A stretch of 64,000 nt of DNA, taken from contig JAOFXR010000003.1 of assembly GCA_028047635.1 (NCBI GenBank), forward strand, positions 1 to 64,000, given 5' to 3'. Positions 1 through 64,000 of this stretch are shown here, in pieces. Source of the DNA: Verrucomicrobiales bacterium. GTDB taxonomy: Bacteria > Verrucomicrobiota > Verrucomicrobiia > Verrucomicrobiales > DEV007. Below the pieces are notes generated by a model. It was not told the origin of the DNA, did no database searches, and saw nothing but the letters and a program-made list of their open reading frames with translations. Positions within the stretch are counted from its first letter, which is position 1, and each line of letters starts with the position of its first letter. Made by a program: the position numbers and the translations under genes.

Positions 1-147
1 GCCCGCACCAATGGACACCTCGAAAATTTCGACCGTGTCTGGGGCATCATGACGAAGGAGGAAAACGATGAGGAGCTGGCGGAGATCGAAGCGATGAATC
101 CCATTTTCGCCGACTTACCGTGGAACCTTTTCGAGCCCTATCAGTAA
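1..147 (+). CDS. C-terminal end of a probable GH57 (DUF1957) 1,4-alpha-glucan branching enzyme, partial
   Basis: The window opens inside a frame that runs to a TAA stop at 145-147, giving the last 48 residues of a protein. The tail has the pattern HLxxFxRVW, then an acidic linker, then EIEAMNPIF and a final aromatic stretch. This resembles the C-terminal end of bacterial GH57 branching enzymes (HLxRFxxL ... EiExxDNIFPxxDYRxY), which introduce alpha-1,6 branches into glycogen in the cytoplasm. Only the tail is visible, so the catalytic domain cannot be checked. The next gene follows 18 bases later. The family assignment is inference from a short match; any other protein with a similar tail remains possible. 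Confidence 0.5.
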   Translation, partial: ARTNGHLENFDRVWGIMTKEENDEELAEIEAMNPIFADLPWNLFEPYQ

Positions 148-165
148 CTTTCGCTTACTCACCTG

Positions 166-717
166 ATGGCGGAAAACTACGTCTATTTTGATCTGGAAAC
201 CCAGCGCTCTGCGAACGACGTCGGAGGCTGGGACAAGAAGGCTGACATGAAAATGTCGGTCGGCGTGACTTACAGCACCGCAAAAGGGGCTTACATGATC
301 TATGACGAGTCGAACGTGCAAGAGCTCATCGACGAACTGTGTAACGCCGATCTCGTCATTGGATACAATCACATTTACTTCGATTACGAAGTGCTCATGG
401 GATATACGATTCTGGATCTCAAAGAGCAGACGACGAATCTCGACCTGATGCTCGATCTCGAAAAGGAGATTCAACACCGGCCCAAACTCGATGCCGTCGC
501 TGAATCCTCCCTCGGTGAAAGCAAGACCGCGGTAGGAACCGATGCCATCAAATGGTGGCAGGAAGGCCGTATCATGGACATCGCCGAATACTGCTGCTTT
601 GACGTAAAAGTGACGAAGATGGTTCACGAGTTCGGCGTTGAGCACGGCATCATTAAATACAAGAACCGCTTCAATCAGTCTCTCGAGATTCCAGTTCAGT
701 GGTCACTGCCGACCTGA
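166..717 (+). CDS. DEDDy-type 3'-5' exonuclease domain protein (RNase H-like fold)
   Basis: A 183-residue single-domain protein. The first motif is FDLET with D9 and E11; the second is GYNHIYFDYE with D73; the third is EYCCFDVKVT with Y142 and D146. Together these give the four acidic metal ligands and the tyrosine of DEDDy exonucleases, which remove nucleotides from 3' ends. The arrangement is like the stand-alone YprB-type RNase H-like domains and not a polymerase proofreading domain, because nothing else is attached. It starts at an ATG 18 bases after the preceding gene, so the two may be cotranscribed. Substrate (DNA or RNA) cannot be told from the sequence. Confidence 0.8.
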   Translation: MAENYVYFDLETQRSANDVGGWDKKADMKMSVGVTYSTAKGAYMIYDESNVQELIDELCNADLVIGYNHIYFDYEVLMGYTILDLKEQTTNLDLMLDLEKEIQHRPKLDAVAESSLGESKTAVGTDAIKWWQEGRIMDIAEYCCFDVKVTKMVHEFGVEHGIIKYKNRFNQSLEIPVQWSLPT

Positions 718-795
718 GCCTCGTCTCCCCTCTTTGCAGGGGAAAGTGACAGGAGAGTTGCTGGACAGTCTATCGATTCGCTTTCACGGTATGAG

Positions 796-1752
796 ATGGC
801 TAATCAACTCGAGCAACTGAAGCAGTTCACCACCGTCGTCGCAGATACCGGAGACTTCGAGTCGATGGTCGAATATAAGCCGCAGGATGCGACAACGAAT
901 CCTTCACTCATTCTCAAAGTCTCACAGCAGGAGAAATACGCCTCACTCGTTGACGAAGCAGTCGTCGAAGGAAAAAGATCCGACCTGAACGGTCCCGCTC
1001 TCACCGAAGCCATCATCGACAAGGTGCTGATCGCATTCGGAAAAGAAATTCTCAACATCGTCCCCGGCCGGGTTTCCACTGAAGTCGATGCACGCCTCTC
1101 CTTCGACGAAGCCGGAACGATCGCCAAAGCCCATGATATCATCGGACTCTACCAGGAAGCCGGGATCGACCGCGAGCGGGTCCTCATCAAGATTGCTTCC
1201 ACCTGGGAGGGCATTCAGGCTGCTACGAAGCTTCAGAAAGAGGGCATCAACTGCAACCTTACGCTCATGTTCTCTCTCGCCCAGGCCGTTGCCTGTGCCG
1301 AAGGCGGCATCAAGCTGATCTCACCATTCGTCGGACGGATCTACGATTGGTACAAGAAAGATACCGGTAAAGAATACACCGGAGCAGACGATCCCGGCGT
1401 TCAGTCGGTGCAGGAGATATACAACTACTACCGCAAGTTCGGCTATGACACCGAAGTGATGGGCGCGAGCTTTCGCAACACCGGCCAGATCACCGAACTC
1501 GCAGGCTGTGACTTACTCACGATCGGAACCGGACTGCTCGAAGAACTTCAAAACACCGAAGGCACTCTCGAGAAAAAGCTCGACCCAAGTGAGGCAGCTA
1601 ATGCAGACATCGAACGACTCGAGATCGACGAGAAGACGTTCCGGTTTCTTCTCAACGAAGACGCCATGGCGACCGAGAAAACCGCTGAAGGCATTCGCGC
1701 CTTCTCTGCCGATATCGTCAAGATGGAAGACCTCGTCGAGTCGAAGCTTTAG
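796..1752 (+). CDS. tal: Transaldolase (TalB type)
   Basis: A 318-residue protein that follows Escherichia coli TalB closely along its whole length. It catalyses transfer of a dihydroxyacetone unit from sedoheptulose 7-phosphate to glyceraldehyde 3-phosphate in the non-oxidative pentose phosphate pathway. Landmarks are VVADTGD and [11 protein letters not shown] near the N-terminus, [10 protein letters not shown] around residue 93, the Schiff-base lysine K132 in VLIKIAST (same number as in TalB), [10 protein letters not shown], and [12 protein letters not shown]. The start ATG gives the same N-terminal length as the family. It stands alone; the downstream gap holds a repeat element and no terminator with a T-run was found. 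Confidence 0.97.
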
Positions 1753-1779
1753 CGCGAGGCGCTGCAAAAGGTCAGGAGT

Positions 1780-1911
1780 AACAGGATTGCATCCTGTTGG
1801 CGAAGCCCCTGCCATCTGCATGGGGCCGATAGGCAGAGAATACAGGTTGCAAACCTGTGCTAGGGCTCGTGGCATGGTAGCCATCTCACTCCGAGAGATG
1901 CGGCAGAGCCT
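1780..1911. repeat. Palindromic REP-like element cluster (three hairpins)
   Basis: Between transaldolase and alaS lie three short perfect or near-perfect palindromes: AACAGGATTGCATCCTGTT (1780-1798), ACAGGTTGCAAACCTGT (1842-1858) and CATCTCACTCCGAGAGATG (1882-1900). The last is preceded by GTAG and enclosed by an outer AGGGCT / AGAGCCT pair. The third is a variant of hairpins at 12 kb, 36 kb and 55 kb in which the arms differ (CATCTC/GAGATG here, CATCAC/GTGATG there) but remain complementary. No coding frame of note spans it. Interpreted as REP/BIME-type dispersed repeat; function unknown. Confidence 0.7.
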
Positions 1912-2013
1912 ATCCGCATCGCAGCCCATCAGACTTTTCACCCGGCCGGCGCTCCGGTTTTACCTTAAACTTTTTACAGCGCGAAGCGCTTCTTGCGCTA
2001 CTTTCACCGCGCT

Positions 2014-4836
2014 ATGACCTCAAGTGAAATACGGCAATCCTTTCTCGATTTTTTCGAAGAGAAAAAGCACACCATTGTGCCCTCTGCATCGCTGATGCCA
2101 ACCTCTCCGAACCTGCTTTTCACCAATGCAGGAATGAATCAGTTCATCCCCTACTTCCTTGGAAGTGAAGCTGCGCCTTACGATCCACCGCGCGCCGCTG
2201 ACACTCAGAAGTGCATTCGTGCGGGAGGAAAGCACAACGACCTCGAGGATGTCGGTTACGACACTTATCACCACACGCTCTTCGAGATGCTGGGAAACTG
2301 GTCGTTCGGCAACTATTTCAAAGAGGAAGCCATCACCTGGGCCTGGGAACTCCTCACCGAACGCTGGAAGCTCCCCGCCGAGCGACTTTACGCCACGGTC
2401 TACGCCCCGTCCGAAGGCGACCCCGCTGAATTCGATCAGGAAGCCTATGACCTCTGGGCTGCTATTTTTGAAAAAGCCGGACTCGATCCCAAAATCCACA
2501 TCGTCAACGGCAACAAGAAGGACAACTTCTGGATGATGGGCGAAACCGGTCCCTGTGGCCCCTGCTCCGAGCTCCACATTGACCTCACTCCCGAAGGCGA
2601 CACCAAGGGCAGCCTCGTCAATGCCGACGACTCACGCTGTATCGAAATCTGGAACCTCGTTTTTATTCAGTTCAATGCGAACGAAGACGGCACCTTCCGT
2701 CCGCTTCCGGCTACCCACGTCGACACCGGCATGGGATTCGAGCGCGTCTGCTCCATCATTCAGTGCACGAAAGGTCTTAGCGATTTCAGCACCCTCGCCT
2801 CGAACTACGATACGGACGTCTTCTCTCCGATCTTCGACAAGCTTTCTGCGCTCACGGGAAAGAAATACACCTCGACCGTTCCGGAAAACGGCAAACGCGC
2901 CGGACTCTCCGAGCAGGAACAAATCGATATCGCTTTTCGCGTCATCGGCGACCACATCCGGACGACCAGCTTCGCGATTGCCGATGGAATCGAGCCAGGA
3001 AACGGCGGACGCAACTATGTGATCCGCAACATTCTCCGACGCGCGGTCCGGTTTGGGCGAATTCTTGGATTCGATGCGAAAAGCGCCTTTCTGCACCAAC
3101 TCGTTCCCGTTCTCGTTGAGCAAATGGGTGAAGTGTTTCCCGAGCTTGCCACTCGTCAGGAGAAGATCAAAGCGGTTCTTCTCGCTGAAGAGGAGCAGTT
3201 CAACCGCACCCTCGACCGCGGCTTGAAACTCTTCAACGACGCCGCTGATAAAGTCGCGAGTGGTGAAAATTTCCCCGCCGCCACCGTCGTCAAGTTGTGG
3301 GAGACTTTTGGATTCCCCACTGATTTAACCCAGCTCCTTCTTGATGAGCGCTCTATCACCGCTGACGAGAAGGAAGTCGAACGCCTCGTCGAAGCCCACA
3401 AAAACACCGGTTCGGAAGGCCAGACCACCAGTGTTGTCGAAGCCGTCTCCATTGAAACGAATGTCGTAACCGAGTTCGTCGGATTCGAACAGGACGAGAC
3501 CGAAGCCAACATCGTCGAGTGGATTGAAAACGATTCCGGTATTTTCGCCATCGTCGACAAGAGCCCCTTCTACATCGAAAAAGGCGGACAACAGGGCGAC
3601 ATCGGCGAACTGATTGACGACGGAGAATCCATTCCCGTTCTCAGTGTGGTCGGAGTCGGTGAAGCAACGGTCCTCCAGCTCGAAAAGCGCTCCAGCTCTG
3701 ACACGGTGACTTTAAAAGTGAATACCGACCGCCGCCGCGGCATTGAAAAACACCACACCGCAACGCACCTCTTTCACTGGGCACTGCACGAGGTCGTCGA
3801 TCCCGACGCAACCCAGCAGGGATCGCTCGTCGCTCCAGACCGACTCCGTTTTGACTTTAATTCAAAAGCGCTCACGACTGATCAGCTTTCGGAAATCGAA
3901 TCCAAGGTCAATCAATGCATTTCCGACGACAGTTCCGTTGCCATTTCCGAGGTGCCTCAGGCAGCGATCAAGGACAACCCTAAGATCATGCAATTCTTCG
4001 GCGACAAATACGGCGACCTCGTCCGCGTCGTACAGATCGGAGGAGAAGCCGGAAAATTTGATGGCTATTCGATGGAGCTTTGCGGAGGAACTCACGTCCC
4101 CGCAACCGGCTCAATCGGCTTTTTTAAAGTGAAGAGCGAGGGTGCTGTTGCCGCTGGAATTCGACGAATCGAAGCCGTTTGCGGAAGTTCCGCTGCTGAG
4201 TTAATTCAGGATCAGGCTGAAGCCGTCAGCAGCGAGGTAACCGAAGCCACCGCCAAGCTTGAAGCCGCGAACCAAAAATTGAAGTCGCTCGGCAAAGAAG
4301 AAGTGGTCGTCGATAGCGCCGGCCATCTCGCTGAAGAGATTACCACTTCGCTGCAGAAAGACGAGCTCGCCTCTGCCAACACTTCGCTGATCAACTACGA
4401 GTCATATCGCGACACATTAAAAAGCGCTGCTGTCGACGCCGAGAAGTCCGTGAAGAAAGCCTCAGCCGGGGCCGCCGCCGCCATCGCATCACAGTGGTAT
4501 GAGGACACGCTCGCGTCCCTCGAAGGCAACACCTACGCAGGCTTACTCCCGGGAGACTCTCCTGCGCTTCTTCAAGAAGCGATGAACGTGATTAAGGCAC
4601 GTCAGTTTTCCGGAGCGGTCGCTCTCGCCCTCGTCGCAGACGGAACCGTTCACCTTGGCTCCGTCGTTTCAAAAGATGCGACCGATCAATACAAGGCCGG
4701 TGACATCGTCAGAGAATCGCTCGCCGTTGCCAACGGCAAAGGTGGAGGCAAGCCCGAGATGGCGCGCGGTGCCGCGCCCAACGCCGCTGACCAGGTTGAA
4801 GCGATTTTGACCAAGGCAGCTGAATTGCTCAGTTAA
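2014..4836 (+). CDS. alaS: Alanyl-tRNA synthetase
   Basis: Charges tRNA-Ala with alanine and edits mischarged serine and glycine. The ATG at 2014 is chosen over a TTG at 1993 because MTSSEIRQSFLDFF matches the usual N-terminus; this gives 940 residues. The class II catalytic core is seen in FTNAGMNQFIPYFLG and TYHHTLFEMLGNWSFG. The editing domain has its zinc-binding pair of motifs: HTATH (H581, H585) and CGGTH (C690, H694). The C-terminal DHHA1-like part has the glycine-rich KGGGKPEMARGAA stretch. Length and order agree with E. coli AlaRS. The downstream tautomerase gene begins 12 bases after the stop, so the two are probably cotranscribed. Confidence 0.98.
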   Translation: MTSSEIRQSFLDFFEEKKHTIVPSASLMPTSPNLLFTNAGMNQFIPYFLGSEAAPYDPPRAADTQKCIRAGGKHNDLEDVGYDTYHHTLFEMLGNWSFGNYFKEEAITWAWELLTERWKLPAERLYATVYAPSEGDPAEFDQEAYDLWAAIFEKAGLDPKIHIVNGNKKDNFWMMGETGPCGPCSELHIDLTPEGDTKGSLVNADDSRCIEIWNLVFIQFNANEDGTFRPLPATHVDTGMGFERVCSIIQCTKGLSDFSTLASNYDTDVFSPIFDKLSALTGKKYTSTVPENGKRAGLSEQEQIDIAFRVIGDHIRTTSFAIADGIEPGNGGRNYVIRNILRRAVRFGRILGFDAKSAFLHQLVPVLVEQMGEVFPELATRQEKIKAVLLAEEEQFNRTLDRGLKLFNDAADKVASGENFPAATVVKLWETFGFPTDLTQLLLDERSITADEKEVERLVEAHKNTGSEGQTTSVVEAVSIETNVVTEFVGFEQDETEANIVEWIENDSGIFAIVDKSPFYIEKGGQQGDIGELIDDGESIPVLSVVGVGEATVLQLEKRSSSDTVTLKVNTDRRRGIEKHHTATHLFHWALHEVVDPDATQQGSLVAPDRLRFDFNSKALTTDQLSEIESKVNQCISDDSSVAISEVPQAAIKDNPKIMQFFGDKYGDLVRVVQIGGEAGKFDGYSMELCGGTHVPATGSIGFFKVKSEGAVAAGIRRIEAVCGSSAAELIQDQAEAVSSEVTEATAKLEAANQKLKSLGKEEVVVDSAGHLAEEITTSLQKDELASANTSLINYESYRDTLKSAAVDAEKSVKKASAGAAAAIASQWYEDTLASLEGNTYAGLLPGDSPALLQEAMNVIKARQFSGAVALALVADGTVHLGSVVSKDATDQYKAGDIVRESLAVANGKGGGKPEMARGAAPNAADQVEAILTKAAELLS

Positions 4837-4848
4837 TTCTCCGAAGCA

Positions 4849-5193
4849 ATGCCACTCATCCAGATCCGCACAAATGTCCCGCTCTCCGAAGAGGCGACGA
4901 ATGAGCTTTTGAAAAAGGCGACGACCATTGCCGCCCGCGAACTAGGCAAGCCGGAGTCCATCATGATGGCGACGGCTTCAACCGGAGCGCCGATGCTCTT
5001 CGGAGGAACGGACGGTCCAACCGCGCTTTTTGAAATCGAGGGAATCGAACTTTCATCCGATCCCGCGAACGCCCTTTGTCTCGCACTTTCAGAACTTGCC
5101 GAAGCCGAGTTGCAAGCGCCCGCTGACCGAGTCTTCGTGAAGCTTACCAATGTCCCTCGTGGCAACTGGGCAGGGAATCGGAAGGTTTATTAG
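4849..5193 (+). CDS. MIF-like tautomerase (macrophage migration inhibitory factor family)
   Basis: A 114-residue protein with the N-terminal Pro2 that serves as catalytic base in this family after removal of the initiator methionine. It shares with animal MIF the TNVP stretch near the start, a GKPxxxM region around residue 38, MLFGGTDGP around residue 54 and a DRVFVKL strand near residue 97. Family members tautomerise phenylpyruvate or D-dopachrome-like substrates as trimers; the bacterial role is not established. The gene lies 12 bases downstream of alaS and ends 3 bases before the stop of the convergent DUF1801 gene. Confidence 0.88.
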   Translation: MPLIQIRTNVPLSEEATNELLKKATTIAARELGKPESIMMATASTGAPMLFGGTDGPTALFEIEGIELSSDPANALCLALSELAEAELQAPADRVFVKLTNVPRGNWAGNRKVY

Positions 5194-5196
5194 TTT

Positions 5197-5559
5197 TCAA
5201 CAGCTGCGTTGCTCAGGTGGTAGAGCGACGACGGCCTCCAGTAGCTCGCGAATGGCATCGCCTCCAACTTTTTCAAATTGAGCTATCGAACTGAATCGAA
5301 GGCAGCTCTTCCCGCAATTGATCGATGGGTGCTGCTTCTGGAATGCAGCTAAAGCCAATGGAGCGACATAGAGGCTTACGTAGTTTTTCTGAGCCGCGAG
5401 ATTGGCGATATCTCCAAAGCCAAGCATTCCGTAATCGATGCCCTCCACGGCATTGGGAGCGACTTCGATGATCAACTCACGGATCGCCATGAGAAGAGAT
5501 TTTTGAGGCTCATCGACAGAGTCCAGATAAGCACCCGGGGAAGAATCGTCACGTTTCAT
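5197..5559 (-). CDS. DUF1801 domain protein (YdhG-like)
   Basis: A 120-residue cytosolic protein. The order YLDSVDEPQK near the N-terminus, a central GIDYGMLGFG, a YVSLYVAP strand and a C-terminal GKSCLRF followed by an amphipathic helix fits the DUF1801 / YdhG-like fold, related to the iron-chaperone-like CyaY superfamily. No catalytic residues are known for the family. It is transcribed against alaS and its neighbour, and its stop lies 3 bases from the tautomerase stop. Upstream, its start is divergent from thioredoxin, leaving about 80 bases for two promoters. Function cannot be assigned further. Confidence 0.75.
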   Translation of the reverse strand: MKRDDSSPGAYLDSVDEPQKSLLMAIRELIIEVAPNAVEGIDYGMLGFGDIANLAAQKNYVSLYVAPLALAAFQKQHPSINCGKSCLRFSSIAQFEKVGGDAIRELLEAVVALPPEQRSC

Positions 5560-5640
5560 ACACCTATTTATTGCATGAGATCGTAAGGAATAGCAGAAAT
5601 AAACGACTTAATAGGAACGAACCTTCGTTCCTTAACTATT

Positions 5641-5979
5641 ATGAAGACCATTGATCTCACCTCAGACAATTTCGACCAAACCCTTGCAGACGCAACGGTT
5701 CCGGTGCTCGTAGACTTCCACGCGGAATGGTGCGGCCCCTGCAAGATGCTCGCCCCCGTTCTCGAAGAGCTTGCCGCAGACAAAGACGGCGAAGCAATCA
5801 TTGCCAAAGTCGACATCGACGCAGCACAGGATCTCGCAGCGCGGTTTGAAGTTCGCTCAGTTCCCACTCTCATCGTTTTCAAAGACGGCGAGCCAGTTGT
5901 AGGAACTCGTGGCGGACAACCCAAAGCGGCATTGGCTGCCATGATTGAACAAGCCACCAACGGCACCGCACAATCCTAG
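5641..5979 (+). CDS. trxA: Thioredoxin
   Basis: A 112-residue thioredoxin: cytosolic disulfide reductase that keeps protein thiols reduced. The redox motif WCGPC has its cysteines at C31 and C34; the conserved DFHAEW before it and the cis-proline in RSVPTLIVF near residue 77 are present, with the FKDGE turn after. There is no signal peptide, so it acts in the cytoplasm. The length is the usual one. It is followed within 20 bases by a clear intrinsic terminator, so it is probably transcribed by itself from the intergenic region shared with the divergent DUF1801 gene. Confidence 0.97.
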   Translation: MKTIDLTSDNFDQTLADATVPVLVDFHAEWCGPCKMLAPVLEELAADKDGEAIIAKVDIDAAQDLAARFEVRSVPTLIVFKDGEPVVGTRGGQPKAALAAMIEQATNGTAQS

Positions 5980-5998
5980 TTTTAATCTTCCCCCCCAA

Positions 5999-6037
5999 GG
6001 AAGCCGGAGGTTCTCGCAAGAGGCTTCCGGTTTTTTT
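5999..6037 (+). terminator. Intrinsic terminator of trxA
   Basis: GGAAGCC at 5999-6005 pairs with GGCTTCC at 6022-6028, followed after two bases by a run of seven T (6031-6037). It begins 20 bases after the thioredoxin stop codon and reads in the same direction. Confidence 0.85.
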
Positions 6038-6069
6038 ATGCCGTGAGCGCCCCCGGCCTTAAAGCGCCG

Positions 6070-6903
6070 CTAACGCTTCCCTTTCAACAGAAAAGATAAC
6101 CCGTAAACGACCGATGCCACGAAGACGATGAAGGGCCCCGTCGGTGTATCAATGGCAAAGCTAACCGCAAGCCCACCGGCGTTATAGACGAGTGCCAGCC
6201 CAAGCGCCATTAGCATCACCACCCACATCTGCCTCGAAAACCGGGAAGCGGTGGCGGCGGGGAGAACCAGAAGCGCAAGCGAAAGGATAATGCCCGCGAC
6301 TCTCACTAATAAAACCATACTAATTGCGGTAATCGCAAGAAGCAGCAGGTAGTACAAGTTGGATGAGATACCACGTAACCGCGCAAACTCTTCATCAAAA
6401 CACACCGCAACAAGCTTGTGATAGAACAACCCCACAAGGGTCAAAATGATCGCGGCCAACACCACCGTCGCGATGACATCGCTCCTCGAGGTAAGTAAAA
6501 TGTCTCCGAAAATATAGCTCTCCAAATTCACCGCTTTCCCCGGCGCGTAATGCATGAAGAGAAGTCCCGTCGCCATACCAAACGCCCATATCGCCCCAAT
6601 GATGGTATCTTCCCTCTCGCTGGTCCGAAGGCTGACCCAACCGATCACTGCCGCGGAAAGCAAAGCGGCAACGACAGCACCAACCATGGGCGTAAGCCAG
6701 GCCAACTCATAAACACGACTGAAATAGATTGAGGCTCCGATTCCACCGAGAATGCTGTGAGCAATCGCCGCTGCGATGTAACCGATACGACGGGTCACGA
6801 CAAAGGTTCCGACGACACCGAATGTGAGACTGGAAACGATTCCTGCGAGGAGCGCGTAACGAATGAACGAAACCTCCTGTATGGCGTGGAGGAATTCAGT
6901 CAT
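6070..6903 (-). CDS. ABC-3 family metal ABC transporter permease (ZnuB/MntB type)
   Basis: A 277-residue membrane protein with about eight hydrophobic segments, typical of the ABC-3 permeases that import zinc or manganese. Recognisable features are the GIVSSLTFGVVGTFVVTRR region near the N-terminus, SILGGIGASIY, and an LRGISSNLYYLLLLAIT cytoplasmic turn leading into the last helices. The ATG at 6901-6903 is chosen because it overlaps the stop of the upstream ATPase by eight bases (ATGACTGA), a standard translational-coupling arrangement; an upstream in-frame extension would run deep into the ATPase gene. No substrate-binding protein gene lies next to it, so metal specificity is open. Confidence 0.9.
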   Translation of the reverse strand: MTEFLHAIQEVSFIRYALLAGIVSSLTFGVVGTFVVTRRIGYIAAAIAHSILGGIGASIYFSRVYELAWLTPMVGAVVAALLSAAVIGWVSLRTSEREDTIIGAIWAFGMATGLLFMHYAPGKAVNLESYIFGDILLTSRSDVIATVVLAAIILTLVGLFYHKLVAVCFDEEFARLRGISSNLYYLLLLAITAISMVLLVRVAGIILSLALLVLPAATASRFSRQMWVVMLMALGLALVYNAGGLAVSFAIDTPTGPFIVFVASVVYGLSFLLKGKR

Positions 6904-7687
6904 GCTGGCACGCGGAATGATCTCCATGATTGTGACGGGCACGCCTATCGTGCTCAAGACGTCTGCGACCACTGTAGATTTCCTTGATTGTCTCACCCGA
7001 AAGGGGAAGCGAATGGCGATGCACTCGATGGTTCACACAGAGAACCGAATCGCCTACGAGAGATACAATATCGAGATCATGCGTCACCACGAGAATCGTC
7101 ATCTTTTTGCGGAGCTCGACAAGAGTCTCAAGAAACTGCTCCTCAACGGAGAGATCCACATTGGCAGTCGGCTCATCGAGTAAAAGTAGGTCAGGCTCGC
7201 AGGCCAGCGCACGCGCAATCATGACACGCTGACGTTCGCCTCCGGATAGATCGGAGAAGGGACGATTCGCCATGTCGGCCAACCCGACTTCGTCGAGCGC
7301 ATCCGCAGCAACAGCGCGACACTCTTTCGAAAAACGCCCCACCTTGAGACGGTCGAGCCTCCCCATCAGAACAATGTCGATCGCCGAGATCGGGAACATC
7401 CGGTCAAATTGCATCGACTGCGGAACGTAGCCGATCCGGGAACGCACTTTTTCGCACGGCTCTCCGAACAAGCTGAGCGAACCTTTTCCAGGTTCAAGTA
7501 GACCGAGGAGTAGTTTCAGCAGCGTTGATTTGCCGCCACCATTCGGGCCGATTATGCAGAGTGACTCTCCTTCCGGAACTTTGAAGGAAACGTCTTCGAG
7601 CACCCATGGCTTCCCGTAACGAAAACAGAGGTCGTCGCATTGCACGACAATCCGCTTTTCTGCCATTTCGTTATCAGGAGTGCTCAC
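6896..7687 (-). CDS. Metal ABC transporter ATP-binding protein (ZnuC/MntA type)
   Basis: About 263 residues. The Walker A motif GPNGGGKST, the signature LSGGERQR and the Walker B LLLLDEPT followed by the switch histidine in VVTHD are all present, so it is an active-looking ABC ATPase that drives the adjacent permease. The tail is histidine-rich (HDRRARHNHGDHSACQHD), a possible metal-binding tail. The start is uncertain: GTG codons at 7696 and 7687 and an ATG at 7666 are all in frame; the 7687 GTG is used here, but a G-rich stretch lies very close to it. It sits downstream of the HMA-domain gene and overlaps the permease. Confidence 0.9.
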   Translation of the reverse strand: MSTPDNEMAEKRIVVQCDDLCFRYGKPWVLEDVSFKVPEGESLCIIGPNGGGKSTLLKLLLGLLEPGKGSLSLFGEPCEKVRSRIGYVPQSMQFDRMFPISAIDIVLMGRLDRLKVGRFSKECRAVAADALDEVGLADMANRPFSDLSGGERQRVMIARALACEPDLLLLDEPTANVDLSVEEQFLETLVELRKKMTILVVTHDLDIVSLVGDSVLCVNHRVHRHSLPLSGETIKEIYSGRRRLEHDRRARHNHGDHSACQHD

Positions 7688-7759
7688 CCCCCTCACTTAA
7701 CAGGGTTTGGTGCTTCACACAAGAGAGTTAGATCGCTCTAACCGCTCACCTTCGAATCG

Positions 7760-8082
7760 CTAGCTCGTTTTGCGGGACTTCCAGGAAACGATCTTATAGT
7801 GCGAATCTTTACCAAGGGCGTTGGACACCTCGGTTTTAGAAATCGCCTTCGCACCATTGGTCGCGACGGTCATCACATGAGAACCAGACGATTTTTTGAC
7901 GATTTTGATCGTCTTAACCCCCTTGAACTTGGCGATTGAGGAGGCAATGGAGCGCTTGCACCCATCACAGTCAATTCCAGTGAGTTTGCCGGTGTAGGTG
8001 ACACCAGGTTCAGCTTGGAGCTGGCTAACCAATCCAAGAACGACGATCGTGAAAACAGTAATAAGTTTTTTGCACTTACCAT
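7760..8082 (-). CDS. Secreted HMA-like metal-binding protein, reading frame broken near the start
   Basis: The frame ending at 7760 encodes a heavy-metal-associated-type domain with GIDCDGCKRSI (the CxxC metal-binding loop) after a hydrophobic segment that reads like a signal peptide (KLITVFTIVVLGLVSQLQA, then EPGV). This frame has no ATG, GTG or TTG upstream of the hydrophobic part; a TTG inside it would destroy the signal peptide. An ATG at 8080-8082 exists in another frame. Adding one A to the six-A run at 8066-8071 joins the two into a normal protein of about 106 residues starting MVSAKKLIT. The junction reads GCA AAA AAC, the form of a -1 slippery heptamer. Either a real -1 slip, phase variation, or a sequencing indel. 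It probably heads the metal-transporter operon. Confidence 0.6.
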
Positions 8083-8104
8083 AAAATTAATACAACTTCA
8101 AGAT

Positions 8105-8145
8105 CCAGTCAATCTAATGCAATGAATTTGCATTAGATTGACTGG
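8105..8145. promoter_or_regulatory. Perfect 18-bp inverted repeat upstream of the HMA/metal ABC genes
   Basis: CCAGTCAATCTAATGCAA (8105-8122) is followed by a 5-base loop and its exact reverse complement (8128-8145). There is no T-run on either side, so it is not a plain intrinsic terminator. It lies 22 bases upstream of the ATG of the HMA gene and 50 bases after the stop of the preceding gene. It could be an operator for a metalloregulator (the inner TAATGCAA/TTGCATTA is AT-rich and symmetric) or a small mobile palindrome. The role is inference. Confidence 0.55.
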
Positions 8146-8195
8146 ACACCTCATGTAATCTGAGGCTGGGGGCTGGAGATTACACCCAACGAGCT

Positions 8196-10685
8196 CTAGC
8201 GATTGAACATGAATTCCTTCGTATTCAGGAGCACCCAGATAATGTCTTCAAAAGCTTCCTGCTCGGCTTGAGCCGGCGGGAGTACTTTCGGATCCGCCGC
8301 CGATCGATCGCGCTTCTTTTTCAGATGGGCCTGCGCAATGCCCATCTCACTCGCATCAGGCTTTCGGGACATCGCCTGAAAATAAAGCTCCGTGATTCGC
8401 TCCTCATCGCTCCGGTCTTTAGCTTTCGCCAACGTCGCAGCACGCCCCGTCGAAGCGGTGAGTTTCTTTTGAATCGTATCGGAATTTAAGAGGTGCAAGC
8501 TTTGACCGAGATTCGCCTCGCCGGTTCTTTCACACTCACAGGCCGTGTCCATCGTCGGGCGTCCGAACATCATCAGAAATTCTGACTCCTGCGTTCCCTT
8601 TTCATTCGGCAACGCAACTGCTTTCACCGCCTGCGGCTGACGTGAAAAAGTATTCGTCGCGCCGGTGATATCGTTGACTGAATCCAGCAGCACTTCCGCC
8701 GGCAAACGCTTGGGATAATACCTCGCGTAGTTCTGGACGTCGTCGGCATTGTTGTCATTGGGATCCGAGCTTAGTTGGTAAGTGCGGCTGTTGCAGATCG
8801 TCCGAACCAACTCCTTGAGATCAAAATTACTTTCACGGAATGAATCTGCTAACGCTTCGAGCAACTCAGGATGGGTCGCTGGATTCGTCGGACGAATATC
8901 ATCTTCCGGCTCGACGAGGCCACGACTGAAAAAGTGTTTCCAATATCGGTTCACGAGAACACGCGCGAGGTAAGGATTCTCTTTCGCGCGCATCCAATTC
9001 GCGAGATCAAATCGAGGATCCTTCATCGCTGGAATATCGAGCGGTTCCGCATCGCCGAGGAGCTTTGGCTTCATGTTCTCACCGGAAGCCGGGTTCTTCA
9101 TCAGAGCCAACTTTCGGCCATGAAAATATATATCCTCTTCGGGCAGCTTCTTGATGTTTTTCGTTTCGATCGTGGAGAAAAAAGCCGTGAATGCAAAGTA
9201 GTCATCCATGCTCCACTGCTCATAGGGGTGATGGTGGCATTGCGCGCACTGCATGCGAATCCCGAGAAAAATCTGAGCGACATTTTCCATCCGTTCTTTC
9301 TGATCCTTCACGACTCGATACCAACTCACCGCAGGATTTTCGATCGCTTTTCCGCTGGCAACGACGAGCTCGCTCGCGAACTGATCGAAAGGTTTGTTCT
9401 CATTGATACTCGTCCGAACCCAGGCATGAAAGGCATGGGAATCCCGGGCGACCCAATCGCGACCACGGTCCACTTTATTGCGCAAAATCGCCGTCCATTT
9501 GCCCGCGAAGTAATCGGCATAATCAGGACTCGCGAGAAGCACATCAATCTTCGCAGCGCGCTTCTTTGGATCCACTGAAACCAAAAACGCCTCGGTCTCC
9601 TCCACTGTCGGAAGACGTCCCGCAATATCCAGAGTGACGCGGCGAAGAAAAACCCCGTCATCAATTTCCCCGGACGGTGGCAGCCCCATCAAACTGAGCT
9701 GTTTAAAAATCCGCTCATCAATAAAGTTGCGCGGCTGAGGCATATTACCAATCGGGCTTCCCTGCGGGATCGTTGCAACAAAGGTATCGATGTGCTCCTG
9801 AAACCGGAGCAGAACAGCGGTGCTGCCCGTCTTTTCCTGAATCGTAATGAGGCCACTCTCACCCGCTTCGGCGAGATCAGGCTGATTCGCTTCGTATTGC
9901 GCGAGGCGTGTGATATCACGCTTCGTTCCGTCGCTAAAATAAGCGGTCACCGCGAGCTGCTGCTTTGAACCCGGCTTCGTCACGATCGACTTTGGAAACA
10001 CTTCAATTCGCTCAATGTCAGGATCATTCTCGGGGCGGTACGCAAGTCCCTCTTCAATCCAGCGACGAATCGTTGTGTAATCAGCCGAATTCTTGTCGAG
10101 ACGAGCACCACCTTGGTGAGGAAGATCCCCCGTTGCCTTCTGCAGAACCAAACTATGAGCCGCTGCGGACGGGGTGACCCGCCGTCCTCGCGAGTGAGTC
10201 ACAATTTGCTCGAAGTCATCCTGAGGCTCGTACCCGAGAAGCGAGAGCTGAAATCCATTTTGCCCCGACGCCTTTGCATGACAAGCGCCCGCGTTGCAGT
10301 GATTGCGCGTAATCACCGGAACCACATCATTGGGAAAACTGATAGGTCGCTGCGTTTCAAAATTCGAAACCGAGATGGGAGCTTTTACTTCTACCGGAAC
10401 CTCGCCTGACACCTTTGCAATGATGAGGCCTTTCCCGTTTTTCAAAGGAGTCACATAACCTGTGGAATCGATAGCAGCAAACCCCGAAGGCTCGATTCGA
10501 AAGGCGACCTCACGAGTGATGTCTCTATCCTGCTTCGTCATCGCGATGACCTGGGCCCTGTCATCCGGTCCTGCAATCTCAACCGAACCGCCACCAGTTC
10601 CGCTGTGCAAAACGAACTCGGTAGCCTCCACCGACATCGCGGCGAAGAACACGGCAGAAACAAAAAATGAGAGTCGAAAAATCAT
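8196..10685 (-). CDS. Secreted DUF1549/DUF1553 protein with Ig-like and CX4CH segment
   Basis: About 829 residues from the ATG at 10683-10685, which gives a signal peptide (MIFRLSFFVSAVFFAAMSVEA). An N-terminal bacterial Ig-like region is followed by CNAGACHAK, a CX4CH motif of possible heme binding; a second Ig-like stretch around residues 210-280; DUF1549 with MQCAQCHHHPYEQW; and C-terminal DUF1553. This architecture is characteristic of Planctomycetota and Verrucomicrobiota, where it is commonly found beside DUF1501 genes; the biochemical role is not established but a part in extracellular polymer degradation is often suggested. It starts 4 bases after the stop of the upstream DUF1501 gene, so both form one operon. 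Confidence 0.9.
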   Translation of the reverse strand: MIFRLSFFVSAVFFAAMSVEATEFVLHSGTGGGSVEIAGPDDRAQVIAMTKQDRDITREVAFRIEPSGFAAIDSTGYVTPLKNGKGLIIAKVSGEVPVEVKAPISVSNFETQRPISFPNDVVPVITRNHCNAGACHAKASGQNGFQLSLLGYEPQDDFEQIVTHSRGRRVTPSAAAHSLVLQKATGDLPHQGGARLDKNSADYTTIRRWIEEGLAYRPENDPDIERIEVFPKSIVTKPGSKQQLAVTAYFSDGTKRDITRLAQYEANQPDLAEAGESGLITIQEKTGSTAVLLRFQEHIDTFVATIPQGSPIGNMPQPRNFIDERIFKQLSLMGLPPSGEIDDGVFLRRVTLDIAGRLPTVEETEAFLVSVDPKKRAAKIDVLLASPDYADYFAGKWTAILRNKVDRGRDWVARDSHAFHAWVRTSINENKPFDQFASELVVASGKAIENPAVSWYRVVKDQKERMENVAQIFLGIRMQCAQCHHHPYEQWSMDDYFAFTAFFSTIETKNIKKLPEEDIYFHGRKLALMKNPASGENMKPKLLGDAEPLDIPAMKDPRFDLANWMRAKENPYLARVLVNRYWKHFFSRGLVEPEDDIRPTNPATHPELLEALADSFRESNFDLKELVRTICNSRTYQLSSDPNDNNADDVQNYARYYPKRLPAEVLLDSVNDITGATNTFSRQPQAVKAVALPNEKGTQESEFLMMFGRPTMDTACECERTGEANLGQSLHLLNSDTIQKKLTASTGRAATLAKAKDRSDEERITELYFQAMSRKPDASEMGIAQAHLKKKRDRSAADPKVLPPAQAEQEAFEDIIWVLLNTKEFMFNR

Positions 10686-10689
10686 GATA

Positions 10690-12117
10690 TCAAGCCATGG
10701 GAGCAAGCTCTTCGATCGGCTTACCAAACGGAAGGATCTGCATGGGAAGTCCATCGAGATTCTGAAGGTAGTCGTTATAGTCGATTCCCAAATGCTGATA
10801 CACCGTCGCCCAGAGATCATTCGGCGTCATGATCCGCTCAATCGGATGCTCCCCTTTCGAATCCGTCGCACCGATGACTTGTCCCATCGGAGCGTTCCCT
10901 CCGGAGACGAGCACAGACATTGCTTTCGGCCAGTGATCGCGGCCCGGCTGGATCACTTTTGACTTATTGCCTCGTGCCGGATTGATTTTCGGGGTGTGGC
11001 CAAAATCACTCGCCACAACAACCATCACTTTTTCATCCATCCCACGATTGTAGATATCTTCGATCAGAGCAGAGAGCGCCTGATCATAACGAGGCATCCG
11101 CCACTTCAGGTCTTCAAAAATGTGACAGTTCACTGAATGCGAATCCCAATTCGAGGCGCAGTTTTTCGGAATTGTTTTTCCCGGCGTCGGATTCTCCCAG
11201 ACTGCCGTGACAAATCGACTCCCCGCTTCGACGAGACGTCGTGCGAGCAAGCCTCGTTGCCCATAAGCATGATGCCCGTATCGCTCGCGCGTTTTGCCAT
11301 CTTCCTGAGTCAGGTCAAACGCGTCGCGGACCTGCTCACTCGTCAGCATTTCCATGGCCTGACTGTTGAAAGAATCCATCGCTTCCATGATTCCGCTTTC
11401 ATCGACCTCGCGGCGCAAACGGTCCATTCCCTTGAGCATCGCGAGCCGGTCTTCAAGACGAGCCTCCATGGCCTTCTTCACGCCGATGTTTTGGACCTTG
11501 AAAGCGGGATCGCTCGGATCACCGGCAACGATGAACGGCGTTTTTGCAGCGCCCAGATAAGCAGGACCTAACGCAAAAGTATCTACGGCATGACGGTTCG
11601 TATCCACCGCCGCGACACACGTGGGCATTCCTGATTCAGCAACCGTGCCGCCGAGAATTTCTTTCACAATGTTGGTCACCGCAGGGGCGTCGTTCACCGT
11701 GCCCGTCGGGACCTTGGGAGGACGTCCCGTCATCATGCGTTTGTGAGCGCCGCCATGATCCGAAAATTCGTGATGCAACGAACGAACGATCGTGAACTTG
11801 TCAGCAATCTTCGCGTGAAGCGGGAGCAGCTCGCAAATATCCATTCCGGGGACGTTCGTTTTGATGGGACCAAACTCGCCACGATATTCCATCGGGGCGT
11901 CCGGCTTCATGTCATACGTCTCCATGTGCGGCATCCCTCCCGGAAGCCAGATGAAGATCACCGAATTGTCATTCGAGACATGATTGGCATCGTGTGAAGC
12001 GGCATTCGCCTCGTAGCGAAGAAAGTCACTCAATCCCAAACCGGCAGCACTGAGCCCTCCGACTTCGAGAAAACTACGACGGGAGACAGGACCTGAGCAG
12101 AAGCGATTAGGACTCAT
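10690..12117 (-). CDS. DUF1501 family protein with Tat signal
   Basis: A 475-residue protein. The N-terminus SRRSFLEVGGLSAAGLGLS is a twin-arginine signal, so it is exported folded. The body belongs to the DUF1501 family, which is distantly related to the alkaline phosphatase/sulfatase fold; metal-site-like stretches are WLPGGMPHMETYDMKP, HHEFSDHGGAHKRMM, NWDSHSVNCH and VVASDFGHTPKINP. The cysteine of classical sulfatases is not present. It is the first gene of an operon with the DUF1549/DUF1553 gene that follows after 4 bases; such pairs are conserved in this group. The substrate is unknown. Confidence 0.92.
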   Translation of the reverse strand: MSPNRFCSGPVSRRSFLEVGGLSAAGLGLSDFLRYEANAASHDANHVSNDNSVIFIWLPGGMPHMETYDMKPDAPMEYRGEFGPIKTNVPGMDICELLPLHAKIADKFTIVRSLHHEFSDHGGAHKRMMTGRPPKVPTGTVNDAPAVTNIVKEILGGTVAESGMPTCVAAVDTNRHAVDTFALGPAYLGAAKTPFIVAGDPSDPAFKVQNIGVKKAMEARLEDRLAMLKGMDRLRREVDESGIMEAMDSFNSQAMEMLTSEQVRDAFDLTQEDGKTRERYGHHAYGQRGLLARRLVEAGSRFVTAVWENPTPGKTIPKNCASNWDSHSVNCHIFEDLKWRMPRYDQALSALIEDIYNRGMDEKVMVVVASDFGHTPKINPARGNKSKVIQPGRDHWPKAMSVLVSGGNAPMGQVIGATDSKGEHPIERIMTPNDLWATVYQHLGIDYNDYLQNLDGLPMQILPFGKPIEELAPMA

Positions 12118-12176
12118 AACAACCGTAGTGTGCCAGAATTAGCCCCGAATACCCCTGACGAGATCGCGTAACGGCG

Positions 12177-12241
12177 AGGGCTTCCAATCTTGCGCGAAGC
12201 CCTACGTGCCCATCACACTCCGAGTGATGACCCAAAGCCCA
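12177..12241. repeat. REP-like palindromic element, CATCAC type
   Basis: An outer AGGGCTT / AAAGCCC pair encloses the hairpin CATCACACTCCGAGTGATG (12211-12229). The same layout, with a closely similar hairpin and outer GGGCTT / AGCCC stem, occurs at 55083-55147, and related hairpins at 1882 and 36234-36280. It lies in the 300-base gap between the DUF1501 gene and the DUF4832 gene. Confidence 0.65.
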
Positions 12242-12265
12242 CCAGCCAAGTTGAGGTGCTCGAAC

Positions 12266-12337
12266 AAAGCCACCAAGGCACAAAGGTTTTATGATTCATT
12301 TCAGATCCTGACCGCTTTGTGGCTTGGTGCCTTTGTG
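12266..12337. repeat. Imperfect inverted repeat, CACCAAGGCACAAAGG type
   Basis: The arm at 12266-12286 (containing CCACCAAGGCACAAAGG) matches the reverse complement of 12315-12337 with about two mismatches. The 28-base loop is AT-rich. It is placed between the REP-like element and the 3' end of the DUF4832 gene and has no T-run. Probably a dispersed intergenic repeat; a weak terminator role is possible. Confidence 0.55.
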
Positions 12338-12417
12338 CGAGACTTCTCCGCATTTCACAGTTCGCCTACCACCGAGACGGGAGTCTCCGAACTTCTCCCA
12401 GAGCGAGAAGACCACAT

Positions 12418-13707
12418 TCACGGAAGCACCAACCACTCAGCACCCTGCTCTTTATTAGCAAAGCGAAGCGGCTTTCCTCCCGCCATCGGGTTAGCAACTC
12501 TCAGCCGATACCCGGCGCCATCAGCCCCGGCCTTCGCAGTCCAAACTTTCGACTGCCCCGGAAGGATCCCCCGAAGGTCAAACATCGCGATGCTTTTCCC
12601 ATCCGCCTCAAGCTCCGCCTGCCACTGATGGTAAAACGGAGCCGCGCCCTGATTCTCGACCGTGATCTGAACCTCGCCGTCAATGACCTGCCACTCAGAA
12701 ACATGTAATTCATACCCCAACATTTGCGCCGCTTTCATCGCCTTCGCTTTCCGATCTTCGGGAAGAGGGAATCGCTTTTCAAACAATCCCGAGTCCATCA
12801 ACCAGGTCGCATGCGTCGCGTCCACACAGGCCTCAAATCCCTGGGACTTCTTATGAGGATTCCCCGTAAAACTCTTTTTCCAAAGCTCCGGTCGCAACTC
12901 ACCACCGATCGGTTGCGTCTTCCACTTTTCGGCAGCGCCGGCTCCATTCACAAGCGGCATAAAAAACCAATCGTCCTGCTTCTTTCCGGTATCGAGCGTG
13001 GCCCAATTGAATGAGTCGTCATGGTAGCCAAAGGGACGAAGGTGATTGGACCCATGAGCATAGTGATCTTCGCCGGCAGGGTAGCGGAGAAGAATCGGCG
13101 TCTTTGAAAATGCTTTTTCGTACGCATCCAGAACAAGACTCTCCGTTTCTTTCGACGCCCCGAGTTCCTCTCTCGGATAATTGTGCCACTCGCCCCATAA
13201 GCCAAGTAGACCCGCGGTGAGATAGCTGACGCGAGGATCACCATCATATTTTTCGCCCATCGCTGCAATGAAAGCCTCCAAAGCCCGTCGCAATCGAGGA
13301 TCTTCATAATCCGGAGTGTAACAAATACCACTATCACTCTCCTTGGATTCCCATTTCGTAATTTTCACGCCTTCATCGACAAGAAACTGAGGCACGAGCA
13401 ACCCGCGCTCCGGATACTCCATCATGACGCGAAACGTAAGCTGAACACCCCGCTCCTGAGTGACCTTCAGCACTTTCTCAATCGGTGACCAATCAAAGGT
13501 GTCATACCCCTGCATGAGATCATTGATAGCAAAATAAGTGAACTCCATGCTGTGCGGAAACCGCTCCCACGCATCGGTATCGACATAGGGCACGAACCCT
13601 TTGAGCGGATTATCCGCCGAAGCCGGAGCGTATTCCAACTTGGTTTGAGAAAACCCGGCGAGGGGTAAAAAACTGAGAGCAAAAGAGAAAATGGCGAATC
13701 GGGTCAT
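12418..13707 (-). CDS. Secreted DUF4832-type TIM-barrel (glycosidase-like) protein
   Basis: A 429-residue protein with a signal peptide (MTRFAIFSFALSFLPLAGFSQ). The start of the mature protein has NPLKGFVPYV, the pattern seen at the head of DUF4874/DUF4832 proteins. A barrel-like domain follows (QLTFRVMMEYPERG, LGLWGEWHNYP) with acidic residues that could serve a glycosidase-type reaction, and a C-terminal beta domain from about residue 330 (VQITVENQG, MFDLRGILPG). The activity of this family is not known; it is inferred to act outside the cytoplasm on carbohydrate. It is transcribed divergently from the sulfatase gene, with 82 bases between the two starts, and shared control is plausible. 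Confidence 0.7.
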   Translation of the reverse strand: MTRFAIFSFALSFLPLAGFSQTKLEYAPASADNPLKGFVPYVDTDAWERFPHSMEFTYFAINDLMQGYDTFDWSPIEKVLKVTQERGVQLTFRVMMEYPERGLLVPQFLVDEGVKITKWESKESDSGICYTPDYEDPRLRRALEAFIAAMGEKYDGDPRVSYLTAGLLGLWGEWHNYPREELGASKETESLVLDAYEKAFSKTPILLRYPAGEDHYAHGSNHLRPFGYHDDSFNWATLDTGKKQDDWFFMPLVNGAGAAEKWKTQPIGGELRPELWKKSFTGNPHKKSQGFEACVDATHATWLMDSGLFEKRFPLPEDRKAKAMKAAQMLGYELHVSEWQVIDGEVQITVENQGAAPFYHQWQAELEADGKSIAMFDLRGILPGQSKVWTAKAGADGAGYRLRVANPMAGGKPLRFANKEQGAEWLVLP

Positions 13708-13789
13708 ATTTGTATGTCAGGTAGTATAAGGAGTAGCCGCATGACGCCCTTTTCCCGGGCACGTTATTCAATAACCTTAAACTCAAACA

Positions 13790-15271
13790 ATGAAAATTTA
13801 CCTCTTTACTATTTTGAGTTCCCTCGCCCTGCTCACCCCGTCTTTCGCCGACGAAACGAAACCGAACATCGTTCTCATCATGGCTGACGACCTTGGCTGG
13901 AGCGACCTCGGTTGCTACGGCAACGATTTCATCGACACACCCCACATCGACAGCCTCGCCAAAGAAGGGATCCGATTCACCGACTTCTACGCCGCCGGGG
14001 CGGTCTGCTCTCCGACGCGTTGCGCCGTTCAGTCGGGGCAAAACCAGGCTCGCATCGGAATCACCGCTCACATCCCCGGACACTGGCGCCCTTTCGAAAC
14101 CGTGCAAACGCCGCTCACCGCAATGGCGCTGCCACTCGACACCGTCACGATTGCGGAGTCACTAAAGGGTGCCGGCTACACGACCGGTTATGTGGGAAAA
14201 TGGCATCTCGGTAACGGCCCTCAGTTTCAACCCGAGCATCAGGGCTATGACTGGTCGGCTGTCGTCGGAGGTGCTTTTCTCCCCGGAAAATTCCGCGTTC
14301 AACACGGCGACAAATCCGTCCAACCGGAGCCCGATCAATTTAGAACCGACTTCGAGGCGAGCCTTGCGGTGAACTTCGTCGAGCAGAATAAGAAAAAGCC
14401 GTTCTTCCTCGTGGTCTCCCCTTACGCCGTCCACATCCCACTCGCATCGAAATCGGCCGTCGTCGAAAAATACAAAAAGAAAGCCGCTGAAAGAAAACGG
14501 GACCTTCCCCACCCGGTCTACGCAGCCATGACCGAGCAGCTCGACGATCTCGTCGGAAGCGTCATCGAAGCCGTCGACGACGCAGGGGTTACGGAGAAGA
14601 CAATGATCATTTTCACCTCCGACAACGGCGGCCTCTACCGCCGCTACGACTACACCCCTGAAGCCGATGACAACGTGACTAGCAATGCCCCACTGCGCGG
14701 CGAAAAAGGTCAACTCTACGAAGGCGGCATCCGCGTTCCTCTGATTGTGAAATACCCGCCACTAGTGAAGCCAGCATCGGAAACCTCCACCGTTGCGATC
14801 AGCTACGATTTTTATCCGACCGTCGTAGAACTGGCAGGGGCCAAACTTCCTGCGAACCAGACTATCGATGGAAAGAGCCTTCTTCCCGTTCTCGCTGACA
14901 ACACCGCGAAAGTCGGACGATCAGCGATTCACTTTCATTACCCGCACTTCCACCATCATCGTCCTGCCTCCGCCATCATCGAGGGCGAATGGAAATTGAT
15001 TCAGTATCTCGATAACACCAACAAGGTCGAACTCTACAACCTCAAAGCCGATCTCGGAGAAACGAACGATCTCTCGAAAGAGAAAGCAGGCCGCGTCGCA
15101 GACCTGAACAAAAAGCTCAAGGCCTGGCAAAGCGAAGTCATCGCAGCCATGCCGATTCCCAATCCGCTTCACGACGCCAAACGCGCCGCAGAATGGTGGA
15201 ATATGCGCACCGGAGCGCCACTCGACAGCGCCGCGAGGAAACGTTTCCCGCCGACAGAAAAGGATTTGTAG
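13790..15271 (+). CDS. Secreted sulfatase (type I, formylglycine-dependent)
   Basis: A 493-residue protein with a signal peptide ending near FADE. It hydrolyses sulfate esters. The metal-binding MADDLG has D33 and D34, and the sulfatase signature CSPTR has C73, the residue converted to formylglycine. Later hallmarks are GYVGKWHLG, a TSDNGG near residue 272 and a LRGEKGQLYEGGIRVP stretch, which place it with arylsulfatase / N-acetylgalactosamine-sulfatase-like S1 enzymes. The substrate is probably a sulfated polysaccharide. The divergent DUF4832 glycosidase-like gene supports a glycan role. No maturation enzyme is encoded nearby. Confidence 0.95.
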   Translation: MKIYLFTILSSLALLTPSFADETKPNIVLIMADDLGWSDLGCYGNDFIDTPHIDSLAKEGIRFTDFYAAGAVCSPTRCAVQSGQNQARIGITAHIPGHWRPFETVQTPLTAMALPLDTVTIAESLKGAGYTTGYVGKWHLGNGPQFQPEHQGYDWSAVVGGAFLPGKFRVQHGDKSVQPEPDQFRTDFEASLAVNFVEQNKKKPFFLVVSPYAVHIPLASKSAVVEKYKKKAAERKRDLPHPVYAAMTEQLDDLVGSVIEAVDDAGVTEKTMIIFTSDNGGLYRRYDYTPEADDNVTSNAPLRGEKGQLYEGGIRVPLIVKYPPLVKPASETSTVAISYDFYPTVVELAGAKLPANQTIDGKSLLPVLADNTAKVGRSAIHFHYPHFHHHRPASAIIEGEWKLIQYLDNTNKVELYNLKADLGETNDLSKEKAGRVADLNKKLKAWQSEVIAAMPIPNPLHDAKRAAEWWNMRTGAPLDSAARKRFPPTEKDL

Positions 15272-15377
15272 TCGGCTCGGTCCCAAGACCTTTCACACCT
15301 AGCCAGGTCAGCGCCCTCTATGCAAGGGAGCGTTTTCTGAAGCTCTCTCATGCTCAGCCATAAAAGAGAAATTATAA

Positions 15378-16739
15378 ATTTTAAGGTATCGTGATTATTA
15401 TCACACAGAACACCTTAATCACCTGTTACTCGCCGTTTTTGTTTTTTGCCTTTCGCCCTTACTTTCAGGTGAAGAATTCATTATTGAAGGTTCGGAGTTT
15501 GGCGGCATCGAGATTCCCAGAGAGTTTTCCACAGGTGACCGACTCATTTTTCGAGGTTTGATAGATGGGGACGAGGGCTCTCCTATCTTTCTTCCGACAC
15601 CGTTTAGCGGTGCCGAATTTATCTTCGACGAAACCTCTCGCGTAACTGGTGACTATCGCGGAGCCATTGATATTCTCTTGAGCATGTATGCCAGAGACGA
15701 AAGCGATGATAGCGATAGCAGATCTTCCCACACGACCGGGCCGAGCACGTTCTCGTTCGCTGGCGAAATAGCCTCAATGTGGGGCTATGGCATAGAGCAC
15801 TGCGGAGATTTTAACGGCTCTATGGTGCAATCAGGCCTGATTCAAACGGGATACAATGGGATTAGCGTTTTCGAAAACTCCGGCACGATCACAAGCTACG
15901 AAGGCTCAAGCCTTTACTTTGAAGGCCAATTTGATGGGCCGTTTACTAATTCCGGAGCACTCTCATACAGATCATCGAATGCCGTCTACTTTGACCACCT
16001 GTTTACTGGTGATTTCCTCAATACAGGAAATATCAAAGCGAATACCTACCTCGACCGACCTCGTAGTCGTGATTCCGAAGAGGAAGAAGGCGGGCGCATC
16101 TTCTTCGAAGCCGCTCCCAAAGGCGACTACGATGAAGAGGAGGACTATCGAGACGAGCCTGCGGCAGTGAATTTCCGAGGCGTTTTGAATGCTCTTGGCG
16201 ATCTTGATGAAAACGAACTCAAACAGGCTGCAGGCAACGCGTCTGGACAAAACGTCGCAGCTGCCGCTGACAACTACGTGCGCTCACAGGGCTCAGAAGT
16301 GTTTTCTCTTTTCTCGGCAGATTTCTCCAGTCTGCGCACTGGCGGAGGAAGCAACTCCGGTGTCGCCTCAAACGAGCGCAACGGACTTTTCACTCGCGAG
16401 ATCCAAGTTGGCGTAACCGTCAACGAACCAATAGACGAGTCCCATGCCTTTATTACCGGTTACATGGGAAGAGGAACTCAGGATCCTGATGAGAACCGCA
16501 CCGAATCGACAATTGATAGCACCTCTATCATGTTCGGCCGCAGCGAAGCACTATCCGATCAATGGCGTGTCGGACTCTGGGGCGGCTACACGGACAATGA
16601 CGTCAATGTCGACGGTTTCGGCAGCACACTTGAGAGCGAAGCAGGGCTGAATTCAGGTTTTGATTCGAAAAGAAGCCAAGCTCGAGAACTATGTGCTCGA
16701 GAGCAGCGACTCACCCGTCATCTCCTCAGGCTGCTCTAA
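15378..16739 (+). pseudogene. Degenerate autotransporter, start lost and barrel truncated
   Basis: The frame is open from 15378 to 16739. It begins with a signal-peptide-like stretch (HLLLAVFVFCLSPLLSGEE) but has no ATG, GTG or TTG before a TTG at 15558. The passenger shows repeats of the autotransporter kind (FENSGTITSYEGSSLYFEG, FTNSGALSYRSSNAVYFD) and an acidic insert rich in E and D. From about 16375 the start of a beta-barrel domain is seen (GYMGRGTQDPDENR, WRVGLWGGYTDND), but only about 90 residues of it. The frame then runs into DNA antisense to the 3' end of gpmI. A deletion that removed the rest of the barrel would explain this. Confidence 0.7.
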
Positions 16740-18227
16740 ACCTAACAAGCCGAGAATCGTCGGAGCAATATCACCGAGCTTTCCGCTCCTCAAGGTAACG
16801 TCATCCCCATCGTCGCCGACGTAAATGAGGTGAACTAAATTCGTGGTATGCGCTGTCTGAGGTGACCCATCGGCGTTGATCATTTCCTCGCAGTTTCCGT
16901 GGTCTGCAGTGATGAGTAACTTTCCTCCCGACGAAAGAACTTTTTCCACGACACGGTGCACGCATTCGTCGATGCACTCGACCGCTTTGATCGCCGCAGG
17001 CACATCTCCCGTGTGACCGACCATATCGGGGTTGGCGAAGTTGATGATCGCCATGTCGTAATTCTCGATGCGATCCAAGATCGTCTGAGTGACTCCTTCC
17101 GCCGACATCTCCGGCTTTTCATCATAAGTCGCGACGTCCTGAGGAGACTGAAGCATCTGCCTGTCCTCGCCGGCATTCTCCACCTCAACGCCGCCGTTAA
17201 AGAAAAAGGAAACGTGCGGGTATTTCTCCGTTTCTGCAATTCGCAGCTGAGTCATTCCTGCTCTTGAAACGACTTCACCGAGCGTGTTGGTTAGCTCCAC
17301 AGGAGGAAATACGGCCGGGCAGCCATAGGTCTCGTCATACTGGGTCATCGTGCAATAACTGACTTTGGGAACCGCACCGCGATCGAACCCATCGAAATCT
17401 TCTTTTAGAAAAGCGATGCTCAACTCACGCGCCCGATCTGCCCGGTAGTTGAAAAACAAAACAACATCCCCATCTCGAACACGCTGCTCATCAACCGCGT
17501 CAAAAATCATTGGCTGCATGAACTCATCAGTGACGTCTTCCGCGTATTTCTCAGCCACTGCCGCGGAAGCGAGAATATCTTTCGCCTCACCTTTACCGTG
17601 CACAATGGCATCCCAGGCGAGCTTCACTCGATCCCATCGCTTGTCTCTATCCATCGCAAAATAGCGGCCAATCACCGTCGCGATTTTGGCACCGGACTCA
17701 GCGAGCTGGTCTTCGCAATAGCTGAGATATTTCTGACCTCCAGTCGGGGAAGTGTCGCGCCCATCCGTGATCGCATGGACCATGATATCACTCACACCAG
17801 CCGCTTTAGCCGCCGTAGCGAGCGCACAGAGATGATCCTGGTGACTGTGAACACCGCCATCAGAAACGAGCCCCAACAAATGAAGACGTGAACCAGCTGC
17901 TTTCGCAAAAGCCTCTTTCAAAATAGCATTCGAAGCGAGTTCGCCGTCATCGATTGTCTTATTAATGCGGGTAAAATCCTGATAAACGATGCGCCCCGCA
18001 CCCAAATTGAGGTGTCCCACTTCGGAATTACCCATCTGACCTTCGGGAAGCCCCACGTCCATTCCGCTGCAGCTCAAATGAGCCACAGGATACTTCGCAT
18101 GCATTTCGTCGGTAAACGGCGTGTCGGCGAGACGCGGGCAATCGCCCACCTTCTCTGCCATCTCGGCACCTGCGGGGTTATCACCCCATCCATCACGAAT
18201 AATCAGAACGACTGGTTTTTTGGCCAT
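16689..18227 (-). CDS. gpmI: 2,3-bisphosphoglycerate-independent phosphoglycerate mutase
   Basis: A 512-residue cytosolic enzyme of glycolysis and gluconeogenesis that interconverts 3- and 2-phosphoglycerate using two manganese ions. The ATG at 18225-18227 gives the usual MAKKPVVLIIRDGWGDN start with metal ligand D12. The phosphorylated serine is S68 in GQMGNSEVGHLNLG. Further landmarks are HAITDGRDTSPTGG, NYRADRARELS, HVSFFFNGG, NFANPDMVGHTG and ITADHGNCEEM. Its length is normal. The 3' end overlaps the broken autotransporter on the other strand, and the gene is divergent from cdsA. Confidence 0.97.
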   Translation of the reverse strand: MAKKPVVLIIRDGWGDNPAGAEMAEKVGDCPRLADTPFTDEMHAKYPVAHLSCSGMDVGLPEGQMGNSEVGHLNLGAGRIVYQDFTRINKTIDDGELASNAILKEAFAKAAGSRLHLLGLVSDGGVHSHQDHLCALATAAKAAGVSDIMVHAITDGRDTSPTGGQKYLSYCEDQLAESGAKIATVIGRYFAMDRDKRWDRVKLAWDAIVHGKGEAKDILASAAVAEKYAEDVTDEFMQPMIFDAVDEQRVRDGDVVLFFNYRADRARELSIAFLKEDFDGFDRGAVPKVSYCTMTQYDETYGCPAVFPPVELTNTLGEVVSRAGMTQLRIAETEKYPHVSFFFNGGVEVENAGEDRQMLQSPQDVATYDEKPEMSAEGVTQTILDRIENYDMAIINFANPDMVGHTGDVPAAIKAVECIDECVHRVVEKVLSSGGKLLITADHGNCEEMINADGSPQTAHTTNLVHLIYVGDDGDDVTLRSGKLGDIAPTILGLLGLEQPEEMTGESLLSST

Positions 18228-18359
18228 AATGAGGCAGTATTCGGGCAAAAACGGGGGTTTCGCAACCCTTTCAAGAGGGCAATCCAGTCACCTGATTTCC
18301 GTTTTATTCATTGCCAACTCCGCTAGTGCATTGTTTCATACTTTTTAAGAACCCGCCCC

Positions 18360-19289
18360 ATGCCGGACTCTTCAGCCGACGAAGCCCCCATCGAATCGCC
18401 CCCCGCTGCAAAAGTGGCGATCTCAAAACGACGCACTTTCGTGAACCGTCTCATCAGTACGGTGTGCCTCCTCGCGCTTCTTGGAATCGCCTTCTGGTCC
18501 GGTCAGGACTGGATCTACGCGGTTCTTTGGTCGATTCTGGCGATTGGTGCGCTGATCGAGTATTTTCGACTTTTCCCGATTCGGGGGTTCCGACGATTCC
18601 GCTGGCAGACCTACGGCGTCAGCATTGCGTTCATCGTTCTCCTACTCGCACCGTTCTGGGGCTTTAAGCCCGCTTGGTATGGTGAACTCGACGGTCTCGC
18701 CATTTCACTTCTCGTTACCCTGGTAGTGCTGGAACGAATGCGACACCCGCTCGAAGGCTTCCGCACTCTCGACGAAATTGCGGCGACAATCTTTGGTTTC
18801 ATCTACTGCGTGATTCTCTTCAGCTTCGTCCCGAAGTTGCTCATGCTTCCGCTGACCGACGTCGACGGCAATCCCTCGGCTCACTACTATCTCGTCTTCC
18901 TCGTCATGGTGACCAAGCTGACCGATATGGGTGCCTATGCGGTTGGCTCCTTGATAGGGCGAGACAAAATGGTGCCTCATGTCAGCCCCGGAAAAACCTG
19001 GCAGGGCTTTGGCGGCGCTATTCTTTTCGCCCTGATCGGCAGCTTTTCGTTCTACTTTCTCGTGGGAGATAAAATCCCCATCATCACTCCGATTCACGCC
19101 GCGGTTCTTGCCATCATTCTTGGACTGGTTGCGGTGCTCGGAGACCTGGCTGAATCAATTCTGAAACGGAGTCTTGAAGTCAAAGACAGCGGCCAGCTAA
19201 TGCCGGGCATTGGTGGCTTTCTGGATTTGATAGACTCCGTCATCTTTACCGCTCCCCTGCTCTACATTTACCTGCTCATTTTCGGCTAA
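18360..19289 (+). CDS. cdsA: Phosphatidate cytidylyltransferase
   Basis: A 309-residue membrane protein with about eight hydrophobic segments; it makes CDP-diacylglycerol from phosphatidic acid and CTP, the branch point of phospholipid synthesis. The conserved part is TDMGAYAVGSLIGRDKMVPHVSPGKTWQGF around residues 185-215 and the signature SILKRSLEVKDSGQLMPG with GGFLDLIDS near residue 280. The usual histidine of PGHGG is replaced by isoleucine (PGIGG), seen in some lineages. A basic, proline-rich cytosolic N-terminus precedes the first helix. dxr follows after 6 bases, the same order as in many bacteria, but uppS is not upstream here; it lies at 59.9 kb. Confidence 0.93.
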   Translation: MPDSSADEAPIESPPAAKVAISKRRTFVNRLISTVCLLALLGIAFWSGQDWIYAVLWSILAIGALIEYFRLFPIRGFRRFRWQTYGVSIAFIVLLLAPFWGFKPAWYGELDGLAISLLVTLVVLERMRHPLEGFRTLDEIAATIFGFIYCVILFSFVPKLLMLPLTDVDGNPSAHYYLVFLVMVTKLTDMGAYAVGSLIGRDKMVPHVSPGKTWQGFGGAILFALIGSFSFYFLVGDKIPIITPIHAAVLAIILGLVAVLGDLAESILKRSLEVKDSGQLMPGIGGFLDLIDSVIFTAPLLYIYLLIFG

Positions 19290-19295
19290 ACTAAT

Positions 19296-20459
19296 ATGCC
19301 TGAAGGCCCGCCCCGTAAAAAAGTCGTCGTCCTCGGCTCTACCGGATCGATCGGTGAGAGCAGCCTCAAAGTGGCACGAGACCTTTCCGACCGCATCGAA
19401 TTGATCGGCCTCGCCGCGAATCGCAGCGTCGATTCACTGGCGAATCAGCTCAACGAATTTGGAATACAGCAGGGTTGCCTCTTTGACCCAACAGGGTTGG
19501 ATCAACTCAAGACGAAAATCGCTGACTCCGTCACGCTCCATGCGGGTGAAGAGGGGCTCATCGAACTCGCAACACTTCCCGAAGCCGACATCGTTCTCAT
19601 CGCCATCGTCGGCGTCGCTGGACTTCGCCCCGCCCTCGCCGCAATCGAAGCAGGAAAAGACATCGCGGTCGCGAGCAAAGAAATTTTGGTCATGGCAGGC
19701 GAACAGGTCATGACCGCCGCCCGCGAAAAGGGCGTCAAAATTTTACCCGTCGACTCGGAGCACAACGCCATCTTTCAGTGCCTCGAAGGGAAACCGGCTG
19801 CCGATGTTTCGCGACTTATTCTCACCGCATCGGGCGGTCCTTTTCGTGAGTTGCCTTCCGATGAGCTGGCTGACGTCACCGTCGCCCGCGCTCTCAAGCA
19901 TCCCACCTGGGAGATGGGACAAAAAATCTCGATCGACTCGGCAACACTCTTTAACAAGGGCCTCGAAATGATCGAAGCGCGCTGGCTTTTTGATATCGAA
20001 ATGGATCGAGTCGACGTCATCGTCCACCCCCAGAGCATCGTCCACAGCATGGTCGAGTTCATCGATGGATCGATCCTCGCCCAGCTCAGCACGACTGATA
20101 TGTGTTTCCCGATCCAATACGCCATCACCTGGCCGGAGCGGGTCCCGAATACGTTGGCACCTCTTGATTTTGCAGAGCTTGCAAAACTCGACTTTGAACG
20201 CCCTCGATACGAAGATTTCCCAGCACTGAATCTCGCCAAAGAAGCAGGCACTGTCGGCGGCACACTTCCCGCCGTTCTCAACGCCGCCAACGAAGTCGCT
20301 GTGAGTTCTTTTCTTTCCGGGAATCTCAGTTTCCCCGGAATTTGGAATACGGTTGAGACCGTGATGTCGAATCACGAAGTCGTCCAACAACCCTCACTGG
20401 AAACGCTGCTCGACGCCGACCTCTGGGCGCGTGAAGAGGCAACGCGAATCATTTCATGA
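19296..20459 (+). CDS. dxr: 1-deoxy-D-xylulose 5-phosphate reductoisomerase
   Basis: A 387-residue cytosolic enzyme, second step of the MEP isoprenoid pathway, converting DXP to MEP with NADPH. The nucleotide-binding GSTGSIGESSL is at residues 13-23. The metal and substrate site is seen in ILPVDSEHNAIFQCLEG (D and E ligands) and the conserved ASGGPFRELP, HPTWEMGQKISIDSATLFNKGLE and IVHPQSIVHSMVEF. The length is normal. The stop TGA overlaps the ATG of the ROK kinase frame (ATGA). It is downstream of cdsA with 6 bases between, so cdsA, dxr and the kinase form one transcription unit. Confidence 0.97.
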   Translation: MPEGPPRKKVVVLGSTGSIGESSLKVARDLSDRIELIGLAANRSVDSLANQLNEFGIQQGCLFDPTGLDQLKTKIADSVTLHAGEEGLIELATLPEADIVLIAIVGVAGLRPALAAIEAGKDIAVASKEILVMAGEQVMTAAREKGVKILPVDSEHNAIFQCLEGKPAADVSRLILTASGGPFRELPSDELADVTVARALKHPTWEMGQKISIDSATLFNKGLEMIEARWLFDIEMDRVDVIVHPQSIVHSMVEFIDGSILAQLSTTDMCFPIQYAITWPERVPNTLAPLDFAELAKLDFERPRYEDFPALNLAKEAGTVGGTLPAVLNAANEVAVSSFLSGNLSFPGIWNTVETVMSNHEVVQQPSLETLLDADLWAREEATRIIS

Positions 20460-21448
20460 GCAAGAAAAAGGTCAAACACTAGCAGGGTCGCGTCTGGGTC
20501 GGATTCGATCTCGGCGGCACCAAAATGCTCGCCAAAGTTTTCAACGACGACTACCAGACACTTGGGAAATCGAAGCAGAAGACACAGGGTGCCAGAGGTT
20601 CCGAAGCCGGGCTCACTCGCATGGAATCGGTGATCGAAGAAGCTCTCGCTGACGCCAGCGTAGATTCATCCCACATCGCCGGAATCGGCGTTGGCTGCCC
20701 CGGACCGATTAACCCTGAAACCGGAACGCTCGTCGAAGCCCCCAATCTCGGATGGCGGAACGTTCACATCGAAGATGCGATCGGAGAGACCTTCAACTGC
20801 CGCGCCGTAATCTGTAACGATGTCGATGCAGGCGTCTACGCCGAATATGAAGAAGGTGCCGCACGCGATGCTCGTTGTGCCGTCGGCATTTTCCCCGGCA
20901 CCGGGATCGGCGCCGGAGCGGTCATCAATGGTCGCATGGTTCAAGGCGCGTCTCTCTCCTGCATGGAACTCGGTCATATCCCCCTCTTCCCCGAGACCTC
21001 CGGCCACGGAGAAGATGGTTCCACTTTGGAAAAAGAGTGCTCACGCCTCAAGATTGCGACCGAAGCAGCCAGAGCGGCCTATCACGGACTCGCCCCGAAC
21101 CTACTCAACAGTTGCGGCACCGATATTTCAAAAATCACGAGTGGCAAACTTGCCGCCGCGATCGAAGACGGTGACGAAGAGATCGAACACATTGTAAGGC
21201 GCGCCGCCAGCATCCTCGGATGCGGCGTTGCCACTGTCGTGCACCTCATGGCACCTGACGTGATCGTCCTCGGCGGAGGTCTCGTTGAAGCGATGCCCGA
21301 CATCTATCTCGATACGGTCCGCCAGGCGACGATGGATCGCGTTCTCGACACCTACAAAGACGGTTTCAGAATTGTCGCTGCGGATCTCGAAGACGACGCC
21401 GGTGTTCTCGGCGCCGCCGCCTGGGCAAGGAAGGTGATTGAAGGGTAA
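20456..21448 (+). CDS. ROK-family sugar kinase (glucokinase-like) with an in-frame amber codon at codon 9
   Basis: From the ATG at 20456, which overlaps the dxr stop, the frame reads MSKKKVKH, then TAG (20480-20482), then QGRVWVGFDLGGTK and the whole kinase. No ATG, GTG or TTG lies between the amber codon and the ATG at 20525, and that later start would remove the phosphate-binding DLGGTK. The remaining 307 codons are intact: GCPGPINPETG, CNDVDAG with the catalytic aspartate, FPGTGIGAG, ELGHIPLF and VIVLGGGL. The ROK zinc motif CxCGxxGCxE is absent after ELGH (ETSGHGEDGSTLEKEC instead). It would phosphorylate glucose or a related sugar in the cytoplasm. A single C-to-T change would create the amber codon; read-through or an error are also possible. 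Confidence 0.75.
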
Positions 21449-21529
21449 GCCCTCCTCCCTTCCCCCACAAAAATGCCGCATTAAATCTGCAGTATTGCAT
21501 CGCAGCGCTCAACGTGCGAAAACGTAGCC

Positions 21530-23434
21530 ATGTCGAGCTACAAGACCTCCGCGATCCACACCGATAAAATGCCTCCGGGCATCCCTTACATCATCGGAAA
21601 CGAGGCGGCAGAGCGTTTCAGTTTCTACGGGATGCGCACCATCCTCACCATTTTCATGGTGAACTATCTCTGGCTCATGGGAGACAAAGCCGGAACGCAG
21701 ATGGCGGATACAGAAGCCACAGAACGCTTCCACCATTTTGTCTCACTCGTCTATCTCACGCCGGTATTGGGCGCCCTCTTAGCAGATCTCTTCTTCGGGA
21801 AATACCGTGTCATTATGACTCTGTCAGTCGTCTACTGCCTCGGCCACTTAGCGCTCGCCCTCATGGGAATGACAGGTGAAGCGAGCACGTGGCTCATGGC
21901 CGGACTGTGGCTGATTGCGGTGGGGTCAGGAGGCATCAAACCCTGCGTTTCCGCTCATGTCGGCGATCAATTCGGCAACAAGAACCGGAACCTCCTCCCC
22001 CGCATTTTCAACTGGTTTTACTGGTCGATCAATCTCGGCGCATTCCTATCCACACTTCTCACCCCATGGTTACTTGAATGGTATGGACCACATCTCGCGT
22101 TTGGTATTCCCGGCGTTCTCATGGCTCTTGCCACCCTTGTTTTCTGGACAGGCCGTCACAAGTTCGTGCACATCCCGCCCGGCGGAAAAAAGTTCCAACG
22201 CGAACTGCTTAGCAAAGAAGGAATCGGCGCGATTCTCAAACTCGCGGCAATTTACATTTTTGTCGCCATCTTCTGGGCACTTTTTGACCAAAGTGGCTCC
22301 TCGTGGGTTCTTCAGGCCGAAAACATGAACCGCAACTGGCTCGGGGTGGAATGGCTCCCAAGTCAAATCCAGGCTCTCAACCCCATTTTCATCCTCATTT
22401 TCATTCCGCTGTTTTCCTATGTGATCTACCCGCTCGTTGATCGCGTTTTCACACTGACCCCACTCCGTAAAATCGGCATCGGGTTTTTTATCATGGTGAT
22501 TTCCTTCGCCTTGGTTTCGATCGCTCAGATGAAAATTGATGCAGGAGAGGCCCCTTCCATTTCATGGCAACTCTTCGCCTACGTTGCTCTCACCGCCTCT
22601 GAAGTGATGGTGTCCATCGTTTGTCTGGAGTTCTCCTATACGCAGGCTCCGAAAGCAATGAAGTCAGTGATCATGGCTCTTTTTCTTTTTGCGGTCTCAT
22701 TAGGCAATCAGGTCACTGCCCAGATCAATCATTTCATTCAGGTCAAAGATCCCACCACGGTGCTGTCCGGCACGGATACCGAAATTTCGCACGGTGGCTT
22801 TGATGGAAAAACCGGCACCTCAGACGACCTCGTCGTTACCTTTGATAAAGACGGCGCTCGAACCAGTATCGCTTTCGACGGGAAGAGTGCCCTCGAGGAA
22901 CTCGTTTCAAAAGTCTCAACGACCGTCGCTGAACAAAATCATACGGTCCTGTCAGAAGCAAAAGCAGCCGAAATCCTCGCCGGAGCGAAGGATCCCTGGG
23001 GCAATCCCTATCAGTTCACGCTGCTGGACCAGTCTCGCATGCGTATCGTCAGCACAGGCGCAGATAAAAAGGATCTCACACAATGGGACCAGGGAGCCAT
23101 TATCTCAGTATCGGTTCCTTCTGAGAGCAAGCCTTCCGCCTTTACTGCTTTCATGGATAACTTCCGCCCTGAAGAAGCTTGGCTCGAAGTGAGAAAAAAG
23201 GAACTCGGTATCCCCACGAAAGCAGAAGCAGCCGCTGAAGGCCCCGTCATCTCGACCGACTACTTTGTCGGCGGGCGCGTCCGGCTTGAAGGTGCCAACT
23301 ACTTCTGGTTCTTTACAGGCCTCATGCTTGTCGCATCACTCGCCTTCATGATTGTAGCCAAGCTGTATCGCCCCCGGGAATATTATCATGATGACCACGA
23401 AGCGGAGGTGAACAGCGAAGCGACCGCGCACTAA
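21530..23434 (+). CDS. POT/PTR-family peptide:proton symporter with a large inserted extracytoplasmic domain
   Basis: A 634-residue inner-membrane transporter of the major facilitator superfamily that imports di- and tripeptides with protons. The PTR2 hallmark ExxERFSFYGMR is at residues 25-36, followed by about 12 helices; GSGGIKPCVSAHVGDQF (132-148) and FYWSINLGAF (163-172) are family motifs. Between the last two helices, about residues 403-575, is a soluble insert expected to face the periplasm. It contains KDPWGNPYQF (487-496) and STGADKK (508-514), the signature pattern of the C-terminal part of type II secretion pseudopilin GspG. The gene ends 4 bases into the convergent sialidase gene. 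Confidence 0.9.
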   Translation: MSSYKTSAIHTDKMPPGIPYIIGNEAAERFSFYGMRTILTIFMVNYLWLMGDKAGTQMADTEATERFHHFVSLVYLTPVLGALLADLFFGKYRVIMTLSVVYCLGHLALALMGMTGEASTWLMAGLWLIAVGSGGIKPCVSAHVGDQFGNKNRNLLPRIFNWFYWSINLGAFLSTLLTPWLLEWYGPHLAFGIPGVLMALATLVFWTGRHKFVHIPPGGKKFQRELLSKEGIGAILKLAAIYIFVAIFWALFDQSGSSWVLQAENMNRNWLGVEWLPSQIQALNPIFILIFIPLFSYVIYPLVDRVFTLTPLRKIGIGFFIMVISFALVSIAQMKIDAGEAPSISWQLFAYVALTASEVMVSIVCLEFSYTQAPKAMKSVIMALFLFAVSLGNQVTAQINHFIQVKDPTTVLSGTDTEISHGGFDGKTGTSDDLVVTFDKDGARTSIAFDGKSALEELVSKVSTTVAEQNHTVLSEAKAAEILAGAKDPWGNPYQFTLLDQSRMRIVSTGADKKDLTQWDQGAIISVSVPSESKPSAFTAFMDNFRPEEAWLEVRKKELGIPTKAEAAAEGPVISTDYFVGGRVRLEGANYFWFFTGLMLVASLAFMIVAKLYRPREYYHDDHEAEVNSEATAH

Positions 23435-24642
23435 GCATCTCCGGATAACTTCCAATGCGCCTGACGCAGAACAGCTCGCGGCGCATCTGTCATTTTCTCA
23501 TACCACACCGTTAGAAGGCTCCCATCACCGAGCTCAACGGTGCTTGGGTATCCGAGGTCACCACCGGCGCCATCACCTGAAATAATCATCGGCTCCCCCC
23601 AGGTTTTGCCGTTATCAGAACTAATCCGTGCCTGATTTCCAAAGGGTGCGCGGCGATGTCCGTAGGTCATGAGGAGTCGGTCATCCCGCAGCTTCATTAG
23701 ATGTGAGGGAAGACCAAAAGTGATGGGATGAGGAATAGACCAGGTTTTCCCGCCATCGCTCGATTCGGTCTGCAACGTCCAACTTTTATTCTCAGCGCTA
23801 TGATTTCGAATCTGGGCAATGAGCGTTCCATCCGCCGCTTCAATCGCGTGTAACTCATGGTATTCGGTCTCAGGATTGTCCCCTTCCCGTGTTGGAATAT
23901 CGGCGATCCATTGCCAGGTTTTCCCATCGTCATTTGACTCACAAACGCCGATTTTCTTGCCTTCGCTCCAAAGCATTTTCCCAGCGTAAAGCAATCGACC
24001 ATCCTTCAACTGGGTGGGCCCATGAGGACTGTTAACGACCGTTGGAAGTCGCTCTCCCCATGTCTTCCCCCCATCCTCTGATCGAATCGCCCACACACCA
24101 AGCTCCGCCTTCCGCTCTTCAGGAGTGAGCCGATCATTGCAAGCAGTCCACTGCTTCAGCTCCTTTTCACCAAACGCGGCTGTCTGCCAGCCGTCTTGAC
24201 CGAGTCCGCTCATCCGCGCCCCTTTCTCCATGTATGACTCATAAGCGAGAGAGGTAAAAGTAGTCGCGATCAGAGTCCCTTTTGCGGTCTCAAGCACACC
24301 CGAATCTCGATCGTCAATCGCTCCATCGAGAAGCACCCGGGGCCACGTCCAGGTTTTTCCATCGTCTTTTGAAGTCATCGCATGCACCTGACCGAACGGA
24401 CATACATGGGCAACACGCCCACCTGACCAGGTCACCCATAACTCGCCGTTCTCTCGCCGGGCCAAAGTTGACCACCCACAGTAATACTCGGGCTGCTGCG
24501 AAATTACTTTTGTCTCCATCATGACAGCGCCTTCAGCAGCCAGTGAGGAAGTAGGGACGGTTGCCATTATACCAACGGAGGCAGCTCCTGCCGTCTTGAG
24601 AAAATCACGTCGGTTCCTGTTGTTGTTCGATAGGGTATTCAT
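23431..24642 (-). CDS. Secreted sialidase-like (BNR/Asp-box) protein with Tat signal
   Basis: About 403 residues from the ATG at 24640-24642; a TTG at 24672 with a good AGGAGA ribosome site upstream is an alternative that adds ten residues. The N-terminus NRRDFLKTAGAASVGIMA is a twin-arginine export signal. Five Asp-box repeats (DGKTWTW, DGGKTWGE, DGKTWQW, DGGKTWSI, NGKTWGEP) mark a six-bladed beta-propeller as in exo-alpha-sialidases. Whether it cleaves sialic acid or another sugar is not certain; many PVC proteins of this fold are uncharacterised. It is the second gene after the ceramidase-like gene, whose stop overlaps the possible TTG start. Confidence 0.85.
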   Translation of the reverse strand: MNTLSNNNRNRRDFLKTAGAASVGIMATVPTSSLAAEGAVMMETKVISQQPEYYCGWSTLARRENGELWVTWSGGRVAHVCPFGQVHAMTSKDDGKTWTWPRVLLDGAIDDRDSGVLETAKGTLIATTFTSLAYESYMEKGARMSGLGQDGWQTAAFGEKELKQWTACNDRLTPEERKAELGVWAIRSEDGGKTWGERLPTVVNSPHGPTQLKDGRLLYAGKMLWSEGKKIGVCESNDDGKTWQWIADIPTREGDNPETEYHELHAIEAADGTLIAQIRNHSAENKSWTLQTESSDGGKTWSIPHPITFGLPSHLMKLRDDRLLMTYGHRRAPFGNQARISSDNGKTWGEPMIISGDGAGGDLGYPSTVELGDGSLLTVWYEKMTDAPRAVLRQAHWKLSGDA

Positions 24643-24668
24643 GGATTTTTTGGCATAGTAAGGAAACT

Positions 24669-26162
24669 TCAAAGGTCTCCTAAAAGTGAAATAGCGAGAT
24701 TTTCAAAAATCGACTGCCACTCCGGAGCGAGAAGACAATCGCTGTCTTCCTGTGCTCCTCCTCGATTTTTGAGCTGAATCGCGGTTGGCGCATAGTAAAG
24801 GTATCCGTTCGTGTAACCGGCGACGAATGTATGTTCGTGAGGGGATTTTTTCTTAATATTCAGCCCGATCGGAACAGTCAGTTCAGCAGGAAACGTGATC
24901 ATTTTAAAATCCCCCACTCCGAGAGCAACGACCTCGGCTTCGACTGTCTTACCTGCCTTCTGATTCCGCGCTTCGTGCTTCCGTAAAAGCGCCAGATTGA
25001 TTTGCTTTCGCGTCAGCTCCTCCATTGAGCGAATGTTTTTCAGATAAGCATCCATTGCCTTTCGATTGTCAGAATCGAGTTTCTTCCAGTCCTCTTGCTT
25101 CAATAGCTCATCCTGAAGGTAGCGATAGGAAGTGGCCGATGGGTAGTCACCTGACATTTGGTATTTCATATAAAGAGGCAGGAAGGTTTCAAAGTTTAAG
25201 GTCGTCCCTCTCAACGAAATCATAAGTTGATCGATCTCCTTTTCCATCCCGGCGATCCGCTCCGCAAGATCAGCTCTTGGGAAAGCAACCTTCCGGGCCT
25301 GCAACGACAAACTGCCGTTGGATTTCGTTTCAATGTTTCGTGCCGCTTCCAAAACACTCAAGCCTAAACGAGTGCCTAGTGGTTTCCCGTCGCGCGGCTG
25401 AGTCACTGACTTGTAGAGCACCGGATTGATGTCTCCTCCGCACCCCTGCACAAACAGAGCCATCGCGTTTCCTTCACCAAAATTCTGTTCAATCACATTC
25501 GATGCAAAGCCTGACAAATCTGCCGTATTACCTCCGCTCGGAATTCCCATGATGGGGTGACAGGCAAAATTATAGACGAGTGCTAGAGGCTGGCTGTTAT
25601 CGACTCGATCAATACGGAGAATTCCAATTTCCGGATCGATTGGCCCCACCGACTCCACCTCCTCATCATTCGGCAACGCGTAAGCATGACGAACGTCGCT
25701 TTGCTTTCCGTTATTAAGATGAAGCCTCCGGTTGATAGAAATACTATTCTCACTTCCGGTTCCCACGCCCGTCTTCACAGGCACTCGGTTCTCCCAGGCT
25801 TTGGTCACCGCCTCAATCGTTCGAGCCTCCACATCTGTCGCTACGATCCCGTGGCAATGACTCGCGTTAATGACGATGGACTCTGGAAGAACTCCGATCG
25901 TTGCTTCCAATTTTGATCTAACATTAGCCAAATACGGATCTTGAATCGATCCAATTTCGGCAATCGCCACCGCGTCAATCGTCACGATCACGACATGAGT
26001 TTCGCCCTTACTCAGAACGAGAGCCTTCGCCCACAATGGATTCTCTCCCGCCGGTTCACCGGGGCGCGTAATATCGACTTTAGCGACACCTCCGAGGATC
26101 TCTTCTGCGGTCAATGGCGTCGCTAAGAAGGAAAGAATGATGGCAGCAAGCAGTAACCTCAT
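24669..26162 (-). CDS. Secreted neutral/alkaline ceramidase-like protein
   Basis: A 497-residue protein with a signal peptide (MRLLLAAIILSFLATPLTA). It has the N-terminal domain of neutral/alkaline non-lysosomal ceramidases, zinc amidases that cut the amide bond of ceramide: GVAKVDITRPGEP near the start, INASHCHG around residue 99 (metal-site histidines), FACHPIMG around residue 200 and QGCGGDINP around residue 240. The usual second C-terminal domain of true ceramidases is not evident. Related PVC proteins are of unknown substrate, so amidase activity on another polymer is possible. It is the first gene of a pair with the sialidase-like gene and divergent from the DUF1549 gene. Confidence 0.85.
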   Translation of the reverse strand: MRLLLAAIILSFLATPLTAEEILGGVAKVDITRPGEPAGENPLWAKALVLSKGETHVVIVTIDAVAIAEIGSIQDPYLANVRSKLEATIGVLPESIVINASHCHGIVATDVEARTIEAVTKAWENRVPVKTGVGTGSENSISINRRLHLNNGKQSDVRHAYALPNDEEVESVGPIDPEIGILRIDRVDNSQPLALVYNFACHPIMGIPSGGNTADLSGFASNVIEQNFGEGNAMALFVQGCGGDINPVLYKSVTQPRDGKPLGTRLGLSVLEAARNIETKSNGSLSLQARKVAFPRADLAERIAGMEKEIDQLMISLRGTTLNFETFLPLYMKYQMSGDYPSATSYRYLQDELLKQEDWKKLDSDNRKAMDAYLKNIRSMEELTRKQINLALLRKHEARNQKAGKTVEAEVVALGVGDFKMITFPAELTVPIGLNIKKKSPHEHTFVAGYTNGYLYYAPTAIQLKNRGGAQEDSDCLLAPEWQSIFENLAISLLGDL

Positions 26163-26345
26163 GAATCAAAATCACTTTGAGAGTAGAAAATTCAGGCCGG
26201 AAAAACAAGGCCACCCTGTGGCGCAGATAGGGCGATGCCATCGATCAGCTTTTTCAAAATCGGTAACCCACTCCCGCCACCCCGTGTGATTGCCCTTTGA
26301 CGGGTTTCACCGAAAAACAGTAGGCTGAGCCAACCTTTACGATTA

Positions 26346-28205
26346 ATGCGCTCTCTTCGCGGACTTTCATCCGGACTCCTCACTTTCATCGCTCTCTCAA
26401 CCCTACCTGTGCGAGGGGAGATCGACGATTGGATTACAAGGGACTGTGCCTCCGACGAAGTCGAGCTTCCGGAACCCGCTTCCGACACAACATTTCTCCG
26501 CCGCGTGTATTTCACGGCAATTGGCCGCGCTCCCACTTTGGCAGAGGCAAATCAATTCCTCAGCTCGACTGATCCCGGAAAGCGGGAGAGCCTCATCGAT
26601 TCGCTACTCAACTCCGAAGGCTATGCCAAACACTGGTTTCATTTCTGGGCCGACCTGCTTCGAATCTCAACGGACGTTGAAATCACGCGAAGCGGCATCA
26701 CGGGGCAGGCCTATTCACAGTGGCTAATCGACTCACTCGCAGACAATGTCCCCTACGACCAGCTCGTTCGAAACCTATTGAGCCGTCAGGGAAACATTTG
26801 GGAAGAAGAGAACGCGGGAGCCGTCGGATTTTTTCTCCGTGACTTCGGAATGCCACTCGAGAATTTTGGAGGCCTAATGCAAGTTTTTGCAGGAACCCGA
26901 ATGGAGTGCGCCCAATGCCACAACCATCCTTTCGACAAATGGACGCAAAGGGATTTCTACGAGATGGCAGCGTTCACCTACAATGTAAGAGGAAGCAAGT
27001 ATCCGGATATTTACACTCAGATCAAAGGTCCAGAGAAGCCATCCATCAATCAGCTGACGATCCCGATGCGATTCGGCACCGTTACGAAAAGAGATTGGCC
27101 CTTAAAACTCCCACACGACTATCAATACGACGATGCGAAACCATTCGCCGAGATCACCGCTCGCACCTCTTTTGGGGATTCCGTCAGGGTTCAGCCCGGC
27201 GAGCTCCCGATGGAGACCTTTGCCAACTGGCTGACCTCCTCTTCCAATCCCCGCTTCACCCGGGTCATCGTGAACCGTCTCTGGGAACAACTTTGGGGGG
27301 CGGCGCTGGTTCCTCCCCCTCTCGATGATCTTCGCGATGAGACTGCTGCTCACAATCCGGCTCTCGAGTCGGGTTTGATTCAGTTGATGAAAACCAATCA
27401 GTATGATCTGAAGCGCTTTCTCTCCTCCGTCATGAAATCGGACGCCTGGCAACGGAAAGCCCTGACAAGATCCTATTCGCCGGGAGAACGTGTTTACTTT
27501 GAGGCTCCTTTCCTGACACGACTCAGTGCGGAGCAGATATGGGATACCTTCGTCACTCTCGTCGTTGATGATCCTGAACGCCCCCATTTCCAGAGAAATG
27601 CAGACCGGATCAGCCGTCTCAATGACCTTAGAATTCGAGCCTCAAGATTTGACGGAAAGTCCGCCGAATCCGTTGCCACCTGGTTACGCACTTCTGAAGG
27701 GTACCATTTAGCCCGTCAAAAAGGACGTGCCCCTTCCCCGGAAGCAATCGCCCTGTTGGCTCGCCAGAAAAGCTCGATGAAAGCGCTGGATAAGACCCGG
27801 TCCGATAAGGTGGGTTCAAAAAAGGCTTTTCTGCAGTGGAAGTCATCCCACGCGAAGCTATACCGCGCGAGCGAAATCAGCTCACCGGCACCCCGGGGGC
27901 ACTTTCTCAGGACCTTCGGCCAGTCTGATCGGCAGAGTATTTCCAATGCTAATCGAGACGCCTCAGTCCCACAGTCACTCGCGATCTACAATGGTGAACT
28001 CACCGAAGGCGTTATGAATCCCTACTCAGCCCTATTGCGCGAAGCTCGCAACCATCCTAAAAAAGCTGCTCAAATCGACGTCCTTTTCCTCGGCATCCTG
28101 ACACGGGTCGCGACAGGGCGGGAGGCGAAGCTTGCTACCGAGGAATCGCTTGAAGATCTCATCGCAGCCCTGCTTACAACGAAAGAGTTTTTGTTTCTTC
28201 GTTAG
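26346..28205 (+). CDS. Secreted DUF1549/DUF1553 protein without a cytochrome domain
   Basis: A 619-residue protein with a signal peptide (ATG at 26346, cleavage near PVRGE). DUF1549 begins almost at once (TTFLRRVYFTAIGRAPTLAE) and has the family hallmark MECAQCHNHPFDKWTQRDFYEMAAFTY; DUF1553 follows (NPRFTRVIVNRLWEQLWG, then EQIWDTFVTLV). Compared with the other members in this window it lacks the N-terminal PSCyt or Ig-like part and has no DUF1501 partner. Its role is presumably extracellular, as in the other loci. It is transcribed divergently from the ceramidase-like gene with 183 bases between. Confidence 0.88.
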   Translation: MRSLRGLSSGLLTFIALSTLPVRGEIDDWITRDCASDEVELPEPASDTTFLRRVYFTAIGRAPTLAEANQFLSSTDPGKRESLIDSLLNSEGYAKHWFHFWADLLRISTDVEITRSGITGQAYSQWLIDSLADNVPYDQLVRNLLSRQGNIWEEENAGAVGFFLRDFGMPLENFGGLMQVFAGTRMECAQCHNHPFDKWTQRDFYEMAAFTYNVRGSKYPDIYTQIKGPEKPSINQLTIPMRFGTVTKRDWPLKLPHDYQYDDAKPFAEITARTSFGDSVRVQPGELPMETFANWLTSSSNPRFTRVIVNRLWEQLWGAALVPPPLDDLRDETAAHNPALESGLIQLMKTNQYDLKRFLSSVMKSDAWQRKALTRSYSPGERVYFEAPFLTRLSAEQIWDTFVTLVVDDPERPHFQRNADRISRLNDLRIRASRFDGKSAESVATWLRTSEGYHLARQKGRAPSPEAIALLARQKSSMKALDKTRSDKVGSKKAFLQWKSSHAKLYRASEISSPAPRGHFLRTFGQSDRQSISNANRDASVPQSLAIYNGELTEGVMNPYSALLREARNHPKKAAQIDVLFLGILTRVATGREAKLATEESLEDLIAALLTTKEFLFLR

Positions 28206-28282
28206 CCAGCCACTGACTCCACCGAACCCGCTTCCAACGCTTGCCGTCGCCCCGTTACTTGTCCTTCACGCTCCTAAAAACC

Positions 28283-29674
28283 CTACTCTTCTTCGAGCAT
28301 GATCTCCGGAAATCCCTCCGGCGGAGACGGCTGTGACGCGAGGAATTTCTCCACCCAGGCAATATTGTAGTCGCCTGACCGAAATGCGTTGTGCTTCATA
28401 ATCGAAGCCTGAAACGGAATTGTCGTCTTGATGCCTTTGATCACGAACTCATTGAGTGAACGAATCATACGGGCAATTGCAATCTCACGCGTTGCTCCGG
28501 TCACAATCAATTTGGCGATCATGGAGTCGTAATTCGGTGGCACCTCGTAGCCGCTGTAGACGTGTGTATCAACACGAACACCGCGACCGCCCGGTGCGTA
28601 GAACAAATTAATTTTTCCGGGGCTGGGGGCAAAATTGTTATAAGGATCCTCAGCATTGATGCGGCACTCAATTGAATGACCGCGAGGCTGACTGTATATC
28701 ACGTGATCTGAAAGCGCCTCACCTGCCGCAATCCGAATCTGCTCCTTGATGAGATCACAACCGCGAACTTCCTCCGTAATGGGATGCTCCACCTGGATAC
28801 GGGTGTTCATCTCCATAAAGTAGAAATTCTCGTTATCATCGACGAGATACTCAATCGTCCCGCAGTTCTCGTATCCGATATTCTTTACGAGTCGTTCAGA
28901 AGCCTCTGCCATGCGCTGACGCAAATCGTCGGTCAGAAGTAGAGAAGGCGTTTCCTCAATGATCTTCTGGTTACGACGCTGCATTGAGCAATCCCGCTCA
29001 CCGAGTTCTTTCACATTTCCATGACTGTCGGCAACAATCTGAAACTCTACGTGGTGAGGATTCTCAACGAGATGCTCGATGTAGACGTCGGGATTACCAA
29101 AACAAGCCTCTGCTTCCTGACGTGCCGCATGAAAAGCACTCACGAAACTCGCCTTATTCAGCGCAGGGCGCATTCCACGACCACCACCACCGGCGGTCGC
29201 TTTGATCATGACAGGATAACCGATCTCGTCAGCCGCTTTGATTGCTTCCTCCTCAGTATCAACAATTCCATCGGTTCCCGGTGTCACCGGAACCCCATAT
29301 TTGGTTGCCGTGGCGCGGGCCATGTTCTTGTCGCCCATCATCGTGATGATCTCGGCTGACGGCCCGATAAATTTCACATTGCAAGTCTCGCAGAGTTCAG
29401 CAAAACGGGGATTCTCAGAAAGAAATCCGTAACCGGGGTGGATCGCGTCGACATTAGCGATTTCAGCCGCAGACAGAATCGCTTCCATCTTCAAATAGGA
29501 GTCAGCACTCGCCGCTGGCCCAATGCAGATGGCATCGTCCGCCAAATGCACATGCATGGAGTCCGCATCCGCTTCCGAATAGATCGCAGTGGTTCGAACT
29601 CCGAGCTCTTTAGCGGCGCGAATGACACGGAGGGCAATTTCCCCCCGGTTGGCTACGAGAATATTTTTAAACAT
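28283..29674 (-). CDS. accC: Biotin carboxylase subunit of acetyl-CoA carboxylase
   Basis: A 463-residue cytosolic enzyme that carboxylates the biotin of AccB with ATP and bicarbonate, the first step of fatty-acid synthesis. The start [21 protein letters not shown] is standard. The ATP-grasp loop [12 protein letters not shown], the catalytic [18 protein letters not shown] stretch and ECRINAEDP are present. Length is slightly above the E. coli protein through a short C-terminal extension rich in proline and glutamate. It follows accB by 51 bases, the usual order. Confidence 0.97.
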
Positions 29675-29725
29675 GACGTTTGGCTCCCGGTAAAGGGGGT
29701 TCTAATCAGCTTGCGGGCAGGCCGA

Positions 29726-30190
29726 CTAGGAAGTTTTGACACGGAAAAGCGCTTCGCCGTATTGAACGGCAGTTCCGCTGTCGACGAGGACCTCAACGAT
29801 CTCACCAGCAATCTCGGCTTGGATCTCGTTCATCACTTTCATCGCCTCAACGATACAGACGGGTGAATCAGCAGAAACCTTAGCTCCCACTTTTACAAAA
29901 TCATCTGAGTCTGGCGAAGGAGCCGCATAAAAAGTTCCGACCATGGGAGAAGTGATTTCCTCAACACCAGCGGGAAGTCCAGCGGGCTCTCCGGCAGCAG
30001 CAGGAGCAGGAGCAGCAGGAGCGGCATATTGAGGTGCTGGAGCACTGGCCATCAGTTGCTGAATAGCCTGCATGTCAACGTCCCCGCCCTTTTTCAATTC
30101 GAGCTTGGTTTCGTCCTGCTCAAGTTTGAACTGGGAAAGCCCATGTTCGTCCATGAGCTCTACAATTTTTTTAATTTCTTTGAAGTCCAA
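29726..30190 (-). CDS. accB: Biotin carboxyl carrier protein of acetyl-CoA carboxylase
   Basis: A 154-residue protein. The biotin-accepting lysine is K118 in VEAMKVMNEI, inside a C-terminal biotinyl domain (about residues 78-154). The N-terminal helical part MDFKEIKKIVELMDEHGLSQFK is typical of AccB, and an alanine/proline-rich linker (about residues 49-70) joins the two. It works with AccC, encoded directly downstream, and the carboxyltransferase subunits, which are not in this window. The upstream neighbour ends 117 bases before, enough for a separate promoter. Confidence 0.97.
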   Translation of the reverse strand: MDFKEIKKIVELMDEHGLSQFKLEQDETKLELKKGGDVDMQAIQQLMASAPAPQYAAPAAPAPAAAGEPAGLPAGVEEITSPMVGTFYAAPSPDSDDFVKVGAKVSADSPVCIVEAMKVMNEIQAEIAGEIVEVLVDSGTAVQYGEALFRVKTS

Positions 30191-30307
30191 TGCGATTCCC
30201 TCTCAGTTAAGTTTCAATTTCCGCTTAGCAATTTGTATTCTCACGTAAATAGTGAAAGGATGCCAGCGTTAAAATCAGCCCGATAGAATACGCATCTGTG
30301 CGTTTCG

Positions 30308-31486
30308 TCAAGTGCGAGCGTTGCTTATCCCCTCCAATACCGCTTCAATTTCTGAGTGAGTATTGTAGAAATGGGGACTGAAACGCAAATAGGGCACTCC
30401 GTCACGGTCATGACGAAAACTCAGCACGATGTTCTTTTCAAGCAGCACCGGGAAAAGCGACTCAATCCCTTTCGGATTATCCAGACTGGTAAATGAGGTA
30501 ATTCCCGAGGCATTGGGACCGCTTTGGGGACTGATGACTTTATAATTCATCGCCTCGAGCCCTTCACAAATGGCCGATTTCAGCTCGAGAAGGCGGGATT
30601 CAACTCTCGGGATCCCCAAATTAGTCAGCATATCGAGCGAGGCTTTCATCCCAACGAGTCCCTGAGAATTCAGCACCCCCGGCTCATAACGCCGGCCTCC
30701 CGGCTCAAATTCTACCGCATCCTGAGCGATGAAATTCGGTGACTTCACGTTCCAGGCGCCCAGAAGAGAGGGTTCCAGCTCTTCGAATCGATTTTTATCC
30801 ACATAGACGATTCCGGCCGTCATTGGCCCGAGCATCCACTTGTGGGAATCAGCACTTAGAAAATCGACATCTTTAGCGAGCGTTTCAAACGCACCACAGG
30901 TCTGAATCGCATCCAAACAAAACAGCGCTCCGTATTTGCGAGCCAGGGCACCGATCGCTTCCACGTCGAGTCTGAAGCCTGAAAGGAAATTGTTCGAAGC
31001 CAGCGCTAGCAACCGTGTGTTTGGCGTCATCGCCGCTTCCACCAACTCAGGAGTGATCGCGCCAATCTCAGTCGGCTGCAGATAGACTACTTTGACGCCC
31101 TTTCGCTCAAGAAACTTCCACGGATACACATTCGCCGGGTAATCATCGAGATAAGTAATGATTTCGTCCCCTTCGTTCCATGAGATTCCGTTGGCGACCA
31201 GGCTCAGTCCCAGACTCGTCGGACCAAGCAGGGCAATTTCATCCGGACTGCTTTGAATTAACCGGGCGGCTGAAACGCGCACTTCGTCCATGTCATCGAG
31301 AAGCACTTTCGAGTAGTCGAGCTCTCCCGTGGCCGAGGCGCGATTAAACTCGTCCATGGCACTAATCGCGACTTGCGGGATCGCCGTGACGGCGGCATGG
31401 GCCATGAAAATGCGATCACGACAGGCAGGAAAAGACTCCCGACGAAAGGCTTCGTCGGATTCGATACGGGAAATGAGATCTGACAT
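30308..31486 (-). CDS. Class V aminotransferase / cysteine-desulfurase-like PLP enzyme
   Basis: A 392-residue fold-type I pyridoxal-phosphate enzyme. The Schiff-base lysine is K216 in SADSHKWMLGP, the PLP-binding aspartate is D192 in LDAIQTCG, and GPTSLGLSLVANG (about 88-100) is the phosphate-binding stretch. The pattern GGRRYEPGVLN near the C-terminal domain is that of isopenicillin-N-epimerase-like and cysteine-desulfurase-like members of class V. There is no conserved active-site cysteine loop that would prove a desulfurase, so the substrate stays open. It starts 6 bases after the stop of the upstream RelE-like gene, indicating an operon. Confidence 0.88.
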   Translation of the reverse strand: MSDLISRIESDEAFRRESFPACRDRIFMAHAAVTAIPQVAISAMDEFNRASATGELDYSKVLLDDMDEVRVSAARLIQSSPDEIALLGPTSLGLSLVANGISWNEGDEIITYLDDYPANVYPWKFLERKGVKVVYLQPTEIGAITPELVEAAMTPNTRLLALASNNFLSGFRLDVEAIGALARKYGALFCLDAIQTCGAFETLAKDVDFLSADSHKWMLGPMTAGIVYVDKNRFEELEPSLLGAWNVKSPNFIAQDAVEFEPGGRRYEPGVLNSQGLVGMKASLDMLTNLGIPRVESRLLELKSAICEGLEAMNYKVISPQSGPNASGITSFTSLDNPKGIESLFPVLLEKNIVLSFRHDRDGVPYLRFSPHFYNTHSEIEAVLEGISNART

Positions 31487-31492
31487 GACAAA

Positions 31493-31873
31493 CTAGACGC
31501 GTCGAGCGCGCTCACCTTCCTTAATCAGTTCCCAGAATTGCTTCGATCCGGCGAGCACTTCGTCGTCCTCGACCGGCAGATTGGCACGGTAGAGAAAATC
31601 CTGAAACGTGTTTTTGCTCAAGACCCGATGCACAATCACTGACTGATGATCGTCAGAAATTTCAAAGTAGATTCGGACATCGCTCGCACGATAGCGATAG
31701 AGACTTTTCCCATCCCGCTGAATCTCTCCAAACGGAGCGTCGGCAGGTCTATCCTCTATCCCCTCAAGGTCTTTGGGACGTACTTGGAATTCACTCAAGA
31801 CCTCAAGCTGCTCAAGTGTGGGTAGCTGAGAGATTTCGGCGGCACTGATTTCGTTGAAAATTACCTGGAACAC
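31493..31873 (-). CDS. Small RelE/ParE-superfamily-like protein
   Basis: A 126-residue protein starting at a GTG. The central part FGEIQRDGKSLYRYRASDVRIYFEISDD followed by VIVHRVLSKN has the strand pattern of the RelE/ParE toxin fold: basic/aromatic YRYR, then RIYFEI, then the HRVLSK strand. It has extensions on both sides and no antitoxin gene beside it, so it is probably a domesticated relative and not a classical toxin. It is the first gene of an operon with the class V aminotransferase, 6 bases apart. The function is unknown. Confidence 0.6.
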   Translation of the reverse strand: MFQVIFNEISAAEISQLPTLEQLEVLSEFQVRPKDLEGIEDRPADAPFGEIQRDGKSLYRYRASDVRIYFEISDDHQSVIVHRVLSKNTFQDFLYRANLPVEDDEVLAGSKQFWELIKEGERARRV

Positions 31874-32015
31874 CCGCCAATGTTCCCCCGAACCGGCATG
31901 GGAGCGAGTGGAAATCTTAATAAAGGTAGGCTTCTATCGCCGAGAGAAGGACGGAGACTCCCTCCATCGGAGCACCGGGCGCGCCAGCCCCCCCTCCAAA
32001 ACGCTCAGGCAAATC

Positions 32016-32072
32016 GCGGAATGAGTTTCATTCCGCTACCTTTCTGAAACGGGTGGTGCAAGCTTGTTTCAG
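32016..32072. repeat. Pair of adjacent palindromes
   Basis: GCGGAATGA at 32016-32024 pairs perfectly with TCATTCCGC at 32028-32036 across a 3-base loop. Seven bases further on, CTGAAAC (32044) pairs with GTTTCAG (ending 32072). The pair lies in the 280-base gap upstream of the small CxxC protein. No T-run follows, so REP-like repeats are more likely than a terminator. Confidence 0.55.
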
Positions 32073-32153
32073 TTCCCTTAAATAGACACAATCGAAGAAT
32101 GAAATGGTTCACGTCAAAACAAACGAAGTCGATTCGTTAACCCACCAGTGACA

Positions 32154-32339
32154 ATGACCCCCAACTCATTCGCTCCCGATCGGACAAGCAAACTTACTCG
32201 ATGCGCGATCTGCGATCTCTCAGACACACAGGAAGGGATCATCGAAGAAAGCGACCCTCCCGGTCTCAACAAAAAGGTTTCCCGTGAAGACGAACGCCGA
32301 CTGGTCATGGCGATCATCAAAGCCCAAGTAATGGAGTAA
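32154..32339 (+). CDS. Small hypothetical protein with a CxxC motif
   Basis: A 61-residue reading frame from the ATG at 32154 (a GTG two codons upstream is possible). It has LTRCAICDLSDTQEGI, a single CxxC that could bind a metal only with another partner, and then an acidic and basic C-terminal helix (VSREDERRLVMAIIKAQVME). I do not recognise a family. The overlapping antisense frame has no sensible features, so this strand is the better choice. It ends 22 bases before the stop of the convergent zinc-ribbon gene. Confidence 0.45.
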   Translation: MTPNSFAPDRTSKLTRCAICDLSDTQEGIIEESDPPGLNKKVSREDERRLVMAIIKAQVME

Positions 32340-32360
32340 CATCCTTCGCTTCCGTATCGC

Positions 32361-32642
32361 TCAACAGCCCGTCACGAAACCAACGAACACCAGCAACATC
32401 AAAACGGCGACAGCCCACCAGAATTTCTCTTTCGTGGTCTTTCGTCGTTGTCCTGATCCGAACTCTGTTTCGATAAACTCGTCGTAGTCGAAATCATCAT
32501 CCCCATCGACGCCGATCCCGTCGTAAATCTCAGATCTCAGCCATCGACCCTCCCCTTTCCGCGCGCCGCAAGCGTGACACCCTTGCGCGTTCGGAGAAAC
32601 ACCAGCGTCACATTGAGGACATTTAAAATCGGCGGCGTTCAT
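32361..32642 (-). CDS. Zinc-ribbon protein with C-terminal membrane anchor
   Basis: A 93-residue protein. The N-terminal CPQCDAGVSPNAQGCHACG is a four-cysteine zinc ribbon. An acidic middle (GVDGDDDFDYDEFIETEF) follows, then a basic patch and a single membrane helix near the C-terminus (FWWAVAVLMLLVFVGFVTG). It is therefore a tail-anchored inner-membrane protein with its ribbon in the cytoplasm. Its function is unknown; it is convergent with the small CxxC gene and lies downstream of ilvC and its terminator. Confidence 0.75.
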   Translation of the reverse strand: MNAADFKCPQCDAGVSPNAQGCHACGARKGEGRWLRSEIYDGIGVDGDDDFDYDEFIETEFGSGQRRKTTKEKFWWAVAVLMLLVFVGFVTGC

Positions 32643-32725
32643 TGCAGAGTTCTTTATCCTTACCTTTTTCTCTATCGCTCTCCCCTTCCAGCAAAAAAAT
32701 CCGCCTTCACCTGGGACGAGCCCAC

Positions 32726-32757
32726 AAAAAAAGCCGGAGCATCTCTGCCCCGGCTTC
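32726..32757 (-). terminator. Intrinsic terminator downstream of ilvC
   Basis: Read on the minus strand, GAAGCCGGGGC and GCTCCGGCTT form a GC-rich hairpin followed by a run of seven T (complement of 32726-32732). It sits about 30 bases beyond the ilvC stop codon. Confidence 0.85.
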
Positions 32758-32785
32758 TTTGAAATTTAATCTAACGAATTAGACC

Positions 32786-33814
32786 TTAGCTGTAGGAAGC
32801 CTGTGAACCTTTGATGTCACGCTTCTTGAGCCAAGGCATGAGGTTACGGAGACGCTTACCGACTTTCTCGATCTGGTGCTGCTCGCCTTCTTTACGAAGC
32901 ACTTTGAAGTTTTTACCACCTTCGTCGGACTCTTTGATCCACTCTTTAGCGAATTTGCCGGACTGGATGTTTTTGAGAGCACGCTCCATTTTCTTCTTCA
33001 CCGAACCATCGATAATCGTTGGGCCCGTTCTCACATCACCCCACTCAGCGGTGTCGGAGATAGAGAAACGCATTCCGCTAATACCGGACTCGTTGATGAG
33101 GTCGACCGTAAGCTTAAGCTCATGGAGACACTCGAAGTAAGCCATCTCAGGCTGGTATCCCGCTTCAACGAGAACCTCGAATCCTGCTGTGATGAGCTGG
33201 CTGACGCCACCGCAAAGAACGGTCTGCTCACCGAAAAGGTCGGTCTCAGTCTCTTCTGTAAAAGTCGTCTCGAAAACACCGGCACGTGTGCCACCGATTC
33301 CCTTGGCCCATGCGAGAGCGATCTTCTTCGCCTGACGATCAACATTCTGGTGAATCGCGATGAGAGAAGGAACTCCTTTGCCCTCGACGAACTCACGACG
33401 AACGATGTGTCCAGGTCCCTTAGGAGCAACCATGATGACGTTGACGTTGGGATCCACTTCGATGGTTTTGAAGTGAACTGCGAAACCGTGTGAGAAAAGA
33501 AGCGTCTTCCCTTTTTCAAGGTGAGGAGCGATGTCCTTGTTGTAAATCGCAGCGATCTTCGTGTCAGGAGTCGCGATGAAAATCACGTCGGCTGCTTGAA
33601 CGGCATCGGCGGTGTCCATGACCTTGAAGCCATACTCCTCAGCCACAGCGCGTGACTTACTTTTAGCGTAAAGGCCGATGACGACCTTCACTCCACTGTC
33701 TTTCAGGTTCAGGGCGTGTGCGTGTCCCTGTGATCCGAAACCGATCACGGCACAGGTTTTGCCTTTAAGCACTGCCAAGTCCGCGTCTTTGTCTGTATAG
33801 ATTTTTGCTGCCAT
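32786..33814 (-). CDS. ilvC: Ketol-acid reductoisomerase (class I)
   Basis: A 342-residue cytosolic enzyme of branched-chain amino-acid synthesis; it rearranges and reduces acetolactate or acetohydroxybutyrate with NADPH and magnesium. The ATG at 33812-33814 gives [20 protein letters not shown]; an upstream TTG would add twelve residues. The Rossmann loop is [17 protein letters not shown]. Conserved catalytic stretches are [25 protein letters not shown] with metal ligands, [21 protein letters not shown] and [11 protein letters not shown]. It is monocistronic by the terminator downstream and divergent from the aldo/keto reductase. Confidence 0.97.
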
Positions 33815-33979
33815 ATCTGCGATTTTGTAAGGCGCGTAGGTTCCGCTCAAACAGGAGAATGGTCAACTTGTATTGTAAGCGGTACTTAAGGGGACTGTTT
33901 GCTACGCCGACCCAGAGGTAAAAGGCACTCCCGCTTTTCTGCTTCTTGACGGTGGGGCATCTCTTCGCGATTGTCCGGC

Positions 33980-35098
33980 ATGAAACTTACAAAGACCGCA
34001 TTTGGATCATGGAGTGGCGGCCGCTTCATGCACTTTGGGCAGCGCATCGAAGAAGACCGCTGGATCAAACTCGCACGCCAGGCATACGACGAGGGCGTTC
34101 GCACCTTCCTCACCTCGGACGTCTATGGAATCGGACAGGGTGATGAACTCCTCGGAAAAGCCCTCGAAGGCATTGATCGCGATGATTACTGCCTTGTCGC
34201 GATGATCGGTCACGACATCTATGACGGACAGCGCGCCGGTGCCAAAGGCTACGCCCGCTTCACCCACCCGGACCTCCGTGGACCCGACGGCTACGAAGAA
34301 TATCTTGAGCGCGCCACAAAGAAATGTGCCGAGCGTTGCGGAACCGATCATTTTGACATCGTCATGCTGCACAACCCCGACTCAATCGGCTACTCCAGCC
34401 CTGACGTCTGGAAAGCGATGGGAACACTTCGCGAAAAAGGTCTCGCGACAGACACCGGCATCGCTCCCGGCCCGGCAAACGGCTTTGCGATCGACATGGC
34501 CTACTGCATGGAAAATTTCCACGAAGAGATCGACGCAGCGATGATCATTCTCAATCCGATGGAGCCGTGGCCCGGTCGCTATGTCCTTCCCATCGCGCAG
34601 GAATTCGACATCGATATTCTCGCTCGCGTCGTTGATTTTGGTGGAATCTTTCACGACGACGTCAAGCCGGGTCACTTTTTCAAAGACGGCGATCATCGCA
34701 CCTATCGTGCCGAAGGATGGATCGACCACGGCAATGAGAAGCTCGAGAAAATGCGCCCGATTGCCGAGAAACACGGGCTCACGATGCTGCAGCTGGCTTG
34801 TGCCTGGGACCTCAGTCAGGCTCCCGTCAAATCCGTCGGCCCGACCTTTGTTCAGGAAGCCGGAGACGATGCTCGCCTTATCGAAGACAAGATCAGCGAA
34901 TTCGCCGCTCTTCCCGACGTTACTCTTTCCGCCGAGGAAATTGAAACGATCCGCGTCATGGGAGACAACGAAGGTTGCATGGTTCTCAAAGGAGCGAGCA
35001 CGCGACACGAGGGTATCGAGCCTCAGCCCGATCACTGGCCGATGCGTCCCGAACTCGAGCCAGCCGCAAAGAAGTGGAATCTCGATTCTGCTTGGTAG
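33980..35098 (+). CDS. Aldo/keto reductase family protein
   Basis: A 372-residue cytosolic protein; the ATG at 33980 is used. It has the barrel landmarks of the family: LTSDVYGIGQGDELLGKALEG with the D and Y of the catalytic set, FDIVMLHNPD, and the C-terminal NADPH-binding region KSVGPTFVQEAG. Members reduce aldehydes or sugars with NADPH. It resembles the AKR-like oxidoreductases with longer C-terminal ends. The gene stands alone; the DNA after it holds a REP-type pair. The substrate cannot be inferred. Confidence 0.88.
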   Translation: MKLTKTAFGSWSGGRFMHFGQRIEEDRWIKLARQAYDEGVRTFLTSDVYGIGQGDELLGKALEGIDRDDYCLVAMIGHDIYDGQRAGAKGYARFTHPDLRGPDGYEEYLERATKKCAERCGTDHFDIVMLHNPDSIGYSSPDVWKAMGTLREKGLATDTGIAPGPANGFAIDMAYCMENFHEEIDAAMIILNPMEPWPGRYVLPIAQEFDIDILARVVDFGGIFHDDVKPGHFFKDGDHRTYRAEGWIDHGNEKLEKMRPIAEKHGLTMLQLACAWDLSQAPVKSVGPTFVQEAGDDARLIEDKISEFAALPDVTLSAEEIETIRVMGDNEGCMVLKGASTRHEGIEPQPDHWPMRPELEPAAKKWNLDSAW

Positions 35099-35114
35099 AG
35101 CTGTTAGGCTCCGC

Positions 35115-35202
35115 AAACGACAGGAATGTCGTTTCTCCACAAGGTTCAATCCCGGACGTCCGGGAAGAGTCAAAACACGGAGCAACCACATTCCTGCGGT
35201 TG
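35115..35202. repeat. REP pair in inverted orientation (BIME-like), GGAG type
   Basis: AAACGACAGGAATGTCGTTT followed by CTCC (35115-35138) is a hairpin that, read on the minus strand, is GGAG plus AAACGACATTCCTGTCGTTT. GGAG plus CAACCACATTCCTGCGGTTG (35179-35202) is the same element on the plus strand with different arms that still pair (CAACC/GGTTG against AAACGACA/TGTCGTTT) and the same central ACATTCCTG. Between the two lies the palindrome CCGGACGTCCGG (35152-35163). This is the layout of REP doublets handled by RAYT-type transposases. Confidence 0.75.
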
Positions 35203-35297
35203 AGCATCGGCCTGCCTGCCCAGGATCTAAGCGAGCTTACTTTTCAATCGTCCTGAAAAATTCTCTCACCCGACGCTCGCTCCTGCCGCAAGCCTAA

Positions 35298-35852
35298 TCA
35301 CCCTTTGATCGCAGCCTCAATCGCCTCCGTCACCGCTGAATCATCCGGCTGAACCTGAGTTGTGAAACGGCGAAGCACCTTGCCGTCTTTTCCGACAAGA
35401 AACTTTTCAAAGTTCCAACCGATGTCGCCTTCCTTGTCAGGATTGTTGGCGGTCGTGAGATACTGAAAAAGCGGTGCCTGGTCGTCCCCTTTGACCGACA
35501 CTTTCGACATCATCGGAAAGGTCACGTCGTAATTATCGGAACAGAATTCAGCAATCTCGTCATCAGTGCCGGGCTCCTGCCCACCGTAGTTGTTCGCAGG
35601 GAAACCAATCACCGAAAAACCCTCTTTACCATACTTCAGATCGAGCATTTGAAGTGGCGCATACTGAGGCGTCGCCCCGCACTTCGAAGCGACGTTGACG
35701 ATGAGAAGGACCTTCCCCTTGTATTCCGAAAGATCGACTTCCTTTCCTTTGATGTCCTTGACCGTGTAATCGTGGATCGATTCTTTAACGTCATCAGCGG
35801 AGGAAAAAGAGGTCATAGCAGCAAGGGCGAGAGTGGTGATTAGTTTTTTCAT
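35298..35852 (-). CDS. Secreted glutathione-peroxidase-like thiol peroxidase
   Basis: The ATG at 35850-35852 gives 184 residues with a signal peptide (MKKLITTLALAAMTSFSSA), so it is exported to the periplasm. The peroxidatic cysteine is C58 in NVASKCG, and the other members of the GPx catalytic tetrad are Q92 (NNYGGQEPG) and W146/N147 (GWNFEKFLV). It reduces hydrogen peroxide or organic peroxides, most likely using thioredoxin-like donors because bacterial cysteine forms seldom use glutathione. It is a single gene with a convergent neighbour (the aldo/keto reductase). Confidence 0.92.
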   Translation of the reverse strand: MKKLITTLALAAMTSFSSADDVKESIHDYTVKDIKGKEVDLSEYKGKVLLIVNVASKCGATPQYAPLQMLDLKYGKEGFSVIGFPANNYGGQEPGTDDEIAEFCSDNYDVTFPMMSKVSVKGDDQAPLFQYLTTANNPDKEGDIGWNFEKFLVGKDGKVLRRFTTQVQPDDSAVTEAIEAAIKG

Positions 35853-36055
35853 GATTGGTTTAGCCACAATACGCGTCATCGGAAAAAATAGATCGTTCGC
35901 GAAGATACTTAAATACGGTAGTCGGAAAGACCTCACCGGTGATAAACGCGCATGAGGTTCGTCGGATGCTCATAGATTGCATTGCAATCGCGACCTACCG
36001 CTCAAACAAATCGGTCGCGTATCTCAGCGGGAGCAAAACTCATTGCCAGAGAAAA

Positions 36056-36143
36056 GTGGCACGGATTTGCAATCCGTTGCAGAGCCCATCCGCCGAAGCC
36101 TTCGCTCTGATAGGCTTCGAGACGGTTTAAAAAACCGTGCCAC
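36056..36143. repeat. 88-bp double-hairpin palindromic element
   Basis: GTGGCACGG (36056-36064) pairs with CCGTGCCAC (36135-36143). Inside are ACGGATTTGCAATCCGT (36061-36077) and ACGGTTTAAAAAACCGT (36122-36138), each self-complementary. The element at 1780-1858 has the same plan (two hairpins with TTGC-containing centres) but different arms. It lies in the 374-base gap between the peroxidase gene and the DUF1501 operon. Confidence 0.7.
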
Positions 36144-36233
36144 ACCCGGTCCGGCGATTTTGAGCGCTTAGCAGGATCGTGGCCTGTCCCTGGCGGCATT
36201 TTCGGGGAACGCAAGACGGGATAGGCTTCGCTT

Positions 36234-36280
36234 CATCACTCGGAGAGTGAGGAGCACGTAGCCATCACTCTCCGAGTGAT
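36234..36280. repeat. REP-like hairpin pair, CATCACTC type
   Basis: TCACTCGGAGAGTGA (36236-36250) and CATCACTCTCCGAGTGAT (36263-36280) are self-complementary, the second preceded by GTAG at 36257-36260. They belong to the same family as copies at 1882, 12211 and 55118. Together with the 88-bp element they fill the gap before the DUF1501 operon; no gene was found in the rest. Confidence 0.65.
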
Positions 36281-36310
36281 AGTTCAGAGAATTCGTGATA
36301 GCCCCTCGCC

Positions 36311-37744
36311 CTAGGCGAGAATGCCCTCAATCAAATGCCCATGAACGTCGGTCAGGCGCATATCCCTGCCGCTGAAGCGGAAGGTGCTCTTGGTATGCTC
36401 CACGCCGAGGAGGTGCAACATCGTCGCATGGAGATCGTGAATTTCGTAGCGGTCACGGACTGCCTTGTATCCAAAATCATCCGTCTCACCAATGCAGGCA
36501 CCGCCCTTGACTCCGGCTCCCGCCATCCACACCGTAAAACCAAACGGATTGTGATCGCGACCATCTCCGCCCTGGGCAAATGGGGTCCGTCCGAACTCGC
36601 CGGCCCAAACCACGAGGGTCGATTCGAGTAGTCCCTGTCGTTTTAAATCGGTAATGAGCCCGGCAATGGGCTGGTCAACGGTTTGGCAATTTTTGCCGTG
36701 ACCGTCTTTCAGTTTTCCATGCTGATCCCACCGATCTCCGTTTCCTCCCGGACAGGTGAGCTCGATAAAACGCACCCCACGTTCAACGAGGCGGCGGGCA
36801 AGGAGACACTGGAGACCGAACGTTTTCGTATTTTTGTAATCGGCATTGAGACCGTAAAGCTCTTTCGTCGCGTCTGTTTCCCCGCGAAGATCCATGAGAT
36901 CGGGGACTGCGGTTTGCATGCGAAACGCGGTCTCGTAATTCTGAATCGCCGCTTCGATTTGCGGGTCGGGCTCAGACTCCCTCATCGCTCCCCCATCGAG
37001 TTCACGGAGAAGATTGAGTTTTCGAAGCTGATTTTCCTCTGATTTTTCCCGCCGTTGGATGTTCGCAATCGGTTGCGCCTGGGGAATAAAAACAGACCCC
37101 TGATAACTCGCGGGAAGAAAGCCCGACCCAAAACAATCGAGCCCACCGGGAGGAATGAGCCCCCCATTGAGAACCACAAATCCCGGAAGATTTTCGTTTT
37201 CCGACCCGAGACCATATCCGGTCCACGCCCCCATGCTGGGCCGCCCCTGAAACGGACTTCCGGTATGGAGAAAGTAGTTAGCAAAGGTGTGCTCGGAGAA
37301 TTTGGAAGTCATCGACTTCACGAAAGCAAGCTCGTCAATCACCTCGGTTTTGGCAATGTGAGGAAACAGATCACTGACCCAGTTTCCGCTTTCACCGCGC
37401 TGTTTAAAATCCCACTGCGCTTGGAGCACTTTCCCCACCTTGTCGAACTGGGTCGGCTCCAGTTTCCCCATCACTTCGCGGGGATCCTGACCGTTGTACT
37501 TCTTGAGAAGCGGTTTGTAGTCAAACGTATCGACGTGCGACGGCCCGCCATCCATATAGAGAAAGATGACGTTCTTTGCTTTCGGAGCAAAGTGCGGGGA
37601 CTTCGGGGCGAGCGGATTGGTGATCGCGGCTGAGGCGGAATTCGCCATCATCGCCTGTAGAGCAACTCCACCGAAACCCATCGCACCGCGACTTAACATT
37701 TCGCGACGGGAAAGGGGCTGTGAATTAAATTTTCCGCAATGCAT
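36311..37744 (-). CDS. DUF1501 family protein with Tat signal
   Basis: A 477-residue exported protein. The N-terminus has SRREMLSRGAMGFGGVALQAMM, a twin-arginine signal. The DUF1501 body starts at KNVIFLYMDGGPSHVDTFDYKP and ends with GEFGRTPFAQGGDGRDHNPFG and a short DLHATMLHLLGVEH, the sulfatase/phosphatase-fold-like metal site region. It is the second gene in the operon: its start lies 9 bases after the stop of the PSCyt1-DUF1549-DUF1553 gene. Gene order is opposite to the 8-12 kb locus. The molecular role is unknown. Confidence 0.92.
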   Translation of the reverse strand: MHCGKFNSQPLSRREMLSRGAMGFGGVALQAMMANSASAAITNPLAPKSPHFAPKAKNVIFLYMDGGPSHVDTFDYKPLLKKYNGQDPREVMGKLEPTQFDKVGKVLQAQWDFKQRGESGNWVSDLFPHIAKTEVIDELAFVKSMTSKFSEHTFANYFLHTGSPFQGRPSMGAWTGYGLGSENENLPGFVVLNGGLIPPGGLDCFGSGFLPASYQGSVFIPQAQPIANIQRREKSEENQLRKLNLLRELDGGAMRESEPDPQIEAAIQNYETAFRMQTAVPDLMDLRGETDATKELYGLNADYKNTKTFGLQCLLARRLVERGVRFIELTCPGGNGDRWDQHGKLKDGHGKNCQTVDQPIAGLITDLKRQGLLESTLVVWAGEFGRTPFAQGGDGRDHNPFGFTVWMAGAGVKGGACIGETDDFGYKAVRDRYEIHDLHATMLHLLGVEHTKSTFRFSGRDMRLTDVHGHLIEGILA

Positions 37745-37753
37745 GGCTCGTGT

Positions 37754-40612
37754 TTATTGGATAAAGATGAACTCCTTCATGTTCATGACGACATGAGTTA
37801 AATCAGCGAGCGCATCCACTGGCGTGGCCCCGCTCGCGAGATCGCTTTCTAAAAATTCGACCAACCGCGTCGTCTCTTCTTCGCGGGGACTCCTCCCGAG
37901 GGCGGTTACAAAAACTTCTTCGACTAACTTGTTCTTATCGGCTTCCGCAGAAAGTTTCTCCGCCCATTTGCGACTCTGCTCGACGACAAAGGGATCATTC
38001 ATCATGACGAGTGCCTGCGCCGGAACGTTCGAAACGCTGCGTCTTCCTTTCGGCCCAAATGGCCCCGGAACATCGAAGGTCGACATGAAGGGAGAAAGAA
38101 AATTCCGATACACCGCACCATAGACACTGCGACGACCACCCCCATCAACAGGGCCGCTCTTTTTCCCGCCCCGACCCGTCATGAACGCGGTTCGATGCGT
38201 GGCGATGGAAGGCCCTAACAAAGCCGTGTTGAGCTGACCTGAGACCGCCAAAACGCTATCGCGAATACTTTCCCCGGTGAGGCGTTTCACGGCCATTTTG
38301 GAAAGCAGTAGATTATCAGGGTCCACTTCAGCAAGGTGCCCCGGCGACACATCAGGGTGTGACTCGGATGACTGTCGGTAAGTCGATGAAAGCACGAGAT
38401 CACGAATCAACGTTTTCAGTGACCACCCCTGCTTGACAAAATCCACCGCAAGGACATCGAGCAGTTCGGGGTGCGTCGGCTCCTTACCCATCGGTCCGAA
38501 ATCATCGACCGAGGCAACGATCCCCTTGCCAAAAAGATGGTGCCAGACACGGTTCACAATGACACGCGAGGTCAGCGGATTCTCCGGGTCGATGACCTCT
38601 TTCGCGAGAGTGAGCCGATTCCCCTGCTCTGCTCCGAGTGCTTCGAGGAATCGGGGAGGCACTTCTTTGCCAAGACTCCGGTGACTGCCTCTGACGTAAA
38701 CGTTCGCATTCTCGGTCGAGCCTTCCGCCATCGCCACCGCGTAGGCAGGAGCGGGAAGTTGATTATCGAGGGCAATGCCTTTCTCAACGACCGCGTTCGC
38801 GGCTTTGGAAAGCTTGATCTCTGCCGGCTTGGTCAGCGAAGCGGGAATCGCCGGCGGTTTCGGGGCGGTCGAGAAAATGACTTCATCAATGAGCAATTCC
38901 CCATCGCCCGCATCGATGAATTCGAGGTAGGCCTTGTGGCCCCGATACTTACTTACGTTGCCTGCTAGCGTGAGCCACTTGAAGGCTCCCTTGGTGTCGA
39001 TATTTTTGAGGTTGGTGCCCCTGAAAAGCAAAGCGCTGAACTTCGCCATCTGATAGTTATCAACAATCAGGCGGATTTCCGATGCATTGCCTTTCACCAG
39101 TAAATGGATTTGATCACTTTCGATCGTGAAGGTCGGAGAGCGAAGAATTCCGACCTGCTTCTTTCCGAAAACGCTGCTGTCGATCATTCCGGGAAGACTC
39201 GTTTTCTGAGCCTTGTTAAATTTCACTCCCGGCTTCGTGCCCGTTCCCGCAAACGCAAACCCGGAGGTACTCCAGCCCTTCGGGATTTCCCCTTCAGAAA
39301 AGGATTCAAAAATGACATCCTCTTTTCGAGGCGCCACAGGTGACGATTCGATTGCCGGCGCCTTGAGCAACTGGTCAGCTTCACCTTTTAATTGAGTCAG
39401 CTCCGCCCGCGCCTTCTCGCGCTTTCTTCCGACATCCAATAAGACTTCCTGACGCGCGCTACTGTGGAGGTAGGCCGTCATCGCATAATAGTCGGCCGTG
39501 GAAATCGCATCGAACTTGTGATCGTGACAGCGGGCACAGGAAACGGTGAGCCCGAGAAACGCTTTTCCAAAGACGTCGATCTGGTTGTCCATGATGTCCG
39601 CCTCATTCCCGAGAACGTCAGTCGGCGCATGGGTTGCCTCGTGAAAAAACCAGAATCCGGTCCCCTGAATCGACTCGTTAAACGCATCCGTCGGATGGCG
39701 TCGTGGATCATCCAACAAGTCACCGGCAATGTGCTCCACGACCAAATCGTTGTAGGGAAGATCCGTATTGAAAGCCCGTATCAGGTAATCCCGATACCGG
39801 TAGGAATGATCAATCGGATAATCAAACTCATGCCCGTAAGTATCGGCATACCGAACCAGATCCATCCAGTGCCGTGCCCACTTTTCGCCGTAGTGAGGTG
39901 ATTCCAAAAGCTCATCGACGACGCGTTCGTAGGAACCCTCTTTTTCATCGTTGAGGAATGCAGTTAACTGCTCAGGTGTCGGAGGCAACCCAATCAAATC
40001 AAAACAAACACGGCGCAACCACACCCGTCGCTCTGCTTCCGCCGCCGGTTGCAATCCTGCCGCTTCGACTTCTTTGAGGATGAAGCGGTCGACATCGGTT
40101 CGAGCCCATGAGGCGTTTGTCACCGCCGGAACCGCCGGACGAGTCACGGGCCGCCAGCTCCAGTGTTCGTCATACCGCTTTTGCAAATCGAAACCCTCCC
40201 CCTTCGCTTTTCCATCCCGCTGTGGAACCGGCTCTTCCGGCCAGGGGGCACCCGCGAGAATCCAAGTCTCAAAATTTTTCACAATCTCCGCAGACAGTCT
40301 CTCCTTCGGAGGCATTTGAAGGTCCTCGTTGTGGTAGCGAATCGACTCGACGAGAAGACTCTTTTCAATATCTCCGGGAACGATCGCAGCGCCGGTATCG
40401 CCTCCCGCCATGAGGTGCTCACGATGATCCAACTGAAGCCCACCCTTGAGCTTCTTCGCATCCGCCGCATGGCAACTGTAACACTTTTCAGCGAGAACCG
40501 GTCGGATCTGCTTCTCGAAAAACTCGAGGTCTTCCACCGCCATTCCCGCCGCTCCGGAAAAACAGAATACGGCCGGGATAGCAAAAAGACGGGTAATAGA
40601 AAATCGAATCAT
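37754..40612 (-). CDS. PSCyt1-DUF1549-DUF1553 secreted cytochrome-like protein
   Basis: A 952-residue protein with a signal peptide. The N-terminal PSCyt1 domain has CYSCHAADAKKLKGGLQLD, a CXXCH heme site. DUF1549 follows with SCARCHDHKFDAISTADYYAM around residue 360. A carbohydrate-binding-type beta domain comes next (about residues 440-590: ESFSEGEIPKGWSTSGF, LLIDEVIFS), then DUF1553 to the C-terminus (NPLTSRVIVNRVWHHLFGKG). Proteins of this layout occur in large numbers in PVC bacteria, beside DUF1501. It is first in its operon and divergent from an AraC regulator. Confidence 0.92.
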   Translation of the reverse strand: MIRFSITRLFAIPAVFCFSGAAGMAVEDLEFFEKQIRPVLAEKCYSCHAADAKKLKGGLQLDHREHLMAGGDTGAAIVPGDIEKSLLVESIRYHNEDLQMPPKERLSAEIVKNFETWILAGAPWPEEPVPQRDGKAKGEGFDLQKRYDEHWSWRPVTRPAVPAVTNASWARTDVDRFILKEVEAAGLQPAAEAERRVWLRRVCFDLIGLPPTPEQLTAFLNDEKEGSYERVVDELLESPHYGEKWARHWMDLVRYADTYGHEFDYPIDHSYRYRDYLIRAFNTDLPYNDLVVEHIAGDLLDDPRRHPTDAFNESIQGTGFWFFHEATHAPTDVLGNEADIMDNQIDVFGKAFLGLTVSCARCHDHKFDAISTADYYAMTAYLHSSARQEVLLDVGRKREKARAELTQLKGEADQLLKAPAIESSPVAPRKEDVIFESFSEGEIPKGWSTSGFAFAGTGTKPGVKFNKAQKTSLPGMIDSSVFGKKQVGILRSPTFTIESDQIHLLVKGNASEIRLIVDNYQMAKFSALLFRGTNLKNIDTKGAFKWLTLAGNVSKYRGHKAYLEFIDAGDGELLIDEVIFSTAPKPPAIPASLTKPAEIKLSKAANAVVEKGIALDNQLPAPAYAVAMAEGSTENANVYVRGSHRSLGKEVPPRFLEALGAEQGNRLTLAKEVIDPENPLTSRVIVNRVWHHLFGKGIVASVDDFGPMGKEPTHPELLDVLAVDFVKQGWSLKTLIRDLVLSSTYRQSSESHPDVSPGHLAEVDPDNLLLSKMAVKRLTGESIRDSVLAVSGQLNTALLGPSIATHRTAFMTGRGGKKSGPVDGGGRRSVYGAVYRNFLSPFMSTFDVPGPFGPKGRRSVSNVPAQALVMMNDPFVVEQSRKWAEKLSAEADKNKLVEEVFVTALGRSPREEETTRLVEFLESDLASGATPVDALADLTHVVMNMKEFIFIQ

Positions 40613-40693
40613 GTCACTGAGAGGGGCTTCAATTAGTTACGATACCAAACCTCTTCCCGTCTCGTCCATTTAACAAATCGGATTGGGACACAT

Positions 40694-40720
40694 ACTAATA
40701 CGATTTTCGCACAAATTAGT
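40694..40720. promoter_or_regulatory. Possible operator/promoter region between the AraC gene and the PSCyt1 operon
   Basis: The 160-base gap between the divergent starts holds ACTAAT (40694-40699) and ATTAGT (40715-40720), an inverted repeat with a 15-base spacer, in an AT-rich tract. TTAATT repeats follow at 40732-40748. It is a reasonable place for the AraC protein to bind, but no consensus is known. Confidence 0.3.
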
Positions 40721-40772
40721 TTAAAACATGGCTTAATTGCGTTAATTTAACACCACTTCCCGCGATTCCGCT

Positions 40773-41666
40773 ATGGCACGCCCGCAATTAGAATTCATTC
40801 CCACCGGAGATTCAAAGGCTCTGATTTTCAAAATCGACCGTGATGTCTGGCCGGTATATCACTACCACCCTGAGTTCGACATTTTGCTATCCTTGAAAGA
40901 TCACGCCGGAGAGTTCATTTCCGGAGATCACGTTGGCTCGCTCAAAAAAGGAACTCTCTTCATGAATGGTCCCAACATTCCTCATGCGGTCCATTCCGGA
41001 AAAGCAGACGAACGTGACTGGGCGAGCCCTTCTCTCGCGGTGATTCAATTTTCACGAAAATCGCTCGGTGAGGAACTGCTCTCGAAAAATGAACTACAGC
41101 CGATTCGTGAATTTCTCGACGAGGCCAAATTCGGATTCGAATTCAGCGGGGAAGCCGCGATCACCGGCGCCGAATTGATTCTCGAAATGGAACACCAAAG
41201 TCCCCTCGAGCGACTCATGCAATTGCTCAAGGTGCTCCAGTTTTTTGCGGAAACCGGGGAGAAACATTCCCTCGCGAGCCCGGCCTATTCGCCCTCGCTG
41301 AGAGAAGAAAACATTTCCCGTCTCGACGAGGTCCTGACGTATTTGCAACAACACAAAACCGAAACGCTCACCCTCGAACGCGTCGCCGCCGTCGCCAAGA
41401 TGAGCCCGAAATCATTTTGTCGCTTCTTTAAAAGCAACACGGGTAAAACCCTGATCGAATACCTTCACGAACTGAAAATCGGTGAGGCCTGCCGCCTCCT
41501 CCTCGAGGATGACCGGCCCATCTCCGATGTTGCCTTTGATTGTGGCTTTCAGAATCTGTCGAATTTCAATCGTCGCTTCCGACAGATCAAAAACACGACG
41601 CCTCGTGAGTTCAGGAGAAGCATTCCCATCGATCCGAGGGAACAATCAATGCCGCTTCCTAAATAG
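40773..41666 (+). CDS. AraC-family transcriptional regulator
   Basis: A 297-residue DNA-binding protein. The N-terminal cupin-like sensor has HYHPEFDILLSLKDHAGEF and GPNIPHAVH. Residues about 185-285 carry the two helix-turn-helix units of AraC/XylS proteins (LERVAAVAKMSPKSFCRFFKSNTGKTLIEYL and ISDVAFDCGFQNLSNFNRRFRQIKNTTPREFR). It is transcribed divergently from the PSCyt1 operon, which it may control in response to a sugar-type ligand. The C-terminal tail is basic and proline-rich. Confidence 0.92.
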   Translation: MARPQLEFIPTGDSKALIFKIDRDVWPVYHYHPEFDILLSLKDHAGEFISGDHVGSLKKGTLFMNGPNIPHAVHSGKADERDWASPSLAVIQFSRKSLGEELLSKNELQPIREFLDEAKFGFEFSGEAAITGAELILEMEHQSPLERLMQLLKVLQFFAETGEKHSLASPAYSPSLREENISRLDEVLTYLQQHKTETLTLERVAAVAKMSPKSFCRFFKSNTGKTLIEYLHELKIGEACRLLLEDDRPISDVAFDCGFQNLSNFNRRFRQIKNTTPREFRRSIPIDPREQSMPLPK

Positions 41667-41691
41667 GGCGGCCGGATGATTCGCAAACCAC

Positions 41692-42009
41692 CTACTGGAT
41701 TTTCGCTAAATAAGTTCGGGGCGACATGTTGAAAGCCATCTTGCAAGCGGAACAGCAGACTTTGATTTCCTGCCCCTTGTGCACAAAGGTCATCGGAGTG
41801 TTTTTTGAATCAAGCTTCTCGCCCGTGACGAGACAGTCCTTGCGAGGATAAGGTTTCGGCCCCGACGCAGCAGGAGTCGCGGCATCCACTTCGCCCACGG
41901 CCCCGGGAATTTCCGCCGGAGCATTGACTATATCAGGAATGGAGTCCGTCGTTTCGCAGGAAGAGAGCATTAGACTCATACCGAGTGCAGCAAAAAGAAT
42001 TCTAGTCAT
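41692..42009 (-). CDS. Lipoprotein with a TRASH/YHS-like metal-binding domain
   Basis: A 105-residue protein with a lipobox (LMLSSC) giving a lipid-anchored mature form. After a proline- and alanine-rich linker there is CLVTGEKLDSKNTPMTFVHKGQEIKVCCSACKMAF, with the CCxxC set and a first cysteine as in TRASH/YHS-type metal-binding domains. It is probably a periplasm-facing metal sensor or carrier. It is convergent with the AraC gene and divergent from the RidA gene. Confidence 0.75.
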   Translation of the reverse strand: MTRILFAALGMSLMLSSCETTDSIPDIVNAPAEIPGAVGEVDAATPAASGPKPYPRKDCLVTGEKLDSKNTPMTFVHKGQEIKVCCSACKMAFNMSPRTYLAKIQ

Positions 42010-42130
42010 AGTAACACGTAGGTTTTGTCCATTACCCTACCGCATCGTCCTCGGCATGCGAGCCTGATTACGGACTCAAAGGGGAAGCTTTCCGCTGGAA
42101 AAAACTCCGCACCCGATTTACAAGCACACC

Positions 42131-42568
42131 ATGACACCGGAAGAAAAAGCCAACGAACTCGGAATCGATCTCTCAGCACAGGACGCAGGATACCTGAATC
42201 TCTGCATTCGCAGCGGAAACCAACTCATCACTTCGGGCCACGTCAGTGACCTCAAAGGAATCCTCGGAAAAGGCGTCAGCGTCGAAGAAGGATACGAAGC
42301 CGCCAAAAATTGCTGCGAGAAAATTCTCCGCTCCGTCCACAACGAACACGGCACCCTCAATGGCCTTCGCGTCATCAAGTTGCTCGGGATGGTCTACTCT
42401 GACCAGACTTTCACTGATCAGCATCTCGTCATCAACGGCGCGTCGGATCTCCTCCACGAACTCTACGGCAAAGACGGCGACGGATACCACGCCCGCAGCG
42501 CTGTCGGATTCTCAGCGCTCCCCACCGGAGTCGCGGTTGAAGTCGAAGCGGTTTTTGAAATTCTCTAA
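42131..42568 (+). CDS. RidA (YjgF/YER057c) family protein
   Basis: A 145-residue protein of the RidA fold, cytosolic trimers of which some deaminate reactive enamine/imine intermediates. The pattern ITSGHVSDLKG, then GYEAAKNCCEKILRSV, KLLGMVYSDQTFTDQHLVING and the closing HARSAVGFSALPTGVAVEVEAVFE is that of the YjgF-like subgroup. The canonical arginine of active RidA sits here in HARSAVG, so deaminase activity is uncertain but possible. It is followed after 36 bases by a metallo-beta-lactamase-fold gene. Confidence 0.85.
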   Translation: MTPEEKANELGIDLSAQDAGYLNLCIRSGNQLITSGHVSDLKGILGKGVSVEEGYEAAKNCCEKILRSVHNEHGTLNGLRVIKLLGMVYSDQTFTDQHLVINGASDLLHELYGKDGDGYHARSAVGFSALPTGVAVEVEAVFEIL

Positions 42569-42604
42569 ATCGCTCTCGAATCGGACCCTTCACTCCTTCT
42601 CCTC

Positions 42605-43228
42605 ATGGAAATCGATATCTATTGCGGCGGGCTTTTCCAAACCAACGGCTACCTCTTCGAAGCCAATGGCAAAGCCTGGCTCTTCGATTGTCCGGAAGGA
42701 GTGAGTGAATGGCTCGAATCCAAAGGTGTGAAACTCGATGGGATCATTTTAACCCATCAGCATCACGACCACGTCATCGGAGCAGGGGCGGCTCAAGCCC
42801 AATCGGAATGCCCGATCTGGGCCTGGTCGGAACCGTCCGAAGATCTCACGATGGCGAAGCGCCTCGAACAAATGATGGGCGTTCCCTGCGAACTGGCACC
42901 CTATCGCGTCGACCACCTCCTCGAAGGCGAATCCACCCTCAGCCTCGAAGAGCTCGAGCTCGAGCTCGAATTGTTTCACGTCCCCGGTCACTCCCCCGAC
43001 AGCGTCTGTTTCCGGGTCAACGGCCAGCCCGTTCTCGTCGGAGGAGACGTTCTTTTCAAACAGGGCATCGGCCGCACCGATTTCCCCAACGGCGATCACG
43101 ACCAGCTCATCAACGGGATCAAAGAAAAGCTATGGCCACTGCCGGACGAGACGCACGTTTTGCCAGGTCACGGCCCTACGACAACGATCGGAGAAGAGAA
43201 AACCGAGAATCCGTTTTTACAGGCGTAG
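42605..43228 (+). CDS. Metallo-beta-lactamase-fold hydrolase (glyoxalase II-like)
   Basis: A 207-residue protein of the MBL fold. The metal-binding motif HxHxDH is seen in LTHQHHDHVIG near residue 57; further ligands are in FHVPGHSPDSVCF and LPGHGPTT, the layout of hydroxyacylglutathione hydrolases. It would hydrolyse a thioester or similar bond in the cytoplasm. It lies 36 bases after the RidA gene, so they may be an operon. The 96-bp repeat array begins 8 bases after the stop. Confidence 0.88.
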   Translation: MEIDIYCGGLFQTNGYLFEANGKAWLFDCPEGVSEWLESKGVKLDGIILTHQHHDHVIGAGAAQAQSECPIWAWSEPSEDLTMAKRLEQMMGVPCELAPYRVDHLLEGESTLSLEELELELELFHVPGHSPDSVCFRVNGQPVLVGGDVLFKQGIGRTDFPNGDHDQLINGIKEKLWPLPDETHVLPGHGPTTTIGEEKTENPFLQA

Positions 43229-43235
43229 TCGTTTT

Positions 43236-43510
43236 CTGTAGGCGATGGCCCCGACTTCGCTCTTCGACCGTTCGGATATCGCGGACGATACGTCCGAGCC
43301 CACGGGACTCGGCTACAGGCCCGCGCGCACCCTGTAGGCGATGGCCTCGACTTCGCTCTTCGACCATTCGAACATCGTGGACGATACGCCCGAGCCCACG
43401 GGACTCGGCTACAGGCTCGCGCGCACCCTGTAGGCGATGGCCTCGACTTCGCTCTTCGATCATTCGGATGTCGTAGACGATACGTCCGAGCCCACGGGAC
43501 TCAGCTACAG
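43236..43510. repeat. Tandem repeat, 96-bp period, about 2.9 copies
   Basis: CTGTAGGCGATGGCC starts units at 43236, 43332 and 43428; each 83-base core ends with GACTCGGCTACAG (or CAGCTACAG). The cores thus have CTGTAG / CTACAG ends, imperfectly extended, and are separated by a 13-base spacer ending in CGCGCACC. Copies differ by scattered substitutions. It fills most of the 351-base gap between the MBL-fold gene and the PSCyt1 gene. The period is a multiple of three, so frames stay open across it by chance. Confidence 0.85.
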
Positions 43511-43579
43511 AAGAAGGGGCGCGAAGAGGGCAACCCGCTGACTGGCGAATGTTCCCATTGATCGAGTAGACTCTTCCCG

Positions 43580-46500
43580 ATGATGCACCCCCGATGGAAA
43601 CGGACCACCTCCCTGCTTCTCTTAAGCTGGCTCGGGAGTCTTGCGTCATTGTCAGGCGCGGAGATCAATTTCAATCGCGACGTCCGTCCCATTCTTTCGG
43701 ATCGCTGCTTCAATTGTCATGGTCCCGATGCGGAGAATCAGAAGTCCGAACTCCGGCTCGATTCGGAGGAAGCAATGCGCGCCGACCTCGGTGGCTATTT
43801 TGCGGTCGTTCCCGGGGACTTGAAAAAAAGCGACCTGCACCAGCGAATTTGGAGCGAAGACCGCGACGAGATGATGCCGCCTCCGAAGTCGAAACTCGCG
43901 CTCACGGAAAAGGAGAAAAAAATCCTCGATCAGTGGATCAAAGAAGGCGCCACCTGGTCCCAACACTGGTCACTCGAACCCATTCAAAATCCGCAAGTCC
44001 CGGCACTATCCGACGAAAATCAAAAGTGGGCGCGGAGCGATATTGATTCCTTCGTCGCAGCTCGGCTTGAGAGAGAGAACCTGTCGCCTTCTCCTCCCGC
44101 CTCGAATGAGCGATGGATCCGCCGCGTGTCCCTCGACCTCACCGGCTTGCCTCCCACTCCTGCGGAAGTCGACGATTTCCTCGCTGACACAACCCCGTCG
44201 GCTCGCGAGAAAGTGGTCGATCGACTCCTCGCTTCTCCTTCCTATGGCGAGCGCATGGCACTGCCCTGGCTCGATGCGGCGCGCTATGCCGATACCGGTG
44301 GCTACCAGGGCGACATTCGAAAAACACAATGGCCGTGGCGCGACTGGGTCATCGAGGCCTTGAATCAAAACATGCCTTTCGACCAGTTTACGATCGAGCA
44401 ACTCGCGGGCGACCTGCTTCCGAATCCAACTGACGACCAAAGGCTTGCGACAGCTTTCAATCGCAATCATCGAATCAACGACGAGGGCGGGATCATCCCG
44501 GAAGAATTCCTCGTCGAGTATGTGGCCGACCGGGTCGAGACCACCTCGACTGTTTGGATGGGACTCACAGTCGGTTGCGCGAGGTGTCATGACCACAAAT
44601 ACGATCCCATTACCCAGCGCGATTTTTATCAGCTCTACGCCTTTTTCCACAACATTCCGGAAAAGGGAAAGGATGGCAACGTCGCTCCCGAACCCAACAT
44701 GCCGGTCTACACGGGCGGGACAAAGGAGGAACACAAAGCCGCCCAAAGTCACGCCGCAGAACTGAAGAAAAAACAGGAAGGCTATGCGGAGACTCATCAG
44801 GAAGATCTAAAAAAATGGATCGAGACGGAAGGAACGAAGATCCGTAAGAATCCAGAATTCGTTGCTTCGCCGAGACCACTCATCCACCTGCCCTTTGAAG
44901 AGCTGCAGAAGGCCCAATATAAAAATCTCGGGACGGGACAGCGTTCAGCTCTCGTTCGGGGAACCCGAAAACGGATCACGGACGGGCAGGCAGGCAGGCA
45001 CAACAAAGGCATCAAATTGCTGCAAGGAGGCTATCTCGATCTAGGCGACTCAGCAGGAGAGTTTTCTCCCGATCGCAAAATGTCATGGACCGCCTGGGTG
45101 CATCCGACCAGAGAAATCGCCGGTGCAGAAGGCCCTGTCTTTAGCAGCCTCACTCCTGACAAAGCCGCCAATGGATTTCAGGTCAGCCTGATCGAGGCGA
45201 AAGACACCAACTTTCACGTCGGGTTTCGACTGCACAGCGATCGGGCTGCAGGGAAATCGATCGAGGTCGTGAGCAAGCCGACCATCCCTCTGAAGAAGAT
45301 GTCGCAGATTGCGGTGACCTGGGATGGATCAAGTAAAGCTTCCGGCGTGAAGATTTACCTCAACGGAAAAGCAACGCCGGTGGAGATTCGCAAGGACCAA
45401 CTCGGCGGATTGTTTACCCACAAAGAAAATCTCCTCGTCGGAGCCGAAACCGCAACCTCTTCCGCCAAAGGCGTGCGGGATGAATTGCTCGCCAACACCA
45501 TCATCGATGACCTGCGCGTCTATGGAGATGCGCTCAACCCGAAGCAAATCGCTGCCCTGTTCTCATTCGATCCGGTGACCCATCTCGTTGCCTTTAAAAA
45601 ACCAAGAGCAGTGGAAGAGGCTTTTCTCTCAGCGGCATTTTTCCGGGACCACGACCCCGAGTATCAGACGCTAAGCAAAGAAGCGGACATCGCCGCTAAG
45701 CAGTTGAAGAATTTTGAAACCGTGAAAATCACTCAGGTAAGTGTCATGGAGGAAATGGAGGCACCTCGCGAGACCTACCTTCTCAATCGCGGCGTCTACG
45801 ACCAACCTGACAAAACACAAAAACTCAGCGCACTCGTTCCAGGTTCCCTGCCGCCGATGCCGGCTGACTTTCCTCAGAATCGAATGGGGCTCGCGAAATG
45901 GCTCCTTCTCCCGGAGCACCCTTTGACCGCCCGCGTCGCGGTGAACCGCTATTGGCAGATGTTTTTCGGAGCCGGCCTCGTAAGAACTCCGGAGGACTTC
46001 GGCTCGCAAGGCACACCGCCGACTCACCCGGAATTGCTCGACTGGCTCGCGACCGATTTCCGGACCAATGGCTGGGACACGAAAGCCCTCCTCAAGAAGA
46101 TCGTGCTCAGCGCGACCTACGGCCAAAGCTCGATCGTGAACGCTGAATTACTGGAGCAGGATCCCGGGAATCGATTGCTCGCCCGCGGCCCGCGTTTTCG
46201 CCTTTCAGGACATGCCCTTCGCGATCAGGCGCTCGCCGTGAGCGGTCATCTCGACAGCACCATCGGAGGCCCGCCCGTGATGCCCTATCAACCGGACGGC
46301 CTCTGGGAAGAGGTCAGTGCCAAAGGAGTCAAGTATATCGTCGGCGAAAACAGCGACCTCTATCGCAAGAGTCTCTACACCTTCTGGCGCCGAACCGTGC
46401 CCCCTCCTTCGATGATGAATTTTGACAGCTCGAATCGCGAGATTTGTTCGGTCACGACATCCCGCACGAACACTCCCCTCCAGGCGATGAACCTGATGAA

Positions 46501-46819
46501 CGATCCGCAGTATGTCGAAGCGGCGCGCTTTGTGGCCGAGAGAATGATGAAAGAAGGCGGCGACTCACCCGGCGATCGAATCAGCTGGGGCCACAAACTG
46601 GTTCTCGCGCGGGAACCGGATCCACGCGTCCTCGAAATCCTGACAAGCGGCTACAGCGATTACGTCAGCCGCTACGAGAACGATGAGGAGTCAGCCAAAG
46701 CGCTCATTGAAATCGGAAAATCAACTCCCGACGCCGCGCTCGCAGCAGCCGAGTTGGCCGCGCTCACGAATGTGGCCAGCGTACTTCTCAACCTCGATGA
46801 AACTGTGACGAAAGAATGA
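43580..46819 (+). CDS. PSCyt1-DUF1549-LamG-DUF1553 secreted cytochrome-like protein
   Basis: A 1079-residue protein with a signal peptide (MMHPRWKRTTSLLLLSWLGSLASLSG). PSCyt1 has CFNCHGPDAENQKSELRLD with a CXXCH heme site. DUF1549 carries CARCHDHKYDPITQRDFYQL around residue 333. A LamG-like concanavalin-type domain spans about residues 440-670 (FSPDRKMSWTAWVHP, VGAETATSSAKGVRDEL). DUF1553 follows (HPLTARVAVNRYWQMFFGAG). It is larger than its 38-kb counterpart because of the LamG insert, which may bind glycan. The next gene overlaps its stop (ATGA). Confidence 0.92.
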   Translation: MMHPRWKRTTSLLLLSWLGSLASLSGAEINFNRDVRPILSDRCFNCHGPDAENQKSELRLDSEEAMRADLGGYFAVVPGDLKKSDLHQRIWSEDRDEMMPPPKSKLALTEKEKKILDQWIKEGATWSQHWSLEPIQNPQVPALSDENQKWARSDIDSFVAARLERENLSPSPPASNERWIRRVSLDLTGLPPTPAEVDDFLADTTPSAREKVVDRLLASPSYGERMALPWLDAARYADTGGYQGDIRKTQWPWRDWVIEALNQNMPFDQFTIEQLAGDLLPNPTDDQRLATAFNRNHRINDEGGIIPEEFLVEYVADRVETTSTVWMGLTVGCARCHDHKYDPITQRDFYQLYAFFHNIPEKGKDGNVAPEPNMPVYTGGTKEEHKAAQSHAAELKKKQEGYAETHQEDLKKWIETEGTKIRKNPEFVASPRPLIHLPFEELQKAQYKNLGTGQRSALVRGTRKRITDGQAGRHNKGIKLLQGGYLDLGDSAGEFSPDRKMSWTAWVHPTREIAGAEGPVFSSLTPDKAANGFQVSLIEAKDTNFHVGFRLHSDRAAGKSIEVVSKPTIPLKKMSQIAVTWDGSSKASGVKIYLNGKATPVEIRKDQLGGLFTHKENLLVGAETATSSAKGVRDELLANTIIDDLRVYGDALNPKQIAALFSFDPVTHLVAFKKPRAVEEAFLSAAFFRDHDPEYQTLSKEADIAAKQLKNFETVKITQVSVMEEMEAPRETYLLNRGVYDQPDKTQKLSALVPGSLPPMPADFPQNRMGLAKWLLLPEHPLTARVAVNRYWQMFFGAGLVRTPEDFGSQGTPPTHPELLDWLATDFRTNGWDTKALLKKIVLSATYGQSSIVNAELLEQDPGNRLLARGPRFRLSGHALRDQALAVSGHLDSTIGGPPVMPYQPDGLWEEVSAKGVKYIVGENSDLYRKSLYTFWRRTVPPPSMMNFDSSNREICSVTTSRTNTPLQAMNLMNDPQYVEAARFVAERMMKEGGDSPGDRISWGHKLVLAREPDPRVLEILTSGYSDYVSRYENDEESAKALIEIGKSTPDAALAAAELAALTNVASVLLNLDETVTKE

Positions 46820-48252
46820 ATCCTTTTCTCGAATCCCAAATCAACGAGACCCGGCGTCACTTCTTCGGAAAGTCGGCGACCGGAATTGGCGCAGCCGCCC
46901 TCTCCTCCCTCATGGGGGACGGAATCGCTTCAGGAGCCGAATCGCCCTTCCCCAATTTCGCACCCAAGGCGAAACGAGTCATCTACCTCTTTCAATCGGG
47001 AGCACCCTCTCAACTCGATCTCTTTGACTACAAACCGAACCTCAACGCGAGGTTCAATGAGGACTTACCCGACTCGATCCGAAGAGGACAGCGCCTCACG
47101 GGAATGTCCGCAGGCCAGAAGAATTTCCCGGTCGCACCGTCGCGTTTCAAATTTCAGCAGCACGGCCAATCGGGCGCGTGGATGAGCGAACTGCTTCCCC
47201 ATCTCTCCGGGGTCGCGGACGATCTTTGCTTCATCAAATCGATGCACACCGAGGCGATCAATCACGATCCCGCGATCACTTTTTTCCAAACCGGTTCCCA
47301 AATTGCAGGACGCCCCAGTATCGGAAGTTGGCTGAGCTACGGGCTCGGCAGCGAGAACAAAGACCTTCCCAATTTTGTCGCAATGACCTCCACCGGAACC
47401 GGTCGTCCCGGCGGGCAACCCCTCTACGACCGACTCTGGGGAAGTGGCTTTTTACCCACGACCCATCAGGGCGTCAAATTTCGAGGCGTAGGCGACCCGG
47501 TTCTCTACCTCAATGATCCCGCCGGAATCGATCGCGGGACCCGCCGCCGCATGCTCGATGACATTGCGGCAATCAATCAGATCAAATTGGATCAGTTTGG
47601 CGATCCGGAAATCGCGACACGAATCGCTCAATACGAACTGGCCTACCGGATGCAAACCTCGGTGCCCGAGCTGACCGACCTCAGCACCGAACCCGATTCC
47701 GTATTCGAAGACTACGGACCCGAGTCCCGCAAACGAGGTTCCTACGCTGCCAACTGCATCCTCGCCCGACGCTTGTGCGAACGCGGCACCCGTTTCATCC
47801 AGCTGTTCCACATGGGCTGGGATCAGCACAAAGGCCTCCCGAAGCAACTCGCCGGACAAGCCTACGACACCGATCAACCCACCGCCGCCCTCATTCAGGA
47901 TTTGAAAAACCGGGGCCTCCTCGATGATACCCTCATCGTCTGGGGAGGGGAATTTGGCCGGACCGTCTATTGCCAGGGCACCCTGACCGAAGACGACTAC
48001 GGCCGCGACCATCACCCCCGTTGCTTCACCCTCTTCCTCGCCGGCGCTGGCATCAAAGCCGGCACCACCTTCGGAGCCACCGACGATTACAGCTACAACG
48101 TCGCCGAAAACCCCGTCCACGTCCACGACCTCCACGCCACTTTATTGCACCTGTTAGGAATCGATCACGAACGCCTCACCTACAAATTCCAGGGACGACG
48201 CTTTCGGCTGACTGACGTCCACGGAAGGATCGTGAATGAGGTGCTGGCTTGA
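46816..48252 (+). CDS. DUF1501 family protein with Tat signal
   Basis: A 478-residue exported protein. The N-terminus has TRRHFFGKSATGIGAAALSSLM, a twin-arginine signal. The body begins at KRVIYLFQSGAPSQLDLFDYKPNL and ends with GEFGRTVYCQG, GRDHHPRCFTLFLAGAG and DLHATLLHLLGIDHE, the DUF1501 metal-site-like pattern. It starts within the stop codon of the PSCyt1 gene, so both are translated together. The third DUF1501 gene in the window. Confidence 0.92.
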   Translation: MNPFLESQINETRRHFFGKSATGIGAAALSSLMGDGIASGAESPFPNFAPKAKRVIYLFQSGAPSQLDLFDYKPNLNARFNEDLPDSIRRGQRLTGMSAGQKNFPVAPSRFKFQQHGQSGAWMSELLPHLSGVADDLCFIKSMHTEAINHDPAITFFQTGSQIAGRPSIGSWLSYGLGSENKDLPNFVAMTSTGTGRPGGQPLYDRLWGSGFLPTTHQGVKFRGVGDPVLYLNDPAGIDRGTRRRMLDDIAAINQIKLDQFGDPEIATRIAQYELAYRMQTSVPELTDLSTEPDSVFEDYGPESRKRGSYAANCILARRLCERGTRFIQLFHMGWDQHKGLPKQLAGQAYDTDQPTAALIQDLKNRGLLDDTLIVWGGEFGRTVYCQGTLTEDDYGRDHHPRCFTLFLAGAGIKAGTTFGATDDYSYNVAENPVHVHDLHATLLHLLGIDHERLTYKFQGRRFRLTDVHGRIVNEVLA

Positions 48253-48335
48253 GACGCTCTGAATCTTCCGCGACACAGTTACCCATCGCCGATTAAACGA
48301 AAAATACACAAGTCGGGACGGAAAGCGGCTTTAAT

Positions 48336-49163
48336 ATGAGAGAAATGAAACACGCTTATCGCACTCATATCTTCGAAACCAATCTTTCCGGAAGCAAGAA
48401 GGCGTCATCATACTTGCGAGCCCTCGAAATGTTGGGAGAAATTTTAACGGTGAGTGGAGGTACCTTTCAGAACATACCGTCAATCTGGAAATGCACTTCA
48501 CCACATGAGATCGACAAACTTTATTCTTATATAAAGGAGGCTCAGAGAACCGGCAAAATATTCGATACGGGACACGCCCCAAGCTATTGGAAAAACGGCT
48601 ACTACTCCGCCGCCCTTCGAACCTACCGAGACTTTCTGATTGAGCACAATCACGCGAACAAGCTCTCCTCGCTCTACAGTGACGATGCCTTCAACGCCTC
48701 CGGCGAAGATCTTGCACTTTCAGATGAAACATTACTCATTCGCGATCTCGATTCCTATGAGGGGCAGGAAGTAGTCAGGGAGACCAAACATCGCGTGAAT
48801 CAGCAAGTCTTCCGTCGGAAGATCCTAGAAATTTACGGAAGCTCGTGCTGCATCACAGGGCTTAGCATTCCGGGTGTAAATGTAGCCAGCCATATTATCC
48901 CGTGGCAAAACCGTCCCGACATTCGGCTCGATCCACGGAACGGACTTTGTCTCAGCAGCACCTACGATGCTGCTTTTGACCGGCACCTCGTCGGACTCGA
49001 CGAAAACTATCGGGTGATCCTCTCAGATGGAATAAAAGAACACTTCGGAAATGAAGTAAATCGAGATTACTTCGAAACAGTAGAAGGACAGACGATCACT
49101 TTGCCGATCAAATTCCTACCAAGCCAGGAATGGCTCGCAGAACATCGCTCGAAGTTGGAGTGA
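48336..49163 (+). CDS. HNH endonuclease-domain protein
   Basis: A 275-residue protein. The C-terminal half has the HNH pattern CCITGLSIPGVNVASHIIPW, then RLDPRNGLCLSSTYDAAFDRHL, as in the HNH_2 (PF13391-like) group of nucleases. The N-terminal half is helical and not recognised. It could be a restriction enzyme acting alone, but no DNA-adenine methylase motif is seen in the following gene. Base composition is a little lower in GC than the neighbours, with AT-rich stretches at its 5' end, which may indicate acquisition. Confidence 0.8.
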   Translation: MREMKHAYRTHIFETNLSGSKKASSYLRALEMLGEILTVSGGTFQNIPSIWKCTSPHEIDKLYSYIKEAQRTGKIFDTGHAPSYWKNGYYSAALRTYRDFLIEHNHANKLSSLYSDDAFNASGEDLALSDETLLIRDLDSYEGQEVVRETKHRVNQQVFRRKILEIYGSSCCITGLSIPGVNVASHIIPWQNRPDIRLDPRNGLCLSSTYDAAFDRHLVGLDENYRVILSDGIKEHFGNEVNRDYFETVEGQTITLPIKFLPSQEWLAEHRSKLE

Positions 49164-49210
49164 AGAAATTAAATCCTGAGCAACATCTGTAAGTATCTCT
49201 TCCCGACCCG

Positions 49211-50008
49211 ATGCCGACTCAACAAGAAATCACCTGGTACGACGAGCCTCTCTACTACGACATTGTTTTCGATGAGGATACGGAGGGTGAAGCCTCGTTT
49301 CTCGAGGCGATGCATGAGCGTCACGGGCGCGGAGGCAAGAAGCGTAGGGCGGTGCTTGAGGTCGCCTGTGGAAGCGGCCGCCTCGTCGAGAATATGGCAG
49401 CGCGGGGCTGGAGCACGGCAGGATTCGACGCGAATCCTGCCACCCTGAAATTCGCTCGTGACCGTCTCCGCCAAACAGGAGAGAAGGCCACTCTGTGGCA
49501 GGATAGGATGGAGAATTTCAAAGTGCCGCGAGATCGACGTTTCGACCTCGCTCATTGTCTTGTCAGCACGTTCAAGTATCTGCCTTCAGAAGCGGACGCG
49601 GTGTCCTGTCTGAAGCGAGTAGCCGGGTCGTTACATCCGGGCGGGATTTTTGTGTTGGGAATCCATCTGACCGACTATTCAAACCCTCGAATCACCCACG
49701 AACGTTGGGTCGCGGAAAGAGATGGGATTGAAGTGGTTTGCAACACCCGGACCTGGCCCGCGGACCGACGCCGGCGAACCGAGAAAGTAAGATCACGGAT
49801 CAGGGCGCGACATCCGGGAGGAAAGGAGGTCCAACAGGAGACAATTTGGACCTTCCGGACTTATTCGGCCGCTCAGGTGCGGAGGATGGTTCGCGGGGTT
49901 CCGGAATTATGCCTCGTTGCCTGTCACGATTTCTATCATGACCCGGAGAGTGGAAGGGAGCTTGATGATTCTTATGCGGATGTTGTTTTGGTGCTGCGGC
50001 GGGGGTAG
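49211..50008 (+). CDS. Class I SAM-dependent methyltransferase
   Basis: A 265-residue cytosolic protein. Motif I is VLEVACGSGRLVENMAARG near residue 56, followed by GFDANPATLKFARDRL (motif II) and a FDLAHCLVSTFKYL stretch (motif IV region). This is the small-molecule type and lacks the DPPY/NPPY motif of DNA adenine methylases. It starts 48 bases after the HNH gene. The substrate is unknown. Confidence 0.85.
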   Translation: MPTQQEITWYDEPLYYDIVFDEDTEGEASFLEAMHERHGRGGKKRRAVLEVACGSGRLVENMAARGWSTAGFDANPATLKFARDRLRQTGEKATLWQDRMENFKVPRDRRFDLAHCLVSTFKYLPSEADAVSCLKRVAGSLHPGGIFVLGIHLTDYSNPRITHERWVAERDGIEVVCNTRTWPADRRRRTEKVRSRIRARHPGGKEVQQETIWTFRTYSAAQVRRMVRGVPELCLVACHDFYHDPESGRELDDSYADVVLVLRRG

Positions 50009-50036
50009 TGGTTTTTTGCCCGGGGAAGAGAGCCCT

Positions 50037-50242
50037 TTGTCGGATTGAGGGCTGCCGGCTTCTCCGGGCGAGGCTGAATCAATTCGTGATACCTTGAGCG
50101 GGAACGGGCCGGGGCGGTTATTTTGTCGGATTGACGGTCGCCGCTTTCTATTGGCGACGCTGAACCAACTCGTTATACCCTGAGCAAGAACGGGCTGGGG
50201 TGGTTTGGTGATTTTGTCGGATTGATGGCTGCCACTGAGGTG
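50037..50242. repeat. Degenerate tandem repeats sharing TTGTCGGATTGA
   Basis: TTGTCGGATTGA starts at 50037, 50123 and 50214 (spacing 86 and 91), each followed by a hairpin: GTCGCC...GGCGAC in the second and GGCTGCCAC...GTGGCAGCC in the third. In the second and third units further blocks also match (GAACCAACTCGTTAT-like, GAGCAAGAACGGGC-like). The T-arm region of tRNA-Thr at 50368 begins TTGTCGGACTCGA and is preceded by the same GAAGAGAGCC, so the repeats look like degenerate copies of the tRNA 3' end. Confidence 0.6.
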
Positions 50243-50361
50243 GCAGCCGTCGTGCGGGAAGCTGCTTCGCAGGGTTTGGTGAATCGCTTATCAGCGGTCA
50301 GAAGCACGCGAACCAACTTCGTCGGTTCTCGTCCGAATTGGACGACTTGTTCGGAGAAGAG

Positions 50362-50434
50362 AGCCATTTGTCGGACTCGAACCGACGACCTGCAGATTAC
50401 AAATCAGCTGCTCTACCAACTGAGCTAAAATGGC
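50362..50434 (-). tRNA. tRNA-Thr (anticodon TGT)
   Basis: Read on the minus strand: acceptor GCCATTT pairs with AAATGGC; the D-arm is GCTC-AGTTGGTA-GAGC; the anticodon loop is TTTGTAA with TGT, which reads ACA; the T-arm is GTCGG-TTCGAGT-CCGAC. CCA is not encoded. The anticodon stem GCTGA / TCTGC has a T-T mismatch in the middle pair. It is a single gene and the repeats described above lie on its 3' side. Confidence 0.93.
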
Positions 50435-50537
50435 GTTTCTCTAAGTTCTCCCGAAATTGGGAGAGCGGGAATTTAACCGCTTTCTCGATTCCTGCAAGCA
50501 ATCGCTTACAGGAAAATTCACCGAATACCCCGTTTGC

Positions 50538-51977
50538 TTACTTCTGCAGCCATAGCGTAAGCCGTCCCTTGCGGTCCAAGGGACCCGGAACGTGCATTCC
50601 TCCGCCTAAAATGTCAGGTTTGCCGTCCCCGTTGAGGTCGCCGACCGCGATATTCGCTATATTGGTCGGGGCGTAGGCAATTTTTCGTCTGACGAAATTC
50701 TTGAAGCCTCCGGTGTTTTCCAACCAGGCGACGGTGGGGAAATCGTGGTCTTTCCACTGAAAGTAGAGCGCCGAAATCACGACATCAAGATCTCCGTCTC
50801 CATCCATGTCAATTGGCTTCGCGTCGTAGCAGCCGGGCATGGCGGCGAGAGAGTGCAGCGAATAATTGCCCGCTCCGTCATTTTCGAGCCAGCGAGCGCC
50901 GTGGTAGGGCTTGGGCTCGGGGTTTTCATCCATCATGTCCCCGTTGGTATAAAGAATATCCTCGTCGCCATCTTCGTCGAGATCCCGAAGGAAAATGCTC
51001 GAAGAACCGAAAGCGGGATGGTTGGCGCGGGCGATGTAGCTGTTGGAGAAAGTCCCGTCGCCGGTGTTGGTGAACTGAACGATGGACTCGTGCTGCTGGG
51101 TCATGAGAGCGACGAAATCAGGGAGTTCATCCCCGTTGGCATCGTTCAGGATCACTCTCATGCAGCCGTTGATGGGCAGGATTTCTTTGAGTTCGAAGCG
51201 ATCTTTTTCCACCTGTTCGAGGAAACCCACCGCGCCGGTGTAGCGCCACCCAAACATCGCGAGGATAAAATCAGTATCGCCGTCGCCATCAAAATCACCC
51301 GGAGCGCAGTCTGTGATACGAGGGGAATTTTTGACGAGCTGGCGGGATTCAAAAGTTCCGTCGCCCCGATTAATGAGGAGATGGAATTCTCCGATCATAT
51401 TATCATTCGGATGCATGTAGCCCATTGAGGAAACCGCGATATCAATGTCGCCGTCGCCATCGTAATCAAACGGCGTCGAAGTCACTGGAGCGGGGATTTT
51501 CGCAATTTCGGTCTCGAGCCAGGCTCCACTGTTCGAGGTGAGCACGCTGACGGCCCCGAAAACGTTGTCGGTTACGACCGCTTCGTTTTCAATGCCATCT
51601 CCGTTCATGTCACAAAATTTCACGCTGGTGACTTGAGGCCTCTCTTCAGGAGATACTTTCCCGACACCAAATTTGTCGAACGTGAGAGTATCTTCGGCGT
51701 AATCGTCCGGAACGACCGCCAGTTTCAAGGGACTGTTGGCAACGTAATAATCCTCTATCTCGCTGTATTCAGCGGGAGAAATCTCGAGATCCGCGATCTC
51801 CATGATCTTTCGCATCGAATTCATAATGCGCGGCCACGCATACACGGGCATAGAGGTCGGACGAGGGACCGGATGGCAACCTGAACATTTCGCACTGACA
51901 ATCTCAGGGTACGTTTGGGCAAACCCGGAAGGGAGCCCAACGAAGCTTATGATTACGATGGCGAGGAATAGTCGCAT
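50538..51977 (-). CDS. Secreted FG-GAP/VCBS-repeat protein with a heme-type CxxCH
   Basis: About 479 residues from the ATG at 51975-51977, which gives a signal peptide (MRLFLAIVIISFVGLPSGFA). A short cytochrome-like N-terminal part has KCSGCHPVPRP (CXXCH). The rest is a beta-propeller with calcium-type FG-GAP repeats: DMNGDGIENEA, DYDGDGDIDIAV, DFDGDGDTDFIL, DANGDELPDFVA, DLDEDGDEDILY, DMDGDGDLDVVI and DLNGDGKPDILGG. Such proteins are exported and usually bind other molecules. It is divergent from the YdjY-domain gene. The role is unknown. Confidence 0.88.
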   Translation of the reverse strand: MRLFLAIVIISFVGLPSGFAQTYPEIVSAKCSGCHPVPRPTSMPVYAWPRIMNSMRKIMEIADLEISPAEYSEIEDYYVANSPLKLAVVPDDYAEDTLTFDKFGVGKVSPEERPQVTSVKFCDMNGDGIENEAVVTDNVFGAVSVLTSNSGAWLETEIAKIPAPVTSTPFDYDGDGDIDIAVSSMGYMHPNDNMIGEFHLLINRGDGTFESRQLVKNSPRITDCAPGDFDGDGDTDFILAMFGWRYTGAVGFLEQVEKDRFELKEILPINGCMRVILNDANGDELPDFVALMTQQHESIVQFTNTGDGTFSNSYIARANHPAFGSSSIFLRDLDEDGDEDILYTNGDMMDENPEPKPYHGARWLENDGAGNYSLHSLAAMPGCYDAKPIDMDGDGDLDVVISALYFQWKDHDFPTVAWLENTGGFKNFVRRKIAYAPTNIANIAVGDLNGDGKPDILGGGMHVPGPLDRKGRLTLWLQK

Positions 51978-52139
51978 TCGGGGAATGATCGTCTCAATAG
52001 GAAAAGGAAGCAACGAGAGTTCGTAGTCCCTTCAAGAATACGAATGGGAGTGGCATCTGGCAATCCATCGTCGCATTTTAACGGCAATACGCGCTCACTG
52101 ATTGCTTTTCAGGGAATCAATCTCAGCGTAACTTCCTCC

Positions 52140-52847
52140 ATGCGATTTTTTCTCTGCCTCCTACTGCTCTCCCTCACCTCGCTTCCCTTGCAAGGTGAGG
52201 AGGAAAAATCAGCGCCTCAGCCGAAAGTGAAGAAGATCGGAGAAAATCGCTATCGCCTTGGTCTCGTCGAATTTGATGCGAAGACCCGCGAGATTTCGAT
52301 CCCCGCGACGGTGAATATGCGGGAAGGCGGCCCGATTGAATACCTGCTCGTCCATGAGAACGGCAAGGTTCATGAATCGATCCTCACGACCGCGGCCTCC
52401 CCTCTCGATATTCAGATCGCGATGAAACTTCTTAAATACAAGGCGGGCCACGGTGACGTTTTCAACCGCCTCCTCCCACCGGAGCGCATCGCCGAAGAAG
52501 GCGGAAAGAAGGAAGATCGTGGTGACGTGGTCTTCTTTGGCTTTCAACGAGACGAGGCTTCAAAACCAATCCCTGTCTATGACCTGGTGATGGACGGCGA
52601 GGATGGCGAGGCGATGGAGTCAGGCGGGTGGGTTTACACAGGGTCCGTTCTCGAAGACGGGACTTTCATGGCGGAAGCCGAGGGTTCCATTCTAGCGATC
52701 TATATTGATCATCTCTCACTATTCAACACCACGCGGAAAGGATCTGATCTCGATGACCGATGGGGAGCGCGAACCACTGCTATTCCCGAAATCGGGACGA
52801 AAGGCACCTTTCGCATCCTGCCCCGGGAAATTGAGGTCACAAATTGA
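52140..52847 (+). CDS. Secreted YdjY-domain protein
   Basis: About 235 residues from the ATG at 52140, giving a signal peptide (MRFFLCLLLLSLTSLPLQG). Residues 30-100 show the pattern VEFDAKTREISIPATVNM ... GPIEYLLVHENGKVHESIL, seen in the YdjY family common in Planctomycetota and Verrucomicrobiota. The biochemical role is not known. Its stop overlaps the beginning of the frame of the next gene's upstream extension, and the two are probably cotranscribed. Confidence 0.7.
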   Translation: MRFFLCLLLLSLTSLPLQGEEEKSAPQPKVKKIGENRYRLGLVEFDAKTREISIPATVNMREGGPIEYLLVHENGKVHESILTTAASPLDIQIAMKLLKYKAGHGDVFNRLLPPERIAEEGGKKEDRGDVVFFGFQRDEASKPIPVYDLVMDGEDGEAMESGGWVYTGSVLEDGTFMAEAEGSILAIYIDHLSLFNTTRKGSDLDDRWGARTTAIPEIGTKGTFRILPREIEVTN

Positions 52848-52891
52848 ACGTTTTTCGACAAATAGAACGAAGCATTCCCGTCATTAACGCT

Positions 52892-54097
52892 ATGAAAAAA
52901 TCCCTCTCTCTCTTTTCATTCCCATTCCTTCTCTGCTCGCTGATCATTTCAGGCACCGCTTCGGCGCAGGACCGAATCAGCCTGGGGAAAGACGGACCCA
53001 ATGTGTCCCTGAAACTTGAAATCCAACGGGCAATTGATAAAGGCACCCGGTATTTAAAATCGACCCAGAATAAAGAAACGGGAGCCTGGAGCGACGCCAC
53101 TTTACCCGCGCTTACCGCACTGCCGGTCTCCGCGATACTCGGTGACCCTTCCCTGAAGCAGGAAGACGGGCTCCCTCCTGAAGTCGAAAAAGCATTTGAG
53201 TATATCGTCAGTAACGCCAAACCCGACGGCGGTATTTACGGGAAAGGGCTCGCGACTTATAACACATCACTATCGATGATGGCGTTGATGCAATCGGGAA
53301 ACCCGGAACACCTTCCCATTATCGCAAAAGCACGTCGCCTTCTCATCAATCAGCAGCAGGATCATGATAAGCGAGGGGAAGTCGACAACCTCTATGACGG
53401 CGGGATCGGGTATGGCGGGAGTTACGCTCACTCGGATCTCTCAAACACGCACCTCGCCCTCGAAGCGCTCCACTATTCGAAAAAAGTGCTCGCGGACACG
53501 GAGTTCGATGAGAGCGGTGAGATTGAGCTCGACTGGGACGCCGCCATTGAATTCATCAGTGCCTCGCAAAATTCTGAAGGCACAGCGAAACGTCTCGGGG
53601 ATTGGGCGACGGTTCAGGAAGAGGACAAAGGTGGTTTCGTCTATTTTCCGGGGAGCACCAAATCCGACGTCGTAAAAGTTCAAACCGACGGTGGTGAAAA
53701 GACCGCCCTGCGAAGCTACGGAAGCATGGGCTATGCGGGGCTTCTCGCCTTCATTTATGCCGACATGGACAGGGATGATCCGAGGATAGCCGCCGTCATG
53801 AAATGGCTCCAGGCGAACTACACGCTCGAGGAGAATCCGGGGCTCGATGCTCAGGGCCTTTACTACTATTACCACACGATGGCCAAAGCCCTTATCATCA
53901 CAGGAACGAAAAAGCTGGTCGATCCGGACGGAAAAGAAATCCACTGGAAGAATGAACTCGCCCTCAAGATCATGGCGACTCAGCAGAGCGATGGTTCATG
54001 GATCAACGGTGAATCGAATCGCTGGATGGAGGATGACCCTGCTCTCGTGACCGCCTACTCGTTACTATCACTGGAGCGAATCTTTCGTGCTTTGTAA
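52892..54097 (+). CDS. Secreted prenyltransferase/squalene-oxidase-repeat-like protein
   Basis: About 401 residues from the ATG at 52892 (signal peptide MKKSLSLFSFPFLLCSLIISGTASA). The body consists of alpha/alpha-barrel repeats as in squalene-hopene cyclases and prenyltransferases: AIDKGTRYLKSTQNKETGAWSD, then GGIYGKGLATYNTSLSMMAL, AALEFISASQNSEG-like and MATQQSDGSWINGES with DPALVTAYSLLSLERI. The catalytic DxDD of cyclases is not seen, and the signal peptide makes a classic cyclase unlikely. It lies downstream of the YdjY gene. Confidence 0.8.
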   Translation: MKKSLSLFSFPFLLCSLIISGTASAQDRISLGKDGPNVSLKLEIQRAIDKGTRYLKSTQNKETGAWSDATLPALTALPVSAILGDPSLKQEDGLPPEVEKAFEYIVSNAKPDGGIYGKGLATYNTSLSMMALMQSGNPEHLPIIAKARRLLINQQQDHDKRGEVDNLYDGGIGYGGSYAHSDLSNTHLALEALHYSKKVLADTEFDESGEIELDWDAAIEFISASQNSEGTAKRLGDWATVQEEDKGGFVYFPGSTKSDVVKVQTDGGEKTALRSYGSMGYAGLLAFIYADMDRDDPRIAAVMKWLQANYTLEENPGLDAQGLYYYYHTMAKALIITGTKKLVDPDGKEIHWKNELALKIMATQQSDGSWINGESNRWMEDDPALVTAYSLLSLERIFRAL

Positions 54098-54169
54098 GAG
54101 TAAATTAAGTCGAAACATGCCGCGCATCAGTAGTTGCCTCGTTCGTCCTCTTTGTGTTTAGACTGGAGC

Positions 54170-55069
54170 ATGACACGCGCTCTACTCTTCGCATTCCCGA
54201 TTCTTTTTCAAGCCTCGCTGCTCTTCGCAGCCCCCGAACCTTCAGAAGTGATTTCAGTCTGGCCGGACCTGGCTCCGGGCGAGACGACTAAAAAGACTGG
54301 CGATGCGCTGCCTCCCCGCGAAACGGATAAGCCGACGATCACCCGGGTTGAAAATATCACCTCACCGACGCTCGCCATTTTTCCAGCTCCTGCCGACAAA
54401 GCCAACGGAGTGGGTGTCCTCATTCTTCCCGGCGGCGGATTCGGTAAAGTCGTCCCGGACATGGAAGGTTCCGAAGCGGCCGCATGGCTCAATGGAATCG
54501 GAATCAGTGCCTTTGTTCTCAGCTACCGTACGACCACAGGAGCGGATGAACCAATTACTGAGAAGCGATGGTTGCGCCCCGTTCAGGATTCTCAGCGCGC
54601 GATGCGATATCTTCGACAGCACGCTTCGAAGTTGAAGCTCGATCCGGCTAAAATAGGATTGCTCGGTTTTTCAGCAGGCGGCCAGGCAGCGGCGATTCAT
54701 CTCACCCAAGAGAAGGCGCTCTACGATGCCATTGATGAGATCGATCAAGCGAATCACCGTCCGGATTTTTCGATGCTCGTTTATCCATGGAATGTGGTGG
54801 ACAAGAATACCGGGGAGTTAATGCCGGAGATCGTCCCCAGCGAAAAAATGCCACCGGGATTTATCGTTCACACCGATGATGACAAATCGTCATCGCTCGG
54901 AGCCGCCCTCATTTACCTCGGCATGAAAAAGCACGGTGTATCAGGCGAGCTTCACGTCTATCAGAGCGGTGGCCATGGCTATGGCACTCGCGATCGTCCT
55001 GACTCGGTGATTGGAACGTGGACGGACCGGGGAACGGAATGGTTGAGGCTGAGAGATCTTGCTAACTGA
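54170..55069 (+). CDS. Secreted alpha/beta hydrolase (esterase-like)
   Basis: About 299 residues from the ATG at 54170 (GGAG ribosome site just upstream) with a signal peptide. The nucleophile elbow is GFSAGGQAA (GxSxG), and GGGFGKVV is the oxyanion-type loop of BD-FAE/acetylxylan-esterase-like enzymes. The acid and histidine of the triad would be in HTDDDKSSSLG and SGGHGYG. It is likely to act on acyl or acetyl esters outside the cytoplasm. The gene is close to the squalene-repeat gene but separated by about 70 bases. Confidence 0.88.
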   Translation: MTRALLFAFPILFQASLLFAAPEPSEVISVWPDLAPGETTKKTGDALPPRETDKPTITRVENITSPTLAIFPAPADKANGVGVLILPGGGFGKVVPDMEGSEAAAWLNGIGISAFVLSYRTTTGADEPITEKRWLRPVQDSQRAMRYLRQHASKLKLDPAKIGLLGFSAGGQAAAIHLTQEKALYDAIDEIDQANHRPDFSMLVYPWNVVDKNTGELMPEIVPSEKMPPGFIVHTDDDKSSSLGAALIYLGMKKHGVSGELHVYQSGGHGYGTRDRPDSVIGTWTDRGTEWLRLRDLAN

Positions 55070-55082
55070 AAACGGAGTCTCC

Positions 55083-55147
55083 GGGGGCTTCCCTCGGAGA
55101 TGGAAGCGCACGCGCCCATCACTCTCCGAGTGATGAGCCAGAGCCCT
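55083..55147. repeat. REP-like palindromic element, CATCAC type
   Basis: An outer GGGGGCTT / AGAGCCCT pair encloses CATCACTCTCCGAGTGATG (55117-55135). It is the closest relative of the element at 12177-12241. It overlaps the 3' end of the AraC gene on the minus strand, whose last residues DLEGSGSSLGE and stop codon are read from it. Confidence 0.7.
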
Positions 55148-55964
55148 CAAGGTCGCTCGCATTTCCAAATCGCCATTGGGTTGGACTTTGCCCCGTCTGT
55201 TTTCGGAACCACCTCGCGAAATAGTTCTGATCGTCGAATCCGATCGCGGACCCAATTCGTCCGATTGTATCCGGGGTATCTTTCAAAAGCCGGTAACACA
55301 CTTCCAAACGGGCTCTATTGAGAACCTGTCCCACCGTCATACCGGTTTCGTCTCCCAATTGTCGATTGAGATGATCAAGTGTCCGGCCCAGTTCCACTGC
55401 GATACATTGCGGAGTCAGCCCGGAAAGTTCGTTTTTCCCAATCACCCGCAGGACGGCTGAAGAGACGGGGCCACCCACTGGAACCTGATCCCCTTCCCTC
55501 AAAGCCTCTTCGATTTCTCCGAGAATGCGCAGGATACGACTCGCAATCGCGACAGAGGAGGGGTTCTTCTTTCGCTGCAGCGTATTCAGGTCAAAGAGAC
55601 GACTCTCGACAGTTGCCAGCTGGTTTCGACTCAGAGCTCCCTGATCCGGCCACGCTTCACCTGAAGTCGTTTCCAGATCAATCGCCAGACAAATCGGACT
55701 CGCTGCTTTGGACTTCACGAAGCGATGCTTCTTTCCCGGTGGAATCGAAAGCACCGTTCCTCTCGAAACGGGAACGACGATTTCATCGAGATGCTGCTCC
55801 CCCACCCCTCTGAGGTAGAGCAAGACCTGTTGGAAGTCATGAACGTGCTCGCTCAACTTTTCAACACGAGGCATGTGGCGGTTCAGAGCAACACGTCTCA
55901 AGACAATCCCAGGAAGGGCGATCTTCAAATCCTCAAGAAGAATTGGCTGCATCTCATCACTCAT
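55119..55964 (-). CDS. AraC-family transcriptional regulator
   Basis: A 281-residue DNA-binding protein. The N-terminal cupin-like part has HDFQQVLLYLRG and IPPGKKHRFVK; the C-terminal half carries the AraC helix-turn-helix pair (AVELGRTLDHLNRQLGDETGMTVGQVLNRARLE and IGRIGSAIGFDDQNYFARWFRKQTGQSPTQWR). It is divergent from the aldolase-like operon with only 60 bases between and probably controls it. Its last eleven residues and stop codon come from the REP-like element. Confidence 0.92.
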   Translation of the reverse strand: MSDEMQPILLEDLKIALPGIVLRRVALNRHMPRVEKLSEHVHDFQQVLLYLRGVGEQHLDEIVVPVSRGTVLSIPPGKKHRFVKSKAASPICLAIDLETTSGEAWPDQGALSRNQLATVESRLFDLNTLQRKKNPSSVAIASRILRILGEIEEALREGDQVPVGGPVSSAVLRVIGKNELSGLTPQCIAVELGRTLDHLNRQLGDETGMTVGQVLNRARLEVCYRLLKDTPDTIGRIGSAIGFDDQNYFARWFRKQTGQSPTQWRFGNASDLEGSGSSLGE

Positions 55965-55978
55965 TCATAAAACGATAT

Positions 55979-56005
55979 CGCTTTTGTGCTAATTTGTCCG
56001 CTTTT
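55979..56005. promoter_or_regulatory. Direct repeat in the AraC / aldolase-like intergenic region
   Basis: CGCTTTT at 55979-55985 and again at 55999-56005 are 20 bases apart, about two helical turns, in the 60-base gap between the divergent starts. Such spacing fits AraC half-sites. No consensus is known, so this is a suggestion. Confidence 0.3.
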
Positions 56006-56024
56006 ATTCTCACGGATATTTCAT

Positions 56025-57128
56025 ATGAGACGTATTCTTGAAAACATGATTCAGAATCCTTCCGAACTCACGCCGACGACGACCTGGCAGGAAACCATTT
56101 GGAGCCAAACCTCCGAGGCGGCCCTTTCCAATCACACGAATGCTCCGCGGCTCTGCGTCGCGACCTACCTTCCCTTCGCCGATGGAAAACCGGACTGGGC
56201 TGGATTCGAGCGCAGCATTCAATGGATGCTCGACTGCGCGGAAGCGTTCGGAGTCGAAATTGTCTTCGTTTTAAATGCCGACACCGGATTCATTTTCAAT
56301 CTCAGCACCGAACTTTACGAAGAGGTGCTTCGCCGCTTCCGTGCCGCTTTTCCCGAACCTAAGATCATCTGCGGAACCACCGCGGTGGGCGCATCAGGGG
56401 ACACTTTTCAAGCCAACTGGTATCGCCCTCATCTCGAAATCGCCCAGCAGTTCGACAACGTCGAGGTCATGGTGATGACTTCCCAGCTACTGAATCAACT
56501 CGGCCCCGAGTCTCGACGGGATGCCTACTTTGAGATTGCTGAAATGATCTCAGTCCCTGCGATTGCCCACGCCCTCGAACCCTCCTTCGTTCCCTGGGCG
56601 ACGCCGTTTGATCCGTGGCTGCTTCACGAGATCGCAAGCCACAACACCTATGTTGGGGGGAAAATTTCGACCCTCGACGAGCCACACTTTCTTTATTGGG
56701 CGGCAATGTGCCGTGACCTCGATCTGAACTTCTCTCCCCACAGCGGAGACGACTTCGGCATCGCTACGGCGATTAAGGTCGGAGAGCCCCTTCTGATCGG
56801 GGCCGGAGTTTCCGCCTGTCCGCTCATTTGTGCCGCCAAGCAGATGTGGCAAACCGCTCCACTCGACACTCGTGTTTACAAACTCTTCGAAGCGTTTCAA
56901 TCACTTGAAGATGCCGTCTTTCGACTCAACCCGAAAGGTAGCGCCGCTGACTACAAGCACAGCACGGCTCATGTGCTCAAACATCTCGGCCTGATCGACT
57001 CAACGGAAATCCACCCTGAGTGCACTGACCTTCGCCCCGAAAATGAAGCGGCCCGAATGCTCGAAGCAATGCAGCGCCCCCTTCGTGTTGCTGAACGTCT
57101 CGAAATCGAACAATTTCGCCTCGCATGA
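56025..57128 (+). CDS. Dihydrodipicolinate-synthase-family aldolase-like protein
   Basis: About 367 residues from the ATG at 56025 (an ATG at 56046 is also possible). The barrel motifs GTTAVGAS and YVGGKISTL with the Schiff-base lysine place it in the DapA/NanA aldolase superfamily. The usual PPYY tyrosine region is replaced by MTSQLLNQLG, so it is unlikely to be a canonical DapA. It probably cleaves or forms a keto-acid sugar derivative. It is the first gene of a three-gene operon, and its stop overlaps the next ATG (ATGA). Confidence 0.78.
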   Translation: MRRILENMIQNPSELTPTTTWQETIWSQTSEAALSNHTNAPRLCVATYLPFADGKPDWAGFERSIQWMLDCAEAFGVEIVFVLNADTGFIFNLSTELYEEVLRRFRAAFPEPKIICGTTAVGASGDTFQANWYRPHLEIAQQFDNVEVMVMTSQLLNQLGPESRRDAYFEIAEMISVPAIAHALEPSFVPWATPFDPWLLHEIASHNTYVGGKISTLDEPHFLYWAAMCRDLDLNFSPHSGDDFGIATAIKVGEPLLIGAGVSACPLICAAKQMWQTAPLDTRVYKLFEAFQSLEDAVFRLNPKGSAADYKHSTAHVLKHLGLIDSTEIHPECTDLRPENEAARMLEAMQRPLRVAERLEIEQFRLA

Positions 57129-57958
57129 AACCACGTCCTTTAACCGACCTCTCCAAACTCTGCGTCCACACCATCACCACGAAACCGTGGTCGATCGAAG
57201 AGGCGATGGATCAGTACGCTGCCGCCGGAATCGGTGGCGTTACGGTGTGGCGACAGTGGCTCGACGGGCGCGAGATCGCTGCGGTCGGAGATCAACTCCG
57301 CGAACGCAACCTCGAAATTGCGACACTTTGCCGCGGCGGGTTTTTCCCTGCCACAACCACACAGGACCGGGAAACAGCAATTGAAGACAACCGGCTCGCG
57401 ATCCGTGAAGCGGCAGCGCTCGGCGCACCCATGATTGTTCTAGTGTGCGGTGCCGTTCCCGGGCAACCCCTCGAAGAATCACGCAAGCAGATCGCTGACG
57501 GCATCGCCGCAGTTCTCCCTCTCGCTGAAGAACACAACATCAAGCTCGCGATTGAACCGCTCCACCCTGTCTACGCGGACGACCGCAGTGCGATCAATAC
57601 GATGGCCTCGGCGAACGCCGTCTGTGATCAGCTCGATCACCCACTCGTTGGAATCGCTGCCGATGTCTACCACATCTGGTGGGATCCCGATCTCGAAGCA
57701 CAGATCAAACTCACTGGCGAAAAGAATCGTCTCTTCGCTTTTCACATCTGTGATTGGATGACCCCGACTGCCGACCTCCTAAACGACCGGGGTCTCATGG
57801 GCGAAGGTTGCATCGATATCCCCGGCATTCGAGCGATGGTCGAAGCCGCCGGCTTTAACGGCTTCAACGAGGTCGAAGTCTTCTCCGACCGCTGGTGGGC
57901 ACGCGATCAAAACGAATTCCTCGATGCCATCAAAACGGCCTACCTAGCACACTCCTAA
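57125..57958 (+). CDS. Sugar phosphate isomerase/epimerase-like TIM-barrel protein
   Basis: A 277-residue protein of the xylose-isomerase-like AP2-endonuclease fold. The metal ligand pattern is seen in AIEPLHP (glutamate), IAADVYHIWW (aspartate/histidine), FHICDWMTP and NEVEVFS (glutamate). It would isomerise or epimerise a sugar or keto-sugar in the cytoplasm. It starts within the stop codon of the aldolase-like gene. The downstream oxidoreductase follows after about 75 bases that contain no clear terminator. Confidence 0.85.
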   Translation: MKPRPLTDLSKLCVHTITTKPWSIEEAMDQYAAAGIGGVTVWRQWLDGREIAAVGDQLRERNLEIATLCRGGFFPATTTQDRETAIEDNRLAIREAAALGAPMIVLVCGAVPGQPLEESRKQIADGIAAVLPLAEEHNIKLAIEPLHPVYADDRSAINTMASANAVCDQLDHPLVGIAADVYHIWWDPDLEAQIKLTGEKNRLFAFHICDWMTPTADLLNDRGLMGEGCIDIPGIRAMVEAAGFNGFNEVEVFSDRWWARDQNEFLDAIKTAYLAHS

Positions 57959-58033
57959 TCAACCGCGCGAAGCGCCACACCAAACCTTTAACTTTTTACC
58001 TTTAACCTTTTTCCGCCGCTCGCGGCGAAAATT

Positions 58034-59179
58034 ATGAAAATCGGAATCATCCTAAACGGCGTCACCGGACGCATGGGCACTAACCAACACCTCATCCGTT
58101 CCATCCTCGCGATTCGCGATCAGGGCGGCATCAAAGTGTCACCGGAACTGACCATCGAAGTCGACCCCATCCTCACGGGGCGGAACGAAAACAAACTCCG
58201 CGAGCTTGCCGAAAAACATCAAGTCGAGCGCTGGACGACCGACCTCGATTCAGCTCTCGCCGATGACTACAACCAGATCTTCTTCGACGCGAGTTCCACT
58301 TTGCACCGCGCTCGTTTCATTGAAATGGCGGCCAAGGCCGGTAAAGCAATCTATTGCGAAAAACCCACCGCTGTCGAAACCAAAGAAGCGGTTCGACTGG
58401 CTCAGGTGTGCCGCGACGCCGGAGTCAAAAACGGCGTGGTTCAGGACAAGCTCTGGCTCACTGGAATTCGGAAGTTAAAGACGCTCATCGACCAGGGATT
58501 CTTCGGAGAGATTCTCTCGGTGCGCGGCGAGTTTGGTTACTGGGTGTTCACCGGCCACGATGACGATCAGCCAATCCAACGCCCGAGCTGGAACTACCGC
58601 AAGGAAGACGGCGGCGGCATCATCATCGACATGCTTTGCCACTGGCAATATCTCATCGATAAAACCTTCGGAAAAATCAAAGGCGTTTCCTGCCTTGGAG
58701 CGACTCACATTCCCGAGCGTATCGACGAAGCGGGCAAGGCTTACGAGTGCACCGCCGACGACAGCTGCTACGCGACCTTCGAGCTGGAGAATGGAATCGT
58801 TTGCCAGTTCAACAGTTCCTGGGACGTGCGAGTGCGACGCGATGACCTCTTTGTCATGAATGTCGACGGCACGAAAGGTTCCGCCACGGTTGGTCTGAGA
58901 AAGTGCTGGGTGCAGTCACTCGGGACGACGCCGAAGCCGGTTTGGAATCCTGACATTGATCAACCAATCGACTTTTACGAAGGCTGGCAGGAAGTCCCGG
59001 ACGCAACGAATTACGAGAACGCCTTCAAGATTCAGTGGGAGCTCTTCATCCGCCACGTCGCTCTCGACGAACCGTTTCCGTATGATCTCATGGAAGGTGC
59101 CAAAGGCGTGCAATTGGCGGAAGCAGGAATACAAAGCTGGGAAGAACGGAAGTGGGTCGAGCTTGAGGAACTGAAATAA
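58034..59179 (+). CDS. Gfo/Idh/MocA-family oxidoreductase
   Basis: A 381-residue cytosolic NAD(P)-dependent dehydrogenase. The Rossmann segment is [12 protein letters not shown], the catalytic lysine lies in YCEKPTAV, and a [12 protein letters not shown] stretch supplies the aspartate/histidine region of the Gfo/Idh/MocA fold. Members oxidise sugars, inositols or related polyols. As third gene of the AraC-controlled set, it would act together with the isomerase and the aldolase-like protein in a sugar-acid pathway. Confidence 0.9.
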
Positions 59180-59259
59180 AACGGCGTAAAAGATTAGAGG
59201 CTCCGGATTGGCCCCAATCGCCACTTGAAAAACCGTTCGTTTTCACGTACGCTTCCAAT

Positions 59260-59502
59260 ATGAAGACAGTCACAGCCACCTCCGCTCGTTCGGATCTCTA
59301 TCAGTTGATCGACTCGACATTGGAGGAACACCAGCCTGTGCAAATTACCGGCAAGCGCGGTAACGCGGTTTTGGTCGGCGAGCAGGATTGGAATTCCATT
59401 CAGGAAACTCTCTATCTTCTGGGGATACCCGGGATGCGGGAATCCATTCAAGAAGGAATGGCCGAATCGATTGACTCCTGCAGCGACGAAATCGATCTAT
59501 GA
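59260..59502 (+). CDS. Phd/YefM-family antitoxin
   Basis: An 80-residue protein. The N-terminal MKTVTATSARSDLYQLID is the DNA-binding head of YefM/Phd antitoxins, and the acidic C-terminal part (ESIQEGMAESIDSCSDEIDL) is the toxin-binding region. It neutralises the toxin and represses the operon. Its stop overlaps the start of the toxin gene (ATGA). Confidence 0.92.
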   Translation: MKTVTATSARSDLYQLIDSTLEEHQPVQITGKRGNAVLVGEQDWNSIQETLYLLGIPGMRESIQEGMAESIDSCSDEIDL

Positions 59503-59762
59503 GCTATCGAGTCGTTTATACACGACAGGCGAAGAAAGATGCTAAAAAGCTCAAAGCAACGCCTTTGGCAAAGAAAGCAAAAGAACTCCTCGCTTTAGTT
59601 TCCGAAGATCCTTTCGCGGCACCACCTTCTTTCGAGGCGCTCGTTGGCGATCTCACTGGTGCGTATTCTCGACGAATCAACATTCAACATCGGCTCGTTT
59701 ACGAGGTTCTTGAAGAGGAAAAAGTGGTGAAGGTTTTGAGAATGTGGACGCACTATGAGTGA
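59499..59762 (+). CDS. YoeB/Txe-type mRNA interferase toxin
   Basis: An 87-residue RelE-superfamily toxin that cleaves mRNA in the ribosome. E46 and R65 match the YoeB catalytic numbering, in SFEALVGDLTGAYSRRI and NIQHRLVYEV; the C-terminal MWTHYE provides the histidine (H85) and tyrosine. The start ATG overlaps the antitoxin stop. The chromosomal pair stands alone and is followed by an inverted repeat. Confidence 0.93.
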   Translation: MSYRVVYTRQAKKDAKKLKATPLAKKAKELLALVSEDPFAAPPSFEALVGDLTGAYSRRINIQHRLVYEVLEEEKVVKVLRMWTHYE

Positions 59763-59838
59763 AAGAATATTTTCGCCCGCCCTCCGTGCACCAAATAGAT
59801 CAATTTGGATAAGGGCAAAGATGATCATGACGAACTCC

Positions 59839-59905
59839 CTGGGAGCGCTGACGTCCTCGTCGGCAGCAGAGGCAGTGAAGCCGACGGGGACGTCAGCCCT
59901 CCCAG
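59839..59905. repeat. Long inverted repeat between the toxin gene and uppS
   Basis: CTGGGAGCGCTGACGTCCTC with CGTCGGC after it (from 59839) pairs with the reverse complement of GCCGACGGGGACGTCAGC with CCTCCCAG (to 59905): about 26 bases with two mismatches, around a 15-base loop. It ends directly before the uppS stop codon. No T-run is present on the toxin side; a weak bidirectional terminator or a dispersed repeat are both possible. Confidence 0.6.
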
Positions 59906-60637
59906 TCAGACATCCTCACTCAATCCCCCAAACCTCCGTTGCCTTTTTTGGTAATCTTCGATCGCGGCGTTGAGATGCTCGCTGCGGAAGTCGGGCCAGA
60001 GGACGTCGGTGATGTGGATCTCGGAGTAGCTGATTTGCCAGAGTAGAAAGTTGGAAATCCGGAACTCTCCGCTCGTGCGCACGAGCAAATCAGGATCAGG
60101 GATCCCGGCGGTGTAAAGATGCTCAGCAAAGATCTCGTTGTTAAGATCAGCGGAATCCATTTCGCCGGCGACGGCTTTGTCCATGAGACTGCGGGCGGCA
60201 TCGACGATCTCTTCGCGCGATCCATAACTGAGCGCGACAATAAGAGTGAGCCCGTCATTCCCGTCGAGCTTCTCGATGGATTTTTTGAGAAGCTTTTGGG
60301 TTTTGTCAGGGAGACGGTGGATCTGGCCAATCACCTTGAGCCGGATGTTGTTCTTCATCAGGCTGGAGGTTTTTTCCTTGATGAAGTGCGCGAGCAAATT
60401 CATGAGCGCGTTGACCTCGCTCTCGGGACGCGTCCAGTTCTCTGAGCTGAAAGCGTAGAGCGTCAGAAATTTGATTCCCGCCTCACCGCAGGATTCAAGA
60501 CAAGCCTCGACCGACTCAGCTCCGGCACGATGACCGTCACGGCGGGGAAGCCCTTTGGCTTTGGCCCAACGACCATTGCCATCCATGATTACGGCAACGT
60601 GCTGCGGAATGGGTTTTTCCGGATCAATCGTTGCCAT
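59906..60637 (-). CDS. uppS: Undecaprenyl diphosphate synthase (cis-prenyltransferase)
   Basis: A 243-residue cytosolic enzyme that makes the C55 lipid carrier for cell-wall synthesis from isopentenyl diphosphate. The conserved IMDGNGRWAKAKGLPRRDGHRAG carries the catalytic aspartate near the N-terminus. Later stretches are YAFSSENWTRPESEV, ALSYGSREEIVDAA and LLVRTSGEFRISNFLLWQISYSE. The start lies 18 bases after purA, so the two are cotranscribed. It is not next to cdsA, unlike in many bacteria. Confidence 0.96.
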   Translation of the reverse strand: MATIDPEKPIPQHVAVIMDGNGRWAKAKGLPRRDGHRAGAESVEACLESCGEAGIKFLTLYAFSSENWTRPESEVNALMNLLAHFIKEKTSSLMKNNIRLKVIGQIHRLPDKTQKLLKKSIEKLDGNDGLTLIVALSYGSREEIVDAARSLMDKAVAGEMDSADLNNEIFAEHLYTAGIPDPDLLVRTSGEFRISNFLLWQISYSEIHITDVLWPDFRSEHLNAAIEDYQKRQRRFGGLSEDV

Positions 60638-60655
60638 AGTGTGGGGAGAGAAAAA

Positions 60656-61930
60656 TCAACGAACGATCGTCTGATCGCGGGCAGGTCCCACACCGATCAT
60701 GCTGACCGGAGTTTCCGTCTCCGCCTCGATGCGAGCGAGGTAGGCCTTTGCGTTCTCAGGAAGATCGTCGTAGTGCTGAACTTTGGTCGTGTTGCAATTC
60801 CAACCGGGAAGGTTGTCGTAGACAGGAACGACGCGTTCGAAATCTTTCGCGGCTGCGGGTGGAAGGGTCAGCTTTTCCCCATCGAGCTCGTAGTGAGTGC
60901 AGACGGGAATTTCTTCGCAGTCGTCAAGACCGTCGAGAATCGTAATCGCGAGATCAGTGAATCCGTTGACCATTGATGCATAGCGCACGAGAACAAGGTC
61001 GAGCCAACCGCAGCGACGCTTACGTCCTGTCGTGGCACCGAATTCACGGCCCATTTTGTGAAACTGATCCGCAAGAGTGTCGTTCTGAGTGGGGAAAGGC
61101 CCTTCACCGACACGAGTGGTATAAGCCTTCGTGACGCCGACAACCCGATCGATCTTGTGCGGAGGCACTCCGGAACCGGTGCAGGCACCACCGGAAGTCG
61201 TGTTGGAAGAAGTCACGTAGGGGTAAGTTCCCTGATCGATGTCGAGGTAAGTTCCCTGGGCGCCCTCGAAAAGAAGTGACCTACCCGCCTTCATATCACG
61301 GTGCAGAATCTCCACCGTGTCCGCGCAGTAGGGAGCAAGGCGCTCTGCCGCAGCGAGAAGATCCCGCCCGATCGCTTCGGCATCGAGCTTTTCCATTCCG
61401 ACGGATTCAAAGAGGACGTTGCAATCGGCGATACGAGCATTGAGGCGCTCAATGAAATTAATAGGATCGCCGACGAGGTCGTGGAGACGGAAACCAATGC
61501 GGTCGACTTTGTCACCGTAGGTTGGCCCGATGCCGCGCTTGGTCGTTCCGATTTTGCTGTCGCCTTTCTTTGCCTCTTTATAGGCGTCCATCTCGCGATG
61601 AAATGGCATCACGAGATGGGCTCGATTAGAAATGCGAAGATTGTCCGGGCTGATCTTGATCCCCTTGGCAATAAGACCGTCGATCTCTCCGAGCAATGAC
61701 ACAGGGTCCATGACGACACCATTTCCGATGACGCAGGATTTTTCGGGCCAGAGAATGCCGGAGGGAATGAGGTGAAGGATATACTCGACGCCGTCTGTGA
61801 TGACGGTGTGGCCAGCGTTGTTCCCGCCTTGAGCGCGGACAACGACGTCCGTTTTTTCCGTGAGAAGATCAACGATCTTTCCTTTTCCTTCGTCACCCCA
61901 CTGGGCGCCAATAACTATGGTATTCGACAT
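60656..61930 (-). CDS. purA: Adenylosuccinate synthetase
   Basis: A 424-residue cytosolic enzyme that joins IMP and aspartate with GTP in the first step to AMP. The P-loop is QWGDEGKGKIVDLL (with the catalytic aspartate) and the IMP-binding NNAGHTV follows. Further landmarks are GTTKRGIGPTYGDKVDRIG, FEGAQGTYLDIDQGTYPYVTSSNTTSGG and TTGRKRRCGWLDL. The length is normal. It precedes uppS and follows an FHA-domain gene by 138 bases. Confidence 0.97.
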   Translation of the reverse strand: MSNTIVIGAQWGDEGKGKIVDLLTEKTDVVVRAQGGNNAGHTVITDGVEYILHLIPSGILWPEKSCVIGNGVVMDPVSLLGEIDGLIAKGIKISPDNLRISNRAHLVMPFHREMDAYKEAKKGDSKIGTTKRGIGPTYGDKVDRIGFRLHDLVGDPINFIERLNARIADCNVLFESVGMEKLDAEAIGRDLLAAAERLAPYCADTVEILHRDMKAGRSLLFEGAQGTYLDIDQGTYPYVTSSNTTSGGACTGSGVPPHKIDRVVGVTKAYTTRVGEGPFPTQNDTLADQFHKMGREFGATTGRKRRCGWLDLVLVRYASMVNGFTDLAITILDGLDDCEEIPVCTHYELDGEKLTLPPAAAKDFERVVPVYDNLPGWNCNTTKVQHYDDLPENAKAYLARIEAETETPVSMIGVGPARDQTIVR

Positions 61931-62068
61931 GAGAATTCAGTGTTCTATACAGAAAACAACAGGGGAATCTTTCACCCCAATAAGAGAGAGCGCAACGCGC
62001 AAAGAGATCAAATCGCCCGACGGGGCAACTTCATGGTTGGGTAGTAGTAACTAAAAAGACCTGATAAA

Positions 62069-62611
62069 TCAGACGGCTTTCATCGTGAAAGCGAGACCGA
62101 TCACGGCAATCGCCGCAATAACAGCAACTACGCCCACGAGCGTGGCAACCATGCCCAGCGTGTCTTTCTTCACGATTTTCTCAATCGGAGAAAGATTCTT
62201 AAAATCAGCAGGCTTGGTAGAAGAGTCGGCAATCTCTGCCGCAATGCCGGATGCGTAACCACTCCCGTCACCGCCACCCATTTCGGCAGCAGGCTCTTCA
62301 GCCTCCGCGGCGGCACCATCTTCGAGGTCAAAAACCGCAAGGACTTCACCAAAACTGATCTGAGATCCGGTTTCGACGATCGCTTCGGTAACCGGCTCGC
62401 CATTGAGAAAAGTTCCATTCGTGGATCCAAGGTCGTTCACCTGATAATTACCTCTATTGTCATTGGTAATCACAGCGTGGGATCCGGAAAGCGATCCATG
62501 ATCAAGCACGATGCTGTTGTCCTCGGCACGCCCAACGGTGACTTGCTCGAGTCCACTGATGTCGAGTGCGTAAGGTTCCTGATCGGGTAGGTAGAGTGTG
62601 ATAGTCGGCAT
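62069..62611 (-). CDS. FHA-domain protein with C-terminal membrane helix
   Basis: A 180-residue protein. The N-terminal FHA domain (about residues 20-95) has the phosphothreonine-binding pattern VGRAEDNSIVLDHGSLSGSHAVI and DLGSTNGTFLNGE. An acidic/alanine linker is followed by a basic patch and a hydrophobic C-terminal segment (VATLVGVVAVIAAIAVIGLAFTM). It is thus a membrane-anchored phosphopeptide-binding protein with the FHA in the cytoplasm. No kinase is beside it. It starts 23 bases after the carA stop, so it is probably cotranscribed. Confidence 0.88.
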   Translation of the reverse strand: MPTITLYLPDQEPYALDISGLEQVTVGRAEDNSIVLDHGSLSGSHAVITNDNRGNYQVNDLGSTNGTFLNGEPVTEAIVETGSQISFGEVLAVFDLEDGAAAEAEEPAAEMGGGDGSGYASGIAAEIADSSTKPADFKNLSPIEKIVKKDTLGMVATLVGVVAVIAAIAVIGLAFTMKAV

Positions 62612-62634
62612 AATTTTTCCCTTTTTACTACAAA

Positions 62635-63822
62635 TCAGCGGGTTTGATCAATGAGATTAGCAAATTCTTCAAAAAAGTAAGAGGCATCATTTGGACCGGG
62701 AGCCGCTTCAGGGTGATACTGAACGGAAAATACAGGGTAATCACGGTGGCGCATTCCCTCGACGGTGTCGTCATTGAGATTGATGTGCGTCACTTCAATA
62801 TGCGAGGGAAGGGCATCCCCATCGGCAGCAAAACCGTGATTTTGAGAAGTGATCGCGATTTTTCCAGAACGAAGGTCCTTCACCGGATGATTGCCGCCGC
62901 GGTGACCGAACTTAAGCTTGAAAGTGCTACCACCGAAGGCGTGGGCCAACACCTGGTGTCCGAGACAGATCCCGAAAACAGGCTTTTTATCGATGATCTG
63001 CTTCACTTCGTCGTGAATGTAGTCGAGTGCCGCAGGATCACCGGGGCCATTGGAAAGGAAAACCCCGTCAGGGTTCATCGCAAGAACCTCAGAAGCCGGA
63101 GTCCGTGAATTCACGACTTCGACCTCGAATCCTTTTTGACGAAGGCTGCGAAGAATATTGCGTTTGATCCCAAAATCGTAAGCAACGATGCGGTATTTAG
63201 GATCGCAAAGAGGACGGAACATTTCACCCTCTACCTCGATAAGTTCCTCGCCTGCGCAAGCATTGATGATCGTCCACTCGCGGCTGAGTTCACTTTGGGG
63301 ATCCCACTGGTAGCCGTCTGGAGTCGTGACTTCTTTCACAAAATCCGAACCTGCCATGAGAGGAGCCGCTTTCGCTGCTGCGACTGCGCCATCAGCGTCG
63401 AGGCTGCCGTCCGTGCAAAGCGTCGCCCGCATTGAACCACTGACCCGAAGTTGTTTCGTCAAAGCACGCGTATCAACGCCTTCGATCCCGGGAACATTCG
63501 AGTCTGCGAGGTAATCGCTGAGGGACTGTTCGCTACGCCAGTTACTAGGAACCTCGCAAAGCTCTTCGATAACAAAGCCTCGAACGTGAACGGCAGAACT
63601 CTCAGCATCCACTGCGCTGACTCCGTAATTCCCGATCAACGGACAGGTCATCGTCACAAACTGCCCACGATAAGACGGATCGGTCAGAATCTCCTGATAC
63701 CCCGTCATCGAGGTGTTAAAACATATCTCGCCTGATTGGGTGGTGGCTGCTCCAAAAGCAGTCCCATGGAACACGGTTCCATCTTCAAGTGCGAGGATCG
63801 CTGGTTTTTTTTCTCTTCCCAT
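62635..63822 (-). CDS. carA: Carbamoyl-phosphate synthase small (glutaminase) subunit
   Basis: About 395 residues from the ATG at 63820-63822 (MGREKKPAILALEDG). It hydrolyses glutamine and delivers ammonia to CarB for carbamoyl phosphate, used for arginine and pyrimidines. The N-terminal FHGTAFGA and GEICFNTSMTGYQEILTDPSY are family marks. The class I glutaminase nucleophile cysteine is in GICLGHQ, and the His/Glu pair in QYHPEAAPGPND. No carB is in the window; the upstream 150 bases show no other gene. Confidence 0.95.
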   Translation of the reverse strand: MGREKKPAILALEDGTVFHGTAFGAATTQSGEICFNTSMTGYQEILTDPSYRGQFVTMTCPLIGNYGVSAVDAESSAVHVRGFVIEELCEVPSNWRSEQSLSDYLADSNVPGIEGVDTRALTKQLRVSGSMRATLCTDGSLDADGAVAAAKAAPLMAGSDFVKEVTTPDGYQWDPQSELSREWTIINACAGEELIEVEGEMFRPLCDPKYRIVAYDFGIKRNILRSLRQKGFEVEVVNSRTPASEVLAMNPDGVFLSNGPGDPAALDYIHDEVKQIIDKKPVFGICLGHQVLAHAFGGSTFKLKFGHRGGNHPVKDLRSGKIAITSQNHGFAADGDALPSHIEVTHINLNDDTVEGMRHRDYPVFSVQYHPEAAPGPNDASYFFEEFANLIDQTR

Positions 63823-64000
63823 GTGGTGAGAACCCCTGCTAGCCAAAGGAGTCCTCGGAGGATGCCAGAAAAGAGAGCGGGTTCAAGTGGTTTTGGGCTG
63901 AGATTGCGGAGTATTTAATCAAGAGAATCTAATCAATTCAACTTAGAAGGCCCGAATGCCAGACAGCACCGCACTTTAATCAGGGTTTAGCCGAATACTT

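Follow-up and report, generated by a model that had tools for sequence, protein, structure and literature searches.

A GspG-like insert in a peptide transporter gene

The window, a stretch of 64,000 nucleotides from a Verrucomicrobiales bacterium (GCA_028047635.1, contig JAOFXR010000003.1, positions 1 to 64,000), carries a gene for a peptide transporter of the POT/PTR2 family with a long insert near its C-terminal end. The gene and its parts are as follows.

21530..23434, forward strand: gene for a POT/PTR2 peptide:H+ symporter of 634 amino acids, with 12 predicted transmembrane (TM) helices and without HA-HB between TM6 and TM7
22739..23296, forward strand: GspG/pilin-like periplasmic insert, residues ~404–589 (~186 residues), in the TM11–TM12 loop, from profile matches and AlphaFold models
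22793..22831, forward strand: GGFDGKTGTSDDL, residues 422–434, the N-terminal insert motif GxDGxxGTxDD, from conservation in 66 inserts
22883..22933, forward strand: helix, residues 452–468, from AlphaFold model 1 (H50–66, pLDDT about 87) and model 2 (pLDDT about 90)
22988..23017, forward strand: KDPWGNPYQF, residues 487–496, the GspG hallmark, from profile and PDB alignment and insert conservation
23051..23089, forward strand: STGADKKDLTQWD, residues 508–520, counterpart of the GspG beta2–beta3 calcium loop, from alignment with PulG and insert conservation
23303..23359, forward strand: TM12, residues 592–610, from hydropathy and alignment with TM12 of insert-less POTs; the chain then re-enters the cytoplasm

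The transporter itself is a clear member of its family, scoring 288.6 bits against PF00854 (cut-off 27) and 173.1 bits against TIGR00924 (cut-off 130.2), and among solved structures PepTSo (2xut, E 1.4e-94) is nearest to it. The ExxERF motif of TM1 is present as E25-A-A-E28-R29-F, and aligns with PepTSo, as do the TM4 lysine (K137) and the TM10 glutamate (E367) with the PepTSo core. Presumably E25, E28, R29, K137, and E367 have the coupling roles known for POTs, and judging from sequence the protein would be a proton-coupled di- and tripeptide importer. Genes that resemble CdsA, Dxr, and ROK by inspection lie upstream.

Hydropathy shows 12 peaks, which we read as 12 TM helices, and gives the loops that distinguish this protein. 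In PepTSo, about 80 residues that form HA-HB separate the two bundles, whereas the TM6–TM7 loop of the window POT has only 26, so the HA-HB helix pair of solved bacterial POTs is absent. The TM9–TM10 loop has 14 residues. The loop between TM11 (residues 379–397) and TM12, in contrast to the short one in PepTSo, has 194, and the insert begins in it, after TM11, with IQVKDP. Members of the major facilitator superfamily usually have their N and C termini inside, and because this topology places both termini in the cytoplasm, the TM11–TM12 loop is assigned to the periplasm. The earlier note on this DNA had placed a GspG-like domain in this loop at about residues 403–575, on the basis of KDPWGNPYQF and STGADKK. 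KDPWGNPYQF and STGADKKDLTQWD are indeed found there, and the location holds, but the insert is slightly longer than was proposed and ends near residue 589.

Relationship of the insert to GspG

Taken alone, the window insert is a borderline match to PF08334 (T2SSG), at 21.1 bits against a curated gathering cut-off of 21 (E=3.3e-4), and the full 634-residue protein scores 17.2 bits and falls below that cut-off. The match covers residues 485–519, and in the single-sequence alignment spans only model positions 65–100 of 108. Similarly, a single insert searched with phmmer against the PDB ranked GspG first, at E values (0.42–0.68) that are not significant alone. The HMM search proposed in the earlier note thus gave a score just above the cut-off, and a weak match over 36 model positions could in principle be a chance occurrence of DPWGNPY within an unrelated, lineage-specific domain.

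Given this marginal single-sequence match, we built an insert family, and a profile was made from an alignment of 35 homologous inserts, 30 of which match T2SSG at E<=1. Searched against the PDB, this profile found eight chains at E<=0.1, all of them GspG. Against a profile of 16 GspG proteins from related genomes, hhalign gave a probability of 97.9 and E=2.6e-12, whereas 20 column-shuffled controls gave E values of 0.0039–0.65 and a reversed-profile control gave 0.064. Of the 12 best non-POT matches of the insert profile in 30 genomes searched in six frames, nine were also PF08334 matches. The relationship of the insert to GspG is shown by these computations, and a chance motif was ruled out by the PDB search and the hhalign tests.

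Predicted structures are consistent with this, at a modest level. AlphaFold2 models were made of the window insert (model 1, from four sequences, mean pLDDT 66.7) and of a homologue's insert (model 2, mean pLDDT 79.7). Both contain strands, two helices, three further strands around the DPWG motif and the calcium loop, and some short helices at the C-terminal end. The first of the two helices is positioned like pilin alpha-1, and helix 452–468 would correspond to the C-terminal half of that element. With VIA-align, the best matches of model 1 were PilE (4noa, Z 6.8) and EpsG (3gn9, Z 6.3), and those of model 2 were the K122-4 pilin (1qve, Z 6.1) and calcium-bound PulG (5o2y, Z 5.8, rmsd 3.0 over 85 residues). 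The top two matches of each model are therefore pilins or GspG, at modest Z scores of 5.8–6.8 (<8), with rmsd of 3.0–4.0 over 85–98 aligned residues; neither model had a significant match in a Foldseek search of the PDB. The structure prediction suggested in the earlier note sided with pilins or GspG in its best matches and fell short in their significance. While the Foldseek result would favor an unrelated domain, the pilin matches of two models and the register of the calcium loop, together with the profile evidence, make such a domain extremely improbable.

The conserved positions of the insert follow the GspG pattern. In KDPWGNPYQF, D488 is kept in 66/66 inserts, W490 in 61/66, and G491 in 63/66, and in STGADKKDLTQWD the corresponding counts are 64/66 for S508, 66/66 for G510, 63/66 for D512, 59/66 for T517, and 63/66 for D520. 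Overall, D488, G510, D512, W519, D520, and W551 are near-invariant across the 66 insert-bearing proteins. As in GspG, PulG, and EpsG, DPWGNPY and S-x-G-x-D...D occur in register, and in the predicted models a helix is followed by antiparallel strands. Beyond GspG, the insert has additional C-terminal helices in these models and an additional N-terminal segment, GxDGxxGTxDD, in which D425 (60/66), T430 (57/66), D432 (61/66), and D433 (63/66) are kept. This segment (GGFDGKTGTSDDL in the window) is similar to the GspG calcium loop, as if that loop were present twice, and its conservation is nearly as high. Some members (L065, L066, L121) have a shrunken insert or have lost the N-terminal motif.

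The segment S-x-G-P-D-x7-D-x-G of the insert aligns without gaps to PulG SLGPDGVPESNDDIG, with D512 and D520 spaced as in PulG. These two residues are putative calcium ligands, judging from the alignment and from the ligands of PulG and EpsG. The calcium site of PulG lies in the region of the beta1–beta2 and beta2–beta3 loops (PMC6692295). By this correspondence, the insert is probably stabilized by Ca2+ in the same loop as GspG.

The insert is not a pseudopilin

While related to GspG, the insert is embedded in a transporter and differs from GspG in its missing N-terminal parts. No prepilin motif (GFTLxE) and no N-terminal half of alpha-1 were seen in the 35 aligned inserts, and the whole-protein GspG model TIGR01710 scored 15.1 bits against a cut-off of 88.85. 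Neither linkage to type II secretion (T2SS) genes nor a recurring partner family beside the POT was found among 17 loci. Gene order around these loci is conserved solely among close relatives, and no operon partner emerged from them.

Other proteins of these bacteria carry related modules. Two lipoprotein-like proteins of 609 and 612 amino acids (L106, 2289–4118, and L107, 1762–3600, both on the reverse strand) end in a strongly matching T2SSG domain (E 1e-20 to 1e-21) and have no prepilin N-terminus, and each adjoins a paralogue without the GspG motif. In addition, five proteins of 180–330 amino acids (L160, L161, L162, L163, and L164), again without a prepilin motif, have a C-terminus related to the insert profile, of the form D-x-W-x-TP-[YF]-x-F ... 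S-A-G-[PA]-D-K ... T-x-DD, and are absent from the PF08334 matches at E 1e-3. They may form a hitherto undescribed family of proteins, soluble or single-pass, whose C-terminal part is GspG-like. With such modules in non-pilin proteins, the domain is evidently used outside filaments in these bacteria.

The insert is thus not a pseudopilin, since it lacks the prepilin signal, has no linked T2SS gene, and has counterparts in other non-pilin proteins; nor is it a pilus subunit, since it has neither that signal nor the N-terminal part of alpha-1, which drives filament assembly. The same evidence weakens the suggestion of the earlier note that the insert anchors the transporter to an envelope machine. 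A tether to a T2SS pseudopilus or to the machinery of a type IV pilus would fit the homology of the insert to the major pseudopilin, and PF08334 matches above cut-off do occur in 38/40 sampled genomes of the family, in a few of them (e.g., G054) as the POT insert alone. However, the filament contacts are made by the very alpha-1 segment that the insert lacks, and with the unlinked T2SS genes and the non-pilin modules we consider such a tether very unlikely. In the window's own assembly, PF08334 matches at E<=1 nowhere but in this insert; as that assembly is 63% complete, a true GspG gene may lie in the missing part.

Distribution and evolution of the insert

Within the window's family, matches to the transporter were found in 62/75 genomes. 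Insert-bearing POTs comprise 66 proteins, of which 54 belong to this family and the other 12 to a sister family within its order. In a tree built from 435 alignment columns of the transporter, with the insert left out (quick search, midpoint root), all 66 are on one side of one branch (SH-aLRT 99), which requires one change. The insert therefore has a single origin on this tree, and its insertion point is shown by computation: POTs from this order and class that lack the insert have 51–59% identity over the transporter core, and those relatives inspected have ~12 amino acids at the TM11–TM12 site. Along with the profile evidence, the tree and these relatives bear out the claim that a GspG-like domain was inserted into a POT periplasmic loop. 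An assembly artefact or chimera was ruled out by the presence of the fusion in 66 proteins of separate genomes.

The earlier note had also raised the question of the same insert in other PVC genomes. A PVC-wide trait was not seen; at E<=1e-9 in a sample of 387 genomes of the phylum, matches to the insert profile were confined to two families of one order. All were in frames of 591–724 amino acids, except for a split POT gene in one genome (G317). A contig profile scan found three Verrucomicrobiales POTs and ten partial matches in other bacteria (nine in Proteobacteria and one in Armatimonadetes), the latter ten presumably GspG-type genes.

The insert is under purifying selection, and is constrained less than the transporter core: in 11 close pairs, dN/dS was 0.09–0.26 in the insert vs. 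0.03–0.13 in the rest of the protein. It also evolves much faster, and compared with one homologue (L005) has 46% identity where the transporter core has 82%. Its speed of change, the unconserved neighborhood of the POT, and the 12-residue loop of insert-less relatives could reflect a passive spacer or stabilizer of the TM11–TM12 connection, without a partner, fixed by drift and kept since its removal would misfold the loop. We regard this as unlikely, as the hallmark residues are near-invariant in 66 proteins, dN/dS is well below 1, and the persistence of a folded domain in two families points to more than a spacer.

Possible roles of the insert

We propose that a POT ancestor within one order of Verrucomicrobiota would have gained a GspG-type globular part once, in the TM11–TM12 loop. 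The domain would be suspended there from the C-terminal bundle of helices, next to the transporter's outer mouth. Calcium bound in the loop equivalent to that of GspG would stabilize the domain. The insert would then most likely be a periplasmic accessory or docking surface that recruits, for example, a periplasmic peptidase or an envelope protein. On balance, we favor with moderate confidence a peptide importer bearing a once-gained, probably Ca2+-stabilized GspG-like accessory or docking domain, in which transport activity, calcium binding, docking, and partner are all inferred. The docking role is drawn by analogy, because the analysis turned up neither a partner (by binding or operon) nor a conserved neighbor.

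The earlier note suggested that the insert could capture peptides, and its position beside the outer mouth would fit a domain that captures or pre-binds peptides and feeds them to the transporter. This seems quite unlikely: GspG is a structural subunit and not a peptide receptor, and we saw neither a groove nor a receptor motif in the insert. In mammalian PepT1 and PepT2, moreover, removal of the extracellular domain (ECD) left uptake unaffected, and direct accumulation of peptides was judged unlikely (PMC4597091).

The analogy behind the docking role comes from these same transporters, which have an Ig-like ECD between TM9 and TM10 (PMC8565842) that binds trypsin and is dispensable for transport (PMC4597091). 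PepT1 and PepT2 (SLC15A1/A2) are like the window POT in having a 12-TM core without HA-HB, and in carrying a folded insert in one of the extracellular loops of their C-terminal bundle. However, their insert consists of two Ig-like domains between TM9 and TM10, whereas that of the window POT is pilin/GspG-like and lies between TM11 and TM12. A peptidase recruited by the bacterial docking domain would release peptides beside the importer, as has been proposed for the Ig-like ECD. More tentatively, and with considerable doubt, bacteria may have independently evolved a docking-domain peptide transporter, in which a calcium-bound pilin fold would concentrate a peptidase or envelope partner as a counterpart to the PepT1/PepT2–trypsin pairing.

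Bacterial POTs have been described as being without the soluble extracellular domain of mammalian PepT1 and PepT2 (PMC4597091, PMC8565842), and we found no description of a POT–GspG-like fusion in the literature searched. The Verrucomicrobiota POT family is an exception to this stated absence. Its insert-bearing members arose independently in evolution, with another fold in another loop, and so offer a comparison for the function of the mammalian ECD; they also show the globular domain of GspG reused outside secretion filaments.
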